Source: Neiella marina (GTDB lineage Bacteria > Pseudomonadota > Gammaproteobacteria > Enterobacterales > Neiellaceae). From it: DNA of 64,000 bases. Position 1 is the stretch's first letter. Every line of letters begins with the position of its first letter. Below the pieces are notes generated by a model. It was given only the letters and a program-made list of their open reading frames with translations, had not been told where the DNA came from and searched no databases. Positions 1 to 64,000 of the stretch are shown here, one piece after another. Location of the stretch: NCBI RefSeq assembly GCF_002165625.1, contig NZ_NGNS01000022.1, forward strand, positions 1 to 64,000, written 5' to 3'. The translations under genes were made by a program, and so were the position numbers.

Positions 1-227
1 TGGCTGGGAGCACGCTTTGCGTGACTATTTCCTCGCTGCGCGGCTTAGCAGCAACTCGGACACCTCTCCACACTTAAAAACCCAATTGTCTGCATTTTTA
101 TCCATGTAGCTCATGGGAGGGCTATCCCTCAAGGCCGGCGTATATTAAGGAAAAGCCCTGATCAGGTCAATGACCTACCGCCAAGAAATTTGCTTAAATG
201 CGCTGTTCGAGCAAAATCCAGCCAAAG
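1..227. other. Intergenic stretch at window edge
   Basis: No convincing gene is visible between the window edge and the end of nadA. A 29-codon open frame on the minus strand (about 118 to 29) has no good ribosome site and no recognisable product. It probably does not encode a protein. Confidence 0.4.
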
Positions 228-1262
228 TTAGCGATTTACTTGAAAATTAAGCATTCGATTGAGTGGCACAAGCGCTTTTTGGCGAACATCTTCGTCAACA
301 AACACCTCACGACCTGTGCCATCTAGCAGCGCTTCTTCGATAGCAACTAAGCCATTCATTGCCATCCACGGGCAATGGGCACAGCTGCGACAGGTAGCAC
401 CCTGGCCGCCGGTTGGCGCTTCAATAAAGTTCTTTTCCGGTGACAACTGCTGCATCTTGTAGAAAATACCGCGGTCGGTAGCAACAATAAAGGTCTCGTT
501 ATCCAGCTCTTGGCTAGCTTTAATAAGCTGACTGGTCGAGCCTACGGCATCGGCCATATCAACAACACTTTCAGGAGATTCTGGGTGCACTAAAATGGCC
601 GCTTCTGGGTGTTCAATCTTCAGCTGTCGCAGAGCATTCGACTTAAACTCATCGTGAACAATACAGGCGCCTTGCCACAACAACATGTCGGCCCCCGTTT
701 GCTTGGCAACGTAGCCCCCCAAATGCTTGTCAGGTGCCCATAGAATCTTCTCACCTTCAGCATCCAAATGGTCAACAACATCAAGCGCAATACTGGAAGT
801 TACCACCCAATCCGCGCGAGCCTTTACAGCGGCCGAAGTGTTGGCATAAACAACTACAGTACGATCTGGGTGCTGATCGCAGAACTTAGCAAATTCGTCA
901 GCATCACAGCCAAGATCCAATGAACAAGTTGCTTCAAGGGTCGGCATGATCACTTTCTTTTCCGGCGTTAGAATCTTCGCGGTTTCACCCATGAAGCGTA
1001 CACCGGCTACCAGCAGCGTTGATGCAGGATGCTGATTACCGAACCGTGCCATTTCGAGTGAGTCGGCAACGCAGCCTCCAGTTGCCTCAGCTAGGGCCTG
1101 AATATCGTCGTCGGTGTAGTAGTGGGCTACCAACACCGCATCTTTTTCAACGAGTAACTTCTTAATGCGCTCAATGGCGGCTTGTCGTTCATCCTCATCC
1201 AAGCGTTTTGGCTTTGGCGGAAATGGGAAAGTTGGCGACAACACGTCTAACACGTCACTCAT
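228..1262 (-). CDS. nadA: Quinolinate synthase NadA
   Basis: NadA condenses iminoaspartate with dihydroxyacetone phosphate to quinolinate in de novo NAD synthesis, using an oxygen-sensitive [4Fe-4S] cluster in the cytoplasm. The 344-residue protein has the family's usual length. It carries the conserved [16 protein letters not shown] segment near the N-terminus, the SLEMARFG motif, and the cysteine-rich C-terminal [14 protein letters not shown] segment that helps bind the cluster. I start at the ATG at 1262, preceded by a GGAG ribosome site, rather than at a TTG six codons upstream. It is the last of three co-oriented genes (moaA, napF, nadA) and follows napF by about 115 bases, so it may have its own promoter. 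Confidence 0.96.
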
Positions 1263-1377
1263 GGCGAACTCCGGCAACAACGGACAGTGATTGGAAATTT
1301 TTAAGCGCAGGGATTATACGCGAAAATTAATGAAATAAATAATGCCAATCCATTCAGAAAAGCATTGCTATAAAGCT

Positions 1378-1872
1378 TTAATCGACTTGCTGAATTTGGA
1401 GGGCATTAGTTGGGCATGGATGAATGCAGGCGCCACAGCCAGTGCAGGCTTCGCTGACAAGCTCAGGCGTAAACTGGCCGCCAATTTGAGGCCGAAAAAG
1501 AATCGCACTGTCGGCACAATACTCGCCGCAGCTACGACACGCGACGCCTTGATATGCAAGGCAGGTTTGCTCGTCTAACGTTAGCTGCCAACGCCATATT
1601 GGCTCGTTGGCGGCGTTCAGAGCATCATCTTGGCAAGCTTCGACACATTTGTCGCAAAGCTCGCACTCGGCGGCACCAGCAGAAAAATCAATCTCAGGAA
1701 AGCCGCCTGAACCTTTGACAATAATATTGGTGGGGCAAACCGCAATGCACTTTTCACAACGCGTGCAAGCGTCAACAAATGCGTTTTCATCCAACGCATG
1801 CGGCGGCCGAACGATAACAGCCGTGGCCACTTTGCCACGAAACAGTGCTCTCCTGGCTCTATCGGCCACCAA
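1378..1872 (-). CDS. napF: Ferredoxin-type protein NapF
   Basis: The protein is 164 residues with cysteine clusters typical of NapF: CTRCEKCIAVCP, CELCDKCVEACQ, CRSCGEYC and CTGCGACIHPCP. These would bind several [4Fe-4S] clusters. In the family NapF is a cytoplasmic protein that helps mature the periplasmic nitrate reductase NapA. No nap operon is in this window; the gene sits two bases after moaA, so a link to molybdoenzyme assembly fits the context. The start is uncertain: a TTG at 1872 or a GTG one codon later are the candidates and neither has a strong ribosome site, consistent with coupling to moaA translation. Confidence 0.88.
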   Translation of the reverse strand: MVADRARRALFRGKVATAVIVRPPHALDENAFVDACTRCEKCIAVCPTNIIVKGSGGFPEIDFSAGAAECELCDKCVEACQDDALNAANEPIWRWQLTLDEQTCLAYQGVACRSCGEYCADSAILFRPQIGGQFTPELVSEACTGCGACIHPCPTNALQIQQVD

Positions 1873-1874
1873 AG

Positions 1875-2852
1875 CTAGCCACCGATAGAGGCTAAATGCC
1901 TCGTTGAGCCAACTTGATGTTCGGGCAAGTAATGGCTGGCGTGTTTCTCAACCAATAGCTCCTGCAAGCGATTTTTCAGTAATGGCAAATCGGCATCCGA
2001 TTGCATCAAATGACGGACACTCAATCCGCTTTCGGTGAACAGGCATAAATGCAAGTCACCACGCGATGACATCCGCAGGCGATTACAGCTGGCACAAAAA
2101 TCTTTGCTATACGGCATAATGACGCCAACCCGACCTTGCCAGTCTGGGTGGCGATATTCTTCCGCTGGGCCAGCAGAAATACTGCGCTCTATCCGCTGCC
2201 ACCCTTGCTTGAGCAAACTGGCGACTATTTCTTCGCCAGAACTGTGGTGCTTGCGGAAAAAGTCACGATTGTCGCCGGTCTCCATCAGCTCAATAAAGCG
2301 CAGACAAATGTCTTTATCTTTGAGCCAATCGATATAGCTATCTAACTCGTGGCCATTAATCCCTTTCATCCTCACGGCATTGAGCTTGATTGAGTCAAAA
2401 TCCATTCGCTGGGCTTGGTCAACGGCGTCGAGGATATCAGTCAGGGAGTTATGACCCGTGATCTGATGAAAAACATGGGGATTAAGGCTGTCAACACTGA
2501 CATTGATCGCATCTAAACCTGCTGACTGCCAATTCGTTAAATGGCGTGCCATTTTGTGGCCATTGGTGGTCAATGCCACTTTCCGGATCCCCGGCGTGTT
2601 GGCACATTGTTCAATGATTTGCGGCAGGTCTTTTCTCAATGTCGGCTCGCCACCAGTGACGCGGATCTTCTCCACGCCAAGTTCGGCAAAAGCGCGAACC
2701 ACACGGCGGATTTCGTCGAGATTGAGAAAGTTACGATCGCCATCGCACTGATAGCCATCAGGCAGGCAATAGTTGCAACTAAAATTGCAAACATCGGTTA
2801 TCGACAGGCGCACATAGTGAAACTGCCGACCAAAATTATCGGATAGTGACAT
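1875..2852 (-). CDS. moaA: GTP 3',8-cyclase MoaA
   Basis: MoaA is the radical-SAM enzyme that starts molybdenum cofactor synthesis by rearranging GTP to 3',8-cyclo-GTP. The N-terminal radical-SAM motif CNFSCNYC and the C-terminal cluster motif with CASCNRLRMSSRGDLHLCLF are both present, in a 325-residue protein of normal length. The chosen ATG at 2852 is preceded by GGAAAGGGG, which is also the 3' end of a Moco riboswitch. The upstream in-frame codons would lie inside the riboswitch and are rejected. Molybdenum cofactor supports Mo enzymes but not nitrogenase, whose FeMo-co is made by a separate pathway. Confidence 0.97.
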   Translation of the reverse strand: MSLSDNFGRQFHYVRLSITDVCNFSCNYCLPDGYQCDGDRNFLNLDEIRRVVRAFAELGVEKIRVTGGEPTLRKDLPQIIEQCANTPGIRKVALTTNGHKMARHLTNWQSAGLDAINVSVDSLNPHVFHQITGHNSLTDILDAVDQAQRMDFDSIKLNAVRMKGINGHELDSYIDWLKDKDICLRFIELMETGDNRDFFRKHHSSGEEIVASLLKQGWQRIERSISAGPAEEYRHPDWQGRVGVIMPYSKDFCASCNRLRMSSRGDLHLCLFTESGLSVRHLMQSDADLPLLKNRLQELLVEKHASHYLPEHQVGSTRHLASIGG

Positions 2853-2975
2853 CTTACCCCTTTCCAAGCACGGGAGGCTGAGCCTTTTCAAGCACAACCC
2901 GGAGACTCAAGGTCTCGGCTACGTCACCATCTCGTTTATAGCAAACGGCTAAGGTCACGAAGCTTCGGAGTGAAC
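2853..2975 (-). promoter_or_regulatory. Moco (molybdenum cofactor) riboswitch leader of moaA
   Basis: Read on the minus strand, the moaA leader contains the segments I recall as conserved in the Moco RNA motif, in order: ACTCCGAAG, TTAGCCGT, TGACGTAGCCGAGA, CTCCGGGTTGTGCT, AAAAGGCTCAGCCTCCCG and TGCTTGGAAAGGGGTAAG. The last segment ends directly at the start codon and contains the ribosome site, so ligand-dependent folding could block translation. The family assignment rests on memory of the motif, not on a covariance search. Confidence 0.85.
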
Positions 2976-3019
2976 TAATTGTGTATTGAGTTTAGCGCGA
3001 AGAAACTAGGAAGTAAAAG

Positions 3020-3095
3020 TGGTGGGTTGTGCAGGATTCGAACCTGCGACCAATTGATTAAAAGTCAACTGCTCTACCAACTGAGCTAACAACCC
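3020..3095 (-). tRNA. tRNA-Lys(TTT), copy 1 (promoter-distal)
   Basis: This is a 76-base cloverleaf with the CCA end encoded. The anticodon loop reads CTTTTAA, giving a UUU anticodon, the T arm is GGTTCGAATCC and the acceptor GGGTTGT pairs with ACAACCC. It is identical to the two upstream copies. Confidence 0.98.
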
Positions 3096-3112
3096 GTATT
3101 GAGTTGCGAAAG

Positions 3113-3188
3113 TGGTGGGTTGTGCAGGATTCGAACCTGCGACCAATTGATTAAAAGTCAACTGCTCTACCAACTGAGCTAACAACCC
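3113..3188 (-). tRNA. tRNA-Lys(TTT), copy 2
   Basis: Same 76-base sequence as the neighbouring copies, with encoded CCA and UUU anticodon. It is 17 bases upstream of copy 1, so the copies are surely co-transcribed and processed. Confidence 0.98.
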
Positions 3189-3250
3189 GTATTTCGCTGT
3201 CATCAAGTTGCAAAGCGAACTTGATAAATTGCAGGATGAGAAGAAGTAAG

Positions 3251-3326
3251 TGGTGGGTTGTGCAGGATTCGAACCTGCGACCAATTGATTAAAAGTCAAC
3301 TGCTCTACCAACTGAGCTAACAACCC
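3251..3326 (-). tRNA. tRNA-Lys(TTT), copy 3 (promoter-proximal)
   Basis: Third identical copy, separated from copy 2 by 62 bases. It lies closest to the predicted promoter at 3390-3417 and is probably the first gene of the transcript. Confidence 0.98.
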
Positions 3327-3381
3327 ATCTGAACTTGCGCACCGGCCTGCGTTGATAAAGAGTAGACCCTATCCTCCGGCG

Positions 3382-3417
3382 CGGCGCATATAATACTTAA
3401 AAGACGGGCAGTTGCAA
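3382..3417 (-). promoter_or_regulatory. Sigma-70 promoter of the tRNA-Lys operon
   Basis: On the minus strand TTGCAA (3417-3412) and TATTAT (3395-3390) are separated by 16 bases. They are followed by a GC-only discriminator (GCGCCGCGCC), as in stable-RNA promoters under stringent control. The start point would be near 3382. Confidence 0.7.
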
Positions 3418-3542
3418 CAGAAAATTGCAATCTTTTCGCTAGTCGAGCAATACTCACTCAGCTTGACCGTTTTTTACCCGGACTAAAAGCTCGCGGCTAT
3501 CACCGCCGCGTCTGACAACAAGCGTTTGCACAACGCTCACTT

Positions 3543-3857
3543 TCAAATCGATGAACCCATCTTACAAGCCGACATAAAGTGGTCGGGCTGCAAACAAGTG
3601 GAATGCACTCCCTTACTCCCAGACTCATCGACCCACACGAGGATGCCCTCACCAATGGCAAAGCCATCAATACAACGGCCACTCCAACTAACCATTTGAG
3701 CATTACCCACATAATAGCGGTTAACCTTACATTGAGTCGCTTCATCCACGACCCAAGCGCTATCGTCGTGATAAGCGACCAAGCTCGGCCCCGACGACAC
3801 ATTCGCGCAACCGGAAATCGCTAAAGCAAGACCAATAAATAAATACTTCGTCATCAT
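3543..3857 (-). CDS. Small predicted lipoprotein, unknown function
   Basis: A 104-residue product with a classic lipoprotein signal: a short basic start, a hydrophobic stretch and the lipobox ISGC around residue 17. The mature part has several cysteines (for example in TQCKVNRY, GRCIDG, STCLQ, SACK) that could form disulphides in the periplasm. A GGAGGG ribosome site precedes the paired ATG codons at 3857 and 3854. It lies downstream of the tol-pal operon in the same direction, where other gammaproteobacteria may carry queE, but it shares no sequence with that. I do not recognise the family. Confidence 0.7.
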   Translation of the reverse strand: MMTKYLFIGLALAISGCANVSSGPSLVAYHDDSAWVVDEATQCKVNRYYVGNAQMVSWSGRCIDGFAIGEGILVWVDESGSKGVHSTCLQPDHFMSACKMGSSI

Positions 3858-4015
3858 TCAACCCTCCACTCATAGTGCAATGGGGTAAACGGATAACAAT
3901 GACGGTCAGATCGCGGCCCAGAGATAACCTTCTGAGCTTGATAAAAAAATAGTTTTGTAGGATCGAAAAAGCCGCTGACTTAAAGCCTGCGGCTTTCACT
4001 AAATGACAAGCGAGA

Positions 4016-4735
4016 TTACAGCTTGCCTTTGGCCAACTGTGCCACGTTGGAGCTAGGATACTCGTTAATTACTTGCTGATAGCGCTTTTTGGCCTCAGCC
4101 GAATCATTTTGCTTGTCAGCAATTAAGCCCAGCTTAAAGATCGACTCTGCTCGTTTGGACGACTTCGGATACTTATTCACCACAGTCAAAAACGACTGCT
4201 TCGCGTCAACTAAACTCGACTCCCGATATTTCAATTGCGCTTGCCAATAATAGGCGTTAGCAACGTAATTGGATGTCGGGTAATCGCGAATAAAGTTCGC
4301 AAAGGCAGTTGCCGCCTCATCGAAACGCTTGCCTTTGAGCAAGCCAAACGCAGCTTCATAAGCAACGTTTGCTGTCACTTCTGCGGTAGATTGCGGCGTT
4401 ACAGGTGCTACAGTGGTCGGCGTAGAGGGCGCAGGAGCTTGACTTGCACCACCCAAACGGCGTTCGATATCTTGGTACAAATCACGCTGACGAGCCAAGA
4501 TTTGCTCGAGCTGGTGGCCGTGAAGTTCTATCGAACCGCGCAGCTGACCCACTTCATATTCCAGATCAGACACTTGCTGTTGCATTTCAATCTGGACCTG
4601 ATTGCGAGATTCAAGCATACGCTCGAGACGATCAACACGCTCTTCTAACGAATTGCCACTGGCTTCGCGAACTGGTGCAGCAGCAAAAGCCGCTCCCGTG
4701 AGGGTAGCGGCTAACACAACAATATGTCGTTTCAT
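4016..4735 (-). CDS. cpoB: Cell division coordinator CpoB (YbgF)
   Basis: CpoB is a periplasmic protein that links Tol-Pal activity with peptidoglycan synthesis at the septum. The 239-residue protein shows the family layout: an N-terminal signal peptide ending near AFA, a coiled coil (about residues 28-90, rich in LEERVDRLERML-type heptads) that trimerises, a proline/threonine linker, and C-terminal TPR repeats with YPTSNYVANAYYW and YPKSSKRAESIFKLG segments. It is the last gene of the tol-pal operon, 11 bases after pal. Confidence 0.95.
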   Translation of the reverse strand: MKRHIVVLAATLTGAAFAAAPVREASGNSLEERVDRLERMLESRNQVQIEMQQQVSDLEYEVGQLRGSIELHGHQLEQILARQRDLYQDIERRLGGASQAPAPSTPTTVAPVTPQSTAEVTANVAYEAAFGLLKGKRFDEAATAFANFIRDYPTSNYVANAYYWQAQLKYRESSLVDAKQSFLTVVNKYPKSSKRAESIFKLGLIADKQNDSAEAKKRYQQVINEYPSSNVAQLAKGKL

Positions 4736-4746
4736 GGCTTAACTGA

Positions 4747-5262
4747 TTAGTAAACTAAAACAGCGCGACGGTTCTTCGCCCAGGCTTCTTCGGTGTGACC
4801 AGAAACCAATGGCATTTCTTCGCCGTACGATACAGTGCTAATTTGGCTAGCCATCACACCCAAGCTCATCAGGTACTTAGACACAGCCTTGGCACGACGC
4901 TCGCCCAATGCAATGTTATATTCTGGCGTACCGCGCTCATCTGCGTGGCCTTCAACACGAACCGCAACGTTAGGGTTCTTAACAAGGTAGTCCGCGTGAG
5001 CTGCTAACAACTCGGCGAATTCGCCGCGAACGTCAGAGCGGTCAAAATCGAAGTAGATGATGTGCTCTTTACGCAACTCAGCATACTTCTGCATACGTTC
5101 TTCTTCAGGCGTCAGTACTGGCGCAACAGCTGAGCTGATCGCAGAGTCTTCAGCACCAGAGCCAGCAGAGCCGCTAGCGGCATCATCAGTTGTGCTACAT
5201 GCTGCCAAGAACATCATCGGCAGCGCCAAAACTAGGCCTTTAGTCAACGGTTTCAATTGCAT
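4747..5262 (-). CDS. pal: Peptidoglycan-associated lipoprotein Pal
   Basis: Pal is an outer-membrane lipoprotein that binds peptidoglycan and TolB, and tethers the outer membrane during constriction. The 171-residue protein has a lipobox LAAC near residue 22 and a C-terminal OmpA-like domain with IIYFDFDRSDVR, VRVEGHADERGTPEYNIALGERRA and SYGEEMP. I start at the ATG at 5262, preceded by an AAGGAAA site and matching the usual MQL start of Pal, not at the TTG six codons upstream. Confidence 0.97.
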   Translation of the reverse strand: MQLKPLTKGLVLALPMMFLAACSTTDDAASGSAGSGAEDSAISSAVAPVLTPEEERMQKYAELRKEHIIYFDFDRSDVRGEFAELLAAHADYLVKNPNVAVRVEGHADERGTPEYNIALGERRAKAVSKYLMSLGVMASQISTVSYGEEMPLVSGHTEEAWAKNRRAVLVY

Positions 5263-5301
5263 TGCCACTTTCCTTTTCAATCAAAATTTTTCAAATACTT
5301 A

Positions 5302-6666
5302 TTACTGCAGGAACGGCGACCAAGCAGGCGCTTTGACCTGACCGTTCACAGCAGGGAGCCGTGCTTTAAAGCGACCGTCCATGGAAACTAAGGCAAGAGC
5401 TTGCTTGTTACCGTGCACGGTACTGTAAATAATCATTCCCCCATTGGGAGCAATACTGGGCGATTCGTCCAAACGGGTACTGGTTAACACCTGAAGTAGC
5501 CCGGTTTGCAAATCTTGTCTGGCAATGTGGTAGTTACCGCGATTTCGGTTCACCAATACCATCTGCTTACCGTCAGGAGATACTGCACCACCAAGGTTCA
5601 TATCGCCCTCAAAAGTAAGCCTTTTTATTTTGCCCGACGCTAACTCTACGCGATAAAGTTGCGCATTACCACCCCGCTCAGAGGTGAATACCAAACTGCT
5701 GCCATCGGGCGTCCAATAGGGCTCGGTGTCAATGCTACGACTGCGCGTAACCCGTTTCAATTGACCACTGGCGATATCCATCACATAAATGTCTGGATTA
5801 CCATCTTTTGACAACACCATCGCCATGCGTTTGCCGTCAGGTGAGAATCTTGGCGCGCCGTTAATACCCGGAAAATCGGTCAACAATCGTCGCTGACCAG
5901 TGTACAAATCCTGAATGTAGAGCTGTGCCTTATGCTTTTCAAATGACACATAGGCCAACTGGCGACCATCTGGCGACCATGCTGGTGACATCAGGGGTTT
6001 GGTCGAACGCAATAAGTTTAGTTCGTTATAACCATCATAGTCGGCCACCATCAATTTATATGGATGACTATCGTCGCGATCGACTACAACATATGCGATG
6101 CGGGTTAGGAATGCACCGCGTTCACCGGTCAAGCGCTCATAGATAATGTCGCTAATCCGATGAGCGTATTGGCGCAATTGTGCGCCTTTGACGACACTGC
6201 GACGGCCATCGAGAATGAACGACTGGCTTGAAATAATCGAACCATCAGCAGCAACAGCTACATCGCCCTTGGACATTTGGCCCTGAAGCACATCCAATAG
6301 CTCAAAACTTACTTGATAGCGGTCGTCACCAATAAAGGTGATGGAACCAGTGACAACAGCCTCGACTCCCAAATTAGCCCACTTATCAAAGTTAACTTGC
6401 GAAGACTGGCTTGGACGCTCTGGCATGGCTTGGACTGCCAATGGATTGAATTTACCACTGCGACGCAAATCAGAAGATACAATTGCAGCAACGTCATGCG
6501 GCAAATTTGGCTGACCTTGATAACTAAATGGCACGATCGCAATAGGGCGAGCGTTATCGATGCCCTCGGTAATAACAATTTCCAAAGCAGCATGCGACGG
6601 CGCAGCTGCCAACAGCACAACAACAAAGGTTACGCTGCTAACCAAGCGTTTGAACAAAGTATTCAT
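5302..6666 (-). CDS. tolB: Tol-Pal system protein TolB
   Basis: TolB is a soluble periplasmic protein that cycles between Pal and TolA. The 454 residues comprise a signal peptide ending near SHA (about residue 26), an N-terminal alpha/beta domain, and a C-terminal beta-propeller with repeated blades of the form [33 protein letters not shown] and [11 protein letters not shown]. Its start codon overlaps the tolA stop by one base (TAATG), implying translational coupling. Confidence 0.97.
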
Positions 6667-7574
6667 TAAAGATTCGGCTCCACAGTCAGTCGAATTTCTC
6701 GCATTTTTTGGTTTACTTCAGGGTCTGCAGACATAGGTAATGTGCCTGCTTTAAGGACCGCATTTCGGGCAGAAGAACAGACCACAGGATCTCCGACACC
6801 GTTATCAACAGAGGTAACAAAGCCATCACGCGCGAGTCGAATCGTGAGCTGACACTGCTTACCCGCCATGCTGCTATCAACTAGCCAGTTGCGTTGGATA
6901 GTCGCCCGGATCAGAGCTGTGAACTTGTCAATTTCCGAAAGAATTTGGGCTTGACGCTGCTGACCAATCTGTTGGTTTTCTGCTTCCAATTCTTGCTGCA
7001 TCAGCCGCTCTAGCTCGGCTTGTTCTCGTGCTTCTTGCTCTTTGCGTTTGCGCTCTTCTTCCTTACGGCGACGCTCCGCTTCCTCTTTTTCACGCTTTTT
7101 CTTGGCTTCGGCAGCAGCTTTTTCCGCTGCCTTGCGTTCAGCTTCTTTGCGCTTACGCTCGGCTTCGGCCTTACGTGCTTTTTCAGCCTCTAGCTTTTGC
7201 TTTTTCTTCGCTTCAGCAACGGCTTTATCCGCCGCTTTTTTCTCTTGTTCTTTGCGTTTGCGTTCTGTTTCTAGTTTCTTCAGTCGGTTCTGCTCAGCTT
7301 TGCGCTTGTTCTCCACTTCTTTGAGCTTTCGCTCGAGCTCCTCAATGCGCTTTTTCTCCGCTAGCCGCTTCCTTTCTTTGTCGGCCTTAATGCGCTTAAC
7401 CTGCTCATCAATTCGACTTTGATCGATGGTCACGGCCTGAATCGGCTGGCCCTGAGGTTGCGGCTGTATTTTTGGTTTCGGCGTCATGCTCATACTGATC
7501 GACAACAAGGCAACAATGCCGACGTGGACCAGTGCTGATAAACCAATGTACTTGCTAAAAGGACCTAGCTTCAC
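6666..7574 (-). CDS. tolA: Cell envelope integrity protein TolA
   Basis: TolA anchors in the inner membrane and spans the periplasm to contact TolB and Pal, energised by TolQR. The 302-residue protein has one N-terminal membrane segment (about residues 10-28), a long Lys/Glu/Ala-rich helical domain II (about 55-200), and a globular C-terminal domain III with [16 protein letters not shown] and a CQLTIRL segment. The length of the helical domain varies in the family. The very biased composition of this domain creates long false frames on the other strand. Confidence 0.95.
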
Positions 7575-7586
7575 TGACCTACCCTA

Positions 7587-8012
7587 CTACTCAGTATCTT
7601 CGGTCATCAGACCGACAGCTGGCACACCATGATTTTGCAGTGTCACCATAAGATTAATCACGACTTCGTAGGGTACCCGGCGATCGCCTTTGACAACAAC
7701 CGGGGTATCCGGCGCAATCACTAGTTGAGCGGCAACAATTTCAGCCAGCTCATCAAGCTCTCGGGGGGTGTTATCATCATCATCACCGATCGATACATAA
7801 TAGTTACCATCAGCATCAACAGACGCCACCAGTGGTGGGTTGGTATCAGTCGACAATGGCTCCGCCTCACCTTGCGGCAAGTCGACTTTGACTCCTTGGG
7901 TGATCAATGGCGCCGTTACCATGAAGATAATCAGCAGCACCAGCATGACATCAATGTATGGCACTACATTAATATCAGCGACTTTGCGGCGGCGCTTTCG
8001 CTCAAATGACAT
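7587..8012 (-). CDS. tolR: Tol-Pal system protein TolR
   Basis: TolR is an ExbD-type inner-membrane protein that works with TolQ as the proton-driven motor. The 141-residue protein has the short cytoplasmic start, one membrane helix containing the conserved aspartate in NVVPYIDVMLVLLIIFMV, and a periplasmic domain with the DLPQGEAEPL segment. It begins two bases after tolQ. Confidence 0.96.
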   Translation of the reverse strand: MSFERKRRRKVADINVVPYIDVMLVLLIIFMVTAPLITQGVKVDLPQGEAEPLSTDTNPPLVASVDADGNYYVSIGDDDDNTPRELDELAEIVAAQLVIAPDTPVVVKGDRRVPYEVVINLMVTLQNHGVPAVGLMTEDTE

Positions 8013-8014
8013 GG

Positions 8015-8704
8015 TTAGGACTCTTTTTGCTCTTCAGCGACTGTTTGGCGTTGCAAAATAGAAAGAAACTCATCAGCAAAGTTGATGTAAGCATTTTCCA
8101 GTTTTTCAACCCGAGTAGAAAAGCGGTTATAGGCAATTACCGCTGGAATTGCAGCGAAAAGGCCCATGGCTGTGGCAATCAAGGCCTCGGCAATACCGGG
8201 GGCAACCATTTGCAAGGTTGCTTGTTTTACCGCGCCCAACGCGATAAAGGCGTTCATAATCCCCCAAACGGTGCCGAACAAGCCAATATATGGGCTTGTT
8301 GAGCCGACTGTTGCCAGGAACGGCAAGTGCGTTTCAAGTTCGTCTACTTCTCGTGACAAGGCCACACGCATCGCGCGTCGGGTTCCTTCTAGCGACTGCG
8401 CGGCATCACGATGGCCAGTGCGACGCAGGCGAATAAACTCTTTGAATCCGGAGTGAAATATCTTTTCTAAACCAAAGGTATCGGAACGAGCGCTCACTTC
8501 TTGATACAAGCGGTTCAGATCCAACCCAGACCAAAACTTGTCTTCAAATTGACTCAACCGTGTCTGAGCATTGTTGAGGGTTTTACTGCGTTGGAAAATC
8601 ATCGCCCAAGACACTACGGAGAGCAGTAACAGCGTCAGCATTACCAACTTAACCAGTAAGCTCGCCTCTAAAAACAGACCGATGAGAGAAATTTCAGCCG
8701 ACAC
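8015..8704 (-). CDS. tolQ: Tol-Pal system protein TolQ
   Basis: TolQ is the MotA/ExbB-type channel subunit of the Tol motor in the inner membrane. The 229-residue protein has three membrane segments: one near the N-terminus ([21 protein letters not shown]) and two around residues 135-200, including the conserved [13 protein letters not shown] and [24 protein letters not shown] motifs. It overlaps ybgC by 11 bases. Confidence 0.97.
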
Positions 8705-9107
8705 GTGTCAGCACCTCCATAATGGGTTTTGGTATGGCAACGGGTTTGTTGCGGGTCAAATCTACACAGGCTAGGGTCACTTGACCAGACACAAACTGTT
8801 GATTTTGATCAGAACTGCAGACCGTTTGTGCAATGGTTAAGCTAGCTTTGCGAAGATTAGTCAGCTCACAGGTAACATTGAGCGATGCATTGAAGCGTGC
8901 GGACGCGAGGTAATTGATATCGACGTGACGAACGACGAACGCGATACCATCGTCCAAGTAGGTATCTTGTTCAATACCTAGCTGACGAAGCCATTCAGTT
9001 CTGGCTCGTTCCATAAATTTGAGATAGTTGGCGTAGTAGACCACACCACCGGCATCTGTATCTTCGTAGTAAACACGTACCGGCCAGATAAATGATTCTG
9101 TTGTCAC
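8694..9107 (-). CDS. ybgC: Acyl-CoA thioesterase YbgC
   Basis: YbgC is a hot-dog-fold acyl-CoA thioesterase that is the usual first gene of tol-pal operons. The 137-residue protein has the 4HBT signature [29 protein letters not shown], with the active-site aspartate in YEDTD. The start is a GTG at 9107 with an AGGTAA site. It overlaps tolQ, so all seven tol-pal genes are likely one transcript. Confidence 0.95.
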
Positions 9108-9380
9108 GGCTTACCTGCCAGAGCATCCAGTTTATTTAGCGCACATTCGTTTGAGTGCCTCACTATACAGAAAGTTTCCGGCAAATTTAACTTTCGACGA
9201 AGTCTGTTAGCAATTGGCCAAGGATCACTCGAAATTGCATTACTATCGTTAACTTAGCCACCAGATCGAATAATCATTCAAAAAACACGAATAAATCGAA
9301 AAAGGCCACACCTGCAAGGCTTAACAAAATATTCACAAATAAAATTAAAAACTGAAAAAATAGAAGCTACATTAGTTTTA
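9108..9380. other. Leader and promoter region of the ybgC-tol-pal operon
   Basis: AT-rich non-coding sequence upstream of ybgC. A TATAGT hexamer on the minus strand near 9165-9170 could be a -10 element but lacks a clear -35. No open frame or structured RNA stands out here. The plus-strand signals that follow are listed separately. Confidence 0.4.
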
Positions 9381-9436
9381 TTAATGATGATTCTCAAATT
9401 ATCTCGTTTGAGATAAAACCGATCTGGCAATAATAT
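9381..9436 (+). promoter_or_regulatory. Promoter with nested dyads and Fur-like box
   Basis: TTGAGA (9408-9413) and TAATAT (9431-9436) are separated by exactly 17 bases on the plus strand, a strong sigma-70 promoter. Upstream and overlapping it are nested dyads: TCTCAAA/TTTGAGA (9392-9398 and 9407-9413) and TTATCTC/GAGATAA (9399-9405 and 9410-9416). Read on the minus strand, TTGAGAATCATCATT resembles a Fur box (GAGAATCATTAT). No protein gene follows, only the short transcript ending at 9593. Confidence 0.6.
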
Positions 9437-9441
9437 GCTCC

Positions 9442-9593
9442 CCATCGAAGCAACAGTTAGCGCTGTGTTCGAGTAAGCGTTTTATGACCATCGAGTTTTT
9501 AGTACGGACTTGGTGGTTACTACGGATAGTTCCCTGATTTATTTTCTTTCCTGAAGCATAAATGCTGCCCGCGAATTTCGCGGGCTTTTTTTT
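9442..9593 (+). ncRNA. Candidate small regulatory RNA (about 150 nt)
   Basis: This plus-strand interval lies between ruvB and ybgC, both on the other strand. It is bounded by a good sigma-70 promoter and a textbook intrinsic terminator. A 5' hairpin is possible (CGAAGCAACAG with CTGTGTTCG, about 9448-9475). The only small frame is 17 codons from an ATG at 9484 with no clear ribosome site, so an RNA product is more likely than a peptide. I do not recognise an sRNA family; Fur control is inferred from the operator-like dyads only. Confidence 0.5.
9567..9593 (+). terminator. Intrinsic terminator of the candidate sRNA
   Basis: A perfect hairpin GCCCGCGAA/TTCGCGGGC is followed by eight T on the plus strand. 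Since ruvB reads the other way, this terminator serves a plus-strand transcript. Confidence 0.85.
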
Positions 9594-9602
9594 GCCTTGA
9601 TT

Positions 9603-10616
9603 TTACTGATCGAGAGACGGATGGATACGGGAGAAGTGTTGATAGGCCCGCTCGGTCGCGATACGGCCACGAGGCGTACGCTGAATAAAGCCTTGCTGAA
9701 TCAGATAAGGTTCAAGCACATCTTCAATGGTATCGCGCTCTTCACCAATAGCTGCTGCCAAGTTGTCCAAGCCAACCGGCCCACCACTGAATTTATCGAT
9801 TATCGCCAGTAACAATTTACGGTCCATGAAATCAAAGCCACGCGGATCAACATCAAGTAAGTCCAGCGCCTTGTTTGCCACGTCCTGATCTGCCTGTCCA
9901 TCATGACGAACATCAGCAAAGTCTCGCACCCGACGAAGCAAGCGATTAGCGATCCTTGGTGTGCCGCGCGAACGTTTGGCAATTTCTTCAGCACCGGTTA
10001 ATGACAAATTCATACTGAGATAGCCAGCTGAGCGCTCAACGATGTTGGTTAAATCGGCGGTATTGTAAAACTCCAAGCGCTGCACAATGCCAAAGCGATC
10101 GCGCAGTGGCGAGGTTAATGATCCCGCACGAGTGGTGGCGCCAATCAGAGTAAAAGGAGGTAAATCCAGTTTGATCGAGCGAGCCGCCGGCCCTTCGCCG
10201 ATCATAATATCCAGCTGATAATCTTCCATGGCGGGATACAACACTTCCTCAACCGCTGGGTTTAAACGATGGATCTCATCGATAAACAGCACATCATTAG
10301 CTTCAAGGTTAGTCAGCATGGCAGCTAAATCGCCTGCTTTTTCCAACACAGGTCCAGAGGTTTGTCGCATGTTGACGCCCATTTCATTGGCAACAATATG
10401 GGCTAGTGTGGTTTTACCTAAACCGGGTGGGCCAAAGATCAGTAAGTGATCCAGCGCATCCTGTCGCTTCCGCGCCGCTTCGATAAAGATGTCCATTTGC
10501 TCGCGAACATGAGGTTGGCCCTCGTACTCGGCCAATGTTTTAGGCCGTATTGCCCGCTCAATGGCATCGTCTTCTCGGGTCGCTTCGGCTTGAATCAGTC
10601 GATCCGCTTCAATCAT
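9603..10616 (-). CDS. ruvB: Holliday junction branch migration helicase RuvB
   Basis: RuvB is the hexameric AAA+ motor that, with RuvA, drives branch migration of Holliday junctions. The 337-residue protein shows Walker A ([12 protein letters not shown], about residues 64-75), Walker B ([10 protein letters not shown]), sensor 1 (IGATTRAG) and the arginine-finger region SPLRDRFG. The C-terminal winged helix with TPRGRIAT is present. It follows ruvA closely, in an SOS-type operon. Confidence 0.98.
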
Positions 10617-10628
10617 GGCTCACGATCC

Positions 10629-11243
10629 TTACATCATGGACTTTAATGCGTCACGGATCAGATCTTCTGAACTCATGCCGTCTTTGGCTATTTTAGTCAC
10701 CGCTTGCTTGGCTTGATTGTGCTTGTAACCCAATGCTTCCAAAGCACTAATGGCATCTGCTTTAGCGTCAACAGGTGTTTCAACTGCTGCACTTGGCTCC
10801 ACCGTCGGCATTGCCAGAGCCTCAGTTTCACCACCGTGCCAGTCTTTTAGCTTGTCACGCATCTCAATCAGTAGCCGTTCGGCTGTTTTCTTGCCAATCC
10901 CCGGTAACTTGGTCAATGCCGTGACATCGTCTAGATTCACGCACCGAACAAACTGTTCTGCAGTCATACCACTGAGGATTGCCAAACCCAGTTTAGGTCC
11001 AACACCGTTGGTCTTGATGAGTTCTCGAAATAATGCGCGCTCTGATTTAGAACCAAAGCCAAACAGTAATTGAGCGTCTTCTCGCACCACAAAGTGGGTA
11101 TATATAGTGGCGGCTTGGCCAATTTCAGGCAGATTAAAGAAGCTGCTCATCGGCATTTGTACTTCATAACCCACGCCACCGACATCCAGTAAAACTTCTG
11201 GCGGTTGTTTGTCGGCGATTTCGCCCCGTAAACGTCCAATCAC
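10629..11243 (-). CDS. ruvA: Holliday junction branch migration protein RuvA
   Basis: RuvA forms tetramers that clamp the Holliday junction and load RuvB. The 204-residue protein starts MIGRLRGEI with a GTG codon. It has the OB-fold domain I, the helix-hairpin-helix domain II with [13 protein letters not shown] and [15 protein letters not shown], and the flexible linker to domain III ([15 protein letters not shown]) that binds RuvB. A LexA box lies 69 bases upstream. In relatives ruvC precedes ruvA; here hcp separates them. Confidence 0.97.
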
Positions 11244-11311
11244 GTGTTTGATTCCATCAATAGCTTTGATGAGCCCGAGGGTAACAAAGTTTCATAGTCT
11301 TGAGTAGATTT

Positions 11312-11331
11312 CACTGTAAAAAAATACAGTA
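11312..11331 (-). promoter_or_regulatory. LexA (SOS) box upstream of ruvAB
   Basis: CTGTAAAAAAATACAG matches the LexA consensus CTG-N10-CAG with the A/T-rich centre and flanking A/T bases. ruvAB is a classic SOS operon, so the site and its place 69 bases before the ruvA start fit. Confidence 0.85.
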
Positions 11332-11539
11332 GTGTCTTGGGAATCATTGAACATCATATCTGCAGTAGCAAATTATAAATTGCATTCCACTGACAACAAT
11401 GGCCTGGCATCTGCAATGAGTCATAACTAATCACCCCAGCTAACACAAAGCCGTTACTACCTGAGACAACATAAACCATATTTATCAATTAGTTAGCTGC
11501 AATCAAATCGTATCAAGCAAGAGTAAAAAGGACCCAGTT

Positions 11540-13117
11540 ATGACAATGCACTGCTACCAATGTGAGGAAACCAACAATGGCGAGGCTTGCACCACCAAAG
11601 GTTTGTGTGGCAAATCCGTCAGTACTGCCAAGCTGCAAGACCAGCTTATTGAGGCCGCTTCGCAACTGGCCTATGCGACACTGGAAATCGGCGACTGCCC
11701 GAAGGTTGACGATCTGATTCGCACTGCTCTGTTTGCCACCATCACCAACGTTAACTTCGACAATCAAAGCTTGCGTCAACTATTCACTTGCATGACTAAT
11801 GAAATTGAACGCTACACGCCAGATGCAATCCCAAGTGTGATCCGCACGGACATTCTCAAGTCTGCGGGAGTGTTGACCATGCACAACCCAGATCGCCGCT
11901 CGGCCAAAGAATTGCTGATTTATGGCGTCAAGGGTATTGCCGCTTATGCCGAACACGCCGCTCAGTTGGGCTATCGCGATTCTTCGGTCGATCAGTTTAT
12001 TCGCCAGGTGATGGCGGCTTTAACCACTCCGTTGCGGTTTAGTGATTTGATGGATTGGATCGTTAAAGCCGGCGAGGTATCGGTCGCTACCATGGCACTG
12101 CTCGATAAGGCCCACAGGGAATGTTATGGCTCACCGGAAATCTCCGAAGTAAGTCTCGAAGCAGGCTCTGCTCCGGGTATTTTAATTTCCGGTCACGACT
12201 TGAAGGATTTGGCCCAATTACTTGAACAGACCAAGAATTCAGGCATTGATATCTACACCCATGGTGAAATGCTACCGGCCCACTATTACCCCTACTTCAA
12301 ACAATACTCCCACCTCAAGGGCAACTACGGCGGCGCATGGTGGCAACAAGAGCAGGATTTTAGCGCCTTTAACGGGCCTATATTGATGACGACCAATTGC
12401 TTGGTACCACCACAAGATAGTTATGAAGACAGATTGTTTACCACCGGCCCAGTGCGCCATTCTGGCCTGACTCATATCGAAACAAATTCCGCTGGCGACA
12501 AAGACTTTTCCGCACTGATTGATTTGGCTCATCAGTGCCGTGCTCCAGAGCCATTGGAAACAGGCCATATTGTCGGTGGCTTTGGCCATGACCAAGTGAT
12601 GGCATTAGCCGATCAAGTGGTTGAAGCGGTGCAAGCGGGTGCCATTAAGCGGTTTGTGGTGATGGCGGGTTGTGATGGACGCTCAGATGAGCGCGAATAC
12701 TACACTCAAGTTGCCGAGCAATTGCCGCAAGATGCCGTCATCCTAACGGCTGGTTGTGCAAAATTTCGCTATAACAAGCTGGATTTGGGCACGATTAATG
12801 GTATTCCTCGGGTGCTTGATGCGGGTCAGTGTAATGATTGCTACTCGCTTGCGGTCATCGCACTGAAGCTACAAGAGGCATTTTCGGTCGATTCGCTCAA
12901 TGATTTGCCGTTGTCATTTGATGTTGCTTGGTATGAGCAAAAGGCGGTGGCGGTGTTACTGGCTTTACTGCATTTGGGCGTTAAAGGGATTCGCCTTGGC
13001 CCCAACTTACCGGCGTTTGTCACCGGTAAAGTTGCCGATATCTTGCTCAATGACTTTGAGCTGAAAGGCATTGGCAGCCCTGAACAAGATGTCGAAGCGA
13101 TGATGCTGGGACGATGA
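11540..13117 (+). CDS. hcp: Hydroxylamine reductase / hybrid cluster protein Hcp
   Basis: Hcp carries a cubane [4Fe-4S] cluster and a hybrid Fe-S-O cluster and is linked to nitric oxide and hydroxylamine detoxification under anaerobic conditions. The 525-residue protein has an N-terminal C-x2-C-x8-C-x5-C motif starting at residue 5, which is the spacing of class I Hcp. It also has conserved hybrid-cluster segments MTTNCLVPP, VMAGCDG, LTAGCAKFRYN and DAGQCNDCYS. AAAAGGAC is the ribosome site. No hcr reductase gene adjoins it. It sits alone in opposite orientation between ruvC and ruvA, which suggests later insertion. A role in protecting nitrogen-fixing metabolism from NO is only a guess. Confidence 0.95.
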   Translation: MTMHCYQCEETNNGEACTTKGLCGKSVSTAKLQDQLIEAASQLAYATLEIGDCPKVDDLIRTALFATITNVNFDNQSLRQLFTCMTNEIERYTPDAIPSVIRTDILKSAGVLTMHNPDRRSAKELLIYGVKGIAAYAEHAAQLGYRDSSVDQFIRQVMAALTTPLRFSDLMDWIVKAGEVSVATMALLDKAHRECYGSPEISEVSLEAGSAPGILISGHDLKDLAQLLEQTKNSGIDIYTHGEMLPAHYYPYFKQYSHLKGNYGGAWWQQEQDFSAFNGPILMTTNCLVPPQDSYEDRLFTTGPVRHSGLTHIETNSAGDKDFSALIDLAHQCRAPEPLETGHIVGGFGHDQVMALADQVVEAVQAGAIKRFVVMAGCDGRSDEREYYTQVAEQLPQDAVILTAGCAKFRYNKLDLGTINGIPRVLDAGQCNDCYSLAVIALKLQEAFSVDSLNDLPLSFDVAWYEQKAVAVLLALLHLGVKGIRLGPNLPAFVTGKVADILLNDFELKGIGSPEQDVEAMMLGR

Positions 13118-13150
13118 TGAAAGGACAGTGATTTTTTCCCTCAGGAAACG

Positions 13151-13672
13151 TCAACGCCAACGGCCACGGCGGGTACCCGTGGTCGTCCCTGCCATGGCGA
13201 TTAAACTCTGCTGCGTGTGAGCATGACAAATGGCCACCCCAAGGGCATCAGCAGCGTCGGCTTGCGGCGCTGCCGGTAGTTTCAACATATGCGAAACCAT
13301 AGCCTGCACTTGGGTTTTATCAGCTGCGCCGGTGCCAACCACAGCTTGTTTAATTTCACGCGCGGCGTATTCAGCCACTGGCAAACCTTGGCATGCTGCA
13401 GCGACAATTGCCGCGCCCCTAGCCTGCCCTAGCTTCAGTGCCGAATCGGCATTTCGCGCCATAAACACGCGTTCAATCGCAAACTGTTCGGGCTGAAACT
13501 GAACAATCAATTCGCGCACGCCATCGTGAATTTGCCGTAATTTTTCAGCTAACTCGCCTTCCGAGGTGCGAATACAACCACTGCCGAGATAATCGAGTTT
13601 GCGACCCTGGGCGCGGATCACGCCATAGCCGGTGATACGAGAACCAGGATCGATACCAAGAATGAGTGCCAA
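13151..13672 (-). CDS. ruvC: Crossover junction endodeoxyribonuclease RuvC
   Basis: RuvC resolves Holliday junctions by paired nicks. The 173-residue frame from a TTG codon at 13672 gives [19 protein letters not shown], matching the usual start and length, with an AGAAGG site upstream. The catalytic acidic residues are visible: D in GIDPGSR, E in FAIERVFM, and the D pair in [13 protein letters not shown]. An upstream TTG at 13705 would add 11 unconserved residues and is rejected. Confidence 0.94.
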
Positions 13673-13718
13673 AAATCTGCCTTCTTTTAAAAACTGCCAG
13701 CTCAATTGATTACGCCGG

Positions 13719-13838
13719 CCTGAATGGAGGATGACTGATGCGATTTCAGACTATCGGCCGCATGGATGCGGTCGCTAAGCCTCCACGGATGGATTTACGG
13801 CGCGTCTTAAATTGCATTAGCTTCCTGCATTCTTCAGG
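13719..13838 (+). repeat. Double-hairpin element 1, nested in an inverted repeat
   Basis: The core has hairpin CCGCAT/ATGCGG (13758-13771), a second small hairpin TCCACGGATGGA, and the tail ACGGCGCGTCTT. It is enclosed by outer arms CCTGAATGGAGGA (from 13719) and TCCTGCATTCTTCAGG (to 13838), which are imperfectly complementary. It fills the ruvC-yebC gap. The same core occurs at five other places in this window, each with different arms. Confidence 0.75.
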
Positions 13839-13884
13839 ACACTGAAGCCCCCTGAGCCAATCGAGTTTGATCGGCCGATTAAGA

Positions 13885-14631
13885 TCAATCTAACTCAGCC
13901 ATGACGTCATCGGAGATATCGCCATTGTGATACACCTCTTGGACATCGTCATCATCTTCCAAGGTATCAATCAAACGGAGAAATTTCTTCGCCGTATCGA
14001 GGTCTAGTTCAGCTTTTGTCGATGGTACTTGAGTCACCTCAGCATTAAGCGCTTCGAAGCCTGCAGCATCAAGGGCATCTTTAACATCACCAAACTCTTC
14101 CGGTGTGGTAACCACTTCGAAGCTACCGTCGTCATTGGTCAGCACGTCTTCCGCGCCACCTTCCAAAGCGGCATCCATCAGCGCATCTTCATCTTCCGAT
14201 TCGCCGTAGCTAATAACGCCTTGTTTACTAAATAAGTAAGCAACTGAGCCATCGGTACCAAGGTTGCCACCTGACTTAGTAAATGCTGAGCGGACAGAAC
14301 TGACGGTTCGATTGCGATTATCGGTCATGGTTTCAACCATAACCGCCGTGCCGCCGGGGCCATAGCCTTCATACACCACAGTTTCTAGTTCGACACCATC
14401 AAGCTCGCCTGCGCCACGTTTAACCGCGCGATCAACGGTATCGCGAGTCATGTTGTTCGATAACGCCTTGTCGATTGCCGCTCGTAAGCGAGGATTTGAA
14501 TCCGGGTCGGAGCCGCCTTCTCGCGCAGATACTGTGAGCTCACGAATCAATTTAGTGAAAAGCTTGCCGCGCTTGGCATCCTGCGCCGCTTTCCGGTGTT
14601 TGATGTTGGACCATTTACTGTGACCAGCCAT
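13885..14631 (-). CDS. yebC: YebC/PmpR family protein (transcription/translation factor)
   Basis: This 248-residue protein begins [23 protein letters not shown], the hallmark of the YebC/TACO1 family. It also has the conserved YEGYGPGG and [20 protein letters not shown] segments. Family members have been described as DNA-binding regulators and, more recently, as factors that help ribosomes through difficult sequences such as polyprolines. It lies in the usual place between nudB and ruvC. Confidence 0.95.
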
Positions 14632-14685
14632 TTGTTACTCCTTGCATGCGGTTACTCAATGGCACTGTGGGTTTGTATCAGACCG

Positions 14686-15132
14686 CTACTGCTCGGCCCC
14701 TGTCATCAACAATCGCAATGCTTGCTGATTACTGGGTGAGCTCAAACGGGTTAACGCCTGACGCCATGGCAGCCAGTCAAACTTCAGGTGTTCTTCAGGA
14801 GCCAATTGAATCGGTGTCGGAGATGGCAGCGTTAAACTAAACCAGTGCTCGGTGTTGGTAGTGCAGCCATCGGCATAGCGATGACGCCATTGAGGACGAA
14901 TGGTATAGCAAACTTGCCGATTCATGTTGGACCAAACTCCCATTTGTGGAGTCAGCCCTGTTTCTTCGGCAAGCTCACGAATTGCTGCGGGTTCAGGCAG
15001 TTCATGCCATTCCAAACTGCCCGTCACGGACTGCCAGAAGTTAGCGTCATCCGCCCGTTGCATCACTAGGGCGTGACCGGTTTGGCTGGTGATCACCACC
15101 AACACTGAAACCGGTCGTTTAGCGATAGTCAT
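14686..15132 (-). CDS. nudB: Dihydroneopterin triphosphate diphosphatase NudB
   Basis: NudB is a Nudix hydrolase that removes pyrophosphate from dihydroneopterin triphosphate in folate synthesis. The 148-residue protein contains the Nudix box GSLEWHE followed by REL-x-EE-TGL (about residues 38-60). The aspS-nudB-yebC-ruvC order is conserved in gammaproteobacteria and supports the call. Confidence 0.92.
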   Translation of the reverse strand: MTIAKRPVSVLVVITSQTGHALVMQRADDANFWQSVTGSLEWHELPEPAAIRELAEETGLTPQMGVWSNMNRQVCYTIRPQWRHRYADGCTTNTEHWFSLTLPSPTPIQLAPEEHLKFDWLPWRQALTRLSSPSNQQALRLLMTGAEQ

Positions 15133-15180
15133 TGCGACCTAACTCGCCATAGCCTTTTGCTTCGCTATATCTGGCGACAA

Positions 15181-16947
15181 TTATGCGTCGTCTTCTTTTG
15201 CTTCAACTTGGGTAGTAATGCCCAGTTCGGCTAATGCCGCAGGGTTGGCGACACTTGGCGCATCCGTCAACGGGCAAGCAGCCGTCGTGGTTTTCGGGAA
15301 TGCCATCACGTCACGAATCGAAGTGGCACCGGTCATTAACATGATCAAGCGGTCAAGACCAAAGGCCAAACCGGCATGTGGTGGCGCACCGAACTGCAGC
15401 GCGTCGAGCAAGAAGCCAAACTTCTCACGAGCTTCTTCATCGCTAATGCCTAATACGCGGAAGGCCGCAGCTTGCATCGCCTGATCGTGAATACGAACCG
15501 AACCTCCGCCTAACTCAACACCATTCAACACCATGTCGTAGGCATCCGATAGCGCGTTTGCAGGGTCAGCTTCTAGCTGCTCTGGCGTTACCCCAACTGG
15601 AGCAGTAAACGGGTGGTGAATGGCTGCTAAACCGCCATCGTGTTTTTCGAACATTGGGAAATCAACCACCCAAAGCGGCTTCCAGCAATCTTCTACCAGT
15701 TCAAAATCTTCGCCCAACTTCAAACGCAACGCACCCATGGCTTCCGCCACGACGGTTTCGTTATCAGCACCGAACAATAGGATGTCACCGTCAGCAGCTT
15801 CAGTGCGAGCAATCAATTGCGCAATGATGTCTTCGTTGAGGAACTTGGCAATTGGCGACTGCACATCACCGGCAGCGGCGCCGTTAATCTTCATCCACGC
15901 CAGACCTTTGGCACCATAAATGCCAACGTACTTGCCGTATTCGTCAATTTGCTTGCGCGACAAGCTTGCACCGCCAGGCACGCGAATGACCGCGACGCGA
16001 CCTTCAGGATCGTTGGCAGGGCCAGAGAATACTTTGAATTCAACCTCTTTGAGCAAGTCCGCAACGTCGACCAGCTCCAGCGGGTTACGCAAATCTGGCT
16101 TGTCCGAGCCAAAACGGCGCATCGCTTCGGAGTATGGCATCGATGGGAACTGACCCAAGTCAACGTCCAGCAATTGTTTGAACAAGTCGCGGATCATTTC
16201 TTCGGTTTTAGCCATCACTTCGGCCGACGTCATGAACGAGGTTTCGATATCAATCTGAGTAAATTCAGGCTGGCGATCGGCACGCAAGTCTTCATCACGG
16301 AAGCACTTAACGATTTGGTAGTAACGGTCGAAACCGGACATCATCAGCAGCTGCTTAAACAACTGAGGTGATTGCGGCAAGGCAAAGAACTTGCCTTTGT
16401 GAGTGCGGCTTGGCACCAAGTAGTCGCGGGCACCTTCAGGTGTTGCCGCGGTTAGGATTGGGGTTTCAATATCGAGAAAGCCATTGTCGTCCAAGAAGCG
16501 ACGAACGGCGCTAGTGACTTTAGAGCGGAACTTGATGCGATCGCTCATAACTGGGCGACGCAAGTCTAAGTAGCGATATTTGAGACGCTGCTCTTCTGAG
16601 TTTTCTTGGTTGGAATCGAGCGCTAGCGGTGCGCTGGCATTCAAAATAGTTAGTTCTGTTGCAATCAGTTCGACTTCACCGGTTGCCATTTGCTTATTGA
16701 TTTGGCTTTCTGGACGAGCACGCACTTGACCGGTGAGCTGGACACAGTATTCGTTGCGCAGAGAGTTGGCGACTTCGAACACGTCTTTGTTGTCAGGGTC
16801 AAATACGACCTGAACAATGCCTTCACGATCGCGCAAGTCAACGAAGATCAGGCCACCTAAGTCGCGGCGTTTGTTTACCCAGCCACACAAAGTGACGGAT
16901 TGCTCAACATGTTCAAGATTAACCTGACCGCAATAAACTGTGCGCAT
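15181..16947 (-). CDS. aspS: Aspartyl-tRNA synthetase
   Basis: AspRS charges tRNA-Asp in the cytoplasm. The 588-residue protein has the bacterial layout: N-terminal OB-fold anticodon domain with [26 protein letters not shown], class II catalytic core with motif 2 ([18 protein letters not shown]) and motif 3 ([13 protein letters not shown]), and the inserted GAD domain in the middle. AAGGGAT precedes the ATG. Confidence 0.98.
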
Positions 16948-17052
16948 CTGTATCCCTTATATTTTGTTACTTAGCATGATATTTCATGCTGTGATGTTTG
17001 CTCTGTGTAAAGGCCTTAAGGGCGATCACACAAATTCTAAATTCGATAGTAA

Positions 17053-17286
17053 TCAGGCGCTCTTGGCGTCTGATTTTTTATCACCGGACAAGTTTTTCTT
17101 GTTGCCACTTTTAAAGTCGGTCTCATACCAGCCAGAGCCGGATAAGCGAAAGCCAGCAGCTGAAATCAGTTTTTTTAAGCTACTGTTGTTGCAAGCTGGA
17201 CACTCGGTTAACGGTGCATCGCTCATTTTCTGTAACTTTTCTAACTCGTGACCACAATCGTCACAACGGTACTCGTAAATCGGCAT
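17053..17286 (-). CDS. FmdB-type zinc ribbon protein
   Basis: A 77-residue protein starting MPIYEYRCDDCGHELEKLQ with two CxxC pairs (CDDC and CPAC), the zinc ribbon of the FmdB/CxxC_CXXC_SSSS family. The C-terminal part is lysine and serine rich and probably disordered. The function of the family is not established. It precedes aspS in the same direction, a common neighbourhood, and is often co-transcribed with it. Confidence 0.9.
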   Translation of the reverse strand: MPIYEYRCDDCGHELEKLQKMSDAPLTECPACNNSSLKKLISAAGFRLSGSGWYETDFKSGNKKNLSGDKKSDAKSA

Positions 17287-17487
17287 AACGTGTCTTTCTA
17301 AACTTTATAGCCAATCAATGTGACTCAATTGGCAACTAACTTGTCGACGGTATCAATAACGGCGGGCAATTATACTGAAAGCACTTACGCTGTGCTAGGC
17401 GCTTGAGCGGTGAATTTGGTGATTGTGGCGGCGATTGGCAAATGTGCTTTGAGCAACGGTTGTATCAGCTGCTGACAACAGCTCAGT

Positions 17488-17527
17488 GCATTTTTCACCT
17501 AGGTCCAACTTACAAGCTGCTCCCGAA
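17488..17527 (+). repeat. Direct repeat DR, copy 1
   Basis: Core TTTTTCACCTAGGTCCAACT (17491-17510), followed by a diverged CAAGC-GCTCC-GAA segment. The second copy is at 17847-17887. Both copies precede a plus-orientation double-hairpin element, so the tandem unit is DR plus hairpins. Confidence 0.75.
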
Positions 17528-17553
17528 TCGGACGTGCAGGTATCCCCTTGAGA

Positions 17554-17655
17554 GATAGCAAACCTCGCAACTTGCTGCTTCAGGCGGCATGGATGCCGCA
17601 TGCAGAGCGACACATGGATGTGCTTGAGCGTCAGCATGGGGTGAGGTTTGTTATC
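17554..17655 (+). repeat. Double-hairpin element 2, nested in an inverted repeat
   Basis: Outer arms GATAGCAAACCTC (17554-17566) and GAGGTTTGTTATC (17643-17655) pair at 12 of 13 positions. Inside are hairpins GCGGCAT/ATGCCGC (17584-17599) and CACAT/ATGTG (17611-17622), then GAGCGTC. Same core family as element 1. Confidence 0.8.
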
Positions 17656-17734
17656 GCCAGCTGCACTTTGACTTAAAGCGTGCCCTTGACTGCCGCCCCA
17701 AAAGCTCTGTTGTCAGCCTCCGGCCTAGCTGCAT

Positions 17735-17824
17735 CAAGTATCCAATATCAAAGACGCCGAGAAATCGTCCCTGATGGCTCCACTGCAGCTTCCCTGCTGC
17801 AGAGGCTTTGATATAGGACACTTG
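17735..17824 (-). repeat. Double-hairpin element 3, nested in an inverted repeat
   Basis: Outer arms CAAGTATCCAATATCAAAG (17735-17753) and CTTTGATATAGGACACTTG (17806-17824) pair at 17 of 19 positions. The core is on the minus strand: a CTGCAG-based hairpin (17783-17802), then CCATCAGGGACGAT and TCTCGGCGTCTT. The core matches element 5 best. Confidence 0.8.
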
Positions 17825-17846
17825 ATTCCGCTCTAGACAGTTCCGC

Positions 17847-17887
17847 GCATTTTTTCACCTAGGTCCAACTCCCAAGCAACTCCTGAA
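17847..17887 (+). repeat. Direct repeat DR, copy 2
   Basis: Second copy of the direct repeat, with the same TTTTTCACCTAGGTCCAACT core at 17851-17870, exactly 360 bases after the first. Confidence 0.75.
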
Positions 17888-17931
17888 CAGCATGAGTGCT
17901 GTGTGATAGGTGGTCCGCGATAACTTAAAGA

Positions 17932-18033
17932 GGCAGCATATAATGCACTGAGGTGCTTCAGCCGACATGGATGTCGGGTGTAGAGCGATCCATGGATGGA
18001 CGCGAGCGTCACCGAAGGGCATTGTTTGCTGCC
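17932..18033 (+). repeat. Double-hairpin element 4, nested in an inverted repeat
   Basis: Outer arms begin GGCAGCATATAATGCACTG (17932) and end CATTGTTTGCTGCC (18033) and pair over about 23 bases with a few mismatches. Inner hairpins are CCGACAT/ATGTCGG (17962-17977) and TCCATGGATGGA (17989-18000), then GAGCGTC. Confidence 0.8.
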
Positions 18034-18144
18034 GACATAGGCTCGGTTGTTGGCAACGAACTAAAGCTGAAGCAATTTGTGCTCAAGAGGTTCAGCTCTG
18101 CCCCCTGCTTCGGTTAGACTAGCCAATTATTTGAATTTGCCATT

Positions 18145-18879
18145 TTGTCCGTGACTCGATTAACCGACAACATTTACGCCTCTGAGCAGCAAGTAGCTGA
18201 CTTCAACTTCGATCAGCGCGTTGCCGATGTCTTTCCCGACATGATTCAGCGCTCAGTGCCAGGCTACCAAACCATTTTACACACCCTAGGTTTATTGACC
18301 GAACGCTACGCTCAGGCCAACTCGAACCTCTATGATCTCGGCTGTTCGTTAGGCGCAGCAACCTTGATGATGCGACGTCACAATAAACAACCCGGTTGTC
18401 AGATTGTGTCGGTTGATAACTCCAAAGCCATGCTTGAGCGGGCCGAGCAACATATTCATAGCTACCGAGGCGACACGCCGGTCGATCTGCGCTGCCAAAA
18501 CCTACAAGACACCGAAATCAGCAATGCATCCATGGTGGTACTGAACTTTACCCTGCAGTTTATCGAGCCGGAACAACGGTTAGATGTATTGAGTCAGATT
18601 GCAGCGGGAATGAATCAAGGCGGCATGTTGTTGCTATCGGAAAAGATTCAACATGCTGATCCAGTAATGAACGACGTACTGATCGACTTACACCATGAGT
18701 TCAAACGCGCCAATGGCTATTCTGAGCTGGAAATATCGCAAAAACGCACCGCTCTGGAGAACGTCATGAAAACTGAAACCGTAGACACCAATCTCCAACG
18801 TTTGCAGCAAGCAGGCTTTTCTCACGCCTCCGTTTGGTATCAGAGCTACAATTTCTGTTCGATCGTTGCCCTCAAATAA
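18145..18879 (+). CDS. cmoA: Carboxy-S-adenosyl-L-methionine synthase CmoA
   Basis: CmoA makes carboxy-SAM from SAM and prephenate for the cmo5U modification of wobble uridines. The 244-residue protein has FDQRVADVFPDMIQRSVPGY, the SAM-binding YDLGCSLGAATLMMRR and the conserved MVVLNFTLQFIEP and HHEFKRANGYSELEISQKR segments. The start is either TTG at 18145 or GTG at 18151; neither has a strong ribosome site. It is followed by cmoB after 36 bases. Confidence 0.96.
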   Translation: MSVTRLTDNIYASEQQVADFNFDQRVADVFPDMIQRSVPGYQTILHTLGLLTERYAQANSNLYDLGCSLGAATLMMRRHNKQPGCQIVSVDNSKAMLERAEQHIHSYRGDTPVDLRCQNLQDTEISNASMVVLNFTLQFIEPEQRLDVLSQIAAGMNQGGMLLLSEKIQHADPVMNDVLIDLHHEFKRANGYSELEISQKRTALENVMKTETVDTNLQRLQQAGFSHASVWYQSYNFCSIVALK

Positions 18880-18915
18880 CTGCAATCAACTTGCTCCAAA
18901 TGAAATAGGTTCACC

Positions 18916-19890
18916 GTGATTCATTTTGACGACTTATACCGCGAACTCCCCTACACCAAGCTCAGTCATTGGCTTGAAACTGTGCCAAGTCAACTGGCAG
19001 GCTGGCACCGCGAGTTGCGCAATTCCAAGTTTGCTGGCTGGCAGCGGGTGTTGAACAAACTACCAGAGCTGGCTAGCCAAGACGTTGATTTTAGTGAGCA
19101 GGTCCGAATTGGTACCGACGACAGTATTGACTCTGGTATGCAGGCCAAACTTGAAGGGCTACTGACCCAATTCCACCCCTGGCGCAAAGGCCCGTACCAT
19201 GTCCATGGCTTGCACATTGATACCGAGTGGCGGTCGGACTGGAAATGGGATCGTGTAAAGCCTCACTTAGCACCGCTGGCTGGCAAAACCATCCTCGATG
19301 TCGGTTGCGGCAATGGTTATCACATGTGGCGGATGAAAGGCGAAGGCGCCAACATGGTGGTCGGAATTGACCCATCCGAGCTGTTTTTAATGCAGTTTTT
19401 GGCGATCAAACGACTCGCAGGCAATCCGGCGGGAATTCATTTGCTGCCGCTTGGCATTGAACAAATGCCGCCGCTTGCGGCCTTTGATACAGTGTTTTCG
19501 ATGGGAGTGCTGTATCACCGCAAGTCGCCGATTGATCACTTGCAGCAACTGCATGATTTGCTGCATCCGGGCGGCCAGTTAGTGCTCGAAACATTGGTGA
19601 TTGAAGGTGATGTCAATCAAGTGCTAGTGCCGACCGACCGTTATGCCAAGATGCGCAATGTTTGGTTCCTGCCAAGTGCAGAAGCCTTGCAACTGTGGCT
19701 GTCACGCATAGGTTTTCAGCACATCAAGTTGGTTGATTTAGACCAAACCAGTATCGAAGAGCAACGCCGTACTGATTGGATGACCAACGAAAGCTTGGCT
19801 GATTTTCTAGATCCGACAGACCAGAGCAAAACGGTCGAGGGTTACCCTGCGCCACTGCGAGCAGTCATCACCGCTCAACGGCCGCTGTGA
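18916..19890 (+). CDS. cmoB: tRNA U34 carboxymethyltransferase CmoB
   Basis: CmoB transfers the carboxymethyl group of carboxy-SAM to 5-hydroxyuridine at tRNA position 34. The 324-residue protein has the expected length, the Rossmann motif [15 protein letters not shown], and the family signatures FHPWRKGPY and [13 protein letters not shown]. The cmoA-cmoB pairing is standard. Confidence 0.97.
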
Positions 19891-19903
19891 TCTCGGTCAA
19901 ACA

Positions 19904-19936
19904 AGCCAGATTCAATGATTAATTTTGAGTCTGGCT
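19904..19936 (+). terminator. Possible terminator after cmoB
   Basis: AGCCAGATTC and GAGTCTGGCT form a hairpin with one mismatch just after cmoB, but no T-run follows. It may be only a 3' stabilising structure. Confidence 0.35.
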
Positions 19937-20016
19937 CACATTAATCAAGCTATCAAAATTATTACTGGCGACTAATACTTAGGTCTAACCCGATAGGTCT
20001 GGAGCTGAGAATTGCG

Positions 20017-21075
20017 ATGAGTTTGCCGATACAAAAGCGTCTACAGGAAGTTCTCTCTTATTACGGCATTCAGCCGTTGTCGAATATAGAGATTTGCGCC
20101 TCATCGAGTGTCAACGAAGTATTTTTCGTCGACACTCAGCGAGGACGGCTGGCACTAAAGCACCACATCCAAAACAATAGTCTTGAGCGTCTCCGCCAAG
20201 AAGTGGCACTGACAGTTAAACTGGCGCAGCAGGGCGTCCCAACCACTCGGGTGCTAAGCAACTCGATGTCACAGCCGATTACTGAATATCAAAATTCCGA
20301 GTTATATGTAGTCACAGAGTTCGTTGAAGGTTCGCCGTTACCAACCGACAATCAGCTGTCCGAAGGGCACATTGCCCAAGTCGCACAGCTGCTGGCCAAT
20401 TTTCATAGTGCCGGTAGAGATGAGGAATTGCAGTTGCTGCCCACTCACATCTGCAGCCATGACGTGCAAGGACTGACCAACCGTTTGATGACCTATCGTT
20501 GTGAGTTACACACACTGGAACAGAGCCACCCATGCGCAGCTGCAATGCTATCGTTGATCTACACCGCCATGCCAAAGGCCATGGGATTGTCGCGTATTTT
20601 GCCAGAGCAACTGCTCGCTCAATGCCAGCAGAATATCATCCACAGCGATATTCAGGCCTCAAACTTCTTATTCGACGCTGAGCACAAGCTTGTGTCGTGT
20701 ATTGATTTTGATGATGCTCGCCGAGATCTGCGGATTTATGATCTTTATCAGTTAGCTTTCTTGTGTGTAAACAGTCACTTCTCTTTAACACCAATGGCCA
20801 ACTCACGTGTGCAGTCATGGCAAGACAGCCTGCAAGTGATTCTGGAAAACTATGAGCAAGTCGCCGAGCCTTTGAATGAGGCCGAACGACAATGCTTTGT
20901 GGCAATGGCCGAAGTGCACTTTTTGCATCAATTGGCAGACTATCAATTTGATGTCACTGATAATCAATGCGATGTCACCATCGGCAAGCTGCAGCGCGAT
21001 ATGATTAATCTAGAGCATGACATGGCGGCACTGCATCAAATTATGTCTGAAGAGCCGCAAGAAGTGATCGGTTAA
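20017..21075 (+). CDS. Aminoglycoside phosphotransferase-fold kinase, substrate unknown
   Basis: The 352-residue protein has the APH/choline-kinase fold: an ATP-lobe lysine in GRLALKHH, the catalytic IIHSDIQASNFLFD (HxD plus N) around residue 209, and the metal-binding CIDFDDARRD. Relatives include homoserine kinase type II, choline kinases and fructosamine-kinase-like proteins, so the substrate cannot be set from sequence. It stands alone after cmoB and ends before a shared terminator. A typical antibiotic-resistance role is unlikely in this core context. Confidence 0.8.
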   Translation: MSLPIQKRLQEVLSYYGIQPLSNIEICASSSVNEVFFVDTQRGRLALKHHIQNNSLERLRQEVALTVKLAQQGVPTTRVLSNSMSQPITEYQNSELYVVTEFVEGSPLPTDNQLSEGHIAQVAQLLANFHSAGRDEELQLLPTHICSHDVQGLTNRLMTYRCELHTLEQSHPCAAAMLSLIYTAMPKAMGLSRILPEQLLAQCQQNIIHSDIQASNFLFDAEHKLVSCIDFDDARRDLRIYDLYQLAFLCVNSHFSLTPMANSRVQSWQDSLQVILENYEQVAEPLNEAERQCFVAMAEVHFLHQLADYQFDVTDNQCDVTIGKLQRDMINLEHDMAALHQIMSEEPQEVIG

Positions 21076-21097
21076 CTCGCTCAACAATTCTCAACAC

Positions 21098-21127
21098 AAA
21101 AAAAGCCACGCGTCAGCGTGGCTTTTT
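21098..21127. terminator. Bidirectional intrinsic terminator
   Basis: AAAAAGCCACGC/GCGTGGCTTTTT forms a hairpin with A and T tracts on both sides, between the convergent APH-fold kinase gene and the chemoreceptor gene. Confidence 0.85.
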
Positions 21128-21145
21128 GCTATCGACGCCTCACAT

Positions 21146-23218
21146 TTAAGCGCGCGTGGACTCCAGTTCAAACAAAGCAACACAGCGCTGCAGATCGTCA
21201 CCATTGGTGGTCAACGATTCAGTTGCGGTCACTGTTTTGGTCGCTTGGCTCGCTAAATCTGCAGAATCGTCACTAATCGCCGTGATGCGCTGATTGATTT
21301 CGTTCGAGACTGACGTTTGTTCTTCGGTTGCGGTCGCGATCTGAGTAGCCATTTGCATGATGCTATCCAGCTCTGACTTAATCGCATTGAAAGCCGAGGT
21401 TGTTTCAATCACCGCCTCTACCGCTCTGCTCCCTTCAGCTTGCAACGAGGCCATATTGCTGGTCGCCGCTTCAGCGCCATGCAACAGGGTCTCAATTTGT
21501 TGGCGGATCTGCTCGGTTGATTCTTGGGTTCGGCCGGCCAAACTTCTCACTTCATCGGCAACCACAGCGAAGCCCCTACCCATCTCACCTGCTCGTGCCG
21601 CTTCGATCGCCGCATTTAATGCCAACAAGTTGGTTTGTTCAGCAATGCCTTGAATCACATTCAAGATACTACTGATTTGGGTTGCCTCGTCGTTCAGGTT
21701 ATTCACCACATCGCTAGTGTTACCCAGTTCAACCGTTAAGTTTTCCATCATGGTGCGGCTGACATCAGCACTTTGGGCACTGCTGACTGAGGTGTCATGG
21801 GCTGTGTTGACCGCTTGCGAGGTCATCTGTGCCATGCTCGACACTTCTTGAATCGTCGCAGTCATTTCATTAACCGCAACGGACACACTATCAGTGGCTT
21901 CACGTTGTCGAGCAGATAATTGTAACGACTCAGCCATTGCCTCAGCGACATCATGCGTGGTGGTATTCATTTCATCAGCATGCCCCTTCACACGCACCAG
22001 TGCATCGTTGAAGCTCGTCACCAAACTGTTAAATGCTCGACTTAGTTCCGCCAACTCATCGCTGCCGGAGTCATTGAGTCGAATCGACATATCTTTATTG
22101 TCAGCCAGCAGATTAAAACTCAGCACCAGCTTCTTCAGCGGGTTGGTAATGCTGCCAGCAATCCAGATCGACACGGCGACAATACCAATGACCAGAACAA
22201 TCACCAGCGCAATGGTTTGGTACAACATAGATTGCGCATCAGCCACGCGCTCATTCTTGGTTGCGATGAGTTCGGCAAGCACCGCTTCGGCCGTGCGCTG
22301 ATAGGCGGCAAACACATTGGCTGATGTACTGCGCCAGTCGATACCATCAAGGGGAATCCCTACCGACAGATCCTTGTGACTCTCGACGGCAAAATTATAG
22401 GCCTTCAGTGCTTGGCGATAATCGCTGGTGTTGATGAGTTGATCGTTAAAGACCTGTTTACCGTGATCATCGGCAAAACTGAGAAACATTTGCTGATAGG
22501 CTCGCTCCTTTGACTCAAAGATTTTCATCATCCCAAAAGCCCAAGCCGAGGAGTAGTTACCGGTGTAACTGGTATCAATAAAACCATTTAGCAATGCATT
22601 GGCGTAGCTGGCCTCAATCAAGTTATAGAACGCGTTGGACATCAGGCTAAGCTTCTGGTCTTCGGAAGCGAGCACGACAATGTGAGTCAGCGATTTGATC
22701 AGCTTGGCGATCAGCCGCTCCATATCTGGCATGGTCCAAACCTTTTCACCAAATTCAGCTTGATGGCGTGTTGAGCCCCTCACTCGCTCATCTGCCGCCA
22801 TTCGGACATATTTGAAGCGAGATAGTGAGTCCTTGATCTGTTCTAAATCACCAGCAAGAGTCGGAAAGCTGCCCAGAGTTTGTTGGTTGTCATCTAGAAA
22901 CGACACGTACAACTTCTCAGCGGCTTGAGCGACTCTGCGTCGATCCAACAAGCTCGATTTGAATTCTTTACCGCGAGGGTCGCCATCGGCGCCCGGACCA
23001 ATGTAGAGACGGGTGTAGTACCACTCTTGCTGCAGCGCGACAATGAGTGGGGACGCGACATCAACATAATTCAGTACCAACTCAAGATCTTGCATGGCAG
23101 TCTTTTTCGACATCGCTTGACTGATCCGTTCAGCAGATAACAGGAGTGTGGCGATTAAAGGGATTAGAACTAACGCGACAATGCGAGTATTTATTTTGGT
23201 TGAGCTCAGCAAACTCAT
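21146..23218 (-). CDS. Methyl-accepting chemotaxis protein with nitrate/nitrite-type (NIT) sensor domain
   Basis: A 690-residue chemoreceptor. It has an N-terminal membrane helix (about residues 10-30) and a large periplasmic domain (about 35-315) with [13 protein letters not shown] and repeated helices resembling the NIT domain. A second membrane helix ([20 protein letters not shown]), a HAMP domain and a cytoplasmic signalling domain with the hairpin tip [40 protein letters not shown] follow. It would feed CheA/CheW at a chemoreceptor array. I start at the ATG at 23218, not at the TTG 20 codons upstream. The NIT call is by resemblance and the ligand is unknown. Confidence 0.9.
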
Positions 23219-23328
23219 GGACAACCTAGCCTCTTTAGCTGCACTGCATATCGACAATTCCCTTTGCTTCAATGACAACTGGCTTGTTCTTATGAAGTGA
23301 TTCCGTCACTGCAATTTGAAACAAAATG

Positions 23329-23342
23329 TAACCCGTTACATC
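23329..23342. promoter_or_regulatory. Palindrome TGTAACCCGTTACA upstream of the chemoreceptor gene
   Basis: TGTAAC/GTTACA is a perfect dyad of two 6-base arms with two central bases about 110 bases before the chemoreceptor start. It looks like a repressor or activator site; the protein is unknown. Confidence 0.45.
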
Positions 23343-23449
23343 ACCTCAGTTCAAGGCTAAAGATCATTTTTGTTACACATAGCCATTATTTTATCGGCAA
23401 CTCGCGACAAGAGAGAGATAGAAAGGGGGGATAGCAGAAAGACAAAAAC

Positions 23450-23461
23450 GTAAACGTTTAC
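23450..23461. promoter_or_regulatory. LacI-type palindrome GTAAACGTTTAC
   Basis: A perfect 12-base palindrome with a central CG, the pattern of LacI/GalR-family operators. It lies between the end of rseC and the chemoreceptor gene, so the chemoreceptor is the only gene it could control at a promoter. It is about 230 bases before that start. Confidence 0.45.
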
Positions 23462-23467
23462 AGAAAG

Positions 23468-23992
23468 TCAGTTGGCTAACTTATTGGTTTTGGTCTGATA
23501 GTGAGTTTGCCAACTTACTTTGTTTGCCAACAACTTGCTGAACAACATTCCCAATGCAAATCCGCTGCTGACTTCAATAAATGTAATTAAGGGCAGTTGA
23601 TTGGTAATTGCTTGAGTCCAGTACTCGAGCGCCAACGGCAGCAAAACCATGCCGACAAGTGGTAAACCAAACAGGACTGCAAATGCGCCTAACAATTGAC
23701 GCTCGGAGCATTGCAGCACAAGTTGATCGCCAACTCGCACATCCCCATTAGCAGGTAGCTCGATGGTGAACTCGCCGTCTTTGGCTAAGGCACCGGAGGG
23801 GCAGCCCTTTCGTTGCTGGCACTTGCTGCAACCCCCTTGCCGCTGGCCATTAGCAAGTACGTAGTGCTCGGTAACAGCAACCACCTGCAAGGTCGCACCA
23901 AGGTGTTCTGGCTCAGAACCATTGCTATGAACAGAAGACGACTGGGCCTTGAAAGAGTCAGGACTTGAATACTGTTCAGTTGACCCAGTCAT
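23468..23992 (-). CDS. rseC: RseC/SoxR-reducing-system family membrane protein
   Basis: The 174-residue protein has the RseC pattern: an N-terminal region with the cysteine motif C-x2-C-x5-C (CSKCQQRKGC), a small beta-rich segment (DVRVGDQLVLQCSERQLL), and two membrane helices (about residues 95-120 and 130-150). RseC homologues are linked to Rnf/Rsx electron transport and to SoxR and sigma-E control. Here it is the last gene after nifE-nifN-nifX-fdxB; its ribosome site overlaps the fdxB stop. This suggests a role in electron supply to nitrogenase, which is inference. The 30-residue N-terminal extension is serine-rich and unusual. Confidence 0.8.
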   Translation of the reverse strand: MTGSTEQYSSPDSFKAQSSSVHSNGSEPEHLGATLQVVAVTEHYVLANGQRQGGCSKCQQRKGCPSGALAKDGEFTIELPANGDVRVGDQLVLQCSERQLLGAFAVLFGLPLVGMVLLPLALEYWTQAITNQLPLITFIEVSSGFALGMLFSKLLANKVSWQTHYQTKTNKLAN

Positions 23993-24001
23993 AAGGTTTT
24001 C

Positions 24002-24304
24002 CTACGCAACGGCAGACGCTGGCGTGTGGGTATGGCAAGCTTTTGGACAGACACGAGCGCAAGCACTACAGCCGATACAATCACCTGCATCTTTCAGATC
24101 CATCACCATCATCACATCGTCTTCATAATCATCGTAAGCGTCATCGTCTTCATCGATTTCACGCTCGACCAGATCGAAAACATCCCGTGGACAGACTTTG
24201 TAACAACGACCGCAGCCAATACAGGTTGATTGGTCGATATCGGTGACAAACTGCGGCTCCCAGCTGTCACCACTGCGGGTTTTCCCCATAAATTCGGCTG
24301 ACAT
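24002..24304 (-). CDS. fdxB: Nif-specific 2[4Fe-4S] ferredoxin (FdxB / ferredoxin III type)
   Basis: A 100-residue ferredoxin with CIGCGRCYKVCP and CIGCSACARVCPKACHTH, separated by a strongly acidic insertion (EIDEDDDAYDDYEDDV). That insertion is typical of the nif-linked FdxB type found after nifX. It probably carries electrons to FeMo-co assembly or to nitrogenase reductase. The ATG at 24304 has a GGAGAAAA site; an upstream frame extension overlapping nifX is rejected. Confidence 0.92.
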   Translation of the reverse strand: MSAEFMGKTRSGDSWEPQFVTDIDQSTCIGCGRCYKVCPRDVFDLVEREIDEDDDAYDDYEDDVMMVMDLKDAGDCIGCSACARVCPKACHTHTPASAVA

Positions 24305-24354
24305 GTTTTTCTCCGTTTTTTCTAAAACAAAGGTTCCTAAGTGAATTCTGTGTG

Positions 24355-24840
24355 TTACCAACTCTCATCCAGCAAATCAGTGAGTGCCTTACTCTGATGG
24401 TGCTGACTAGTACCGCGCCGCAAGGCCTTACCGAGCCAACCTTTGGGCTCTTCAGTGAGTTGCATTTGAAGTTCGGTAATCGCTTGCTGAATGGCATGAC
24501 CAGCGGCCACTTTCAGCGGCTGCACCCCTTGACTAACAAGTTGAGCGATAGCCGATGGGCCAATGGCATTGCAGTAAACCGCCGCGCAGTCATGCAAGGC
24601 GTCATATCTCGCTTGCAACTTACCTTGGTCATGGCCACTGGCCAATTGACTGAACTGGACCACTTCAGCAACGCTCGCTTGATGACGGTCAACGCCGTAA
24701 ATGGATAGCGCTTTGCAAGTGCCAAAATGTTGATTGATATGTTCTTGATCATCGGTGGCAAATGCCACAAACAGCTCGAAATGCTGTGACGAATCAGCTA
24801 CCAGCTGAAGCTTACGCTGAGGATTAACGCTACTCATCAT
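24355..24840 (-). CDS. nifX: Nitrogenase cofactor carrier NifX
   Basis: NifX binds FeMo-co precursors (NifB-co and VK-cluster) and moves them between NifB, NifEN and apo-nitrogenase. The 161-residue protein has the NifX/NafY-type domain, seen here in LFVAFATDDQEHINQHFGTCKALSIYGVD, with the conserved histidine-containing HFG motif, and a C-terminal EEPKGWLGKALRRG tail. It overlaps nifN by four bases (ATGA), so the two are translationally coupled. Confidence 0.95.
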   Translation of the reverse strand: MMSSVNPQRKLQLVADSSQHFELFVAFATDDQEHINQHFGTCKALSIYGVDRHQASVAEVVQFSQLASGHDQGKLQARYDALHDCAAVYCNAIGPSAIAQLVSQGVQPLKVAAGHAIQQAITELQMQLTEEPKGWLGKALRRGTSQHHQSKALTDLLDESW

Positions 24841-26240
24841 TCAGCACCTCGCGCCACAGTCGACAATGTATCAGCTGCTTCAAATCGATACTTTGAGTAG
24901 TGCGGGGTCACTTCATCGTGATGATGTTTGTACAAGCAATTGGCCAGCGCAAACAAAACGGCACGACTACCTTCGTAGCCAAGCTGCAAGGTATCGCTAC
25001 TGCCATATTTGTCATGGCATGGATAGCCAGCTCGAAGCACAGGTACTTGCGGTTCACAAAGGGCAGCGCAATGGCTGTTGCCAACCACCACTTCTACCTC
25101 ACCCAGTACCTGTTCAATGTCAGATAAATCACCGACAACCCAGTCATCTGTTTGCCAGTGCTCCGCCGTTGCACTGCCAGTGGCGGTAACAATTCGTTTG
25201 ATCGCCATGCCCTGTTCTGCCAACAGAGTTTGGTAGCCTGCCGCCAAATCAGTTTCGGCAGCAATGGCGACAGCAGCCTGGCTAAGTACAAAGTGGCAAT
25301 CGAGCATCGCGTCTTGCAGTCGTTGCCGGCTGCGGTTAATCCAATTCGGCACCGGCTTGCCACTTAATTGCGTCAGCAACTGCACCAAGCCATCGGTTTC
25401 TGCTAAGCCCATGACATTACCGACAAAATGGCAAGGCACCTGATGGTGCTGCTGCAACCATTTACCGGTTGCTTGCAGTGACTCGCCAATCACTATTGTT
25501 GCCGCACTGGTTGCCATTCGCTCGATATCTTCAATAGCAGTGCCTCCTGCGCTGGTGGCAGAAAAATCATCGCCATCAAGATGGCCATCGAGTGATTGTG
25601 ATAAGTCCGGCACCATGATGGCATCGATGTCAAAGGCATCGATATAGCGTTGCAATAGATCAACATCAGCAGGCGTTAAAGCACTACTTGCTAATACGTT
25701 GAGCTGCAAACTGTGATTGGAATATGCGCGCGTTGATTGGCTCACCGTTGGTCGTGTGGCTTGGCGCGTTGTTTGCCGAATAAGGGCATCAACCGCGGCA
25801 GCGTATCCGGTCTGCATTGAGCCGGTAAAATCAGGCGTGTTAATGGTCACTACTCGAGTGGTACTGTGCTGCGGATACTGCTGGCTAAATTGCTTGGCGA
25901 TGCGCTCGATATCGGCCCCTTGCATTTCAGTCAGGCCAGTAGTCATCACTGCGATCAGATCCGGATGGTGTTTGTCACACAGCAAAGCAATGGCACTCAG
26001 CAGGTTGTCATCGCCGCCCATGACGGCGGCAACTTGATCGATAGCGGTGTTTTGCAGCGGTACCGGTTCACGAAAATGCTGGATCAAATACACCTTAGCA
26101 AAGGCTGCACAGCCCTGAGAGCCGTGCATCAATGGAATACTGTTGGCCAGCCCCAGCATCGCCAGCGTCGCGCCGGTCGGTTGGCTGGTCTTTAGAGGTC
26201 TTTCAACCAAAGCGCGCTTATTGACTTTACGAATCACCAT
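24837..26240 (-). CDS. nifN: FeMo-cofactor scaffold subunit NifN
   Basis: NifN is the NifK-like beta subunit of the NifEN scaffold on which the FeMo-co precursor matures. The 467-residue protein opens with KRALVERPLKTSQPTGATLAMLGLANSIPLMHGSQGCAAF, holding the conserved cluster cysteine in GSQGC. VMTTGLTEMQGADIE corresponds to the position of a NifK P-cluster ligand. It starts two bases after nifE, so the pair is cotranslated. Confidence 0.96.
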   Translation of the reverse strand: MVIRKVNKRALVERPLKTSQPTGATLAMLGLANSIPLMHGSQGCAAFAKVYLIQHFREPVPLQNTAIDQVAAVMGGDDNLLSAIALLCDKHHPDLIAVMTTGLTEMQGADIERIAKQFSQQYPQHSTTRVVTINTPDFTGSMQTGYAAAVDALIRQTTRQATRPTVSQSTRAYSNHSLQLNVLASSALTPADVDLLQRYIDAFDIDAIMVPDLSQSLDGHLDGDDFSATSAGGTAIEDIERMATSAATIVIGESLQATGKWLQQHHQVPCHFVGNVMGLAETDGLVQLLTQLSGKPVPNWINRSRQRLQDAMLDCHFVLSQAAVAIAAETDLAAGYQTLLAEQGMAIKRIVTATGSATAEHWQTDDWVVGDLSDIEQVLGEVEVVVGNSHCAALCEPQVPVLRAGYPCHDKYGSSDTLQLGYEGSRAVLFALANCLYKHHHDEVTPHYSKYRFEAADTLSTVARGAE

Positions 26241-26242
26241 GA

Positions 26243-27682
26243 TTAGTGCTCCCGCGCGATGTTACGGCCTTGATGACGGACCACACTTAAATGGATCAAT
26301 TCCGATGGTTCAAGCCATGGCGCGGTACTTCGAACTTGCTGCCAAATTGGACTTTCCAAGGTTCGGCATAGCTCCTTGGCCAAATTAACCAAACCGGCAT
26401 AGCCAGCATAAGCATGCTCGCGTTCTTGGTTAATATCGAGAAATGGCATCTTGGCCTTGAGCGCGGTGTACATGTTGCGGCCACCAGCAATCATTAGATC
26501 GGCGTTGTGCTCTGCAGCCACATCCAATAAATTGCGCGCCCCGCCTTCATCCAGCATTAACGCATCTGGGCCCATAATCTCGCGAATACGTGCTTTGTCA
26601 TGCTCGGTTGATTTCTTTGTGCCAGTGGCAACCACTTCAATGTCCAGCTGCTGCAGTGCTGCGACCACTGACCAAGATTTCACCCCGCCGGTGTAGACCA
26701 ATGCCCGTTTGCCTTGCAACCGGTCACGATAAGGAGCCAACAGCGCTTTGGTTTCCATTTCCTTAAAGGCAATCAATTGTTCAGTTTCGGCAATCAGTTT
26801 TGGATCACCGATCAGACGAGCAAATTGCCGAAGCGATTCTGACGTGTCCTCAAGGCCATAAAAGCTCCCTTCAAACCAGGGGATACCCCAACGCTGCTCC
26901 AGCATCCGGGCAACATTGATTTGTGCTCGCGAGCAAACCACCATGGCGGCATCGGCTCGATGCATGGTTTGAATTTCGTGAAAACGAGTGTCACCGGCCA
27001 TGCAGCTCAGCACTCGATAACCGAGTTGTTCGAGTAACGGTGAAATGTGCCAAAACTCACCGGCAATGTTGTATTCGCCGATCAACACAATGTCATGCAC
27101 TTTGCGGGTCGGATCGTGGCGCATCACGGGTTTAGGTGGCGGCTCAGCGGTACCAATGACTTTGCGCACCATGACATCACCAGCGATTCGGTTGCCCAAG
27201 TTTTTATTGCCATAGAAGCCAGCGGCATCAACGGCAATCACTGGGCGCTGCCAACGTTGCTGTGCTAAATCGCAAATGGCATCGACATCGTTACCTTCAA
27301 GCGCAGGTACACAGGTCATGTAGACAAATACTGCTGGCGGATCATGACGCTCAATGACCTCTTTGATGGCATGGAGCAAGCGCTTTTCGGCACGGCCCAT
27401 AATGACATCTTGTTCATTTAAGTCAGTGGTAAAGCCCAAACGAAACAAATTTCGGCCATTGGCTCGGGTGCCACGGTTGTTCCAACTATTCCCCGCACAG
27501 GCAATGGGTCCGTGAATGATATGGGCAACATCGGCAATCGGCAGCAAACTGATTTGTGCGCCATCGAAGCTGCAGCCTCCTGCGGTGTTACCTGGTGTTG
27601 GCCGACTACAACCGCTTTTGTCACCTTTATTGTGTTCGCAAGCGGGTTCATCTAATAATTCGGCGATTTCACTACGTTTCAT
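26243..27682 (-). CDS. nifE: FeMo-cofactor scaffold subunit NifE
   Basis: NifE is the NifD-like alpha subunit of the NifEN scaffold. The 479-residue protein has [43 protein letters not shown] near the N-terminus with the cluster cysteines, and [18 protein letters not shown] start at the ATG at 27682, which has an AGGAGG site. The same frame is open for 41 more codons, but these read into a MITE and are not conserved. The operon continues nifN, nifX, fdxB, rseC. A NifA site and sigma-54 promoter lie beyond the MITE. Confidence 0.96.
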
Positions 27683-27722
27683 TGGGTTCCTCCTGAGAAG
27701 CAAAGAGCGGCTCAATGGTGCT

Positions 27723-27988
27723 AGGGTCTGTTTATCTCTGATGTATAAATTTTGTTCGTTCAAAACACTCTTTTGAGCAAGGCGCGAGCTTTGCCGTATA
27801 GCCATCTATACAAATAGCGAGCAACGCCGCGAAACGAGTGTTTTGACGAACCCTTAGGGCAGCATTTATGGGTGATTTATTCTGCGTCAGCGATTTCTTA
27901 TTGACAGCCAGTCAACGTCGCAACCGCTTCCTTGCCTAAATTCCCCATAAATTGCTGCAAAAACATACATCAGAGATCAACAGGCCCT
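27723..27988. mobile_element. MITE-like element in the nifE leader
   Basis: The 266-base element has terminal inverted repeats AGGGTCTGTTTATCTCTGATGTA (given in two parts: AGGGTCTGTTTA and TCTCTGATGTA) that match the far end at 21 of 23 positions. Internally there is a second imperfect palindrome (GTTCAAAACACTC... near 27756 with ...GAGTGTTTTGAC near 27837). It has no gene. I recall similar non-coding elements ending GGGCCTGTTGATC in Vibrio and Shewanella genomes, but cannot verify this here. It lies 40 bases before the nifE ATG, downstream of the sigma-54 promoter, so it would be transcribed as part of the nifENX leader. Confidence 0.8.
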
Positions 27989-28041
27989 GATGCCAAGCAA
28001 CCATTGTCCGTTCTTGCTAAAACAGTCTTCATAGGAACCAG

Positions 28042-28057
28042 TGCAAACTTCAGACCT
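28042..28057 (-). promoter_or_regulatory. Sigma-54 promoter of nifENX-fdxB-rseC
   Basis: On the minus strand AGGTCTGAAGTTTGCA has GG and GC separated by 10 bases and a perfect TTGCA -12 block. Together with the NifA-type site upstream this fits a sigma-54 promoter. Transcription would start near 28030 and run through the MITE. Confidence 0.72.
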
Positions 28058-28090
28058 CCACTAACATAATGATTTAATTGACTTAAATAT

Positions 28091-28106
28091 TGTAAGGTTT
28101 ACGACA
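28091..28106. promoter_or_regulatory. NifA upstream activator site (TGT-N10-ACA)
   Basis: TGTAAGGTTTACGACA fits the NifA consensus TGT-N10-ACA. It shares TTACGACA with the site upstream of nifH. It is about 60-70 bases upstream of the predicted start site, slightly closer than usual. Confidence 0.7.
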
Positions 28107-28132
28107 AAGGAGACTTTATTGTGTTCGTTAGG

Positions 28133-28161
28133 CACAAAAAAGCGAGCCACGTGGGCTCGCT
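28133..28161 (-). terminator. Intrinsic terminator of the GH16 gene
   Basis: On the minus strand AGCGAGCC/GGCTCGCT forms a stable hairpin followed by six T, 20 bases after the GH16 stop codon. Confidence 0.85.
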
Positions 28162-28180
28162 TGTTACCGTGCAAAGATCA

Positions 28181-29569
28181 TTAGTGTGCGGTCGGCCGCT
28201 GGTATACCCGGACATAATCGACAGCCATTTGCAGTGGAAAAATGGTGTCATCGATCGGACCGCCTGCGCTTCCCCATGCGCCGCCAACGGCAATATTGAG
28301 GATCAAGTGGAATGGGTGATCATAGGGCCATGATTGCCAACCGGTATGATCATTCATGTAGCTAAAGTACAAAGTATCATCAAAGTAAACATCGATACGT
28401 TCTGGTGTCCACTCGAGCGCGTAGACATGGAAGGCTTCACTGACATCTTTACCTTCAACGGCGCCCTTACGCTGCTCCCAGTTCACCCAGTAATAAGCTT
28501 TGTTATGCACAGTGCCGTGGACTCGATTCATGTCGTAACCGACATGCTCCATGATATCGATTTCGCCCGAGTTAGGCCAAGCGTCACAGGTTGAGCTGCC
28601 TTGCCACTCGGCTTCGGTGCTGCAGGTCGTTGCGTAGGTGAAGGGATCAGACGGCAACATCCAGATGGCGGGCCAAGAGCCTTGTCCTGCTGGCAACTTT
28701 GCTCGGATCTCGGCGCGGCCGTACAAAAAGTCACCTTTGCCGCGGGAATGGATGCGGCCCGAGGTATACTGGGCATTGTCGTACTGCTCTTTTAACGCTT
28801 CAATAATCAAGTGGCCATTCTCAACCCGAACGTTTTGCAACCGATCGGTATACGCCTGATCTTCAGCATTGACTTTACCCGCAGGCCAAATATCGTAATT
28901 CCACTTGTTCGGATCGGGCGCACCCGAATAATCAAATTCATCGTTCCAAACCAATTGCCACTCTTGCGGATCGTGCCACTTGGGCCGCACCACAATGCCA
29001 TTTAGCAATGGCTCACCAGCAGAAGCAGCAAAATCGATGTTTAACACCCCATCAGTGACTTCAACATTAGTCACGGTGCGAACCAATGCTGAGCGGAAGT
29101 TGCCATCTCGCTCTCGGCGAACCGCCAGTTGCGGCACCACAATTTGGCCTTCAGCTAAGACATCAAACACCCGACCATATTGCTCAATGTCGTTGGGCTC
29201 AGCAAATTTAAATGTGACATCGTAAATGCCATTAGCCAGTGGTTTGGCAATAGTCAGTTTGCCTTGCCGGTAGCTTTTAAATAGCTCTGGATCTTGAGAG
29301 CCTAAGATCTCAGAAATGACGCCCTCGCTACCACCGATACTGCCATCATCAGCCTGATAGTGAATACCATCATTACCACAGTAGTCACCACCACCGACAT
29401 TCATTGCCCAAGCAACGGCTTGGCTAGACGTCAGGGACTGATTGAGCTGATAGAACTGTCCCTGCTCAGGGCTAGCCTTCTGGGGCGAAGCTGAATCATC
29501 TTTACTACCACTGCACCCCACCAATAGTCCTGCCACCACAGCAGTGACAAACTTACATTTAGAAAACAC
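28181..29569 (-). CDS. GH16 endo-beta-1,3-glucanase (laminarinase-like) lipoprotein
   Basis: The 462-residue protein has a lipobox LLVGC near residue 19, so it is probably anchored in the outer membrane or periplasm. Residues about 35-200 form a malectin-like carbohydrate-binding domain with VGGGDY and NGIVVRP. Residues about 205-458 are the GH16 catalytic domain with the signature GEIDIMEHVG, where the two glutamates are nucleophile and acid/base, plus WPAIWMLP and WTPERIDVYFDD. The family cleaves beta-1,3 or beta-1,3/1,4 glucans; laminarin is the best guess in a marine bacterium. A LacI-type palindrome lies 68 bases upstream. Confidence 0.93.
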   Translation of the reverse strand: MFSKCKFVTAVVAGLLVGCSGSKDDSASPQKASPEQGQFYQLNQSLTSSQAVAWAMNVGGGDYCGNDGIHYQADDGSIGGSEGVISEILGSQDPELFKSYRQGKLTIAKPLANGIYDVTFKFAEPNDIEQYGRVFDVLAEGQIVVPQLAVRRERDGNFRSALVRTVTNVEVTDGVLNIDFAASAGEPLLNGIVVRPKWHDPQEWQLVWNDEFDYSGAPDPNKWNYDIWPAGKVNAEDQAYTDRLQNVRVENGHLIIEALKEQYDNAQYTSGRIHSRGKGDFLYGRAEIRAKLPAGQGSWPAIWMLPSDPFTYATTCSTEAEWQGSSTCDAWPNSGEIDIMEHVGYDMNRVHGTVHNKAYYWVNWEQRKGAVEGKDVSEAFHVYALEWTPERIDVYFDDTLYFSYMNDHTGWQSWPYDHPFHLILNIAVGGAWGSAGGPIDDTIFPLQMAVDYVRVYQRPTAH

Positions 29570-29636
29570 GGAAAATTACTCCAAATAACAATAGCCATCA
29601 TCTAAGGCCTAATTTGAGGAATAAATTAACGACACA

Positions 29637-29650
29637 TGTAAGCGCTTACA
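29637..29650. promoter_or_regulatory. LacI-type operator TGTAAGCGCTTACA before GH16
   Basis: A perfect 14-base palindrome centred on GC, the shape bound by LacI/GalR repressors. A near-identical site (TGTAAGCGCATACA) precedes the GH3 gene at 39918. Confidence 0.7.
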
Positions 29651-29770
29651 ATAGTTAATCACAGCCATCTATCAGACTGTGATCGAGCTATCATTGAGTG
29701 TTAACGGAACATAGGGGAAAGCTCGCCGCCGTTCACCAGATCGCTAAACGGCGACAAGCGAGAGAGGTGA

Positions 29771-30793
29771 TTACTTTTGCAAATGACCGAACAATACGCG
29801 CAGAAATTCCTGCTCTAACGGTTTCGGTGCACCATAAAACACCAGATCGTGGTTGCGGTCAGGAATTAACCACAAGCTCGAGTTCTTCAGGTGCCGATGT
29901 TGGTCCAATACAGGCTCTATTGGGAAGTACTTGTCGTGTTGACCATTGATCATCAAGGTATCAGCAACAATTTTCTGCAGTTGCGGCGGCGAAAAGTTAG
30001 GTTGCTGATAGTCAGCTGCCAGCGCTCGATATTGCGCTAACAAAGCGTCAACTTGCGGCTGGCCGCCTGGGTGAAGCGCCACTAGCTTGCTTTGGAACGC
30101 CTTAGAAAAATGATTAAAGCCTTTCGCTTTGCGTTGCTGTTCACGGGCTGATTCAGCCAGATAGGAGCCCGATCCGATCAATACCAGCTTGCCGATTCGT
30201 TTTGGTTGCTCGATTGCCATCCGAGTGAGCGTTAGCGCACCTTCGCCGTAGCCAACGGCATCGAACTTGGCAATATTCAAGTGCGCCATCAGAGCCGATA
30301 AGTCTGCTGCCGCTTCGCGATAACTAAACACGGCAGACGGATTAGTAGACAAACCATGACCCCGCAGATCAGGAACAATGACTTGGAACTGCTTGGCAAG
30401 CTGCTCTAAGTAGGGTTGCCACAATTCGCCGGAATCGAGAAAGCCGTGGACCAACAATAATGGCGAGCCAGTGCCCATGGTACGGTAGTGAATCGACACG
30501 TCACCGAGGCTGAAGGTATTTTCACTGAATGCACCTTCTTCGACTTCGGTTAGCTCAGGAGCAGGCAGAACAAGCGGCGCAGGTTGTTTAGTATTCTCTT
30601 CAGCTGCAGCGGATGCACCCTGTTCAATATTGGCCACCGGCGTATCGGCCGATGATGAGACACTTTGCTTCTTTGATGTTTCTTCAGCAGCGCTTTCGAC
30701 TCCAGGCTGAGCAGCAGAAGTCAGTTCTTGGCTATGAGCGAAACCAGCGCTGCACAGTAATAAAGCAGCCAAGAGCTTAGCGGAACAAGTCAT
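29771..30793 (-). CDS. Secreted alpha/beta hydrolase homologue lacking the nucleophile serine
   Basis: The 340-residue protein has a signal peptide ending near AHS, a long low-complexity Ser/Ala/Glu linker (about residues 22-85), and an alpha/beta-hydrolase domain with LLVHGFLDSGELW, VPDLRGHGLS, GQHDKYFP and the acid/base histidine region PDRNHDLVF. The nucleophile elbow, usually GxSxG, reads VGYGEGA here, with glycine in place of serine. It may be a binding protein or use another mechanism, so I do not assign an activity. The ATG at 30793 has an AAGGAAG site. It lies upstream of GH16 in the same direction, with a promoter between them. Confidence 0.8.
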   Translation of the reverse strand: MTCSAKLLAALLLCSAGFAHSQELTSAAQPGVESAAEETSKKQSVSSSADTPVANIEQGASAAAEENTKQPAPLVLPAPELTEVEEGAFSENTFSLGDVSIHYRTMGTGSPLLLVHGFLDSGELWQPYLEQLAKQFQVIVPDLRGHGLSTNPSAVFSYREAAADLSALMAHLNIAKFDAVGYGEGALTLTRMAIEQPKRIGKLVLIGSGSYLAESAREQQRKAKGFNHFSKAFQSKLVALHPGGQPQVDALLAQYRALAADYQQPNFSPPQLQKIVADTLMINGQHDKYFPIEPVLDQHRHLKNSSLWLIPDRNHDLVFYGAPKPLEQEFLRVLFGHLQK

Positions 30794-31033
30794 TACGTCT
30801 TCCTTAAACGGGCAAACAGGCACAGGCCCAACAAACTAGATCAAACCCCGTCACCCTAGCATACCCTGACGATCAAGTGACATGCGCCAAGTTAACAATT
30901 TTGGCAGATTCACCAGATTCAACCAATAAAGCCAACACAAGCTCAGAAATGGCTTCATACCTTGATTAAATCTTGCACACCTCCTTATCGCCTACTAGCT
31001 TTTAACCATCTGACACAGATAAGGAATTTAGCA

Positions 31034-32854
31034 ATGGCACAACGGATATCAACTCTCTTCTCGGCACTCATGTTGACGCTGTTGATGGTGCCTGTTTATT
31101 CGCTTGCCGAGCACATTGAAACAGATGCTGAAGTAGTCGTAATCGGTGATGTGCATGGCGCATTCGAGCAAGTCACATCACTGCTCAAAGAACTTAAAGT
31201 TATTGACGACAACCTCGATTGGATAGGTGGCAAACGCCACTTAGTGAGCCTTGGTGATTTGGTCGACCGAGGCGCTGGCTCGCGTCAAGTTGTCGAGTTG
31301 ATGATGAAACTTCAACGCCAAGCCGAAGCTGCTGGCGGTGGTTACAGTCAACTACTGGGCAACCACGAAATCATGCTGATGACAGGTGACTACCGTTATG
31401 TCAGCGAAGCAGAATTTGCCAGTTATAAAGACTTGGCTTCAGAACAACAACGCAAAGAATTATTTCGTAAATACAGCCGCTTGTACCCTAACGAAACCGA
31501 TCTTGAAAGTGATTTTGCAGCCAATTTCCCTCCCGGTTTTACCGGTTTAGTGCAGGCTTTCTCGCCACAAGGCGAAATCGGCAAATGGCTCAGACAGCAT
31601 GGTCGTGCGGCAATCAAAATAAACAACCAAGTTTATGTTCATGCTGGCCTATCGCTGGATTCACTGGAGCTTTCGATTGACGAGCTAAATCAGGCAACCA
31701 GCAAAGCATTAGCCGACTATCAGCAACCTTTTGACGAGCTAATTGAGTTCGGCATTTTACCCTTCACTCTTGATAATTATTCTGGCGAGGCTGCTGCGCT
31801 AGCCTTTTTGGACAGCCGCAATGCCAAACGCCAACCTTGGTATAAAGCAGCGCAGCAATTTATCGAAGCACAAGACAGTTTGCTGTTCTCCCAAACCGGT
31901 CCATTTTGGTATCGCGGCAACGCTTTTTGCCCTGAGCTATTAGAGTCCTACACGGTCGAAAAAGCCCAGCGAAAATATCAGATTGACCATATCGTTGTCG
32001 GTCATTCGGTCAAGTATCGACGCGTCGTCAGCCGAGTCGATGGCGCCGTGATTTTAGCTGACACTGGCATGCTCACCAATTACTATGGTGGCACACCGTC
32101 CGCGCTATTGAGCTCCGAACAACAAACCACTAGCCACCACCTCAATAACCAGTTTAGCGCCAACATCGTTGCCGAAACCGAACGCTTTCGCCATAACCCT
32201 CCAGGGATGAAAGATGAGGATGTTGAAGCATTTTTAACAACCGCAGAGATTATTGATAACCAACCGATAGGCAAAGGTGTCACTCGCTCTCGGGTACTCA
32301 CCTTAAAGCAAGACGATAAGCAGTTTCGCGCCTCGTTTAAAACCTTCAACAAGAGCGGCGACCGCTACATATTTGAAGTTGCCGCTTACAAACTCGACCG
32401 TCTGCTCGGACAAAATCTGGTTCCGCCGACCGTATTGCGGACAATCGATGGCAAGGAAGGCGCGGTTCAGTTGTGGGTGGAAGATCTGATTGATGACAAC
32501 CACAAGAATGACCACAAAGTCGAATACACGGGCATGTGTGAAGAGCTCGGCTGGACTCGTTTAATGCTCAATTTCGATACCCTGATATTCAATATCGATC
32601 GCAATAACGGCAACATTCTTTGGGACGAGGAGTTCTTTGGCATGTTCATCGACCATTCACAAGCCTTTGGCGATACGGTCGGTAAGCCCAAGATGTATCG
32701 CCGTTCGACTTTTCGTTTATCCAAGCTCCATAAAAAGCGTTTGCGTAGCCTGACATTGGACAACCTCAAAGCCGAGCTGTCTGATTATCTCAATGGCACC
32801 CAAATCAACGCGATTATCAAACGTCGTGATTACATTCTGAGAAAAGCCAAATAA
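31034..32854 (+). CDS. Periplasmic Shewanella-like (PPP-type) phosphatase fused to a kinase-like domain
   Basis: The 606-residue protein has a signal peptide (cleavage near SLA, residue 25). A metallophosphatase domain follows with GDVHGAFEQ (38), GDLVDRG (about 73), LLGNHE (about 105) and GHSVKYRR, as in Shewanella-like phosphatases. After about residue 410 is a second domain with SFKTFNKSGDRYIFEVAAYKLD, LVPPTVLR, NIDRNNGNILWD (about 520) and FIDHSQAFG (about 540). The last two resemble the catalytic D-x5-N and the metal-binding D of PI3K/FAM20C/HipA-like kinases, so I infer a kinase-like fold. The ATG at 31034 has an AAGGAA site. Its stop overlaps the next gene's start (TAATG), coupling it to a nucleotide carrier homologue. 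Confidence 0.85.
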   Translation: MAQRISTLFSALMLTLLMVPVYSLAEHIETDAEVVVIGDVHGAFEQVTSLLKELKVIDDNLDWIGGKRHLVSLGDLVDRGAGSRQVVELMMKLQRQAEAAGGGYSQLLGNHEIMLMTGDYRYVSEAEFASYKDLASEQQRKELFRKYSRLYPNETDLESDFAANFPPGFTGLVQAFSPQGEIGKWLRQHGRAAIKINNQVYVHAGLSLDSLELSIDELNQATSKALADYQQPFDELIEFGILPFTLDNYSGEAAALAFLDSRNAKRQPWYKAAQQFIEAQDSLLFSQTGPFWYRGNAFCPELLESYTVEKAQRKYQIDHIVVGHSVKYRRVVSRVDGAVILADTGMLTNYYGGTPSALLSSEQQTTSHHLNNQFSANIVAETERFRHNPPGMKDEDVEAFLTTAEIIDNQPIGKGVTRSRVLTLKQDDKQFRASFKTFNKSGDRYIFEVAAYKLDRLLGQNLVPPTVLRTIDGKEGAVQLWVEDLIDDNHKNDHKVEYTGMCEELGWTRLMLNFDTLIFNIDRNNGNILWDEEFFGMFIDHSQAFGDTVGKPKMYRRSTFRLSKLHKKRLRSLTLDNLKAELSDYLNGTQINAIIKRRDYILRKAK

Positions 32855-34176
32855 TGGCTGCGAGCGCTGAACAGCAAACGCCAACTGAGTATTCGTGGCT
32901 TGAACGGGTACTCAGGCTTGGCGGCGACGTCCATTCGGGAGAAGGGCTAAAAGTACTGTCGCTGTTCTTTATTCTGTTCATGCTGATGTTCACCGCATAT
33001 ATCCTCAAACCGGTGCGAGAAGAGCTGATATTGGTTGAACAAGGTTCGGAGTTAAAAAGTTACGCCACCGCCTTCCAAGCGCTGTTGTTGCTGTTTTTAG
33101 TACCAGCTTACGGCGCATTTTCGCGTCGTTTCACCAGCCGCCGATTTATGATCGCGGTGATTTCATTTTTCATTTTGTCATTCGTGGTGTTTTTGTTGGC
33201 GAGCATGGCAGGATTTGCTATTGGCCTGTTTTTTTATATTTGGCTCGGTGCATTTGGTGTCCTGGCTCTCAGCCAATTCTGGGCGTATGCCAGCGATCGC
33301 CTCGATGAAGAAGACGGCAAACGCTTATTTGGCCTAATTGCTTTTGGTGCTTCGATGGGTTCGATGATAGGGGCAATGGCAGCCAAAGCACTGCCACCAG
33401 AGCTCGATAGTCGTATCATTCTGGCTGCAGCGGCGGTCACATTACTAATTGCCCAGTTTCCGGTGTTGTTTGCAAAGTCGAGTCATGTGCGGCTCAAAAT
33501 CGATACGGCAGCCGACAAACCCAAACTGCTCAACGCCTTTAAACTAGTGTTGGCTAATCGCTACCTGTTGCTAATTGCCTTGTTTGTGTTGTTGTTTAGT
33601 TGGACCAATTCACTGGGCGAGTACTTGGTTAGCTTGTTGGTCGAACATAACTATGATTTGGCGCTGGATTCGGGTTCAGTGGAACTCTCAAAGAATGCCT
33701 ACATCAAGCAGTTCTATAGCAATTATTTTTTGGCCGTGAACATTGCGAGCGCGCTATTGCAATTCTTCGTGGTGTCCCGTTTTATCAATACCTTTGGGGT
33801 CAAGTTATCGCTGGTGCTGGTACCGCTTTTCATATTTATTGGCTACAGCTTAGTGTTGTTTGTTGGTGCGCTATTACTATTCAAAATCATCAAAATTGTC
33901 GAGAACAGCCTTGATTATTCGTTGATGAACACAGTCAAACAAATGCTGTACATTCCAACCTCAAGACAAGAGCGCTACGAAGCCAGAGCCTTGATTGAAA
34001 CCCTGTGTTTTCGCAGCGGCGATATGTTGCAAGGGCTCACGGTATTTATCGGCATCAACGTGTTAGCTATCCAACCAAAGAGTTTTCTTTACTTCGTCAT
34101 CGCAGTATCGGTCATCGTCATTGTCTTAGCCCTCAATATCGGCAATCGCCACCGCCAATTGCATCGCCCTGACTAG
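32854..34176 (+). CDS. ATP/ADP (NTP/NDP) exchange carrier homologue, TLC family
   Basis: The 440-residue protein has about 10-12 membrane helices and the layout of the TLC/NTT nucleotide carriers. The N-terminal block YILKPVREELILVEQGSELKSYATAFQALLLLFLVPAYGAF is typical of bacterial members, which otherwise are best known from intracellular parasites and plastids. Free-living bacteria carry more distant homologues of unknown substrate, and this is one. It is translationally coupled to the phosphatase/kinase-like gene by a TAATG overlap. Carriage of nucleotides is inferred from family membership only. It ends four bases inside the convergent acetyltransferase gene. Confidence 0.82.
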   Translation: MAASAEQQTPTEYSWLERVLRLGGDVHSGEGLKVLSLFFILFMLMFTAYILKPVREELILVEQGSELKSYATAFQALLLLFLVPAYGAFSRRFTSRRFMIAVISFFILSFVVFLLASMAGFAIGLFFYIWLGAFGVLALSQFWAYASDRLDEEDGKRLFGLIAFGASMGSMIGAMAAKALPPELDSRIILAAAAVTLLIAQFPVLFAKSSHVRLKIDTAADKPKLLNAFKLVLANRYLLLIALFVLLFSWTNSLGEYLVSLLVEHNYDLALDSGSVELSKNAYIKQFYSNYFLAVNIASALLQFFVVSRFINTFGVKLSLVLVPLFIFIGYSLVLFVGALLLFKIIKIVENSLDYSLMNTVKQMLYIPTSRQERYEARALIETLCFRSGDMLQGLTVFIGINVLAIQPKSFLYFVIAVSVIVIVLALNIGNRHRQLHRPD

Positions 34177-34730
34177 TCGAGTTGTTTCAAAACCCGAGCT
34201 GGATTGCCACCAATTACCACATTGTCACCAAAGCTTTTTGTCACTACCGCGCCCGACGCAACGACAACATTATCACCCAATGTCACCCCTGGATTGATCA
34301 CCGCATGGCCGCCGATCCAACAGTCGTTGCCTATGGTAATCGGCAAGCCGAACTCAAGGCCGCTCACGCGTTCTTGGCGATCCAACGGATGGCCCGGGGT
34401 ATAGATACCTACCTGCGGTGCCATCAAGCAGTTGTCGCCAATTCGTACTTCTGCGACATCTAAAATCACGCAGTCAAAATTGGCATAGAAATTTTCGCCG
34501 ACATGAATATTGACGCCGTAATCACAACGGAAATTCGACTCCACATAGATCCGTTTACCGGTCGAACCAAACAGTGATTTGATAATTTTGGTGCGTTTGG
34601 ACAACTCCCCCATACTGGTCTGGTTGAGTCGTTCGAATAGCTCCCTGGCGTTTTTGCGTAGCGCCGTTAATTCAGGATCAAACGGGTTGTAGTATTCGCC
34701 GTTAAGCATTTTTTCAAATTCGGATGGCAT
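34173..34730 (-). CDS. maa: Sugar O-acetyltransferase of the maltose/galactoside acetyltransferase type
   Basis: A 185-residue hexapeptide-repeat (left-handed beta-helix) acetyltransferase. It begins MPSEFEKMLNGEYYNPFDPEL, the N-terminal mac domain of Maa/LacA enzymes. It has FRCDYGVNIHVGENFYANFDC, the catalytic histidine in PGHPLD, and GNDCWIGGHAVINPGVTLGDNVVVASGAVV. It would acetylate sugars with acetyl-CoA in the cytoplasm. The sugar is unknown. Confidence 0.9.
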   Translation of the reverse strand: MPSEFEKMLNGEYYNPFDPELTALRKNARELFERLNQTSMGELSKRTKIIKSLFGSTGKRIYVESNFRCDYGVNIHVGENFYANFDCVILDVAEVRIGDNCLMAPQVGIYTPGHPLDRQERVSGLEFGLPITIGNDCWIGGHAVINPGVTLGDNVVVASGAVVTKSFGDNVVIGGNPARVLKQLD

Positions 34731-34906
34731 CTTCGCTCCGCATAGTTAAAAGTTCCGCCGCCGCGATCAAGGTCAACAAGTTGTCTCAACTATCTAAATA
34801 GTTAGACGTCATGATCACCGACAAGCATTATCGCCAAGTTTGAGGTACATTACAGACCAGTATTATTACCAAGAAACCATTATTGGTCATACAAGGTTAT
34901 TCATCG

Positions 34907-35848
34907 ATGCTGCAAGCCTTTGGTTTTTCTCTTTCGGTTACGACACCGATTTTACTAATGATGGTGCTAGGCTACGTGTTCCGCCACCGAGGCATGATCT
35001 CAGCTGACTTTATTCAAAGTGGCTCGAACCTAGTATTCAACGTCACTTTGCCTTGTTTGTTATTCCTCAATGTTGCCAACGCTGATGTCGCCGCACTGAT
35101 TCAGCCCAAACTACTTGCCACCGCCACCATCATCACTGTGGTATCAACCGCAATTCTTTGGTGGTATGGCCGCAACATGGCACCCGCCCAGCGCGGCGTT
35201 TTTGTGCAAGGCTGTTTTCGCGGCAACATGGGCATCATTGGCTTGGCAACCATCGTCAATGCCTTCGGTACCGAAGCATTGGCCCCTGCCGGTATCTACC
35301 TCGCCATTATCGCCATTGTTTATAACCTCACGGCGATTGTAGTGCTCAGTGCGGCTCAAAGTCGCCCCGACCAAAACTTGCTCAAGCAAACCGTCCGTTC
35401 AATGGTTACCAACCCGCTATTCTTGGCAATTGCCGCAGGCTTAGCACTGGCGTTAATGCGTTTCAGTTTGCCTGACTGGCTAATGACCAGTGGCCGCTAT
35501 CTAGCCAACATGACACTACCGCTCGCACTGCTGTGCGTTGGCGGTTCACTGAGCTTAGAACGATTGAAAGGTAATCGCAGCCTCATCGTTCAAGCCTCGT
35601 TGGTAAAGCTGGTATTGCTACCAGCTTTTTCTGTGCTGTGCGGCGCAATGCTTGGTTTTCGCGATGTCAGTTTGGGTATTCTCTATTTGATGATGGCCAC
35701 CCCGTCTGCCACTGCCAGTTTTGTCATGGCCAAACAAATGGCCGGAGATGCTGATTTGGCCGCCGACATCATTGCCGTCACCACAGTGTTTGCCATTATC
35801 ACAACCACACTAGGCTTGTTAGCGCTCCGCTCATTTGGATTAATTTAG
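34907..35848 (+). CDS. AEC-family permease (auxin efflux carrier-like)
   Basis: A 313-residue membrane protein with about ten helices in the two-fold arrangement of the AEC family. It has PCLLFLNVAN, RGNMGIIGLA (N in helix 4) and SATASFVMAKQMAGDADLAA motifs. Bacterial members move malate, malonate or other organic acids; the substrate is not predictable. I start at the ATG at 34907 with AAGG ten bases upstream, rather than a TTG eight codons before. It overlaps the convergent DJ-1/PfpI gene by four bases. Confidence 0.88.
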   Translation: MLQAFGFSLSVTTPILLMMVLGYVFRHRGMISADFIQSGSNLVFNVTLPCLLFLNVANADVAALIQPKLLATATIITVVSTAILWWYGRNMAPAQRGVFVQGCFRGNMGIIGLATIVNAFGTEALAPAGIYLAIIAIVYNLTAIVVLSAAQSRPDQNLLKQTVRSMVTNPLFLAIAAGLALALMRFSLPDWLMTSGRYLANMTLPLALLCVGGSLSLERLKGNRSLIVQASLVKLVLLPAFSVLCGAMLGFRDVSLGILYLMMATPSATASFVMAKQMAGDADLAADIIAVTTVFAIITTTLGLLALRSFGLI

Positions 35849-36447
35849 TCGCTGCCATCATCCGCGGCCCAAGGATAATCCATTTGCTTTGCCGTCACTT
35901 GCGCTAGTGATGGGTTAACCAGTCGTGTCAACAAATGGAAGCTCATATCAATACCGGCGGCAATACCCGCAGAGGTGATGATATTGCCCTGTTCTACCCA
36001 GCGAGGACCGTCAACTACCTTCAGCGCGGGAAATTGTTGCTGCAAGTCGGAGCAGTCTTGCCAATGCGTGGTTACAGTCAGCTTGTCCAACAGCCCCGCT
36101 GCAGCCAGCAAAAACGCACCGGTACAAACCGATGCAATAATCCGACAGTTCGGTGCAACTTGTTGAATCCATTGCAGGGTTGATTGCTGTTTCATTTGGT
36201 ACTGATGGACGCCACCGGGCACAATCAGCACGTCGATATCTGGCGCTGAGGCAAAGTCATGATGTGGTGTCACCAAAAAACCGTTGCGCGCGGCAATCGG
36301 CTCAACCCGCTCGCTCACTAAAAACACCTCCAATGCCTGTTCAGTGCGCAATTGGCTCAGCATTCGAGACGCCGTGGAAAACACTTCAAACGGCCCTGCG
36401 AAGTCCATGACTTCAGCTTGCTCATATAGGTAAATCGCGACTTTCAT
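35845..36447 (-). CDS. DJ-1/PfpI family protein (class I glutamine amidotransferase-like)
   Basis: The 200-residue protein starts MKVAIYLYEQAEVMDFAGPFEVFS, has the nucleophile elbow SVCTGAFLLAAAGLL (Cys about residue 109), and TTHW and DMSFHLLTRLVNP. This is the subgroup related to isocyanide hydratase and to the N-terminal domain of AraC-type GlxA regulators, but there is no DNA-binding domain. Hydratase, glyoxalase or other activities are all possible. Confidence 0.87.
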   Translation of the reverse strand: MKVAIYLYEQAEVMDFAGPFEVFSTASRMLSQLRTEQALEVFLVSERVEPIAARNGFLVTPHHDFASAPDIDVLIVPGGVHQYQMKQQSTLQWIQQVAPNCRIIASVCTGAFLLAAAGLLDKLTVTTHWQDCSDLQQQFPALKVVDGPRWVEQGNIITSAGIAAGIDMSFHLLTRLVNPSLAQVTAKQMDYPWAADDGSD

Positions 36448-36495
36448 TCAGGCACCATTTTTCTAGTTTTAGTTAGGAGGATGATGAAGCGCTTA

Positions 36496-37035
36496 CTACC
36501 ACTTCATCATTGGCGCTGGATTAAACGGGTGCTTGAGAAACCAACGCCAAGCCCGTTTGCCAAGATTCTTGTGAAAGCTAGCATTAGGGAAGGCCTGTTT
36601 GACCTGTTCGATAACGGCTTTATCCAAGCCAAATTTGACCATGCCAAAGGAAAAGTCCACCAAGTCACCGCGCCTAAATAGTTCCACTAGCGGGTAGTCA
36701 CTATCTCGATATTGCCGCACTTTATGATGTTCAGTGATCATCAGTTGAATTTCATCCCACCAGTGCTCAAGGCCTCGACTTGCCAAATAGGCTTTGGCGG
36801 GCGGCAACGACGGCGGAATATAATCAACGGTATCCTCAATCCAAATACCTAAGTCGTGAAAGGCGCCGGCAATCATGATCTTTTCCCGTTCCTCATCGGA
36901 ACACTGGCGCAGGGCGAAGCAAAAGTGAACCATCCGATAAACGTGATTGCGGTAGCCAAGGTACTCGTCGCCGATCACTTGTTGCCAGTCAGCGAAGATG
37001 GACTCAAGTAGGGGGATTTGTTGTTCAATGATCAT
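36496..37035 (-). CDS. HD-domain protein, substrate unknown
   Basis: A 179-residue protein with metal ligands of the HD superfamily: H in YRNHVYRMVHF, the HD pair in IAGAFHDLGIWI, and ITEHHKV, followed by D in GDLVDFSFG. The family hydrolyses phosphate esters including nucleotides. Nothing in the context narrows the substrate. Confidence 0.82.
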   Translation of the reverse strand: MIIEQQIPLLESIFADWQQVIGDEYLGYRNHVYRMVHFCFALRQCSDEEREKIMIAGAFHDLGIWIEDTVDYIPPSLPPAKAYLASRGLEHWWDEIQLMITEHHKVRQYRDSDYPLVELFRRGDLVDFSFGMVKFGLDKAVIEQVKQAFPNASFHKNLGKRAWRWFLKHPFNPAPMMKW

Positions 37036-37060
37036 GACTCTATTCGACTCTTTATGACGA

Positions 37061-37382
37061 TCAAGACAGCGCTAACTCAACTGCTTTATTGGCATGCACG
37101 GCAGTGGTATCAATTAACGGAATGCTGGTATCGGTAGAGCTTAGCAGCATGGATATTTCGGTACAGCCCAAAATCACAGCTTGGGCTCCTTGAGCAGCGA
37201 GCTTATCTATTACCTCTAAGTAATGCTGTTTCGATTGGGCACTCAATTGCCCCTGACACAACTCTTGGTAAATCACCCGATGTACCTCCGCTCGGTCGTC
37301 ATCATTGGGAATACAAACCTCGATTTGTTGGTCCTGTAACCGGCGTTTATAGAAGTCCTGCTCCATGGTTTATGGTTTTCAT
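37061..37382 (-). pseudogene. Aspartate/glutamate racemase remnant with internal deletion
   Basis: The frame 37366-37061 (101 residues) matches the C-terminal half of YgeA-type aspartate/glutamate racemases: MEQDFYKRRL, CIPNDDDRAEVHRVIYQELCQG and the second catalytic cysteine in ILGCTEI. Just upstream, with a strong GGGGGAAG ribosome site, an ATG at 37382 reads MKTI, the usual start of these enzymes. It then runs out of frame into the C-terminal part. So about 120 codons, with the first catalytic cysteine, appear deleted. A complete enzyme is about 230 residues. Confidence 0.75.
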
Positions 37383-37461
37383 CGCTTCCCCCTTGTGCGC
37401 CTAGCTAACAATGAGCTCACTTATCACCATGTTACCGTCAACCATAAATTAATGAACCGAT

Positions 37462-37488
37462 AAAAAAAGCCGGCTGACGCCGGCTTTT
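37462..37488 (-). terminator. Intrinsic terminator of the GH3 gene
   Basis: On the minus strand AAAAGCCGGC/GCCGGCTTTT is a stable hairpin with a run of seven T, 22 bases after the GH3 stop codon. Confidence 0.87.
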
Positions 37489-37510
37489 AGCAACACATAA
37501 TCAAATAGCT

Positions 37511-39763
37511 TTAGTTGGTCAAACTAAACTCGGCTGATTTGACGTCAGCGGAATTTGCTCCAATGAAGACAACAAATTCGCCAGCTTCAATAGTCGGCTG
37601 GTAATCAATACCAATGAACGCCAGCTTGTCTTTGGTAATGGTAAATTTAGCAGTTTTACTCTCGCCCGGAGCTAAATCTAAGATGGTAAAGTCTTTCAGT
37701 AATTTTACCGGTTGAGTGACAGATGCCACCTTGTCATGAAGATAGAGCTGAACGATTTCACGACCTGCGACATCGCCGGTATTGGTCACCTCAACAGACG
37801 CAATAATCGAACCCTGCAAGTCCATTGTCGTGCTGTTTAGGGTGACATCAGAGTAGCTGTAATTGGTGTAGCTTAAGCCAAATCCAAATGGATACAGCGG
37901 CTCATGAGGTACATCGCGATAAGTGGTGGAATAGCGATCTTCGGTGATGCCTTCAACAAAGGGGTGGCTGGTCTTCTTATAGCTGTAGAAAATCGGTACC
38001 TGGCCTTGGTGCTGCGGGAACGTCACCGGCAGTTTTGCTTGTGGATTGAACTTACCTGAAAGTATTTCTGCCACCGCCGTACCGCCTGTTGTACCTGGCA
38101 TCCAAGCTTGTAGCAAGGCATCAGAATGTTGTGCAACGTCGGTCAGCACATAGGGGCGGCCTGAGACAATCACAGTAGCAATTGGCTTATCGGTTTTAGC
38201 CACTTGTCGCAATAGTTCTTCCTGTAAACCTGGCAGATGTAGCGACGCCAAACCGCCGCCCTCGCCGCTCATCCATTCTTGCTCACCAAGCACCATGATC
38301 ACCATGTCGGCCTGCTCTGCCGCTTTCACCGCCTCTGGGATCAACTCAGCGCCGGCTTTGTTAAAGCGATCAATAGTTACGCCTTGGGCATAGGTGATTT
38401 CAACACTGTCACCGAATTCAGCTTCAATGCCTGACAAAATCGACACTACGTCTTTCGCTTCGCCCAAGCCCGGCCACCAGCCAATCAGATCTTTTTGCGC
38501 TTTGGCAAACGGACCAATGACGGCAATTTTCTTCACTTCATTAGTAATCGGTAAGGTCTGCTGCTCATTCTTCAGCAACACCATACTCTTGAGCGCCATT
38601 TCTTTCGTTGCTGCGATATTGGCATCGGACAAAAGCTCGGCCTTTTCAAGCGCTTCATCAAATCGGCCATACGGGTCTTGGAGAAGTCCGGCCTTGTACT
38701 TGAGCATCAATACTTGGCGAACGGCATCGTCAATCAATTGCTCATCAACACGACCTTCGCGCACCAGCTTGGGCAGCAACTCGCTGTATTGGTTGGAGGC
38801 CATATCCATGTGAATGCTGTTTTGAATCGCCGCAGTGGTGGCATCTTCAAGATTCTCGGCAGTACCAGCACGGACCAGATTAAAAATGGTAGCCCAGTCA
38901 GTCATAATCAGGCCGTTAAAACCCAATTCGCCTTGCAGAACATCTTGCACCATGTATCGGTTGGCCGTTAGCGGCACCCCATCATGGGCAGTGTAAGCCA
39001 CCATTACAGCAGCAACATCGGCATCAACAGCGGCTTTGAATGGTGGTAGGTGCACTTCACGAAGCTCACGTTCACTCAAATCTTGGATGTTGTAATCGCG
39101 GCCAGCAAGGGAAGCCCCATAGCCGGCAAAGTGCTTCACCGTAGCGAGGATATTTTGACCCGGTTCACCTGACTCCTGAAAGCCTTTCACTCGCGCAGCG
39201 GCGACCAAACTGGCCAGATATGGGTCTTCGCCAGCCGCTTCGATGATTCGTCCCCAGCGCGGATCTCGGCTCATATCAACCATAGGCGCGTACGTCAGCT
39301 GAATACCACCAGCCGATGCCTCACGAGCAGCTACCGCGGCCGATTGCTGAATAGCTGGAATATCCCAGCTGGCGGCTTCGGCTAATGGTACCGGCGCAAT
39401 CGTTTTGTAGCCGTGAATCACATCTTCCTGAAACAGGATCGGAATGCCAGCACGTGATTGCTCAACGGCGACTTGTTGCAGTTTAAGGTTTTGTGCTGCG
39501 CCATTAGATTTTAGGATGCTGCCGATCTTACCTTGCCGAATTTGTTCGAGCTGCTCCTCAGTTGGCTCACCTTCAAAGTTGATTAAATGAAGCTGACCGA
39601 CTTTCTCTTCGAGGGTTAAGTCGGCAAGAATGGCTTCGATAGTGGGATTGGTCGGGGTTGTGGGCGACGTGGTGGTGCTAGTTGTTTTTGAGCTCATAGC
39701 GCAAGCACTCAGAACAACGGTAGAACACACCAACAATGATTTTAATGTGGCAGCATTCAACAT
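37511..39763 (-). CDS. GH3 beta-glucosidase (BglX-like) lipoprotein
   Basis: The 750-residue protein has a lipobox LSAC near residue 21 and a threonine-rich linker. The GH3 N-terminal TIM-barrel domain has LTLEEKVGQLHLI, YAPMVDMSRDPRWGRIIEAAGEDP and KHFAGYG, with the nucleophile aspartate in LIMTDWATIF. The alpha/beta sandwich domain has VLLKNEQQTLPI and IMVLGEQEWMSGEGG, and a C-terminal fibronectin-III-like domain has EVTNTGDVAGREIVQLY. It would cleave glucose from beta-glucan oligosaccharides in the periplasm, finishing the work of the GH16 enzyme. A LacI-type site lies 155 bases upstream. Confidence 0.94.
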   Translation of the reverse strand: MLNAATLKSLLVCSTVVLSACAMSSKTTSTTTSPTTPTNPTIEAILADLTLEEKVGQLHLINFEGEPTEEQLEQIRQGKIGSILKSNGAAQNLKLQQVAVEQSRAGIPILFQEDVIHGYKTIAPVPLAEAASWDIPAIQQSAAVAAREASAGGIQLTYAPMVDMSRDPRWGRIIEAAGEDPYLASLVAAARVKGFQESGEPGQNILATVKHFAGYGASLAGRDYNIQDLSERELREVHLPPFKAAVDADVAAVMVAYTAHDGVPLTANRYMVQDVLQGELGFNGLIMTDWATIFNLVRAGTAENLEDATTAAIQNSIHMDMASNQYSELLPKLVREGRVDEQLIDDAVRQVLMLKYKAGLLQDPYGRFDEALEKAELLSDANIAATKEMALKSMVLLKNEQQTLPITNEVKKIAVIGPFAKAQKDLIGWWPGLGEAKDVVSILSGIEAEFGDSVEITYAQGVTIDRFNKAGAELIPEAVKAAEQADMVIMVLGEQEWMSGEGGGLASLHLPGLQEELLRQVAKTDKPIATVIVSGRPYVLTDVAQHSDALLQAWMPGTTGGTAVAEILSGKFNPQAKLPVTFPQHQGQVPIFYSYKKTSHPFVEGITEDRYSTTYRDVPHEPLYPFGFGLSYTNYSYSDVTLNSTTMDLQGSIIASVEVTNTGDVAGREIVQLYLHDKVASVTQPVKLLKDFTILDLAPGESKTAKFTITKDKLAFIGIDYQPTIEAGEFVVFIGANSADVKSAEFSLTN

Positions 39764-40161
39764 GCTTTTCTCCGAATAATAATTAGCTCATTGAGGGAAT
39801 TGAGCGGGCAGCGCTAGACTGCGACAAATACAAAACCCAAAATATGCGCACGATCACATTGTTAAATGTCAACAACGTAACATACTGTAACTTTGCTGAG
39901 CCGAGAAAAAACGCCAATGTAAGCGCATACATGAATCATACAAATTTGCTCGTTCGATACCAGAGTAGGATTCCATCAATCTTGTCGAATGGGATGAGCA
40001 TCACTGATCTAACCTATTCTGTTACGAGGGTGTTAAGACAGTAACCAGAGATCGCCACAAGATGAATAATGAGCAAGCAAACCAAGAAAGGCCTTACTTT
40101 GATTAGTTGAGTCTTGCGCAGGGACGTTTAAGTCGCTCGGAAAATTGAGTTTATGGCGGCA
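39764..40161. other. Intergenic region between GH3 and SDR genes
   Basis: About 400 bases with no credible gene. It holds the GH3 operator at 39918-39931. A 66-codon plus-strand frame from 39844 lacks a ribosome site and runs over the operator. Confidence 0.5.
39918..39931. promoter_or_regulatory. LacI-type operator TGTAAGCGCATACA before GH3
   Basis: A 14-base near-palindrome with one mismatch to the perfect site at 29637 before GH16. The shared site suggests joint control of both beta-glucan enzymes. Confidence 0.65.
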
Positions 40162-40192
40162 CAAAAAAAGCGAAGCCCGTCAGCTTCGCTTT
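40162..40192 (-). terminator. Intrinsic terminator of the SDR gene
   Basis: On the minus strand AGCGAAG/CTTCGCT forms a hairpin followed by TTTTTTT, about 40 bases after the SDR stop. Confidence 0.82.
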
Positions 40193-40230
40193 TCCTTTAT
40201 TGGCTGATAGTGTTCAGATCAGTCGATAGC

Positions 40231-41007
40231 TTATGGGCACATCTGGCCGCCGTTAACATCAAGGATTTGACCTGTGATGTAACCTGAGTATTGGTGCGAA
40301 GAGAAAAACAAGAAAGTTGGTGCCACTTCTTCAATTTTACCGAAACGACCCATGGCAATGGTGCTGGCAATGTTTGCTTTCAACTCATCACTTTTGCCAT
40401 CATGGAATGCAGTATCAATAGTACCCGGAGCAACAATGTTGAAGCGAATATTGTCTTTCGTGAATTCCTTCACCCAGTTGCGGTGAATGTCATGCAACCA
40501 AGCCTTCGATGCAGCATAAATACCAGCACCAACACCACCGCCTTCACGAGCGGCAATCGAACCTGTGCCAACAACCGCAGCCGTTTCACCGCTTTCTTTA
40601 GCTGATTGACGAAGATGAGGAATAGAGTATTTGGTCATCATCAACACAGAACGACCATTTAAGTCCATTACGCGGTCATAGAATTCATCATCGATGTTTT
40701 CCAGACCTTCGCGACCACCAAGGCCTCCGGCATTGTTAATCAACACATCCATGCCACCAAATTCAGCAACGAATTCGCTAACACAGCGCTCGCACTCAGC
40801 GGTTTTCATGAGGTTTGCTTGAATAAAAACAACGCCTTGCGCGCCTAGTTCCTGCAGCTCTGCAACAGCTTGTTCAGCGCCATCGGTAATATGGCTATTA
40901 ATACCAATTTTAGCGCCGTGCTTAGCAAACTCACGAGCGGTGGCTAGTCCCATACCAGCAGTAGAGCCAGTAATCAGGACGCGTTTTCCTTTCAGATCTT
41001 CAAACAT
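40231..41007 (-). CDS. Short-chain dehydrogenase/reductase (SDR)
   Basis: A 258-residue classical SDR with the cofactor motif GSTAGMGLA (residues 14-22), NNAGG at about residue 91, a catalytic serine in GTGSIA, and YAASK in GAGIYAASKAWLHD. The C-terminal PGTIDTAFHDGKSDE and GYITGQILDVNGGQ segments resemble SDRs found near sugar-acid pathways, but I cannot set the substrate. It stands alone with its own terminator, at the edge of the non-nif block. Confidence 0.88.
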   Translation of the reverse strand: MFEDLKGKRVLITGSTAGMGLATAREFAKHGAKIGINSHITDGAEQAVAELQELGAQGVVFIQANLMKTAECERCVSEFVAEFGGMDVLINNAGGLGGREGLENIDDEFYDRVMDLNGRSVLMMTKYSIPHLRQSAKESGETAAVVGTGSIAAREGGGVGAGIYAASKAWLHDIHRNWVKEFTKDNIRFNIVAPGTIDTAFHDGKSDELKANIASTIAMGRFGKIEEVAPTFLFFSSHQYSGYITGQILDVNGGQMCP

Positions 41008-41331
41008 GTTTTGTCCTCGTTGAAATTAGGTGTTCAGGCGATTGGCCAAAATGCAACGGAACAATAATAAGACAAACAGGTAAAGTCAATTTGCATTACC
41101 AATTTAATTAAACTGGACTGTCAAATTTTACATCCAGATTATGACAAATCAGCAGCAAACGCCTTGATTTTATTGAGCCTAATGAGCAAATGACCAATAA
41201 CTCAATTTTTGGACATACCAATTTAAGATTTGAAAACAACAGTCCTCAAGCAACGATTTAAACATCGCTGTTGAGGACTGTTGTGGGTCGATTGGAGATT
41301 ATTGGAGAGTAAGGAAGAACAGCATTAGCCG
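41008..41331. other. Intergenic region between the SDR and nif genes
   Basis: An AT-rich stretch upstream of the SDR gene. The only clear structure is the strong hairpin at 41237-41285. TACCAATTTAA occurs twice (near 41097 and 41217) and may be part of the SDR promoter, with no known binder. Confidence 0.4.
41237..41285 (-). terminator. Strong hairpin at the end of the nifHDKTY operon
   Basis: Arms ACAACAGTCCTCAA (41237-41250) and TTGAGGACTGTTGT (41272-41285) are perfectly complementary over 14 bases, with a further CGAT/ATCG pairing inside. It lies 47 bases past the last nif gene. There is no T-run, so it may stabilise the 3' end or aid termination rather than act as a classical terminator. 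Confidence 0.55.
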
Positions 41332-41676
41332 CTAGGATTCAACAGTGGCAATGATTACACCGACCGATTTGTCGATATCTTCGGTCAAACTAGCACAACC
41401 CCAACCGCCAGCCATGAGATAAAAACCAAACTCTTCAAAGCCAAGAAATGGCTCTCGATCGGCCATGTCATCTTCACTACACAGCAAAAAGCGAATGGCA
41501 GGAAAACGCTGGCGTAGCCATTGAACAGTCTGCCAACTTGGGTGATAGGCAATCAACATGTCAGCAAGCTCGTTAAGAAATGCCATCGATAACTGTTCTG
41601 AACTACTCTCTGGCGTCGGCGAAAACTGCTGAACCAACTGCGCTTCTTCATATACGGGTGTATCAAGCATCGTCAT
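41332..41676 (-). CDS. Nif-cluster protein, DUF6129-like
   Basis: A 114-residue protein. The C-terminal half has AIRFLLCSEDDMADREP, EFGFYLMAGGWGCASLTEDIDKSVGVIIA, which resembles the small DUF6129 proteins that sit in nif clusters of Azotobacter-like bacteria; I recall this family and cannot verify it. No function is known. I start at the ATG at 41676 with a GAGAGGAC site, seven bases after the nifY stop. The longer frame would overlap nifY by 50 bases. Confidence 0.75.
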   Translation of the reverse strand: MTMLDTPVYEEAQLVQQFSPTPESSSEQLSMAFLNELADMLIAYHPSWQTVQWLRQRFPAIRFLLCSEDDMADREPFLGFEEFGFYLMAGGWGCASLTEDIDKSVGVIIATVES

Positions 41677-41683
41677 AGTCCTC

Positions 41684-42370
41684 TCATTGGTCATCAGTGA
41701 TGGCTTTTTTAAGCCATGGCGGTGGTCCTTCATGCATCACTTGACGAATCCGACTGAGCATCAAATCGGCATCGGCAGGTGTGGTTTGTTTTAACGGGTG
41801 AACATTGGCGCGAGTCACCCTAGCTGCGGCCGGGCCACCAATCGATAAGGTCGACAAGATCTGACAATCGGCCAGTAGTTCGATCATGAAGCTGGTTCGG
41901 GCATCACCACTGGCGGTACAAGTGACTGGGCGGACGTCAAAGAGCTGCCAAGACTCGGCATTGACTTCGTAGACCAAGACCCGCAGGCAAGAGCCAAAAT
42001 GGCCATCGATTTGTTGCTGATTATTGGAAGTCACCGCCACTTTCACCTTCGGCCCAGCAAGCGGCTCAGTGGCCGTTACTTTTGGCGCTTCCATGGTGGC
42101 AACCTCTTCACCGGTCAGGACCGCATGAACTTGTGCCAGTTGCACCCGATCGGGCGGCTCAATCTGCGCTGGTAAATCTTCGCTGAACCAAGTGCGGAGT
42201 TGCTTGGGGGAGATTGAACGCAGCTTTTTCTCAGTTAATACCTCACCCAATTGACTGACTAAGGTGGTCACCAAGGTCGCCAGTTGTAATTGCGGCACAG
42301 CCTTAGCAGCAAGTGCCAACCGTAAAGCAACGGATTCAGATATCGCTGCATTTGATAACGTGGTGGTCAT
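41684..42370 (-). CDS. nifY: Nitrogenase cofactor-binding protein NifY
   Basis: The 228-residue protein has an N-terminal helical domain (about residues 1-90) with SPKQLRTWFSEDLPA and a C-terminal NifX/NafY domain (about 108-215). The latter has VAVTSNNQQQIDGHFGSCLRVLVYEV and the HFG motif that contacts FeMo-co. NifY/NafY binds apo-dinitrogenase and helps insert the cofactor. It ends PPPWLKKAI, a typical tail. AGGAGG precedes the ATG. It follows nifT after a hairpin element. Confidence 0.9.
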   Translation of the reverse strand: MTTTLSNAAISESVALRLALAAKAVPQLQLATLVTTLVSQLGEVLTEKKLRSISPKQLRTWFSEDLPAQIEPPDRVQLAQVHAVLTGEEVATMEAPKVTATEPLAGPKVKVAVTSNNQQQIDGHFGSCLRVLVYEVNAESWQLFDVRPVTCTASGDARTSFMIELLADCQILSTLSIGGPAAARVTRANVHPLKQTTPADADLMLSRIRQVMHEGPPPWLKKAITDDQ

Positions 42371-42417
42371 GACGTACCTCCTGATTGTTCGACTAACAAG
42401 TCGCTAACGCGATTGAA

Positions 42418-42523
42418 GGTAGGTATGGAAGTTAGCGATGGAAGCATCCGCTGCATGGACGCAGCGGCTGAGCCATCAGGGAAGATTTCACGGCGTCTTC
42501 CAGAGTCAACTTGCGTACCTACC
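42418..42523 (+). repeat. Double-hairpin element 5, inside the nifT-nifY gap
   Basis: Outer arms GGTAGGTA-GGAAGTTAG (42418-42444) and CAACTTGCGTACCTACC (ending 42523) pair at about 20 of 27 positions. Inside are CCGCTGC/GCAGCGG (about 42448-42467), CCATCAGGGAAGAT and TTCACGGCGTCTT. A 73-codon frame across it is not a gene. Confidence 0.8.
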
Positions 42524-42609
42524 CTTGCACACTGTTTTGCTGTGTCCGGTGGATTAATCACTGCTGGCTCACATTTAATTCCACTCATTGACCATACGCA
42601 CCAGCGTTA

Positions 42610-42822
42610 TTAAGCCCTTCTGGCGCGCATGGTCATTGGTAATTTCGGTTCACCAGCCAACGGCTCAATGTAATAACTGGTGCCATCGGCCAGTTCGATT
42701 TCGCCGCCCCAACGCTCTGGCTCATCAAACTCAATGGCCACAATGGCCTCTTCTAAATCTTTCTTGGCGATGTAGCACGACAACGCGCCATCGGCTTCTT
42801 TGCGGATCATGACGTTTGGCAT
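42610..42822 (-). CDS. nifT: NifT/FixU family protein
   Basis: A 70-residue protein, MPNVMIRKEADGALSCYIAKKDLEEAIV, with GGEIELADGTSYYIEP, as in all NifT/FixU proteins. It nearly always follows nifK. Its role is unclear and mutants in other species fix nitrogen normally. AGGAG precedes the ATG. Confidence 0.93.
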   Translation of the reverse strand: MPNVMIRKEADGALSCYIAKKDLEEAIVAIEFDEPERWGGEIELADGTSYYIEPLAGEPKLPMTMRARRA

Positions 42823-42858
42823 GTCCTACTCCTTCTAATCAATCGCTGTGTCGGTTCT

Positions 42859-42960
42859 GCGAAATGCAAAGCTAAGCAACAAGACGTAGTGAATCCTTCC
42901 ATGGATACTCAGCCGCTGCCTCCATGCAGCGGATGCTTGATGCTTAGCTTTCCATTCCGC
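42859..42960 (-). repeat. Double-hairpin element 6, inside the nifK-nifT gap
   Basis: Outer arms, each 25 bases (42859-42883 and 42936-42960), pair at about 22 positions, with AAAGCTAAGCA/TGCTTAGCTTT as the centre. The core on the minus strand has CCGCTGC-ATGGAG-GCAGCGG and TATCCATGGA. A further half copy (TGTCAG/CTGACA hairpin, then ATTTCACGGCGTTTTG) follows at about 42964-43013. The 304-base nifK-nifT gap holds nothing else. Confidence 0.78.
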
Positions 42961-43126
42961 GCCTGTCAGTGTGTTGCTGACATTTTAGGAATGATTTCAC
43001 GGCGTTTTGTTCACGCTTGAATTCACCCTGTGTCAACTCAGAAATATGCAATCCAATGAATTAGCGAAGGAAGAGAACAGGGGCTGATCATTCCTGCTCT
43101 CTTCCTCGCCATTCGGCATGACTTAA

Positions 43127-44698
43127 TTAACGCACCAAGTCGTAGCCGTAGTCGGTTTTACCCATCTTGCGAGTATCGTCGTCCAACTTCTCAAGCACTG
43201 AGTTAACCAAGGTAGTCAGCATGTACATGCCGCCTTCGTAACCCAATGTGGTGTTGCGATGCAGATGATGACGATCGAAGATTGGGAAGCCCAAGCGGAT
43301 CAGAGGTACTTCAAACTCTTCACCTTTGGCTTTGGTATCGCGCTGAATAAACTTGGCGTACGAGTTACCAATCATGAAGTCTGGCTTGTTGGTGAATACC
43401 AGCGAACGGAAATGCCACAAGTCTTTACCAATGTGGATTTCGGCACCGGCAGTACCAGGCGCTTCAGCGATCAGTGCTTCCATCTTCTTGCGCCAGCGTT
43501 TGTTACCGTTGTTGGCAAGAATATGTTTCACTTCACAACCCAACTCTTGCAGGAATTTGGTCAAGCCCAACAGATAATCTGGATCGCCGTAGATAGAGAA
43601 ACTAACGCCGTGCAACCAAGTGTGTGAGTCGGTCATCATGTCGACCAAGCGACCGCGCTCTTTGGCCAATGATTCTGGGATCTCTTTGCCGCTGATTTCT
43701 GAAATCGTCATCAGGAATTCATCGGTCCAATCCAAGCCCATCGGAATATTGGTCGCCGGTACGTCATGCTTCCAAGTGTTGGTGACAAACTTCTTGGTTT
43801 TCACCAATTGGTCTGGTTGCAACAAAATCGTGGTTTTGGCGTTTGGCGCATCTTTCATTTCCGCAATTGGCGTGCCGCCGGCGTACATGCGATATTCGCC
43901 GTCTGCTGGTGTATCCAATACTTCACTTGGATCGCACAACAAACTGTAATCAACACCCATTTCTTGCATCATGCGATGCATCACACGGTAGTTACCCAGA
44001 TACGTTTCAAAGCCAGGCACTAAGTTGATTTTGCCATTGCTACCAACTTCTTTGTCTTCCATGTAGTTCAAGGTGAAGTAGCGAGCAGCACCTTCAAACA
44101 TGTTGTCCCAGCCAGTCACATGGCTGCCAACGAAGCTTGGCGTGTGAGCAAATGGTGTTGGTAAATCTTCTGGGATGTAGCCTTCTTTTTTGGCGTTACC
44201 AATAAAGGCGTTCAAGTCATCACCAATTACCTCAGCCATACAGGTGGTCGACACCATGATGACTTCTGGCTTATACAGTGCCAGCGAGTTTTGCAGACCA
44301 TCGAACATGTTCTTCTGGCCACCAAATACCGCTGCATCTTCGGTCATTGAGTCCGAGACACATGCCACTGGCTCTTTAAAGTGACGGTTAAAGTAAGTGC
44401 GGAAATAAGCCACACAACCTTGCGAACCATGAACATAAGGCAAGGTGTTTTCAAAACCCAAGGCACAAAGCACAGAGCCCAATGGCTGACACGCTTTTGC
44501 TGGGTTGATGGTGAGGCTCTTACGAGCAAAGTTAAGCTCTTTGTATTCTTCGGACGTGGTCCATTCGAATACCTCTTTGACCTTCTCGGCGTCATGACCT
44601 TCTTCGAACATTTCGCGTTTGCGGGCGATCATGTCCTGATATTCCGGCTGGCCGAATAACGGATAACCCGGTTTGATATCTTCTACTGATTGACTCAT
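43127..44698 (-). CDS. nifK: Nitrogenase MoFe protein beta chain NifK
   Basis: NifK forms the alpha2-beta2 dinitrogenase with NifD and shares the P-cluster. The 523-residue protein has the three P-cluster cysteines in KACQPLGSVLCALG, HGSQGCVAYF and VSTTCMAEVIGDDL. The N-terminal extension (about 50 residues) is the usual length for Mo nitrogenase of the Azotobacter/Klebsiella group. I start at the ATG at 44698 with AGGAGA upstream; a longer frame reads into the intergenic gap. Confidence 0.98.
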   Translation of the reverse strand: MSQSVEDIKPGYPLFGQPEYQDMIARKREMFEEGHDAEKVKEVFEWTTSEEYKELNFARKSLTINPAKACQPLGSVLCALGFENTLPYVHGSQGCVAYFRTYFNRHFKEPVACVSDSMTEDAAVFGGQKNMFDGLQNSLALYKPEVIMVSTTCMAEVIGDDLNAFIGNAKKEGYIPEDLPTPFAHTPSFVGSHVTGWDNMFEGAARYFTLNYMEDKEVGSNGKINLVPGFETYLGNYRVMHRMMQEMGVDYSLLCDPSEVLDTPADGEYRMYAGGTPIAEMKDAPNAKTTILLQPDQLVKTKKFVTNTWKHDVPATNIPMGLDWTDEFLMTISEISGKEIPESLAKERGRLVDMMTDSHTWLHGVSFSIYGDPDYLLGLTKFLQELGCEVKHILANNGNKRWRKKMEALIAEAPGTAGAEIHIGKDLWHFRSLVFTNKPDFMIGNSYAKFIQRDTKAKGEEFEVPLIRLGFPIFDRHHLHRNTTLGYEGGMYMLTTLVNSVLEKLDDDTRKMGKTDYGYDLVR

Positions 44699-44799
44699 TT
44701 TCTTTCTCCTCCCGCGCCACTCATCTGTGAACAGACGGGTTGAGTGATACACATAAGCGCAATGCGCTCAATTCAGTGTTCTACTTGCCAAAGCGAGGC

Positions 44800-46266
44800 T
44801 TAAACCGCTTCTGCCAGCTCTGCTTCCTCAGATTTTTTCCAAGGTGCAGTGAGCTTGTCCCAGCAAGGGTTGTTCAACGTCATGTCCATATCGCGAGCGA
44901 AGATAGCGAAGCCATCAAAGCCGTGGTAAGGACCTGAGTAATCCCAGCTGTGCATCTGACGGAAAGGCACGCCCATTTTCTGGAAGATGTACTTCTCTTT
45001 GACACCCGCGCCGATTAGATCTGGCTTGAGTTTTTCGGCGAATTTTTCCAGCTCATAGCCGGTGACATCGTCGTAAATCAAAGTGGCATCTTTCACTTCA
45101 GGAATGGTCTTGGTGTAGTCATCGTTGTGGGCAAATTCATAGCCGGTACCAACAATTTCCATACCCAGATCTTCGTAGGCGCCAATCACGTGACGAGGGC
45201 GTAAACCACCGACGTACAGCATGACTTTCTTGCCTTCCAATAGTGGCTTGTACTTAGCAACGATGGGTTCCCACTGCTGGCGGTACTTAGCAATGACTTC
45301 TTCCGCTTTAGCTTGGATTTTCTCATCGAAGAAAGCAGCAATCTTGCGCAGCGACTCTTCACACTTGGTTGGGCCGAACAAGTTGTACTCCATCCATGGC
45401 ACACCATATTTTTCTTCCATATGACGTGAGATGTAGTTCATTGAACGGTAACAGTGGATTAGGTTCAGCTTCACTTTCGGGCCGTTTTCCAGCTCGGCGA
45501 TGGTGCCGTCACCAGACCACTGAGCCACTACGCGAAGACCGATTTCTTCAAGCAGAATACGAGAAGACCAAGCGTCACCACCGATGTTGTAGTCACCGAT
45601 AATGGCAACGTCATACGGGGTTGTTTCGATCTCTTTATCTTCTGACTTGTCCAGTACGTAGTCACGCAAGGTATCGTTAGCAATGTGGTGACCCAATGAC
45701 TGGCTGACACCACGGAAACCTTCACAACGCACAGGTACGATGGTTTTACCGATTTCAGCGCCTTTGCCTTTGGCAACGGCTTCGATGTCATCACCAATCA
45801 AACCAACCGGACACTCCGACTGAATTGAAATACCTTTGTTCAGCGGGAACAGGGTTTCGATTTCATCAACAATGGCAGACAGTTTCTTGTCACCGCCGAA
45901 TACGATGTCACGCTCTTGGAAATCAGAGGTGAAGTTCATGGTGCCGAAGCTATTCACGCCGGTCATACCGGTGTAGTAGTTACGACGACCAGCTCGTGAG
46001 TACTGACCGCAGCCAACTGGACCATGGGAAATATGCACCATGTCCTTGATTGGGCCCCATACCACACCTTTAGAACCGGCGTAGGCACAACCACGGGCAG
46101 TCATTACACCAGGCAAAGATTTACGGTTTGCAGTGACACACTTCTTGCCAGCCTGCTCGGTATCATTTGCCGTTAAATGTTTCAGGCGATCTTTTTTCGC
46201 CTTGTCTGGGTAAACCTCAAGCACTTCACTGATGAGCGCCTGAGTTTCAGCTTTATCCATTGACAT
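44800..46266 (-). CDS. nifD: Nitrogenase MoFe protein alpha chain NifD
   Basis: NifD holds FeMo-co and, with NifK, the P-cluster. The 488-residue protein has P-cluster cysteines in [22 protein letters not shown] and [13 protein letters not shown], the FeMo-co cysteine in [11 protein letters not shown], and the cofactor histidine in [16 protein letters not shown]. The valine/glutamine/histidine pocket [13 protein letters not shown] is intact. No insertion typical of V or Fe-only enzymes is seen. AGGAGA precedes the ATG. Confidence 0.98.
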
Positions 46267-46316
46267 AGTCTTCTCCTGAGAAGTTTGTCTAGTGGCAGGT
46301 TTGCTTGCTCAGTCGC

Positions 46317-47219
<903 letters not shown>

Positions 47220-47245
47220 TTAAAAACGGTTCCCGAATAGGACAG

Positions 47246-47261
47246 TGCGAAAACCACACCA
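47246..47261 (-). promoter_or_regulatory. Sigma-54 promoter of nifHDKTY
   Basis: On the minus strand TGGTGTGGTTTTCGCA has GG and GC exactly 10 bases apart and fits TGGYRYR-N4-TTGCW with one mismatch. It is 51 bases before the nifH ATG. Confidence 0.85.
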
Positions 47262-47355
47262 AGATCACACAACAAATTAAGCTATTGTTTTTATTGGGTT
47301 TATAAATTTAAGAATAGAACAATGACCGATGAAGCCACAACAAATGGAGGTCTTT

Positions 47356-47371
47356 TGTCGTAATCAACACA
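47356..47371. promoter_or_regulatory. NifA upstream activator site of nifH (TGT-N10-ACA)
   Basis: TGTCGTAATCAACACA matches the NifA consensus and is about 110 bases upstream of the sigma-54 promoter, the usual distance. Confidence 0.8.
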
Positions 47372-47382
47372 AACAATTTGCA

Positions 47383-47420
47383 GCAAAAAAGCAAAAACCC
47401 GCAGTCCATGCTGCGGGTTT
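47383..47420 (-). terminator. Intrinsic terminator upstream of nifH
   Basis: AAACCCGCAG/CTGCGGGTTT is a strong hairpin; on the minus strand it is followed by TTTTTGCTTTTTT. No protein gene ends here on that strand, so it may end an unrecognised short transcript or insulate the nif promoter. Confidence 0.7.
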
Positions 47421-47775
47421 GAAATCAGAGGGGCGCTACGGTGAACACAGAGGCCATGTGGCGGCTTATGCTTCGAAACGGTTTGCCTGATGCTCTTTTG
47501 AAGCATTGGATGAGTTGGATTCAACTAACCTTTTGAGCCGTCTGCACCACATCATCCGTTTGGCTTCTCAGCGCTTGGGGTAACCAATTGGCTGAGACTT
47601 ATGATGTGAACTTAGTGTAGAAAGAAACATTGAGTGAGTGGCACTAAAGATCACACAAATAAGCCATCAAATTAGGTTAATTCGCTACAAAGTAATAAAT
47701 TAGAAGTTAGTTTAACCACATCAAAAGAAATTGAGATCTATTTCACTCTTTATTAAACATTAAAGGTATTGCCCG

Positions 47776-48264
47776 ATGCTTAAGCTTGATCGTTACGACA
47801 AACTGATCTTGGCGGAGATGCAACAAAATGGCCGCATCTCCAACCTCGAACTCGCAGAGAAGATCGGCCTGTCGCCAACTCCCTGTGCGCGCCGAGTAAA
47901 ACGGCTAGAACAAAGTGGCATCATCAAAAAACACGTGACGCTGCTTGACCAAGAAGCACTAGAGCTGAAACTCACGGTGATTTTGTCGGTTTCCATGGAC
48001 CGCCATACGCCAGAGCGCTTTGCCAATTTTGAAAAAATCATTGGCGATTTCCCAGAAGTCATCGAATGCAACATTGTGACCGGTCAATCCGCTGACTACC
48101 TACTTAGAGTGGTCGTGCCTGACATGGATTATTATCAGGCATTCTTACTCGGCCGCTTAACCCGCATCGAAGGGGTCACCGGCGTCCATTCCAGTTTTGT
48201 GTTAAGAAAAGTCATTGATAAAACAGAGCTACCATTGGAGCCATATACTGGCACCCAGTTATAG
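47776..48264 (+). CDS. Lrp/AsnC-family transcriptional regulator
   Basis: A 162-residue regulator with an N-terminal winged helix-turn-helix (about residues 5-55, LDRYDKLILAEMQQNGRISNLELAEKIGLSPTPCARRVKRLE). The C-terminal RAM domain (about 65-145) binds amino acids and forms octamers. It is not Lrp itself by sequence; similar proteins control amino-acid or nitrogen genes. It is divergent from nifH, and the 580-base shared region makes a link to nif control possible but unproven. Confidence 0.92.
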   Translation: MLKLDRYDKLILAEMQQNGRISNLELAEKIGLSPTPCARRVKRLEQSGIIKKHVTLLDQEALELKLTVILSVSMDRHTPERFANFEKIIGDFPEVIECNIVTGQSADYLLRVVVPDMDYYQAFLLGRLTRIEGVTGVHSSFVLRKVIDKTELPLEPYTGTQL

Positions 48265-48424
48265 TCAACGTGACTAAAATCTAATTTATTGATATTGCTG
48301 GTGCTTTGTTCACTAAAAAACTGCCTCGATCAATTTGTATTCAGCGCATTCTTTCGATGATAAATGCGCTCAGTCGGCAGACTGCTAACCCACACTACAA
48401 GTTAACAACAAGGATCGAATTTCC

Positions 48425-49324
48425 ATGAATGGCCAGAATCTGGTTTCGCATATAAAGGCACTGTTGCCCCCCTTTACTATATTCATGCTCGTGCTAATCA
48501 CCTCCACCAAGGTCAATGCAAACAACGACTATCCGCTTTATCAGCTGGGCAATGTTCACATTCGCACAATGACTACCGAGCTGACTAGTAATGGTGATTA
48601 CGAGCTACATATTCGGCTACCCGCCGGTTACCATCAAAACACCACCAAACATTACCCAGTGGTGTACTACCTCGACGCTTACTGGCACACCCCGCTCATT
48701 AACAGTGTCATCGGCGGATTAGTTTACGATGGCAAGATGCCCGATGTGATTGCGGTGGGTATTGGTTACCCAGGGCCAAATGCCAACTACAACCAACTGC
48801 GAGAACGAGACTATATTCCTGCCGCAGATGCTGATGCCAACACCGGCGCCAAAGCATTTTTGTCGTTTATCGAACAACAGCTCATTCCCTACATTGAAGA
48901 CAATTTTCGCGCCGATCCCACGCGTCGTGCACTAGTCGGTAACTCTTATGGCGGCTTGTTTGCCCTATACAGCCTGCTTCACAAACCAGACTTGTTCCAA
49001 ATGCACATCGCCGCGACACCAGCTTGGTATGTCAATGACCGACGATTGTTGATGGAAGAAAGCAAGCTGTACCGAAATGGCGGCGGCGTATTTGTCGAGT
49101 CAACCAAACAAGCGTTGAATAGCCGGTTTTATATGGCCGTGGGCGGTGCCGAAACGGTGGCTCATGTAATGGAAAGCAAGCTATTGGCAGAAGTACTTGC
49201 CACCCGCAATTACCCCGATTTTGTTTACCGTTTTGACGTTATTGAAGGCGAAGCTCATGGCGGCGTGACGCCAGCGGCATACAACCGCGGCTTCAGGCAC
49301 ATGTTTAACAACACAAATCAGTGA
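48425..49324 (+). CDS. Secreted alpha/beta hydrolase (esterase D / siderophore-esterase type)
   Basis: The 299-residue protein has an N-terminal hydrophobic signal (about residues 15-33). Its esterase domain has YPVVYYLDAYW, the nucleophile elbow GNSYGGLFALY and the histidine region IEGEAHGGVTP. This is the putative esterase family that includes S-formylglutathione hydrolase, IroE-like siderophore esterases and feruloyl esterases. Periplasmic location and the lack of iron genes nearby leave the substrate open. Confidence 0.85.
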   Translation: MNGQNLVSHIKALLPPFTIFMLVLITSTKVNANNDYPLYQLGNVHIRTMTTELTSNGDYELHIRLPAGYHQNTTKHYPVVYYLDAYWHTPLINSVIGGLVYDGKMPDVIAVGIGYPGPNANYNQLRERDYIPAADADANTGAKAFLSFIEQQLIPYIEDNFRADPTRRALVGNSYGGLFALYSLLHKPDLFQMHIAATPAWYVNDRRLLMEESKLYRNGGGVFVESTKQALNSRFYMAVGGAETVAHVMESKLLAEVLATRNYPDFVYRFDVIEGEAHGGVTPAAYNRGFRHMFNNTNQ

Positions 49325-49352
49325 AAATCTTTTGGATGCCTCGCTGGAGCAA

Positions 49353-49706
49353 TTAGCCTCGGGATACCACTAGCAAATCATCAGCACATTTTTTCTGGTA
49401 CACCGCGTTCCACCAATGTGATTCGGCAATACCTGTGGTTGCGGTCATCGCAATCACTTCTCGGGTTAACTCCTGAAAACGCTGATTCTTGGCTTTGTCA
49501 GCAAAGGCGACCTGAGCGCCTGCTGCCAGCTCGGGTTTGCTGTCGCTATCTTCTTGCTGAGCGAACTGAGGAATATGCTGATCAATATAGGTGGCAACAA
49601 TCCGGCAATCCTGAATTTTCTGCTCATCAGCCAGTGCAGGCATCGACAACAAGCTCACGCAGGCCACTGCAAATCCAACATTTCTAAACAACTTGAAGCT
49701 TGTCAT
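49353..49706 (-). CDS. Small periplasmic protein under the TetR-type operator, unknown function
   Basis: A 117-residue protein with a signal peptide ending near ALA (about residue 26) and two cysteines in the mature part (DCRIVAT and KKCADD). No family is recognised. The ATG at 49706 has an AGGAGA site. An 18-base palindrome shared with the efflux pump and mipA promoters lies 35 bases upstream, at promoter distance. It is likely co-regulated with them. Confidence 0.78.
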   Translation of the reverse strand: MTSFKLFRNVGFAVACVSLLSMPALADEQKIQDCRIVATYIDQHIPQFAQQEDSDSKPELAAGAQVAFADKAKNQRFQELTREVIAMTATTGIAESHWWNAVYQKKCADDLLVVSRG

Positions 49707-49740
49707 GAGCAATCTCTCCTAGGTGATGACAATACAAAAT

Positions 49741-49758
49741 GTATACTTAAAAGTTTAC
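49741..49758. promoter_or_regulatory. TetR-type operator, site A
   Basis: GTATACTTAAAAGTTTAC is the reverse complement of GTAAACTTTTAAGTATAC. It matches sites at 54181, 56242 and 56293, and is 35 bases before the 49706 start. Confidence 0.75.
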
Positions 49759-49863
49759 TTTTGTTGGCTGAACGCCAGCTGAATTAGCTCCGAGCATTCA
49801 TCCATCGAACAGAGACCCGAAATGAATGCCGAGCCATGTAAACTTGAGGTGAAAAAGATAGAA

Positions 49864-49888
49864 CACACTGCCTGCGAAGCAAGCAGTG
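49864..49888 (-). terminator. Hairpin after the RND permease gene
   Basis: ACACTGCCTGC and GCAAGCAGTGT pair at 10 of 11 positions directly after the permease stop codon; a weak T-rich stretch follows on the minus strand. Confidence 0.6.
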
Positions 49889-49897
49889 TGGCTTGGA

Positions 49898-52800
49898 TTA
49901 GAGCGGATTTTTTATCCGAAAAATCATGGCGTAGAACAGCGGGATCACCACCAAGGTGAGAATGGTGGCAAACAACAAGCCAAACATAATCGTCACTGAC
50001 ATGCTCTTGAAAAACGGATCCATCAATAGCGGCGCCACACCAAGAATCGTGGTACATGCGCCAAGCATGACGGGTCTTGCGCGACTGGTTGCCGCTTTGA
50101 TCACCGCCTGATAGGGCTTGGCGCCGGCATTGATTTCCTGATCCGCTTGGTCGACCAGGACAATGGCATTTTTGATCATCATACCAACCAAGCTCAAAAA
50201 GCCGAGCGTTGCCATGAATTCAAAAGGCGTTTGGAATACGATTAATCCAACCGCGACACCAACCACTGCCAAAGGCACTGTTAGCCAAATGACCAAAGTT
50301 TGGCGAATACCGTTAAACATCAGGATCACCACCAACACCATGGCCGCAAAACCGTATGGCGCAGAAATAGCAATGGCTTCATCTGCTTCTTTGGCATTTT
50401 TGTACTCGCCGTACCACTGCAATTCATAACCCGGCGGCAAGGCCATCGCTTCGATTTCTGTACGAATGCTGGCAAAGGCCTCTGAGGTCAGCACGCCTGG
50501 GGCTGGATCTGCTTGCGCCATAATCGTTGGCACCCGATCGAAGCGCTTTAGCACATCGTCTTGCCACACCACCTCAATCGATTCGAGCAGCTGGCTCACT
50601 TGAATAAAACGATTGCTTTTGGCACTAAACACCTGACTGTTTTCAATCGCCATTTGCTGATTGCGCTCATGCTCTGGCGAGCGCACCATAATCGGAATCA
50701 GATCTTTGCCTTGGCGATAGACGCCAACCTGTCGCCCGGCCAGCGTTTGCGCAATGGCCTGATTAACATCAAAGGAGGTTAAACCAAAGCGCTGCAGTTG
50801 ATCGGCGGCATAGACCGGTTGTAATACCGGAACCTGCTGGCGCCAATCATCTTGTATCGCAATCAGTTGTGGATTGGCATTCATAATGTCTTTGGCCTGC
50901 TCAGCCAATTGCCGCAACACCTTGCTATCGGGGCCGCGAAAGCCAGCTTCAATTTTTTTGCCGCCACCGGGACCAAGAACAAACTTCCACACCATAATGG
51001 CTGCATCCTGATAGTTTTCAGTCAGCTCAGTTTGTAGTTGCGCTAGCAGGTCATCGATACGGCGAAAATCATCAACGTCGACCAACAATTGGCCATAGCT
51101 AGGGTTTGCCGCTCCGGGTGAATACGTCAGCATGAAACGTAAACCGCCGGCGCCAATAAAGCTGCTGGTATTAGTGACGCCCTCTTTCGCTCGGACATCT
51201 TGTTCAATTTGCGCAAGCATCTGCTCTGTGCGGCTAATATCGGAGCCTTGGGGCAAGTACACATCAACTACAAACTGGGGCCGCTGCGACTCTGGCATAA
51301 AGCCCGGCGGAACGAAACGTAAGGCATAAATCGCCGTCACCAGAATGGAGAGAATCATCACAACTGTGGTTTTGCGGTGATGCAACACCCAAGTCAGCAG
51401 CCCCTGATAGCGAGTCATGAAGCCGCTCGGCTGTGTTGCTTTGTTACTTGATGCCGTCAGAAAGTCATGGCAAAGCAACGGCGTAATGGTGATGGCAAAC
51501 ACCCAACTGAGCATCATTGAATAGAGGATCACCCAGAACAATGAGCCAGCATATTCGCCCATGTTCGACGGCGACAAGCCAATCGCACTGAATGCCAGAA
51601 TGCCGACCACAGTGCCGCCCAGTAAAGGCCACTTAGTGTTATCAACCACCTCGGCAATGGCCTGCTTGCGGTCTAATTCAGGATTGTCACGAAGGCGCAC
51701 CTGCACGCCATCGGCAATCACAATGGCATTATCAACCAACATGCCCAATGCGATGATTAGCGCCCCCAGTGAAATTCGTTGCATGGCGATGTCGTCAAAC
51801 AACATCACACATAAGGTTGCCGCGACCGTCAGCAACAGCACAAAACCGATAATGGCACCGGAGCGCGCGCCCATGGCAAGCAACAACACAATAAATACAA
51901 TAGCAACGGCCATTGCCAGATTGAGCACAAAATCCGCCACTGAATCGCGCACCGAATCCGACTGCAGCGAAATTTCATGCAGCTCAATGCCCATTGGACG
52001 CTGAGCTTCTAACTCGGCAATACGCGCTTTGACCGCATCGCCCATCGCCACCACATTGCCACCGGCGATATTAGAGATGCCCAAGCCAATAGCCCGCTGA
52101 CCGTTGTAGCGCATCATCATATCGACCGGCTCTTGGTAGCCATGGGTAACGGTGGCAATATCGCCAAGGCGGATCACTGTGTTATCCGAAGCGAGCGTCA
52201 AATGCAGGTTTTGCAGCTCATTGATGGACTGAAAATTACTGGCAGGGATCACCGGTACCCGCATGTTGTCAGTGGCAACGCTGCCGGCTACCGTCACTTG
52301 GTTTTGTCGTTCGAGTACGGCGAATACTTGCTCCATTGAAATATCAGCCTGCGCCAAGCGCTCGCTGGCAAACTCAACAAAAATGGCTTGTTGCTTTTCG
52401 GCTAAAGTTGCCGTTCGCGCCACCCCAGGCACCAACACGAGTTCGCGACGCAGCTCATCGACATAATCCTGTAATTGTTGATCGCTAAAACCCTCGCCGG
52501 TAATGGCATAAAACTGCGCGTACACATCGCCAAAATCATCATTGACAATGGATGGCCCTGCGCCCGGCGGAAGCTGACTCTGGACATCATGGATCTTGCG
52601 CCGAAGCTTGTCCCAAAGCTGCTGCAACTCGGTATCGGTCTTGGCAAATTTCATCGCCATTTCAACCGTCACTTCTGACATACCAGGACGCGAGATCGAT
52701 TCGACCTCTTTCAACTCCTGCATTGACTGGACCGCACCTTCAATCAGATCGGTGACCTCATCAGCCACCTCTTGTGCTGTGGCGCCTTGATAAGGCGTGA

Positions 52801-52942
52801 CAATCACCGCCTGACGAATAACAAACTCAGGATCTTCAAACCGGCCCAATTGTTGATAACTGAGGTAGCCACCCAACAAGATCAGCGTGATCAACACCCA
52901 AACGCTGGTGCGCTTGGTAATGGTGTATTGCGCAATATTCAT
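49898..52942 (-). CDS. RND-family efflux permease
   Basis: The 1014-residue inner-membrane protein has the RND layout of 12 helices with two large periplasmic loops. MNIAQYTITKRTSVWVLITLILLGG is the first helix, GAIIGFVLLLTVAATLCVML and LGMLVDNAIVIADGV hold the helix 4 region with proton-relay aspartate, and GFLSLVGMMIKNAIVLVDQAD is the second half. It belongs to the HAE1-like group that works with a membrane fusion protein. It starts three bases after the fusion-protein stop. No outer-membrane channel of the TolC type is in the window. Confidence 0.95.
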   Translation of the reverse strand: MNIAQYTITKRTSVWVLITLILLGGYLSYQQLGRFEDPEFVIRQAVIVTPYQGATAQEVADEVTDLIEGAVQSMQELKEVESISRPGMSEVTVEMAMKFAKTDTELQQLWDKLRRKIHDVQSQLPPGAGPSIVNDDFGDVYAQFYAITGEGFSDQQLQDYVDELRRELVLVPGVARTATLAEKQQAIFVEFASERLAQADISMEQVFAVLERQNQVTVAGSVATDNMRVPVIPASNFQSINELQNLHLTLASDNTVIRLGDIATVTHGYQEPVDMMMRYNGQRAIGLGISNIAGGNVVAMGDAVKARIAELEAQRPMGIELHEISLQSDSVRDSVADFVLNLAMAVAIVFIVLLLAMGARSGAIIGFVLLLTVAATLCVMLFDDIAMQRISLGALIIALGMLVDNAIVIADGVQVRLRDNPELDRKQAIAEVVDNTKWPLLGGTVVGILAFSAIGLSPSNMGEYAGSLFWVILYSMMLSWVFAITITPLLCHDFLTASSNKATQPSGFMTRYQGLLTWVLHHRKTTVVMILSILVTAIYALRFVPPGFMPESQRPQFVVDVYLPQGSDISRTEQMLAQIEQDVRAKEGVTNTSSFIGAGGLRFMLTYSPGAANPSYGQLLVDVDDFRRIDDLLAQLQTELTENYQDAAIMVWKFVLGPGGGKKIEAGFRGPDSKVLRQLAEQAKDIMNANPQLIAIQDDWRQQVPVLQPVYAADQLQRFGLTSFDVNQAIAQTLAGRQVGVYRQGKDLIPIMVRSPEHERNQQMAIENSQVFSAKSNRFIQVSQLLESIEVVWQDDVLKRFDRVPTIMAQADPAPGVLTSEAFASIRTEIEAMALPPGYELQWYGEYKNAKEADEAIAISAPYGFAAMVLVVILMFNGIRQTLVIWLTVPLAVVGVAVGLIVFQTPFEFMATLGFLSLVGMMIKNAIVLVDQADQEINAGAKPYQAVIKAATSRARPVMLGACTTILGVAPLLMDPFFKSMSVTIMFGLLFATILTLVVIPLFYAMIFRIKNPL

Positions 52943-52945
52943 CGA

Positions 52946-54058
52946 TTACCTCTGCGACTGGTGACTGATCGGTCGAACTTCAACGCCAGCTTGCAAACTG
53001 GCAGTACCGGCGATGGCAATGCGCTCCCCCGCTTTTAGATTGGCGGTAATGGCAATGCGGTCGCCGAACAATGTGCCGGTTTCTACAAAGCGTTGCTCGG
53101 TGCGATTGTCCTGATTGATGATCCAGACATATTGCTGGCCTTGATTGTCTGGCTGAACGGCAGTCAACGGCACGAAAATAAAGCCATCGACATCGAGCAC
53201 CTTGTCGTCGGTATCAGCATCCGTACGAGCAAAGACCCGAGCAGTCATCCCCGGCAAAATGCTGTGACCACGGACGTCTTCAAAAGCCAAAGTGACGGTA
53301 TAGGTTTGGCTCGTTGGATCGGCTTGTGTGGTGTAGGATTTGACCCGCAATGGAAACAGCTCATCTGGCAGCACAGTTAACTGAGCAACTGCCTGATCGC
53401 TGTCGCTATCGAGCATCATGATGTGGTCAGGCACCTGAATCGCCACCTCAAGGTTGTCGACATCGTGCAGCATTAAGATCACTTCATTGGCTTGCACCTG
53501 CACATGATTATCAACCATGCGCTGGCCAATGACGCCGGCGAATGGCGCCAGCAACTGGGTATGGGCGAGTTGCTGATTGGCTTCGTTTAACCGATTTTCA
53601 GCCAACTGCAGACGTGTGGTGATCTGATCCATATCGCTCTTGGAAATGGCCTGATTCTGCTCAAACAACACACTGGCTCGCTGATGATCCGCTTGCGCGC
53701 TTTCATATTCAAGCTCAGCTGCCTTTTTGGCCAACTGCAAATCGCTCGATTCAAGCGTCGCTAGCAATTGCCCCGCTTCAACCACATCGCCCTCTTGCAC
53801 CAGAATGGCAGTTAAACGACCTGCAATGCGAAACGATAAATCGGCCCGTTGCGCCGCCTGCACTGTGCCCGTCAGACTATGACCATTGGTCGTGGCGGCA
53901 GAAACCACTTCGGTCAACACCGGCCGAACAACGGCAGCTTGTGGCTGCTCTGGCGCAGGGCTACAAGCCACTACCGAACCGAACGCCACCACCGCAGCAA
54001 CCATCACTAAGGCGGAGTGCCTGCCCTGACTGAAATGCCTACTCAATTTGTTTTTCAC
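52946..54058 (-). CDS. RND efflux membrane fusion protein (lipoprotein)
   Basis: The 370-residue periplasmic adaptor begins with a signal and lipobox VVAC (about residue 32). The HlyD/AcrA fold follows: lipoyl half-motif SFRIAGRLTAILVQEGDVVEAGQLLATLES, an alpha-hairpin with LQLAKKAAELEYESAQADHQRAS, and the beta-barrel FAGVIGQRMVDNHVQVQANE. I start at a GTG at 54058 with GAGG upstream. A TTG 19 codons before gives a start without a ribosome site. It is the first gene of the pump operon. Confidence 0.92.
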   Translation of the reverse strand: MKNKLSRHFSQGRHSALVMVAAVVAFGSVVACSPAPEQPQAAVVRPVLTEVVSAATTNGHSLTGTVQAAQRADLSFRIAGRLTAILVQEGDVVEAGQLLATLESSDLQLAKKAAELEYESAQADHQRASVLFEQNQAISKSDMDQITTRLQLAENRLNEANQQLAHTQLLAPFAGVIGQRMVDNHVQVQANEVILMLHDVDNLEVAIQVPDHIMMLDSDSDQAVAQLTVLPDELFPLRVKSYTTQADPTSQTYTVTLAFEDVRGHSILPGMTARVFARTDADTDDKVLDVDGFIFVPLTAVQPDNQGQQYVWIINQDNRTEQRFVETGTLFGDRIAITANLKAGERIAIAGTASLQAGVEVRPISHQSQR

Positions 54059-54180
54059 GATATGCCTCAACTGCACAAAAAAAGATGAATCTGTGATGAG
54101 TAACTGGTGGTTCAACAGGACAACCCCAGAAGTACAATCACAAGTTTATTTAAAACAAGATTAGCACGATTTAGAAACAA

Positions 54181-54198
54181 GTAAACTTATAAGTATAC
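54181..54198. promoter_or_regulatory. TetR-type operator, site B (pump/regulator)
   Basis: GTAAACTTATAAGTATAC lies in the divergent region between the fusion-protein gene and the TetR gene. It is placed to control both. Confidence 0.8.
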
Positions 54199-54260
54199 TT
54201 TTAGTTGTAAGCTGCTAATCTGGTGGGTGAGAACAGAGGCAAAAAGGTTAGTACACCAAG

Positions 54261-54869
54261 ATGAATCGGTCAGAACAAAAGCGTCAGTCCATTCTGAACG
54301 CTGCCAAACAAGAATTTATTGAAAATGGCTTTGCTGGCGCCAACATGAACACGGTTTGTGATAAAGCGGAAGTGTCCAAGCGCACCTTGTATCGCCACTT
54401 TGAAAGCAAAGAATTATTGTTTGAAGCCGTGCTGACAATCGAACAGCAACAGCTCGAAGCCCTCCGCGACTATCGCTTTGAGCCCAAAGTTGACCTGCGT
54501 CAGCAGTTAATCTCAATTACCCAGCAAGAAGCGCAGCGGTTGCTTGCGCCGCACGGCACGGCTCTGGCTCGCATGGTCGTGATGGAATTTTTCCGCCAGC
54601 CACAAATGGCCAAAGCTTTATCCGAACGGCTTTACCACACCCATGCGGTAACACCATGGCTTCAGCAGGCAATTGCCGCTGGCGCCATCAAGTCGGTGGA
54701 TGCCAATGATGTGGCAGAAATTTATATGGCGTTGTTCAATGGCTTGTTTTTATGGCCGCAAATTCTGCAACTGGCACAGCCGATGGCGGCGGCGGAGCTC
54801 GGCAGCAAAATCGAACTCGTTGTCGATACCTTCTTAAACAGCTACGGCAACTGTGAGTCGACGCAATAA
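54261..54869 (+). CDS. TetR/AcrR-family regulator of the RND pump
   Basis: A 202-residue protein with the TetR helix-turn-helix in residues 8-55 (ILNAAKQEFIENGFAGANMNTVCDKAEVSKRTLYRHFESKELLF) and a C-terminal ligand domain with DTFLNSYG at the end. It is divergent from the pump operon. The 18-base palindrome between them, repeated at two other promoters, is very probably its operator. Confidence 0.92.
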   Translation: MNRSEQKRQSILNAAKQEFIENGFAGANMNTVCDKAEVSKRTLYRHFESKELLFEAVLTIEQQQLEALRDYRFEPKVDLRQQLISITQQEAQRLLAPHGTALARMVVMEFFRQPQMAKALSERLYHTHAVTPWLQQAIAAGAIKSVDANDVAEIYMALFNGLFLWPQILQLAQPMAAAELGSKIELVVDTFLNSYGNCESTQ

Positions 54870-54930
54870 ATAACCAATCGAACGTAACAAATGGATGACA
54901 AATCCGGCAGACATCATCGCGCTGACTTAT

Positions 54931-54952
54931 AACTAAAAGACGTCTTTTAGTT
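54931..54952. promoter_or_regulatory. Perfect 22-base palindrome before the 54975 gene
   Basis: AACTAAAAGAC is followed at once by its exact reverse complement GTCTTTTAGTT. It has no T-run and is distinct from the TetR sites. It ends 22 bases before the ATG at 54975, so it may be an operator or a translation-blocking hairpin. Confidence 0.6.
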
Positions 54953-54974
54953 GCTACGGAACAAAACGCCGACG

Positions 54975-56183
54975 ATGAAGCCGACGCAACCAGGCACCAC
55001 GCCAGCTATTCCTGACTGCTATCAGGAGCAGATCGTGCTCAGCGAATTAGAGCGGCGCTTCTACCTGTACCTTATTGGCGGCGATTATGAGCGGTTGTTT
55101 TATTCATTTGTTGGCTCATCGGAAACCGATAGCAACGGCAATGATCAGCAGGAGTTGGTTCGTGTCCGACTCGATGTCGAAGTGAGTGAGTCGGAGCGGC
55201 GGCGAAATTTTCAGTCTTGGTGCCCCGATCCTCAATATCGCAAAATGCTTGATTGGATGCTTACCTCTCGCATCAATGCTCGACTGCAGAATAAAGGCGA
55301 CTTACTCCAGGTTTGCCCAGAGGTAGTCGATGTGCTGCCGATCATTCGCGATATCGGCTGTGCCCAGGATTTCAACGATGAGCTAATTAATCACGTTGCC
55401 GAAGTCGAATGGCTGTCACGCAAGGTACGCGCATTTATCGACAATCCGCTCCACCAAGCCTTATTGGGTCTTTCATCATCGGCCAGCTTTGAACAGCATC
55501 TTGAAGAAATGGGTTACCCCATGTTCATTTGGTGTATTGCCAAAATGATCGGCGAAGAAATCAATGAGCATATTCACCCGTCATTAAAATTTACCCTGTC
55601 GAAAATCCGTTACTACGGTCGCATTGTTGGCGGCACGATCGTCTACTTGGCGCTCCAAGAGAGCTATGATGAGATCGACAAGTGGAAAACCTACCTGCTA
55701 GCAGGACTCAGTATTCTCCCTTTGGGTATTTTAATTTCTCTGGCCAGCTTTGAGATAAGAGAACTGATTAACCAACAGCAAAATGCCCTAGATGAACAAA
55801 CGGAGACCGAATTTCGTCACCAAATTCTCAATCATTACAACTTACCGGGTGACAGCTTAAGGGCCTTGATCCAACAAGAGGAGCTGTTGAAACCGCACTT
55901 GTCTCATGCAATCCGCTTTAGCAACTTCGATCCGCTGAAGTTCATCACTCAAGGTAGCAATCAAGCCACCGGCAGGCCAAATTTGTTTGAGAAAGCTCGG
56001 GCCTATGCCTTTTATCGTCAGCTATATGGCACTGGACGAATGAAAGGCCACGAAACCCTGATATTGCTTAACAGTTTTGGTTTCTCCATGGATGTGTTAC
56101 ACCAGCTCAATCGAATGGATTTGGTGTCATTTACCAGCCATGTCGAACTCTATGCCAAGTACTTCGCCAGCAACAACTCATAA
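54975..56183 (+). CDS. Unrecognised protein with one or two membrane segments
   Basis: The 402-residue frame (from the ATG) has no family that I recognise. A long N-terminal part is acidic and helical. Two hydrophobic segments lie near residues 215-230 (IVGGTIVYLAL) and 240-262 (YLLAGLSILPLGILISLASF), followed by a coiled region and a C-terminal part with RAYAFYRQLYGTGRMKGHETLILLNSFGFSM. The start is uncertain: a TTG at 54951 lies inside the palindrome, and the ATG at 54975 has no strong ribosome site. Codon use is like its neighbours, so it is probably a real gene. Confidence 0.7.
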   Translation: MKPTQPGTTPAIPDCYQEQIVLSELERRFYLYLIGGDYERLFYSFVGSSETDSNGNDQQELVRVRLDVEVSESERRRNFQSWCPDPQYRKMLDWMLTSRINARLQNKGDLLQVCPEVVDVLPIIRDIGCAQDFNDELINHVAEVEWLSRKVRAFIDNPLHQALLGLSSSASFEQHLEEMGYPMFIWCIAKMIGEEINEHIHPSLKFTLSKIRYYGRIVGGTIVYLALQESYDEIDKWKTYLLAGLSILPLGILISLASFEIRELINQQQNALDEQTETEFRHQILNHYNLPGDSLRALIQQEELLKPHLSHAIRFSNFDPLKFITQGSNQATGRPNLFEKARAYAFYRQLYGTGRMKGHETLILLNSFGFSMDVLHQLNRMDLVSFTSHVELYAKYFASNNS

Positions 56184-56241
56184 ACAGCCAGCTAGTAAAA
56201 CAAGCCACTAATCATCGCGTTATAGATATTTCTGCGCACAT

Positions 56242-56259
56242 GTAAACTTTTAGGTTTAC
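56242..56259. promoter_or_regulatory. TetR-type operator, site C (mipA upstream)
   Basis: GTAAACTTTTAGGTTTAC, a near-perfect palindrome of the same family, 133 bases before the mipA start. Confidence 0.72.
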
Positions 56260-56292
56260 TTTTATCCAAAACCAACTATCATTTCGCTCAAA

Positions 56293-56310
56293 GTAAACTT
56301 TTGAGTATAC
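56293..56310. promoter_or_regulatory. TetR-type operator, site D (mipA proximal)
   Basis: GTAAACTTTTGAGTATAC, 82 bases before the mipA start and 51 bases (centre to centre) from site C, near five DNA turns. Confidence 0.75.
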
Positions 56311-56391
56311 ATGCATCAGTAAATCATTGTGTTAGCCGCTCAGGAGTTCCACAAAAGTTTAAATAACAATATGAAATTGCTAGGAAACATC

Positions 56392-57177
56392 ATGACAATT
56401 AAACTTTCTGCCGCCGTTTTGGCGACATCCTTCATTAGTTCGACAGCACTTGCTGGTATTGACGTTGTCCCTGAGCCCGCAACGGCCAACAATGAGCAGT
56501 CTTCATTTAAAATTGGCGTCGGTGCCGCCCATTCGTCCAAGGCTTATCTGGGCTATGATGAGCGTCAGTCAGTCATTCCGCTGATTGAATACAACAACCC
56601 TCATATCTATGTCGAAGGGTTCGAATTGGGATACAAAATTATCGAAGATCAACAAAATCGTTGGAGCGTGTTTATTGGTGCCAGCAGCGATGAGTTTGAC
56701 GCCTCGAAGAGCCGAAAACTGCGAGCGTTTGATGATCGCGACATGAGCGCCATGCTAGGAACTCGCTATCGTCACGCCAACAGCTGGGGCGTCATTGATG
56801 CCAAAGTTGCGTTCGATGTGTCTGACAAAAGCGATGGCTCTATGGCGAGTGTGAGTTATGGCTACCCTGTTCAAGCCACCGACAACTGGATGATTATGCC
56901 TCGCGGTTTCGTCAAAATGATGGATAGCGATTATGCCAATTATTACTATGGTGTGAGCGAGGAGGAAGCCAGAACCATCGGCGCCACCGCTTATCAACCA
57001 GGCAGCGCTATCAAGTATGGTGTCGAGCTGATCAGCACCTATCAACTCAACCAAGATTGGCAAATTAATGCTGGAGCAAGGCTACAAATGCTCGATTCCG
57101 ATCTGCGTGACAGCCCGATGGTCAGTGACGACAATGAAGCGACTATTTTTACCGGTGTCACTTATCGTTTTTGGTAA
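56392..57177 (+). CDS. MipA/OmpV-family outer membrane protein
   Basis: The 261-residue protein has a signal peptide ending near ALA (about residue 20). It is a beta-barrel with GVGAAHSSKAYLGYDERQSVIPLIEYNNPHIYVEGFELGYKI, the family's N-terminal hallmark, and the C-terminal aromatic YRFW typical of outer-membrane barrels. MipA in E. coli links murein synthase and hydrolase, while others in the family are stress-related porin-like proteins. Two copies of the TetR-type operator upstream place it in the efflux regulon. I start at the ATG at 56392 with AGGAAAC upstream. Confidence 0.9.
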   Translation: MTIKLSAAVLATSFISSTALAGIDVVPEPATANNEQSSFKIGVGAAHSSKAYLGYDERQSVIPLIEYNNPHIYVEGFELGYKIIEDQQNRWSVFIGASSDEFDASKSRKLRAFDDRDMSAMLGTRYRHANSWGVIDAKVAFDVSDKSDGSMASVSYGYPVQATDNWMIMPRGFVKMMDSDYANYYYGVSEEEARTIGATAYQPGSAIKYGVELISTYQLNQDWQINAGARLQMLDSDLRDSPMVSDDNEATIFTGVTYRFW

Positions 57178-57188
57178 AGCCCAGAACA

Positions 57189-57218
57189 AATAAAGCTGCC
57201 AATATAGGCAGCTTTATT
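57189..57218. terminator. Bidirectional intrinsic terminator
   Basis: AATAAAGCTGCC and GGCAGCTTTATT pair perfectly between the convergent mipA-type and ygiQ genes. Confidence 0.85.
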
Positions 57219-57235
57219 GTCATTCACCTTGCTCG

Positions 57236-59536
57236 TTAACGAGCGTTCGGTCGGCCCTTGCCTTGTCCTCGGCGTTGCGATTTAGCATGACCGGGATTCG
57301 AGCCGTTGTTGGCCTGATTATTACTCCCTTTACCACGCTTCACCTTAGTTTTGCCGCCTGAGTCATTTGCTTTGTTATCAGTCCGTTGACCATGTTGGCC
57401 TTGCTTGTGGTGCGGCTGATTGCTGCTGTGTTTAGTGGCAAATCGATTAGCACCGTGACGCCCTGACTTGCGGCGTTGTGCCGGTGTTTGTTCGTTGCGA
57501 TCCTCGGCAGGCACTAAGCAGCTCGGTTTGTCGCCAATTAAATGCCTTTTACCCATTGCCACCAAGGCTTCTCGGATCAGCTTCCAGTTGGCCGGATCGT
57601 GATAGCGCAACAAGGCTTTATGCAAACGCCGCTGACGGTCACCTTTGGGCACTGCCACCTCTTCGCGCTTCTTGTACTTGACCCGCTTGAGCGGATTGGT
57701 CTCTGAGTAGTACATCGACGTGGCGTTACACATTGGCGACGGGTAGAAGTTCTGAACTTGGTCGCATTGGAAGTCATTCCTCTTCAACCACAACGCCAGA
57801 TTCAGCATGTCCTCATCGGTGGTGCCGGGGTGAGCAGAAATAAAGTACGGGATCAGGTATTGCTTCTTACCTGCTTCGGCACTGTACTTCTCAAACATGG
57901 CCTTGAACTTGTCATAGGTACCCATACCCGGCTTCATCATCAGATCAAGCGGCGACTTTTCGGTATGTTCAGGCGCAATTTTTAGATAGCCACCGACATG
58001 ATGAGTGACTAACTCCTTGACGTATTCAGGCGACTCAATGGCCAAGTCATAGCGTACGCCTGAGGCCACCATGACCTTTTTAACGCCATCTACTTTGCGC
58101 GCTTCGCGGTACAAGTCGATGGTGTGCTTGTGGTCGGTGTTGAGTTTCTTACAGATATCCGGGAACACACACGACGGTCGTCGACAGTTGATTTCCGCTT
58201 TTTCGTCCATGCATCCGAGCCGATACATGTTGGCAGTCGGGCCGCCCAAATCTGAAATTACGCCGGTAAAGCCTGGGACTTTGTCGCGAATGTCTTCGAT
58301 TTCGCTCAAAATGGATTCTTTCGAGCGATTTTGAATAATTCGTCCTTCGTGTTCTGTAATCGAGCAGAACGAACAGCCACCAAAACAGCCACGCATGATG
58401 TTAATGGAGGTTTTAATCATGTCGTAAGCTGGAATCTTGGCTTTGCCGTATTTGGGATGTGGCACCCGCGCAAAAGGCAAGCCAAAGACATGGTCCATTT
58501 CTTCGGTCGTCAACGGGATTGGCGCTTGGTTGACCCACAGTTCACGGTCGCCATGACGCTGAATCAATGCTCGACCAGAGTATGGATTAGTCTCTAGGTG
58601 CAATACCCGGCTGGCGTGAGCGTATAAGATTCGGTCGTTATGCAGTTTTTCAAACGGCGGTAGTCGCACCGCTGTCGTTTCGGCATCGTGGCGCGATGGC
58701 CGCACCACAATCGGCTGCGGCTCAACTTGCTGCGGTTCACTCTGAGCCGAAGCTTTGCTGTCGCAGTCGGTTTGATATTCATAAGGGTTCGGCGCCACAA
58801 ACGCTTTACCCGGTTTCTCGATCCGGCTCGAGTCGATCAATTTGTAGTTTGTTGGCGCTTCAGGCAGGACCACGGCAGTGCCGCGAATATTGGTCATGGC
58901 TTTGACGTCTTCACCCGCTGCGATGCGGTGAGCCACCTCGACCAAGGCGCGCTCAGCGTTACCAAACAACAAAATGTCGCCCTTGGCATCAAGCAGCACT
59001 GAGCGACGGACCTTATCGGACCAATAGTCATAATGGGCAACGCGACGCAAGCTCGCCTCAATACCACCGAGGACAATCGGCGTTTCTTTGTAGGCTTCGC
59101 GACAACGTTGGGAGTAGACCAAGACCGCTCTGTCAGGGCGCTTACCGCCTTCATTGTTCGGCGTGTAGGCGTCGTCATGGCGCAATTTGCGGTCGGCAGT
59201 ATAGCGGTTGATCATCGAATCCATGTTGCCGGCGGTGATCCCAAAGAACAGATTAGGTTGGCCGAGCGCCATAAATGCATCTTTGCTATGCCAGTCGGGC
59301 TGATCGATGATACCGACTCGGAAGCCCTGCGCTTCAAGCAGGCGACCGACCACCGCCATGCCAAAACTGGGGTGGTCAACGTAAGCATCGCCAGTCACGA
59401 TAATGATGTCACAACTATCCCAGCCCAACTCATCCATCTCAGCTCGGCTGGTCGGCAAAAATGGCGCCGTGCCATAGCACTCAGCCCAGTACTTGGGGTG
59501 CTCAAAGATAGGTGGAACTGTGATTTTATGCTGCAT
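57236..59536 (-). CDS. ygiQ: Radical-SAM protein YgiQ
   Basis: The 766-residue protein is of the YgiQ family. The N-terminal cobalamin-binding-like part has [17 protein letters not shown], and the radical-SAM motif C-x3-C-x2-C lies in [17 protein letters not shown] (about residue 385). The C-terminal region is Lys/Arg/Gln-rich (from about residue 700) and probably disordered. The reaction is unknown in the family; it sits alone between convergent neighbours. Confidence 0.95.
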
Positions 59537-59644
59537 GTATCAATCGCCTCGTTGCAAGAGCGCGAATTATACACGCATCATTCAACAAGGTTAATCCCTA
59601 CTGAAATACTCAGGTTTATTAACTTGATAGCATCAGCTCAATGC

Positions 59645-59893
59645 TTAACGCCAGTTGATTTCAAGCTCCAACGGCCCGGTCATACTGGCCATACCGCACA
59701 TTTCATCATAGGGCGTTGACTGCTTGAGCATCACTTTGCCAAAGCTTTGGTCGGCAAACTGCTCTTTAATCTGACTAATCGAGTGGAAGGTTTTGGTTTG
59801 ATTGCGTTGGTCTTTGAACACGCTGCGATTGTCAGCGCTGCCGGTGGCGACTAAATAACGGCCGCCCTCTATTGATTCAATAAACAGATCCAT
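59645..59893 (-). CDS. DUF6482-like small protein
   Basis: An 82-residue cytoplasmic protein, MDLFIESIEGGRYLVATGSADNR, with QIKEQFADQSFGKVMLKQSTPYDEMCG and a LELEINW end. This resembles the DUF6482 family as I recall it. The function is not known. It lies upstream of ygiQ. Confidence 0.72.
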   Translation of the reverse strand: MDLFIESIEGGRYLVATGSADNRSVFKDQRNQTKTFHSISQIKEQFADQSFGKVMLKQSTPYDEMCGMASMTGPLELEINWR

Positions 59894-60031
59894 GTGCCTC
59901 TCCTGTCGGTTGGCGATGAGTTCTGGGTGTTAGATGTCAACTGAACTACGCAAACCTTCGAACGCAGTGGATGGCAAATCGATCAGTCACCAACTATGGT
60001 TGAGTTCTAAAATCGAACCTAGGAAGCAATA

Positions 60032-60184
60032 ATGAAAGGAACGTTTCAAATTACTGGCTGGGATGAGTCTCCCTACGAAGAACATGCTGATGGCAGCAAG
60101 AAAACCCATGCAAAAATCACTCAGCAATACACCGGCGATTTACAGGGCACCGCCAGCGTGCAGTACTTGATGAGCTATCAATGA
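60032..60184 (+). pseudogene. Truncated DUF3224 protein
   Basis: A 50-residue frame from an ATG at 60032 with an AGGA ribosome site. MKGTFQITGWDESPYEEHADG and TQQYTGDLQGTASVQYLMSYQ match the N-terminal part of DUF3224 proteins, which are normally about 130 residues. The frame stops at TGA 60182-60184, overlapping the end of the opposing GGDEF gene by seven bases. The missing C-terminal half suggests loss by rearrangement at the GGDEF gene. The fragment may be expressed but is probably non-functional. Confidence 0.65.
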
Positions 60185-62121
60185 TCTGAATCTCGAGTTC
60201 GCTCGGCTTGCAGGGCTTTTCTTCGCTTGTAAGCCGCCTTATTGCGATAGAGCATATGGTCGGCCAACTCTAAAGCTCGCTCCAAATCTTGTTCGGTACC
60301 ACCATTAAAGACTTGATAGCCCATACACGATGACACATCCCAAGGCAGTGATGATCGCTGATTGCATTTTGCCATCGATTGTTCAAAGCGTTGCACCAAA
60401 CTGCCAATATCTTGCGGGCCACAACGTTTGGCACAGACGACAAATTCATCGCCACCAATACGGCCGATGATATCCTCATTGCGAAAAGTCATACGCAGCG
60501 CTTCAGCCACCAACTGAATGGCACAATCCCCCTGATGATGACCCAGTTTATCATTGACCATTTTGAGGTCATTCATATCGGCATAGAACAAGGTGCAGCG
60601 ATTAAGTACCCGATCAGTCACTGCGTATTGACGGACCAAATCAAAGAAGCCGCGGCGGTTATACAAGCCAGTTAACTCATCGGTCACCGAGCGCTTAGAA
60701 AGCAGCTCATTAACTTTCTCAAGTTCGGAATTGAGTTGCTGCAGGCGTTCATTAGCTAACTCAACTTCGCGCACGGCTGTGGCTTTTTCTTCAAAAAGTA
60801 GTGCCGCGTTGAGCGTTCGCGCCACTTGCCGACGAATATCTTCCATGTCTTCTAACCAGCCTTCACTGACATCAAAGATAATAAAACCAAAGTGTTGGTT
60901 ATCGAACATCAACGGTTTTACCAATAGTGGTAGTGATCTGTTGACGTCCCAAAAGCTGGCAGGCAACAGCTCATGAGTGTTAAACACAATGGCGCTTTGC
61001 AATGGGCAATGTTGATGTTGGTGATAAGCAAAAACCAATCGCGACTGTTTCGGCACACGATTGCTATCAGTATCAGAGTGGAGAAAGCGGCCACCTTCAT
61101 ACAAAGCGACATAACAACTGACCACATCAAAATACGGTAACCCAGCCGCCAGTTGGGCAAACAACTCATTGACGTTGTAGCTTTGGGTCATTTCGTGCAT
61201 TTTGTAATTGGAACCAGCAAAGCGGTGCAGTTGCACCTGACGCTCGCTCTGTTGCGGGGTACAACCACAGCTGCGGCGAAATACCGGCACGGTATTAAAG
61301 CAATAATCAGCCACTGGTTGTTGGTGTTTGATCCGGCCAATCAAATCTTCAATGGCTTTTGCCGCCATCTGCTCGAATGGTTGCTTCACGGTGCTTAGCG
61401 AGGGCGCAATCATGCTGGCATAGTGCGAATCGTCAAAGCCGGTAATCACCAATTGATTGACCAAATCCGGATGAACTCGATTGAGGTAGTCAATCGCAGC
61501 AATAGCCATTTCATCATTAGCAAATGCCACCGCATCGATTAACTGCCCTTGTGCTCGTATAGCAACGACTTCTGCCATCGCCTCAATACCCGATTGTGCG
61601 GTAAAGTCTCCAGGCATGGTGATAGCATTTTTCTCGATGCCATTGGCCGACATGACACGCCAAAACACGTTTAGGCGCTCTGCTGCTTCTTGGTTGAGCT
61701 CAGGCCCACCGACAAACACAAAATGCTGACATTGATGCTCATCAATCACATGTTGCAGCAGTTTGGTAAGCCCTTGCTCATCATTTAGCATGATGTTTGA
61801 TGCATCAGCTAGCGGGCCGCCAATACTGGCAACCGGCAACTTGAAACGTTGGTTAAACCATTGGTTCATTGCCTCTGTCGACAAGAAACCAAACACCGAG
61901 CAGGAAGAAATGACCAACCCGTCGAGCAAGCACTCGTCAATAAAGTCAAAGATGAGGTTGTATTGATTATCGCGAAACAGCGGGCTATTGAGACAACGTC
62001 CCTCGTAGGCAACAAGGTCTACACCGGCAATTTGAGCTTGTTCAGCTATTGCTCGAAACAACAGTCGTTGGTGGCTACCAACCACTTCATTTGTCATGTA
62101 GCCAATGCGTAGTCGCGACAT
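60178..62121 (-). CDS. Diguanylate cyclase with LacI-type ligand-binding sensor
   Basis: A 647-residue protein without signal peptide or membrane helix. Residues 1-290 are a periplasmic-binding-protein-like domain of the LacI type (MSRLRIGYMTNEVVGSHQRLLFRAI and AFANDEMAIAAIDYLNRV), with no helix-turn-helix. A middle region (about 300-430) resembles a GAF-like fold, and a coiled coil (about 435-485) links to a GGDEF domain with intact GGDEF at 556-560 and an RxxD inhibitory site (RNED, 547-550). It should make c-di-GMP in response to a cytoplasmic ligand such as a sugar. AGGAGA precedes the ATG. Confidence 0.92.
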   Translation of the reverse strand: MSRLRIGYMTNEVVGSHQRLLFRAIAEQAQIAGVDLVAYEGRCLNSPLFRDNQYNLIFDFIDECLLDGLVISSCSVFGFLSTEAMNQWFNQRFKLPVASIGGPLADASNIMLNDEQGLTKLLQHVIDEHQCQHFVFVGGPELNQEAAERLNVFWRVMSANGIEKNAITMPGDFTAQSGIEAMAEVVAIRAQGQLIDAVAFANDEMAIAAIDYLNRVHPDLVNQLVITGFDDSHYASMIAPSLSTVKQPFEQMAAKAIEDLIGRIKHQQPVADYCFNTVPVFRRSCGCTPQQSERQVQLHRFAGSNYKMHEMTQSYNVNELFAQLAAGLPYFDVVSCYVALYEGGRFLHSDTDSNRVPKQSRLVFAYHQHQHCPLQSAIVFNTHELLPASFWDVNRSLPLLVKPLMFDNQHFGFIIFDVSEGWLEDMEDIRRQVARTLNAALLFEEKATAVREVELANERLQQLNSELEKVNELLSKRSVTDELTGLYNRRGFFDLVRQYAVTDRVLNRCTLFYADMNDLKMVNDKLGHHQGDCAIQLVAEALRMTFRNEDIIGRIGGDEFVVCAKRCGPQDIGSLVQRFEQSMAKCNQRSSLPWDVSSCMGYQVFNGGTEQDLERALELADHMLYRNKAAYKRRKALQAERTRDSDH

Positions 62122-62279
62122 TTGCCTACGTCTCCTTCTCGGTCATAACACCTAGCCAAGACTGACTCAGGATAATGCCGAGGTTACAACCATTGTGGAT
62201 CTCAGTAGATGCAGTAGCAAGGCAAGGCGGGTTTTATGGTGTCAGTCCATGATCCAGTACACATACGGCGTTCAATTCG

Positions 62280-62831
62280 TTATAAAACTGCCCGATGTGC
62301 GCCATAAATCAGCCGTTGTTTCAGCCCTCCAGCAGTATCTGCTGGCAGCAGCAGATAACTCACTGGCATTGCCGTCCAATCGTTGATGCGCCACGAAATG
62401 ACACAAGAGGTGACACTTGATGCCACCAAATACTGCAACGACAGCTTTTTGTTGAACGCAGCCTGCGGCGCAATCATATTTTGACCGGTCGCCAACAAGG
62501 CAACCGACACGCCGCCCTGGTCGAATAGCTCAATCGAATCGATAACAATCGACTGGTATGGATCCGCATTGAAAAACGTCAGTTCAAGATGCAGGTTTTC
62601 ATCCGTTGACGGCTTCACTTGACCAGCCATCACAATCACGGTGCGATGGAGGCCTGCCGAGGCGATACCAACACGAGAAGATGGCTCAGGGGCTTTGCGT
62701 TGCTGGAAGCGGATTTGATCGTCGATCGATTCCACTTTTTCCAACAGGTTCGACAGAAACCCACCACCAATAATGACCAGTAACAGCAAGGTCGAGAACA
62801 TCAGCTGCAGCAATAGTTTTTGTTTTTTCAC
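62280..62831 (-). CDS. Membrane-anchored periplasmic protein downstream of nifQ, unknown function
   Basis: A 183-residue protein: a basic N-terminus, one membrane helix (about residues 5-28), a short coil and a periplasmic beta-rich domain with TFFNADPYQSIVIDSIELFDQGGVSV and SCVISWRINDW. I recognise no family. I start at a GTG at 62831 with GAGG eight bases upstream; an ATG at 62870 lies too far from a ribosome site. It follows nifQ by about 78 bases in the same direction and may be read through from the nif transcript. Confidence 0.6.
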   Translation of the reverse strand: MKKQKLLLQLMFSTLLLLVIIGGGFLSNLLEKVESIDDQIRFQQRKAPEPSSRVGIASAGLHRTVIVMAGQVKPSTDENLHLELTFFNADPYQSIVIDSIELFDQGGVSVALLATGQNMIAPQAAFNKKLSLQYLVASSVTSCVISWRINDWTAMPVSYLLLPADTAGGLKQRLIYGAHRAVL

Positions 62832-62908
62832 CGCTACCTCAGCTAGCACCCCGTCACCGGCCCAATGCATTTAGCTTAGCCGTGGGACCGGATGCTGGCA
62901 AAGCCACA

Positions 62909-63535
62909 CTACTCTGGGCTGAAGCATTCCTGATAAGAGCTACAGTCAACGCAGTTTGGTGATTTGCAGACATAATCACCCGAGCGTTCACATAGGCAAC
63001 GATAAAAAAATCGTTTCCAGCGCATGTTTTGATGATTCAGCGCCACCAATTGAGGAAAGAAAAAACTCAACAGTTGGCGCAATTGCTGGCGCGACACTAA
63101 GCCCAAGGATTTCCACAGGTGCGCTGGCGACAAGCTCGCGGTTGCGACAATTATCGCGACAGAGTCACTATAATCAACGTCAGGCGCAGTGTAGTCAGCT
63201 AATAAACAGACTAATTCTTCACGCTCGGACAACTGCATCGCCAACAATTCAGCCAGCACTTTGGCGCGCATTTTGATGTGATTATCACCGCCCTGCTGCC
63301 AATGCTTTTCGGCCCTCAGCAATGATTCATCAGCTAGCCCAAGCAACAGTTCATGATACGCCTCATGGCTTAATCCCAGCCCATAAGGCAAGTTAGCTCG
63401 GCCTTCAAGCTGGGCCAGAATGACCCCTATCAATAGCTGATTGGCGTCCAGTTGGCTAAGTTCCGAGACTGCCGACGTGCCATTGTTGGCCAATGAACCG
63501 GCATTATCGGTACGGGCAGACACGCTAACAAACAT
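62909..63535 (-). CDS. nifQ: Nitrogen fixation molybdenum-insertion protein NifQ
   Basis: NifQ is an iron-sulphur protein that supplies molybdenum to the FeMo-co assembly line. The 208-residue protein carries the family signature at its C-terminus: MRWKRFFYRCLCERSGDYVCKSPNCVDCSSYQECF, with the C-x4-C-x2-C-x5-C spacing that binds a Mo-Fe-S cluster. I start at the ATG at 63535 with GGGAGAAGG upstream. It overlaps the preceding ferredoxin gene by 11 bases. Confidence 0.95.
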   Translation of the reverse strand: MFVSVSARTDNAGSLANNGTSAVSELSQLDANQLLIGVILAQLEGRANLPYGLGLSHEAYHELLLGLADESLLRAEKHWQQGGDNHIKMRAKVLAELLAMQLSEREELVCLLADYTAPDVDYSDSVAIIVATASLSPAHLWKSLGLVSRQQLRQLLSFFFPQLVALNHQNMRWKRFFYRCLCERSGDYVCKSPNCVDCSSYQECFSPE

Positions 63536-63857
63536 GGCCTTCTCCCGAGGCCGGCCGGGCATCACCTTGGGCCTTGCTGACTCGTTGTTCCAATAAGGAA
63601 ATGGCAATGACATTGCGCTCAGTGGGCAAACCAGTCAGTGAACCGGGCGGATTCAGTGCACGATGGTTGGCATCGACAATCGCAGTCTCGATGGGGCAAA
63701 TGCTGGCGCATTGCGGATCAGCATGATGACCGACACACTCGTTACAGCGGTGGGCGGCAATGGCATAACCATTAGAGCCGCTAACAATCGCCTTTTGTGG
63801 GCAAACCAGCTTACAAGCATTGCAGCCAATGCAGGCATTAGTGATCGAAAAAGCCAT
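63525..63857 (-). CDS. nifB-associated 2[4Fe-4S] ferredoxin
   Basis: A 110-residue ferredoxin with CIGCNACKLVCPQKAI and CNECVGHHADPQCASICP, the type found after nifB, and a C-terminal tail of about 45 residues. It probably supplies electrons for NifB radical-SAM chemistry. It overlaps the upstream gene's stop by one base (TAATG) and the nifQ start by 11 bases, so the three are coupled. Confidence 0.92.
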   Translation of the reverse strand: MAFSITNACIGCNACKLVCPQKAIVSGSNGYAIAAHRCNECVGHHADPQCASICPIETAIVDANHRALNPPGSLTGLPTERNVIAISLLEQRVSKAQGDARPASGEGHVC

Positions 63858-64000
63858 TACATTGCCTCCTTGATATCCGATGTTGATTGCGGGCTCAACG
63901 AGCCGCTGTCAATCAATTGTGCTTGCAATTGCTCCAAACCATCTTCAATACCAAATAGCGCGTATTCTGTTGATGGCGTCACGCCATGCTGTTCGAGCGC
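63857..64000 (-). CDS. nifB: 3' end of probable nifB (cut by the window edge)
   Basis: The last 47 codons of a gene on the minus strand, ending TAA at 63857-63859. The fragment reads ALEQHGVTPSTEYALFGIEDGL then EQLQAQLIDSG. That resembles the end of NifB and it sits exactly where nifB is expected, just before its ferredoxin and nifQ. The rest lies outside the window, so this rests mainly on context. Confidence 0.65.
   Translation of the reverse strand, partial: ALEQHGVTPSTEYALFGIEDGLEQLQAQLIDSGSLSPQSTSDIKEAM

Follow-up and report, generated by a model that had tools for sequence, protein, structure and literature searches.

The DNA analysed here, referred to below as the window, is a 64,000-nucleotide stretch of Neiella marina (positions 1 to 64,000 of contig NZ_NGNS01000022.1), and it carries a nifENX operon on its minus strand. 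The genes nifE (26243-27682, with AGGAGG before its ATG at 27682), nifN (24837-26240) and nifX (24355-24840) are followed in the operon by a 4Fe-4S ferredoxin gene (24002-24361). Their Pfam matches, among them Oxidored_nitro for nifE and Nitro_FeMo-Co for nifX, agree with this gene order. Directly upstream of nifE lies a malectin-domain GH16 gene of laminarinase type (28181-29569), whose intrinsic terminator (28140-28162, minus strand) separates it from the nifE promoter. In N. holothuriorum the GH16 gene has an aligned counterpart close to nifE (L195, 10322-11490), but N. litorisoli lacks it at that position.

The first-pass annotation of this DNA had placed a NifA-type site and a sigma-54 promoter upstream of nifE, and both were found there on the minus strand: an upstream activator site (UAS), TGTCGTAAACCTTACA, of the form TGT-N10-ACA at 28091-28106, and a -24/-12 promoter, AGGTCTGAAGTTTGCA, at 28042-28057. 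Taken singly, neither motif is above chance in the 64-kb window (15 UAS-like sites against 18.7 expected, and likewise for the -24/-12 motif). The sigma-54 site retains GG-N10-GC and differs from TGGCACN5TTGCW at four scored positions; its -24 half is poor, with AGG instead of TGG and CAC absent. We nevertheless accept the promoter because the ordered pair is conserved in relatives: 74 of 79 related loci have it in the right order before nifE, compared with 23 of 1560 shuffles (1.5%), and the activator site keeps its position in the sister species and further relatives. A NifA/sigma-54 promoter, with TGT-N10-ACA upstream of GG-N10-GC, is thus supported by footprinting across related nifE loci. 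Judging from the -12 element, transcription would start 12 nt past it, near 28031, which gives a predicted leader of 349 nt (27683-28031, minus strand), about four times longer than the 83 nt predicted for N. litorisoli. The distance from the UAS to the ATG is 424 bp in the window vs 158, 159 and 152 bp in three relatives. From promoter to ATG it is 375 bp vs 45-203 bp in the 74 related loci, the longest among all loci compared.

Between the promoter and nifE, inside this predicted leader, sits a MITE-like element of 266 bp (27723-27988, minus strand). It makes up 76% of the 349 nt, in line with the earlier estimate of a leader of about 350 bases, three quarters of it MITE. Its terminal inverted repeats (TIRs), previously given as 23 bases, were measured at 24 nt with 22 complementary positions: on the plus strand, the nifE-proximal arm at 27723-27746 pairs with the promoter-proximal arm at 27965-27988. 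No other 24-mer inverted repeat with a span of 100-400 scores higher in the whole window. The insertion unit proper is 264 bp long (27724-27987), bordered by TA at 27722-27723 and by TG at 27988-27989, so that one of the two TAs flanking the nifE copy has decayed. By kind, the element is a MITE: it is shorter than 500 bp, bears TIRs and is too short for a transposase ORF, and its mobility and multicopy nature are seen from further copies and from element-free sister alleles at nifE and plsX. The sole long ORF crossing it is an open frame that continues into nifE. An ATG at 27805, within the element, is in frame with nifE (27683-27805), and a translation start there would lengthen NifE by 41 residues.

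Comparison with related genomes, one of the checks proposed in the first-pass annotation, points to a derived insertion. When the locus is aligned with that of N. litorisoli HB171785, the window proves longer by a net 266 bp exactly, at a single CTAG. The empty nifE site of N. litorisoli is ggcaCTAGtgcc, and the N. litorisoli sequence ggcaCTAGtgccgttgagcc corresponds to ggcaTCA[GGGCC...GACCC]TAGcaccattgagcc in the window. The nifE locus also lacks the element in N. holothuriorum 126 and in a fourth genome of the bacterial family, and an nhmmer search of 80 nifE loci from other records returned no credible copy (only matches with E of 0.009 and 0.019). With three element-free relatives, the ancestral and immobile element that would have contradicted the earlier proposal is very unlikely. 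One could still assume that the element was ancestral at nifE and lost in the relatives, as clean excision is conceivable for TA-targeting elements. Yet the sister species has a perfect single CTAG target, and the three relatives and 80 other loci without the element would call for several independent clean losses; we regard such a history as extremely improbable.

Of the 45 copies extracted, 36 are flanked by TA on either side, and 30 of these 36 targets read YTAR. These flanks and the single CTAG of the empty nifE site identify a target-site duplication; as TA is self-complementary, the duplication claim rests on the comparison with the empty site. An IS5-type 4-bp duplication (CTAR) was rejected because the outer bases on the left and right are often unequal (CTAG on the left, CTAA on the right), and the duplication is therefore TA. 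In N. litorisoli, the empty target lies at the middle of a palindrome of 12 bp, GGCACTAGTGCC, within the nifE leader (upstream of G002:C23:7834-9270, L036). A rule of palindromic targets was rejected as well, since the other reconstructed flanks, inspected by eye, held nothing past YTAR.

NifE is 99% identical to its N. litorisoli counterpart at the protein level and the operon DNA is 89% identical. As the nifE locus is about 11% different from that of N. litorisoli at the DNA level, the insertion may be old and persistent; neutrality would allow such persistence without requiring it, and a recent origin is not demonstrable. The nifE copy groups, with good support, with three N. litorisoli copies, and its identity with the other Neiella copies is 83-88%, except for the degenerate L003 (65%). 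A distance of 12-17% from all of them except L003 gives no support to the nifE copy being a young member of a resident subfamily.

The first-pass annotation had expected the element to fold into a long hairpin. Folding is indeed predicted, very strongly so (-117 kcal/mol over 282 nt for the element with 8 nt on each side, z = -9.5), but as a branched structure, in which a terminal stem closed by the flanks carries two hairpin arms, rather than as a single long hairpin. Arm A (27754-27851), arm B (27860-27957) and the short CCC-TTA-GGG hairpin between them (helix 6, 27851-27859) each appear in the predicted fold and show compensatory changes across the element family. In an alignment of 32 copies we found a single architecture consisting of the terminal stem, arm A, a GAACCC-TTCGGG turn and arm B. 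RNAalifold gave 83 pairs for these 32 rows, 55 of them changed on both sides, and 95.6% of the alignment cells pair. The covariation score is 0.346, compared with 0.135 for shuffles, a control that is weak alone because the copies are related, and at most 0.064 for slid versions, a better control, although the structure itself was derived from the same alignment.

The compensated pairs are overwhelmingly Watson-Crick and without strand bias. Among the 68 pairs that the predictions for the two strands share, G-T occurs in 48 and A-C in 28 of 2169 cells; for the union of pairs from both strands, the counts are 141 and 147, and because RNAalifold selected the pairs, which biases the counts, the strand symmetry is an argument and not a proof. 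Since compensation is mostly Watson-Crick and strand-symmetric, it argues for upkeep of a DNA palindrome, which could occur through a hairpin-dependent step or template-switch correction, over selection on the RNA of one strand. In its unambiguous helices, the nifE copy itself has two compensated pairs seen in no other copy and no broken pair of its own, too few to decide on selection for structure at this locus.

The genome search for further copies, also proposed earlier, found more of them in the window genome and in the genus. Counted from searches, the window genome holds three copies of full length and, in addition, solo forms of 52 bp, and N. litorisoli gives about 27 matches, its full copies having a median identity of 95%. 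A search with a single query at E <= 1e-5 located the family, about 265 bp long, in 68 of 394 genomes of the order, which is a minimum, and the only three matching genomes in a class-wide sample all belong to the same order. It spans about 20 genera, with full copies of nearly constant length (264-268 bp); hosts include Pseudoalteromonas, Vibrio and Catenovulum, where copies lie on large secondary replicons. No match was found among phages or in 20,395 E. coli records, and the 4227 covariance models of Rfam did not match the element, the only match being a TPP riboswitch beside another copy. Altogether, this indicates a widespread, structure-conserved family within the order. No description of it was found in Rfam or in the literature searched by terminal sequence; its novelty is thus not proven and it may have been named before.

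The copies are intergenic and show no clear preference for leaders (28 tandem, 10 convergent and 7 divergent neighbour arrangements) and, counted by hand, no clear orientation preference (11 sense, 17 antisense). In six copies (L012, L016, L017, L018, L021 and L078), the neighbouring gene has its stop codon at the edge TA; insertion at TAG or TAA thus left that gene intact. The old copy L003 (1376-1642; G000:C19, about 49429-49695) lies between rpmF and plsX, in place of about 20 bp that contain the plsX start in N. litorisoli and N. holothuriorum. At plsX, the sister allele is element-free and the flank was replaced; the plsX start is now probably inside the element, at an in-frame TTG at 1574. 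The 52-bp solo hairpins consist of the two element ends alone (L004 1486-1537, L005 1486-1537, L006 1501-1552, L032 1501-1552 and L033 1498-1549), several of them right at gene ends, and probably arose by internal deletion or represent a minimal unit.

MITEs usually derive from an insertion sequence (IS) with the same TIRs, although this is not part of their structural definition. We found no transposase partner among the families screened, which were the four transposase families named here, the window genome being a draft. Four genomes of the bacterial family (G000-G003) gave no match to PF13340 (DUF4096), and the complete genome G059, despite 63 TIR matches, has no match to PF13358, PF01609 or PF01797 (DDE_3, DDE_Tnp_1 and Y1_Tnp). 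By eye, no TIR pair at IS distance was seen in the two complete genomes for which every match was listed (G320 and G059), each with dozens of TIRs. Screening for PF13340 in four genomes and for the other three families in six genomes, together with TIR-pair spacing, thus gave no fitting autonomous partner. A tentative idea, which we hold to be possible though doubtful, is that the nifE element is a copy of an undescribed and ancient family of branched DNA palindromes of about 265 bp, with arms and termini kept by Watson-Crick compensation. The folded DNA strand itself would then be the substrate for spread or upkeep, via a hairpin-recognising enzyme or quasi-palindrome template-switch repair, and not an IS transposase acting on TIRs.

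A parallel can be drawn with several known elements. Both ERIC/RU-1 and Correia elements target TA, as does this family. ERIC/RU-1, from Enterobacteriaceae and Vibrionaceae, is also short, palindromic, intergenic and gene-free, is distributed family- to order-wide and has no known autonomous partner. It differs in length, with 127 bp for RU-1 (PMC2759123) vs about 265 bp here, and no sequence similarity to ERIC as found in E. coli was seen: E. coli, a species carrying ERIC, has no match to the family. Correia elements (CIR/NEMIS) of Neisseria likewise offer the case of a MITE in a transcribed leader with a strong RNA fold, and for them processing by RNase III is known. They belong to another genus, measured 204 bp in the first description (PMC10969869) and have outward sigma-70 promoters, none of which was found in our element. 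MITEs of the Chunjie and QMITE types, of about 200-400 bp, have TIRs and occur in the same genome as both complete and shortened copies (PMC10969869), much like the 266-bp and 52-bp forms here; unlike them, the present family keeps nearly one length and two conserved arms across about 20 genera. The same review names SonMITE_1 of Shewanella (PMC10969869).

What, then, would the insertion do to nifENX? The earlier proposal of a MITE in the transcribed leader is borne out insofar as the element lies in the predicted leader. We propose that a non-autonomous, TA-targeting palindromic element of the MITE type inserted at CTAG in the short nifENX leader after the window lineage had split from N. litorisoli. 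The insertion would have spared the promoter, the activator site and the ribosome-binding site while adding 266 nt to a predicted leader of 83 nt, for a total of 349 nt. Its RNA could fold on itself, into a closed stem bearing a pair of hairpin arms, and because the insert is predicted to be self-folding, transcription and translation initiation would probably be little affected. In the model, opening the nifE start region (-18 to +15) costs 10.0 kcal/mol in the filled leader vs 8.9 in the natural empty one; ribosome-site accessibility is thus nearly unchanged, and no large translational effect is predicted. The sole plausible effect would be on mRNA processing or stability via RNase III or RNase E, as for Correia and ERIC. 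Taken as a whole, a derived TA-targeting MITE-type insertion, tolerated as a passenger in the nifENX leader, is in our opinion the probable explanation.

The element could instead act as a post-transcriptional regulator, with RNase III cutting its terminal stem and thereby altering the half-life of the nifENX mRNA and the supply of NifE and NifN relative to NifDK. Its location wholly within the predicted leader and the very stable predicted fold would suit such a role, for which there are precedents, as Correia-containing leaders are cut by RNase III and ERIC insertions show effects of RNase E (PMC10969869). However, the strand-symmetric, Watson-Crick pairing described above is not wobble-rich, the element occurs at no other nifE locus and its copies are not clearly biased in their orientation towards genes, so that we consider this role unlikely. 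The first-pass annotation had also suggested that the insertion brings its own promoter, which would allow some NifA-independent transcription of nifE, and other MITEs do carry sigma-70 promoters (PMC10969869). This suggestion found no support: a scan of the element region returned no sigma-70-like promoter where shuffles average 0.8, and the best nifE-directed match is a hybrid formed at the junction, TTGGCA-16-TCTGAT, which matches 9 of 12 positions with a poor -10 lacking A at position 2. We thus hold a promoter function to be highly improbable. Any effect of the element on nitrogen fixation would be conjectural, a passenger being most likely.

The insertion at nifE is of an ordinary kind and probably changes little, whereas the family to which it belongs is widespread and structure-conserved among marine Gammaproteobacteria, and the screen for a partner transposase gave none. 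Two uses can be made of this. The sister species offer a natural filled and empty pair at one sigma-54 promoter, which renders the effect of a structured 266-nt insert in a nif leader directly testable, and the genomes with dozens of copies do the same for the question of ERIC-like movement and palindrome upkeep. Two other strong hairpins, neither belonging to the element family, were observed in the window: one of about 100 nt with 21/24 arms (42859-42960), just downstream of a nitrogenase component gene that is probably nifK (43127-44752), and an intergenic one of about 105 nt with 20/24 arms (17727-17832).
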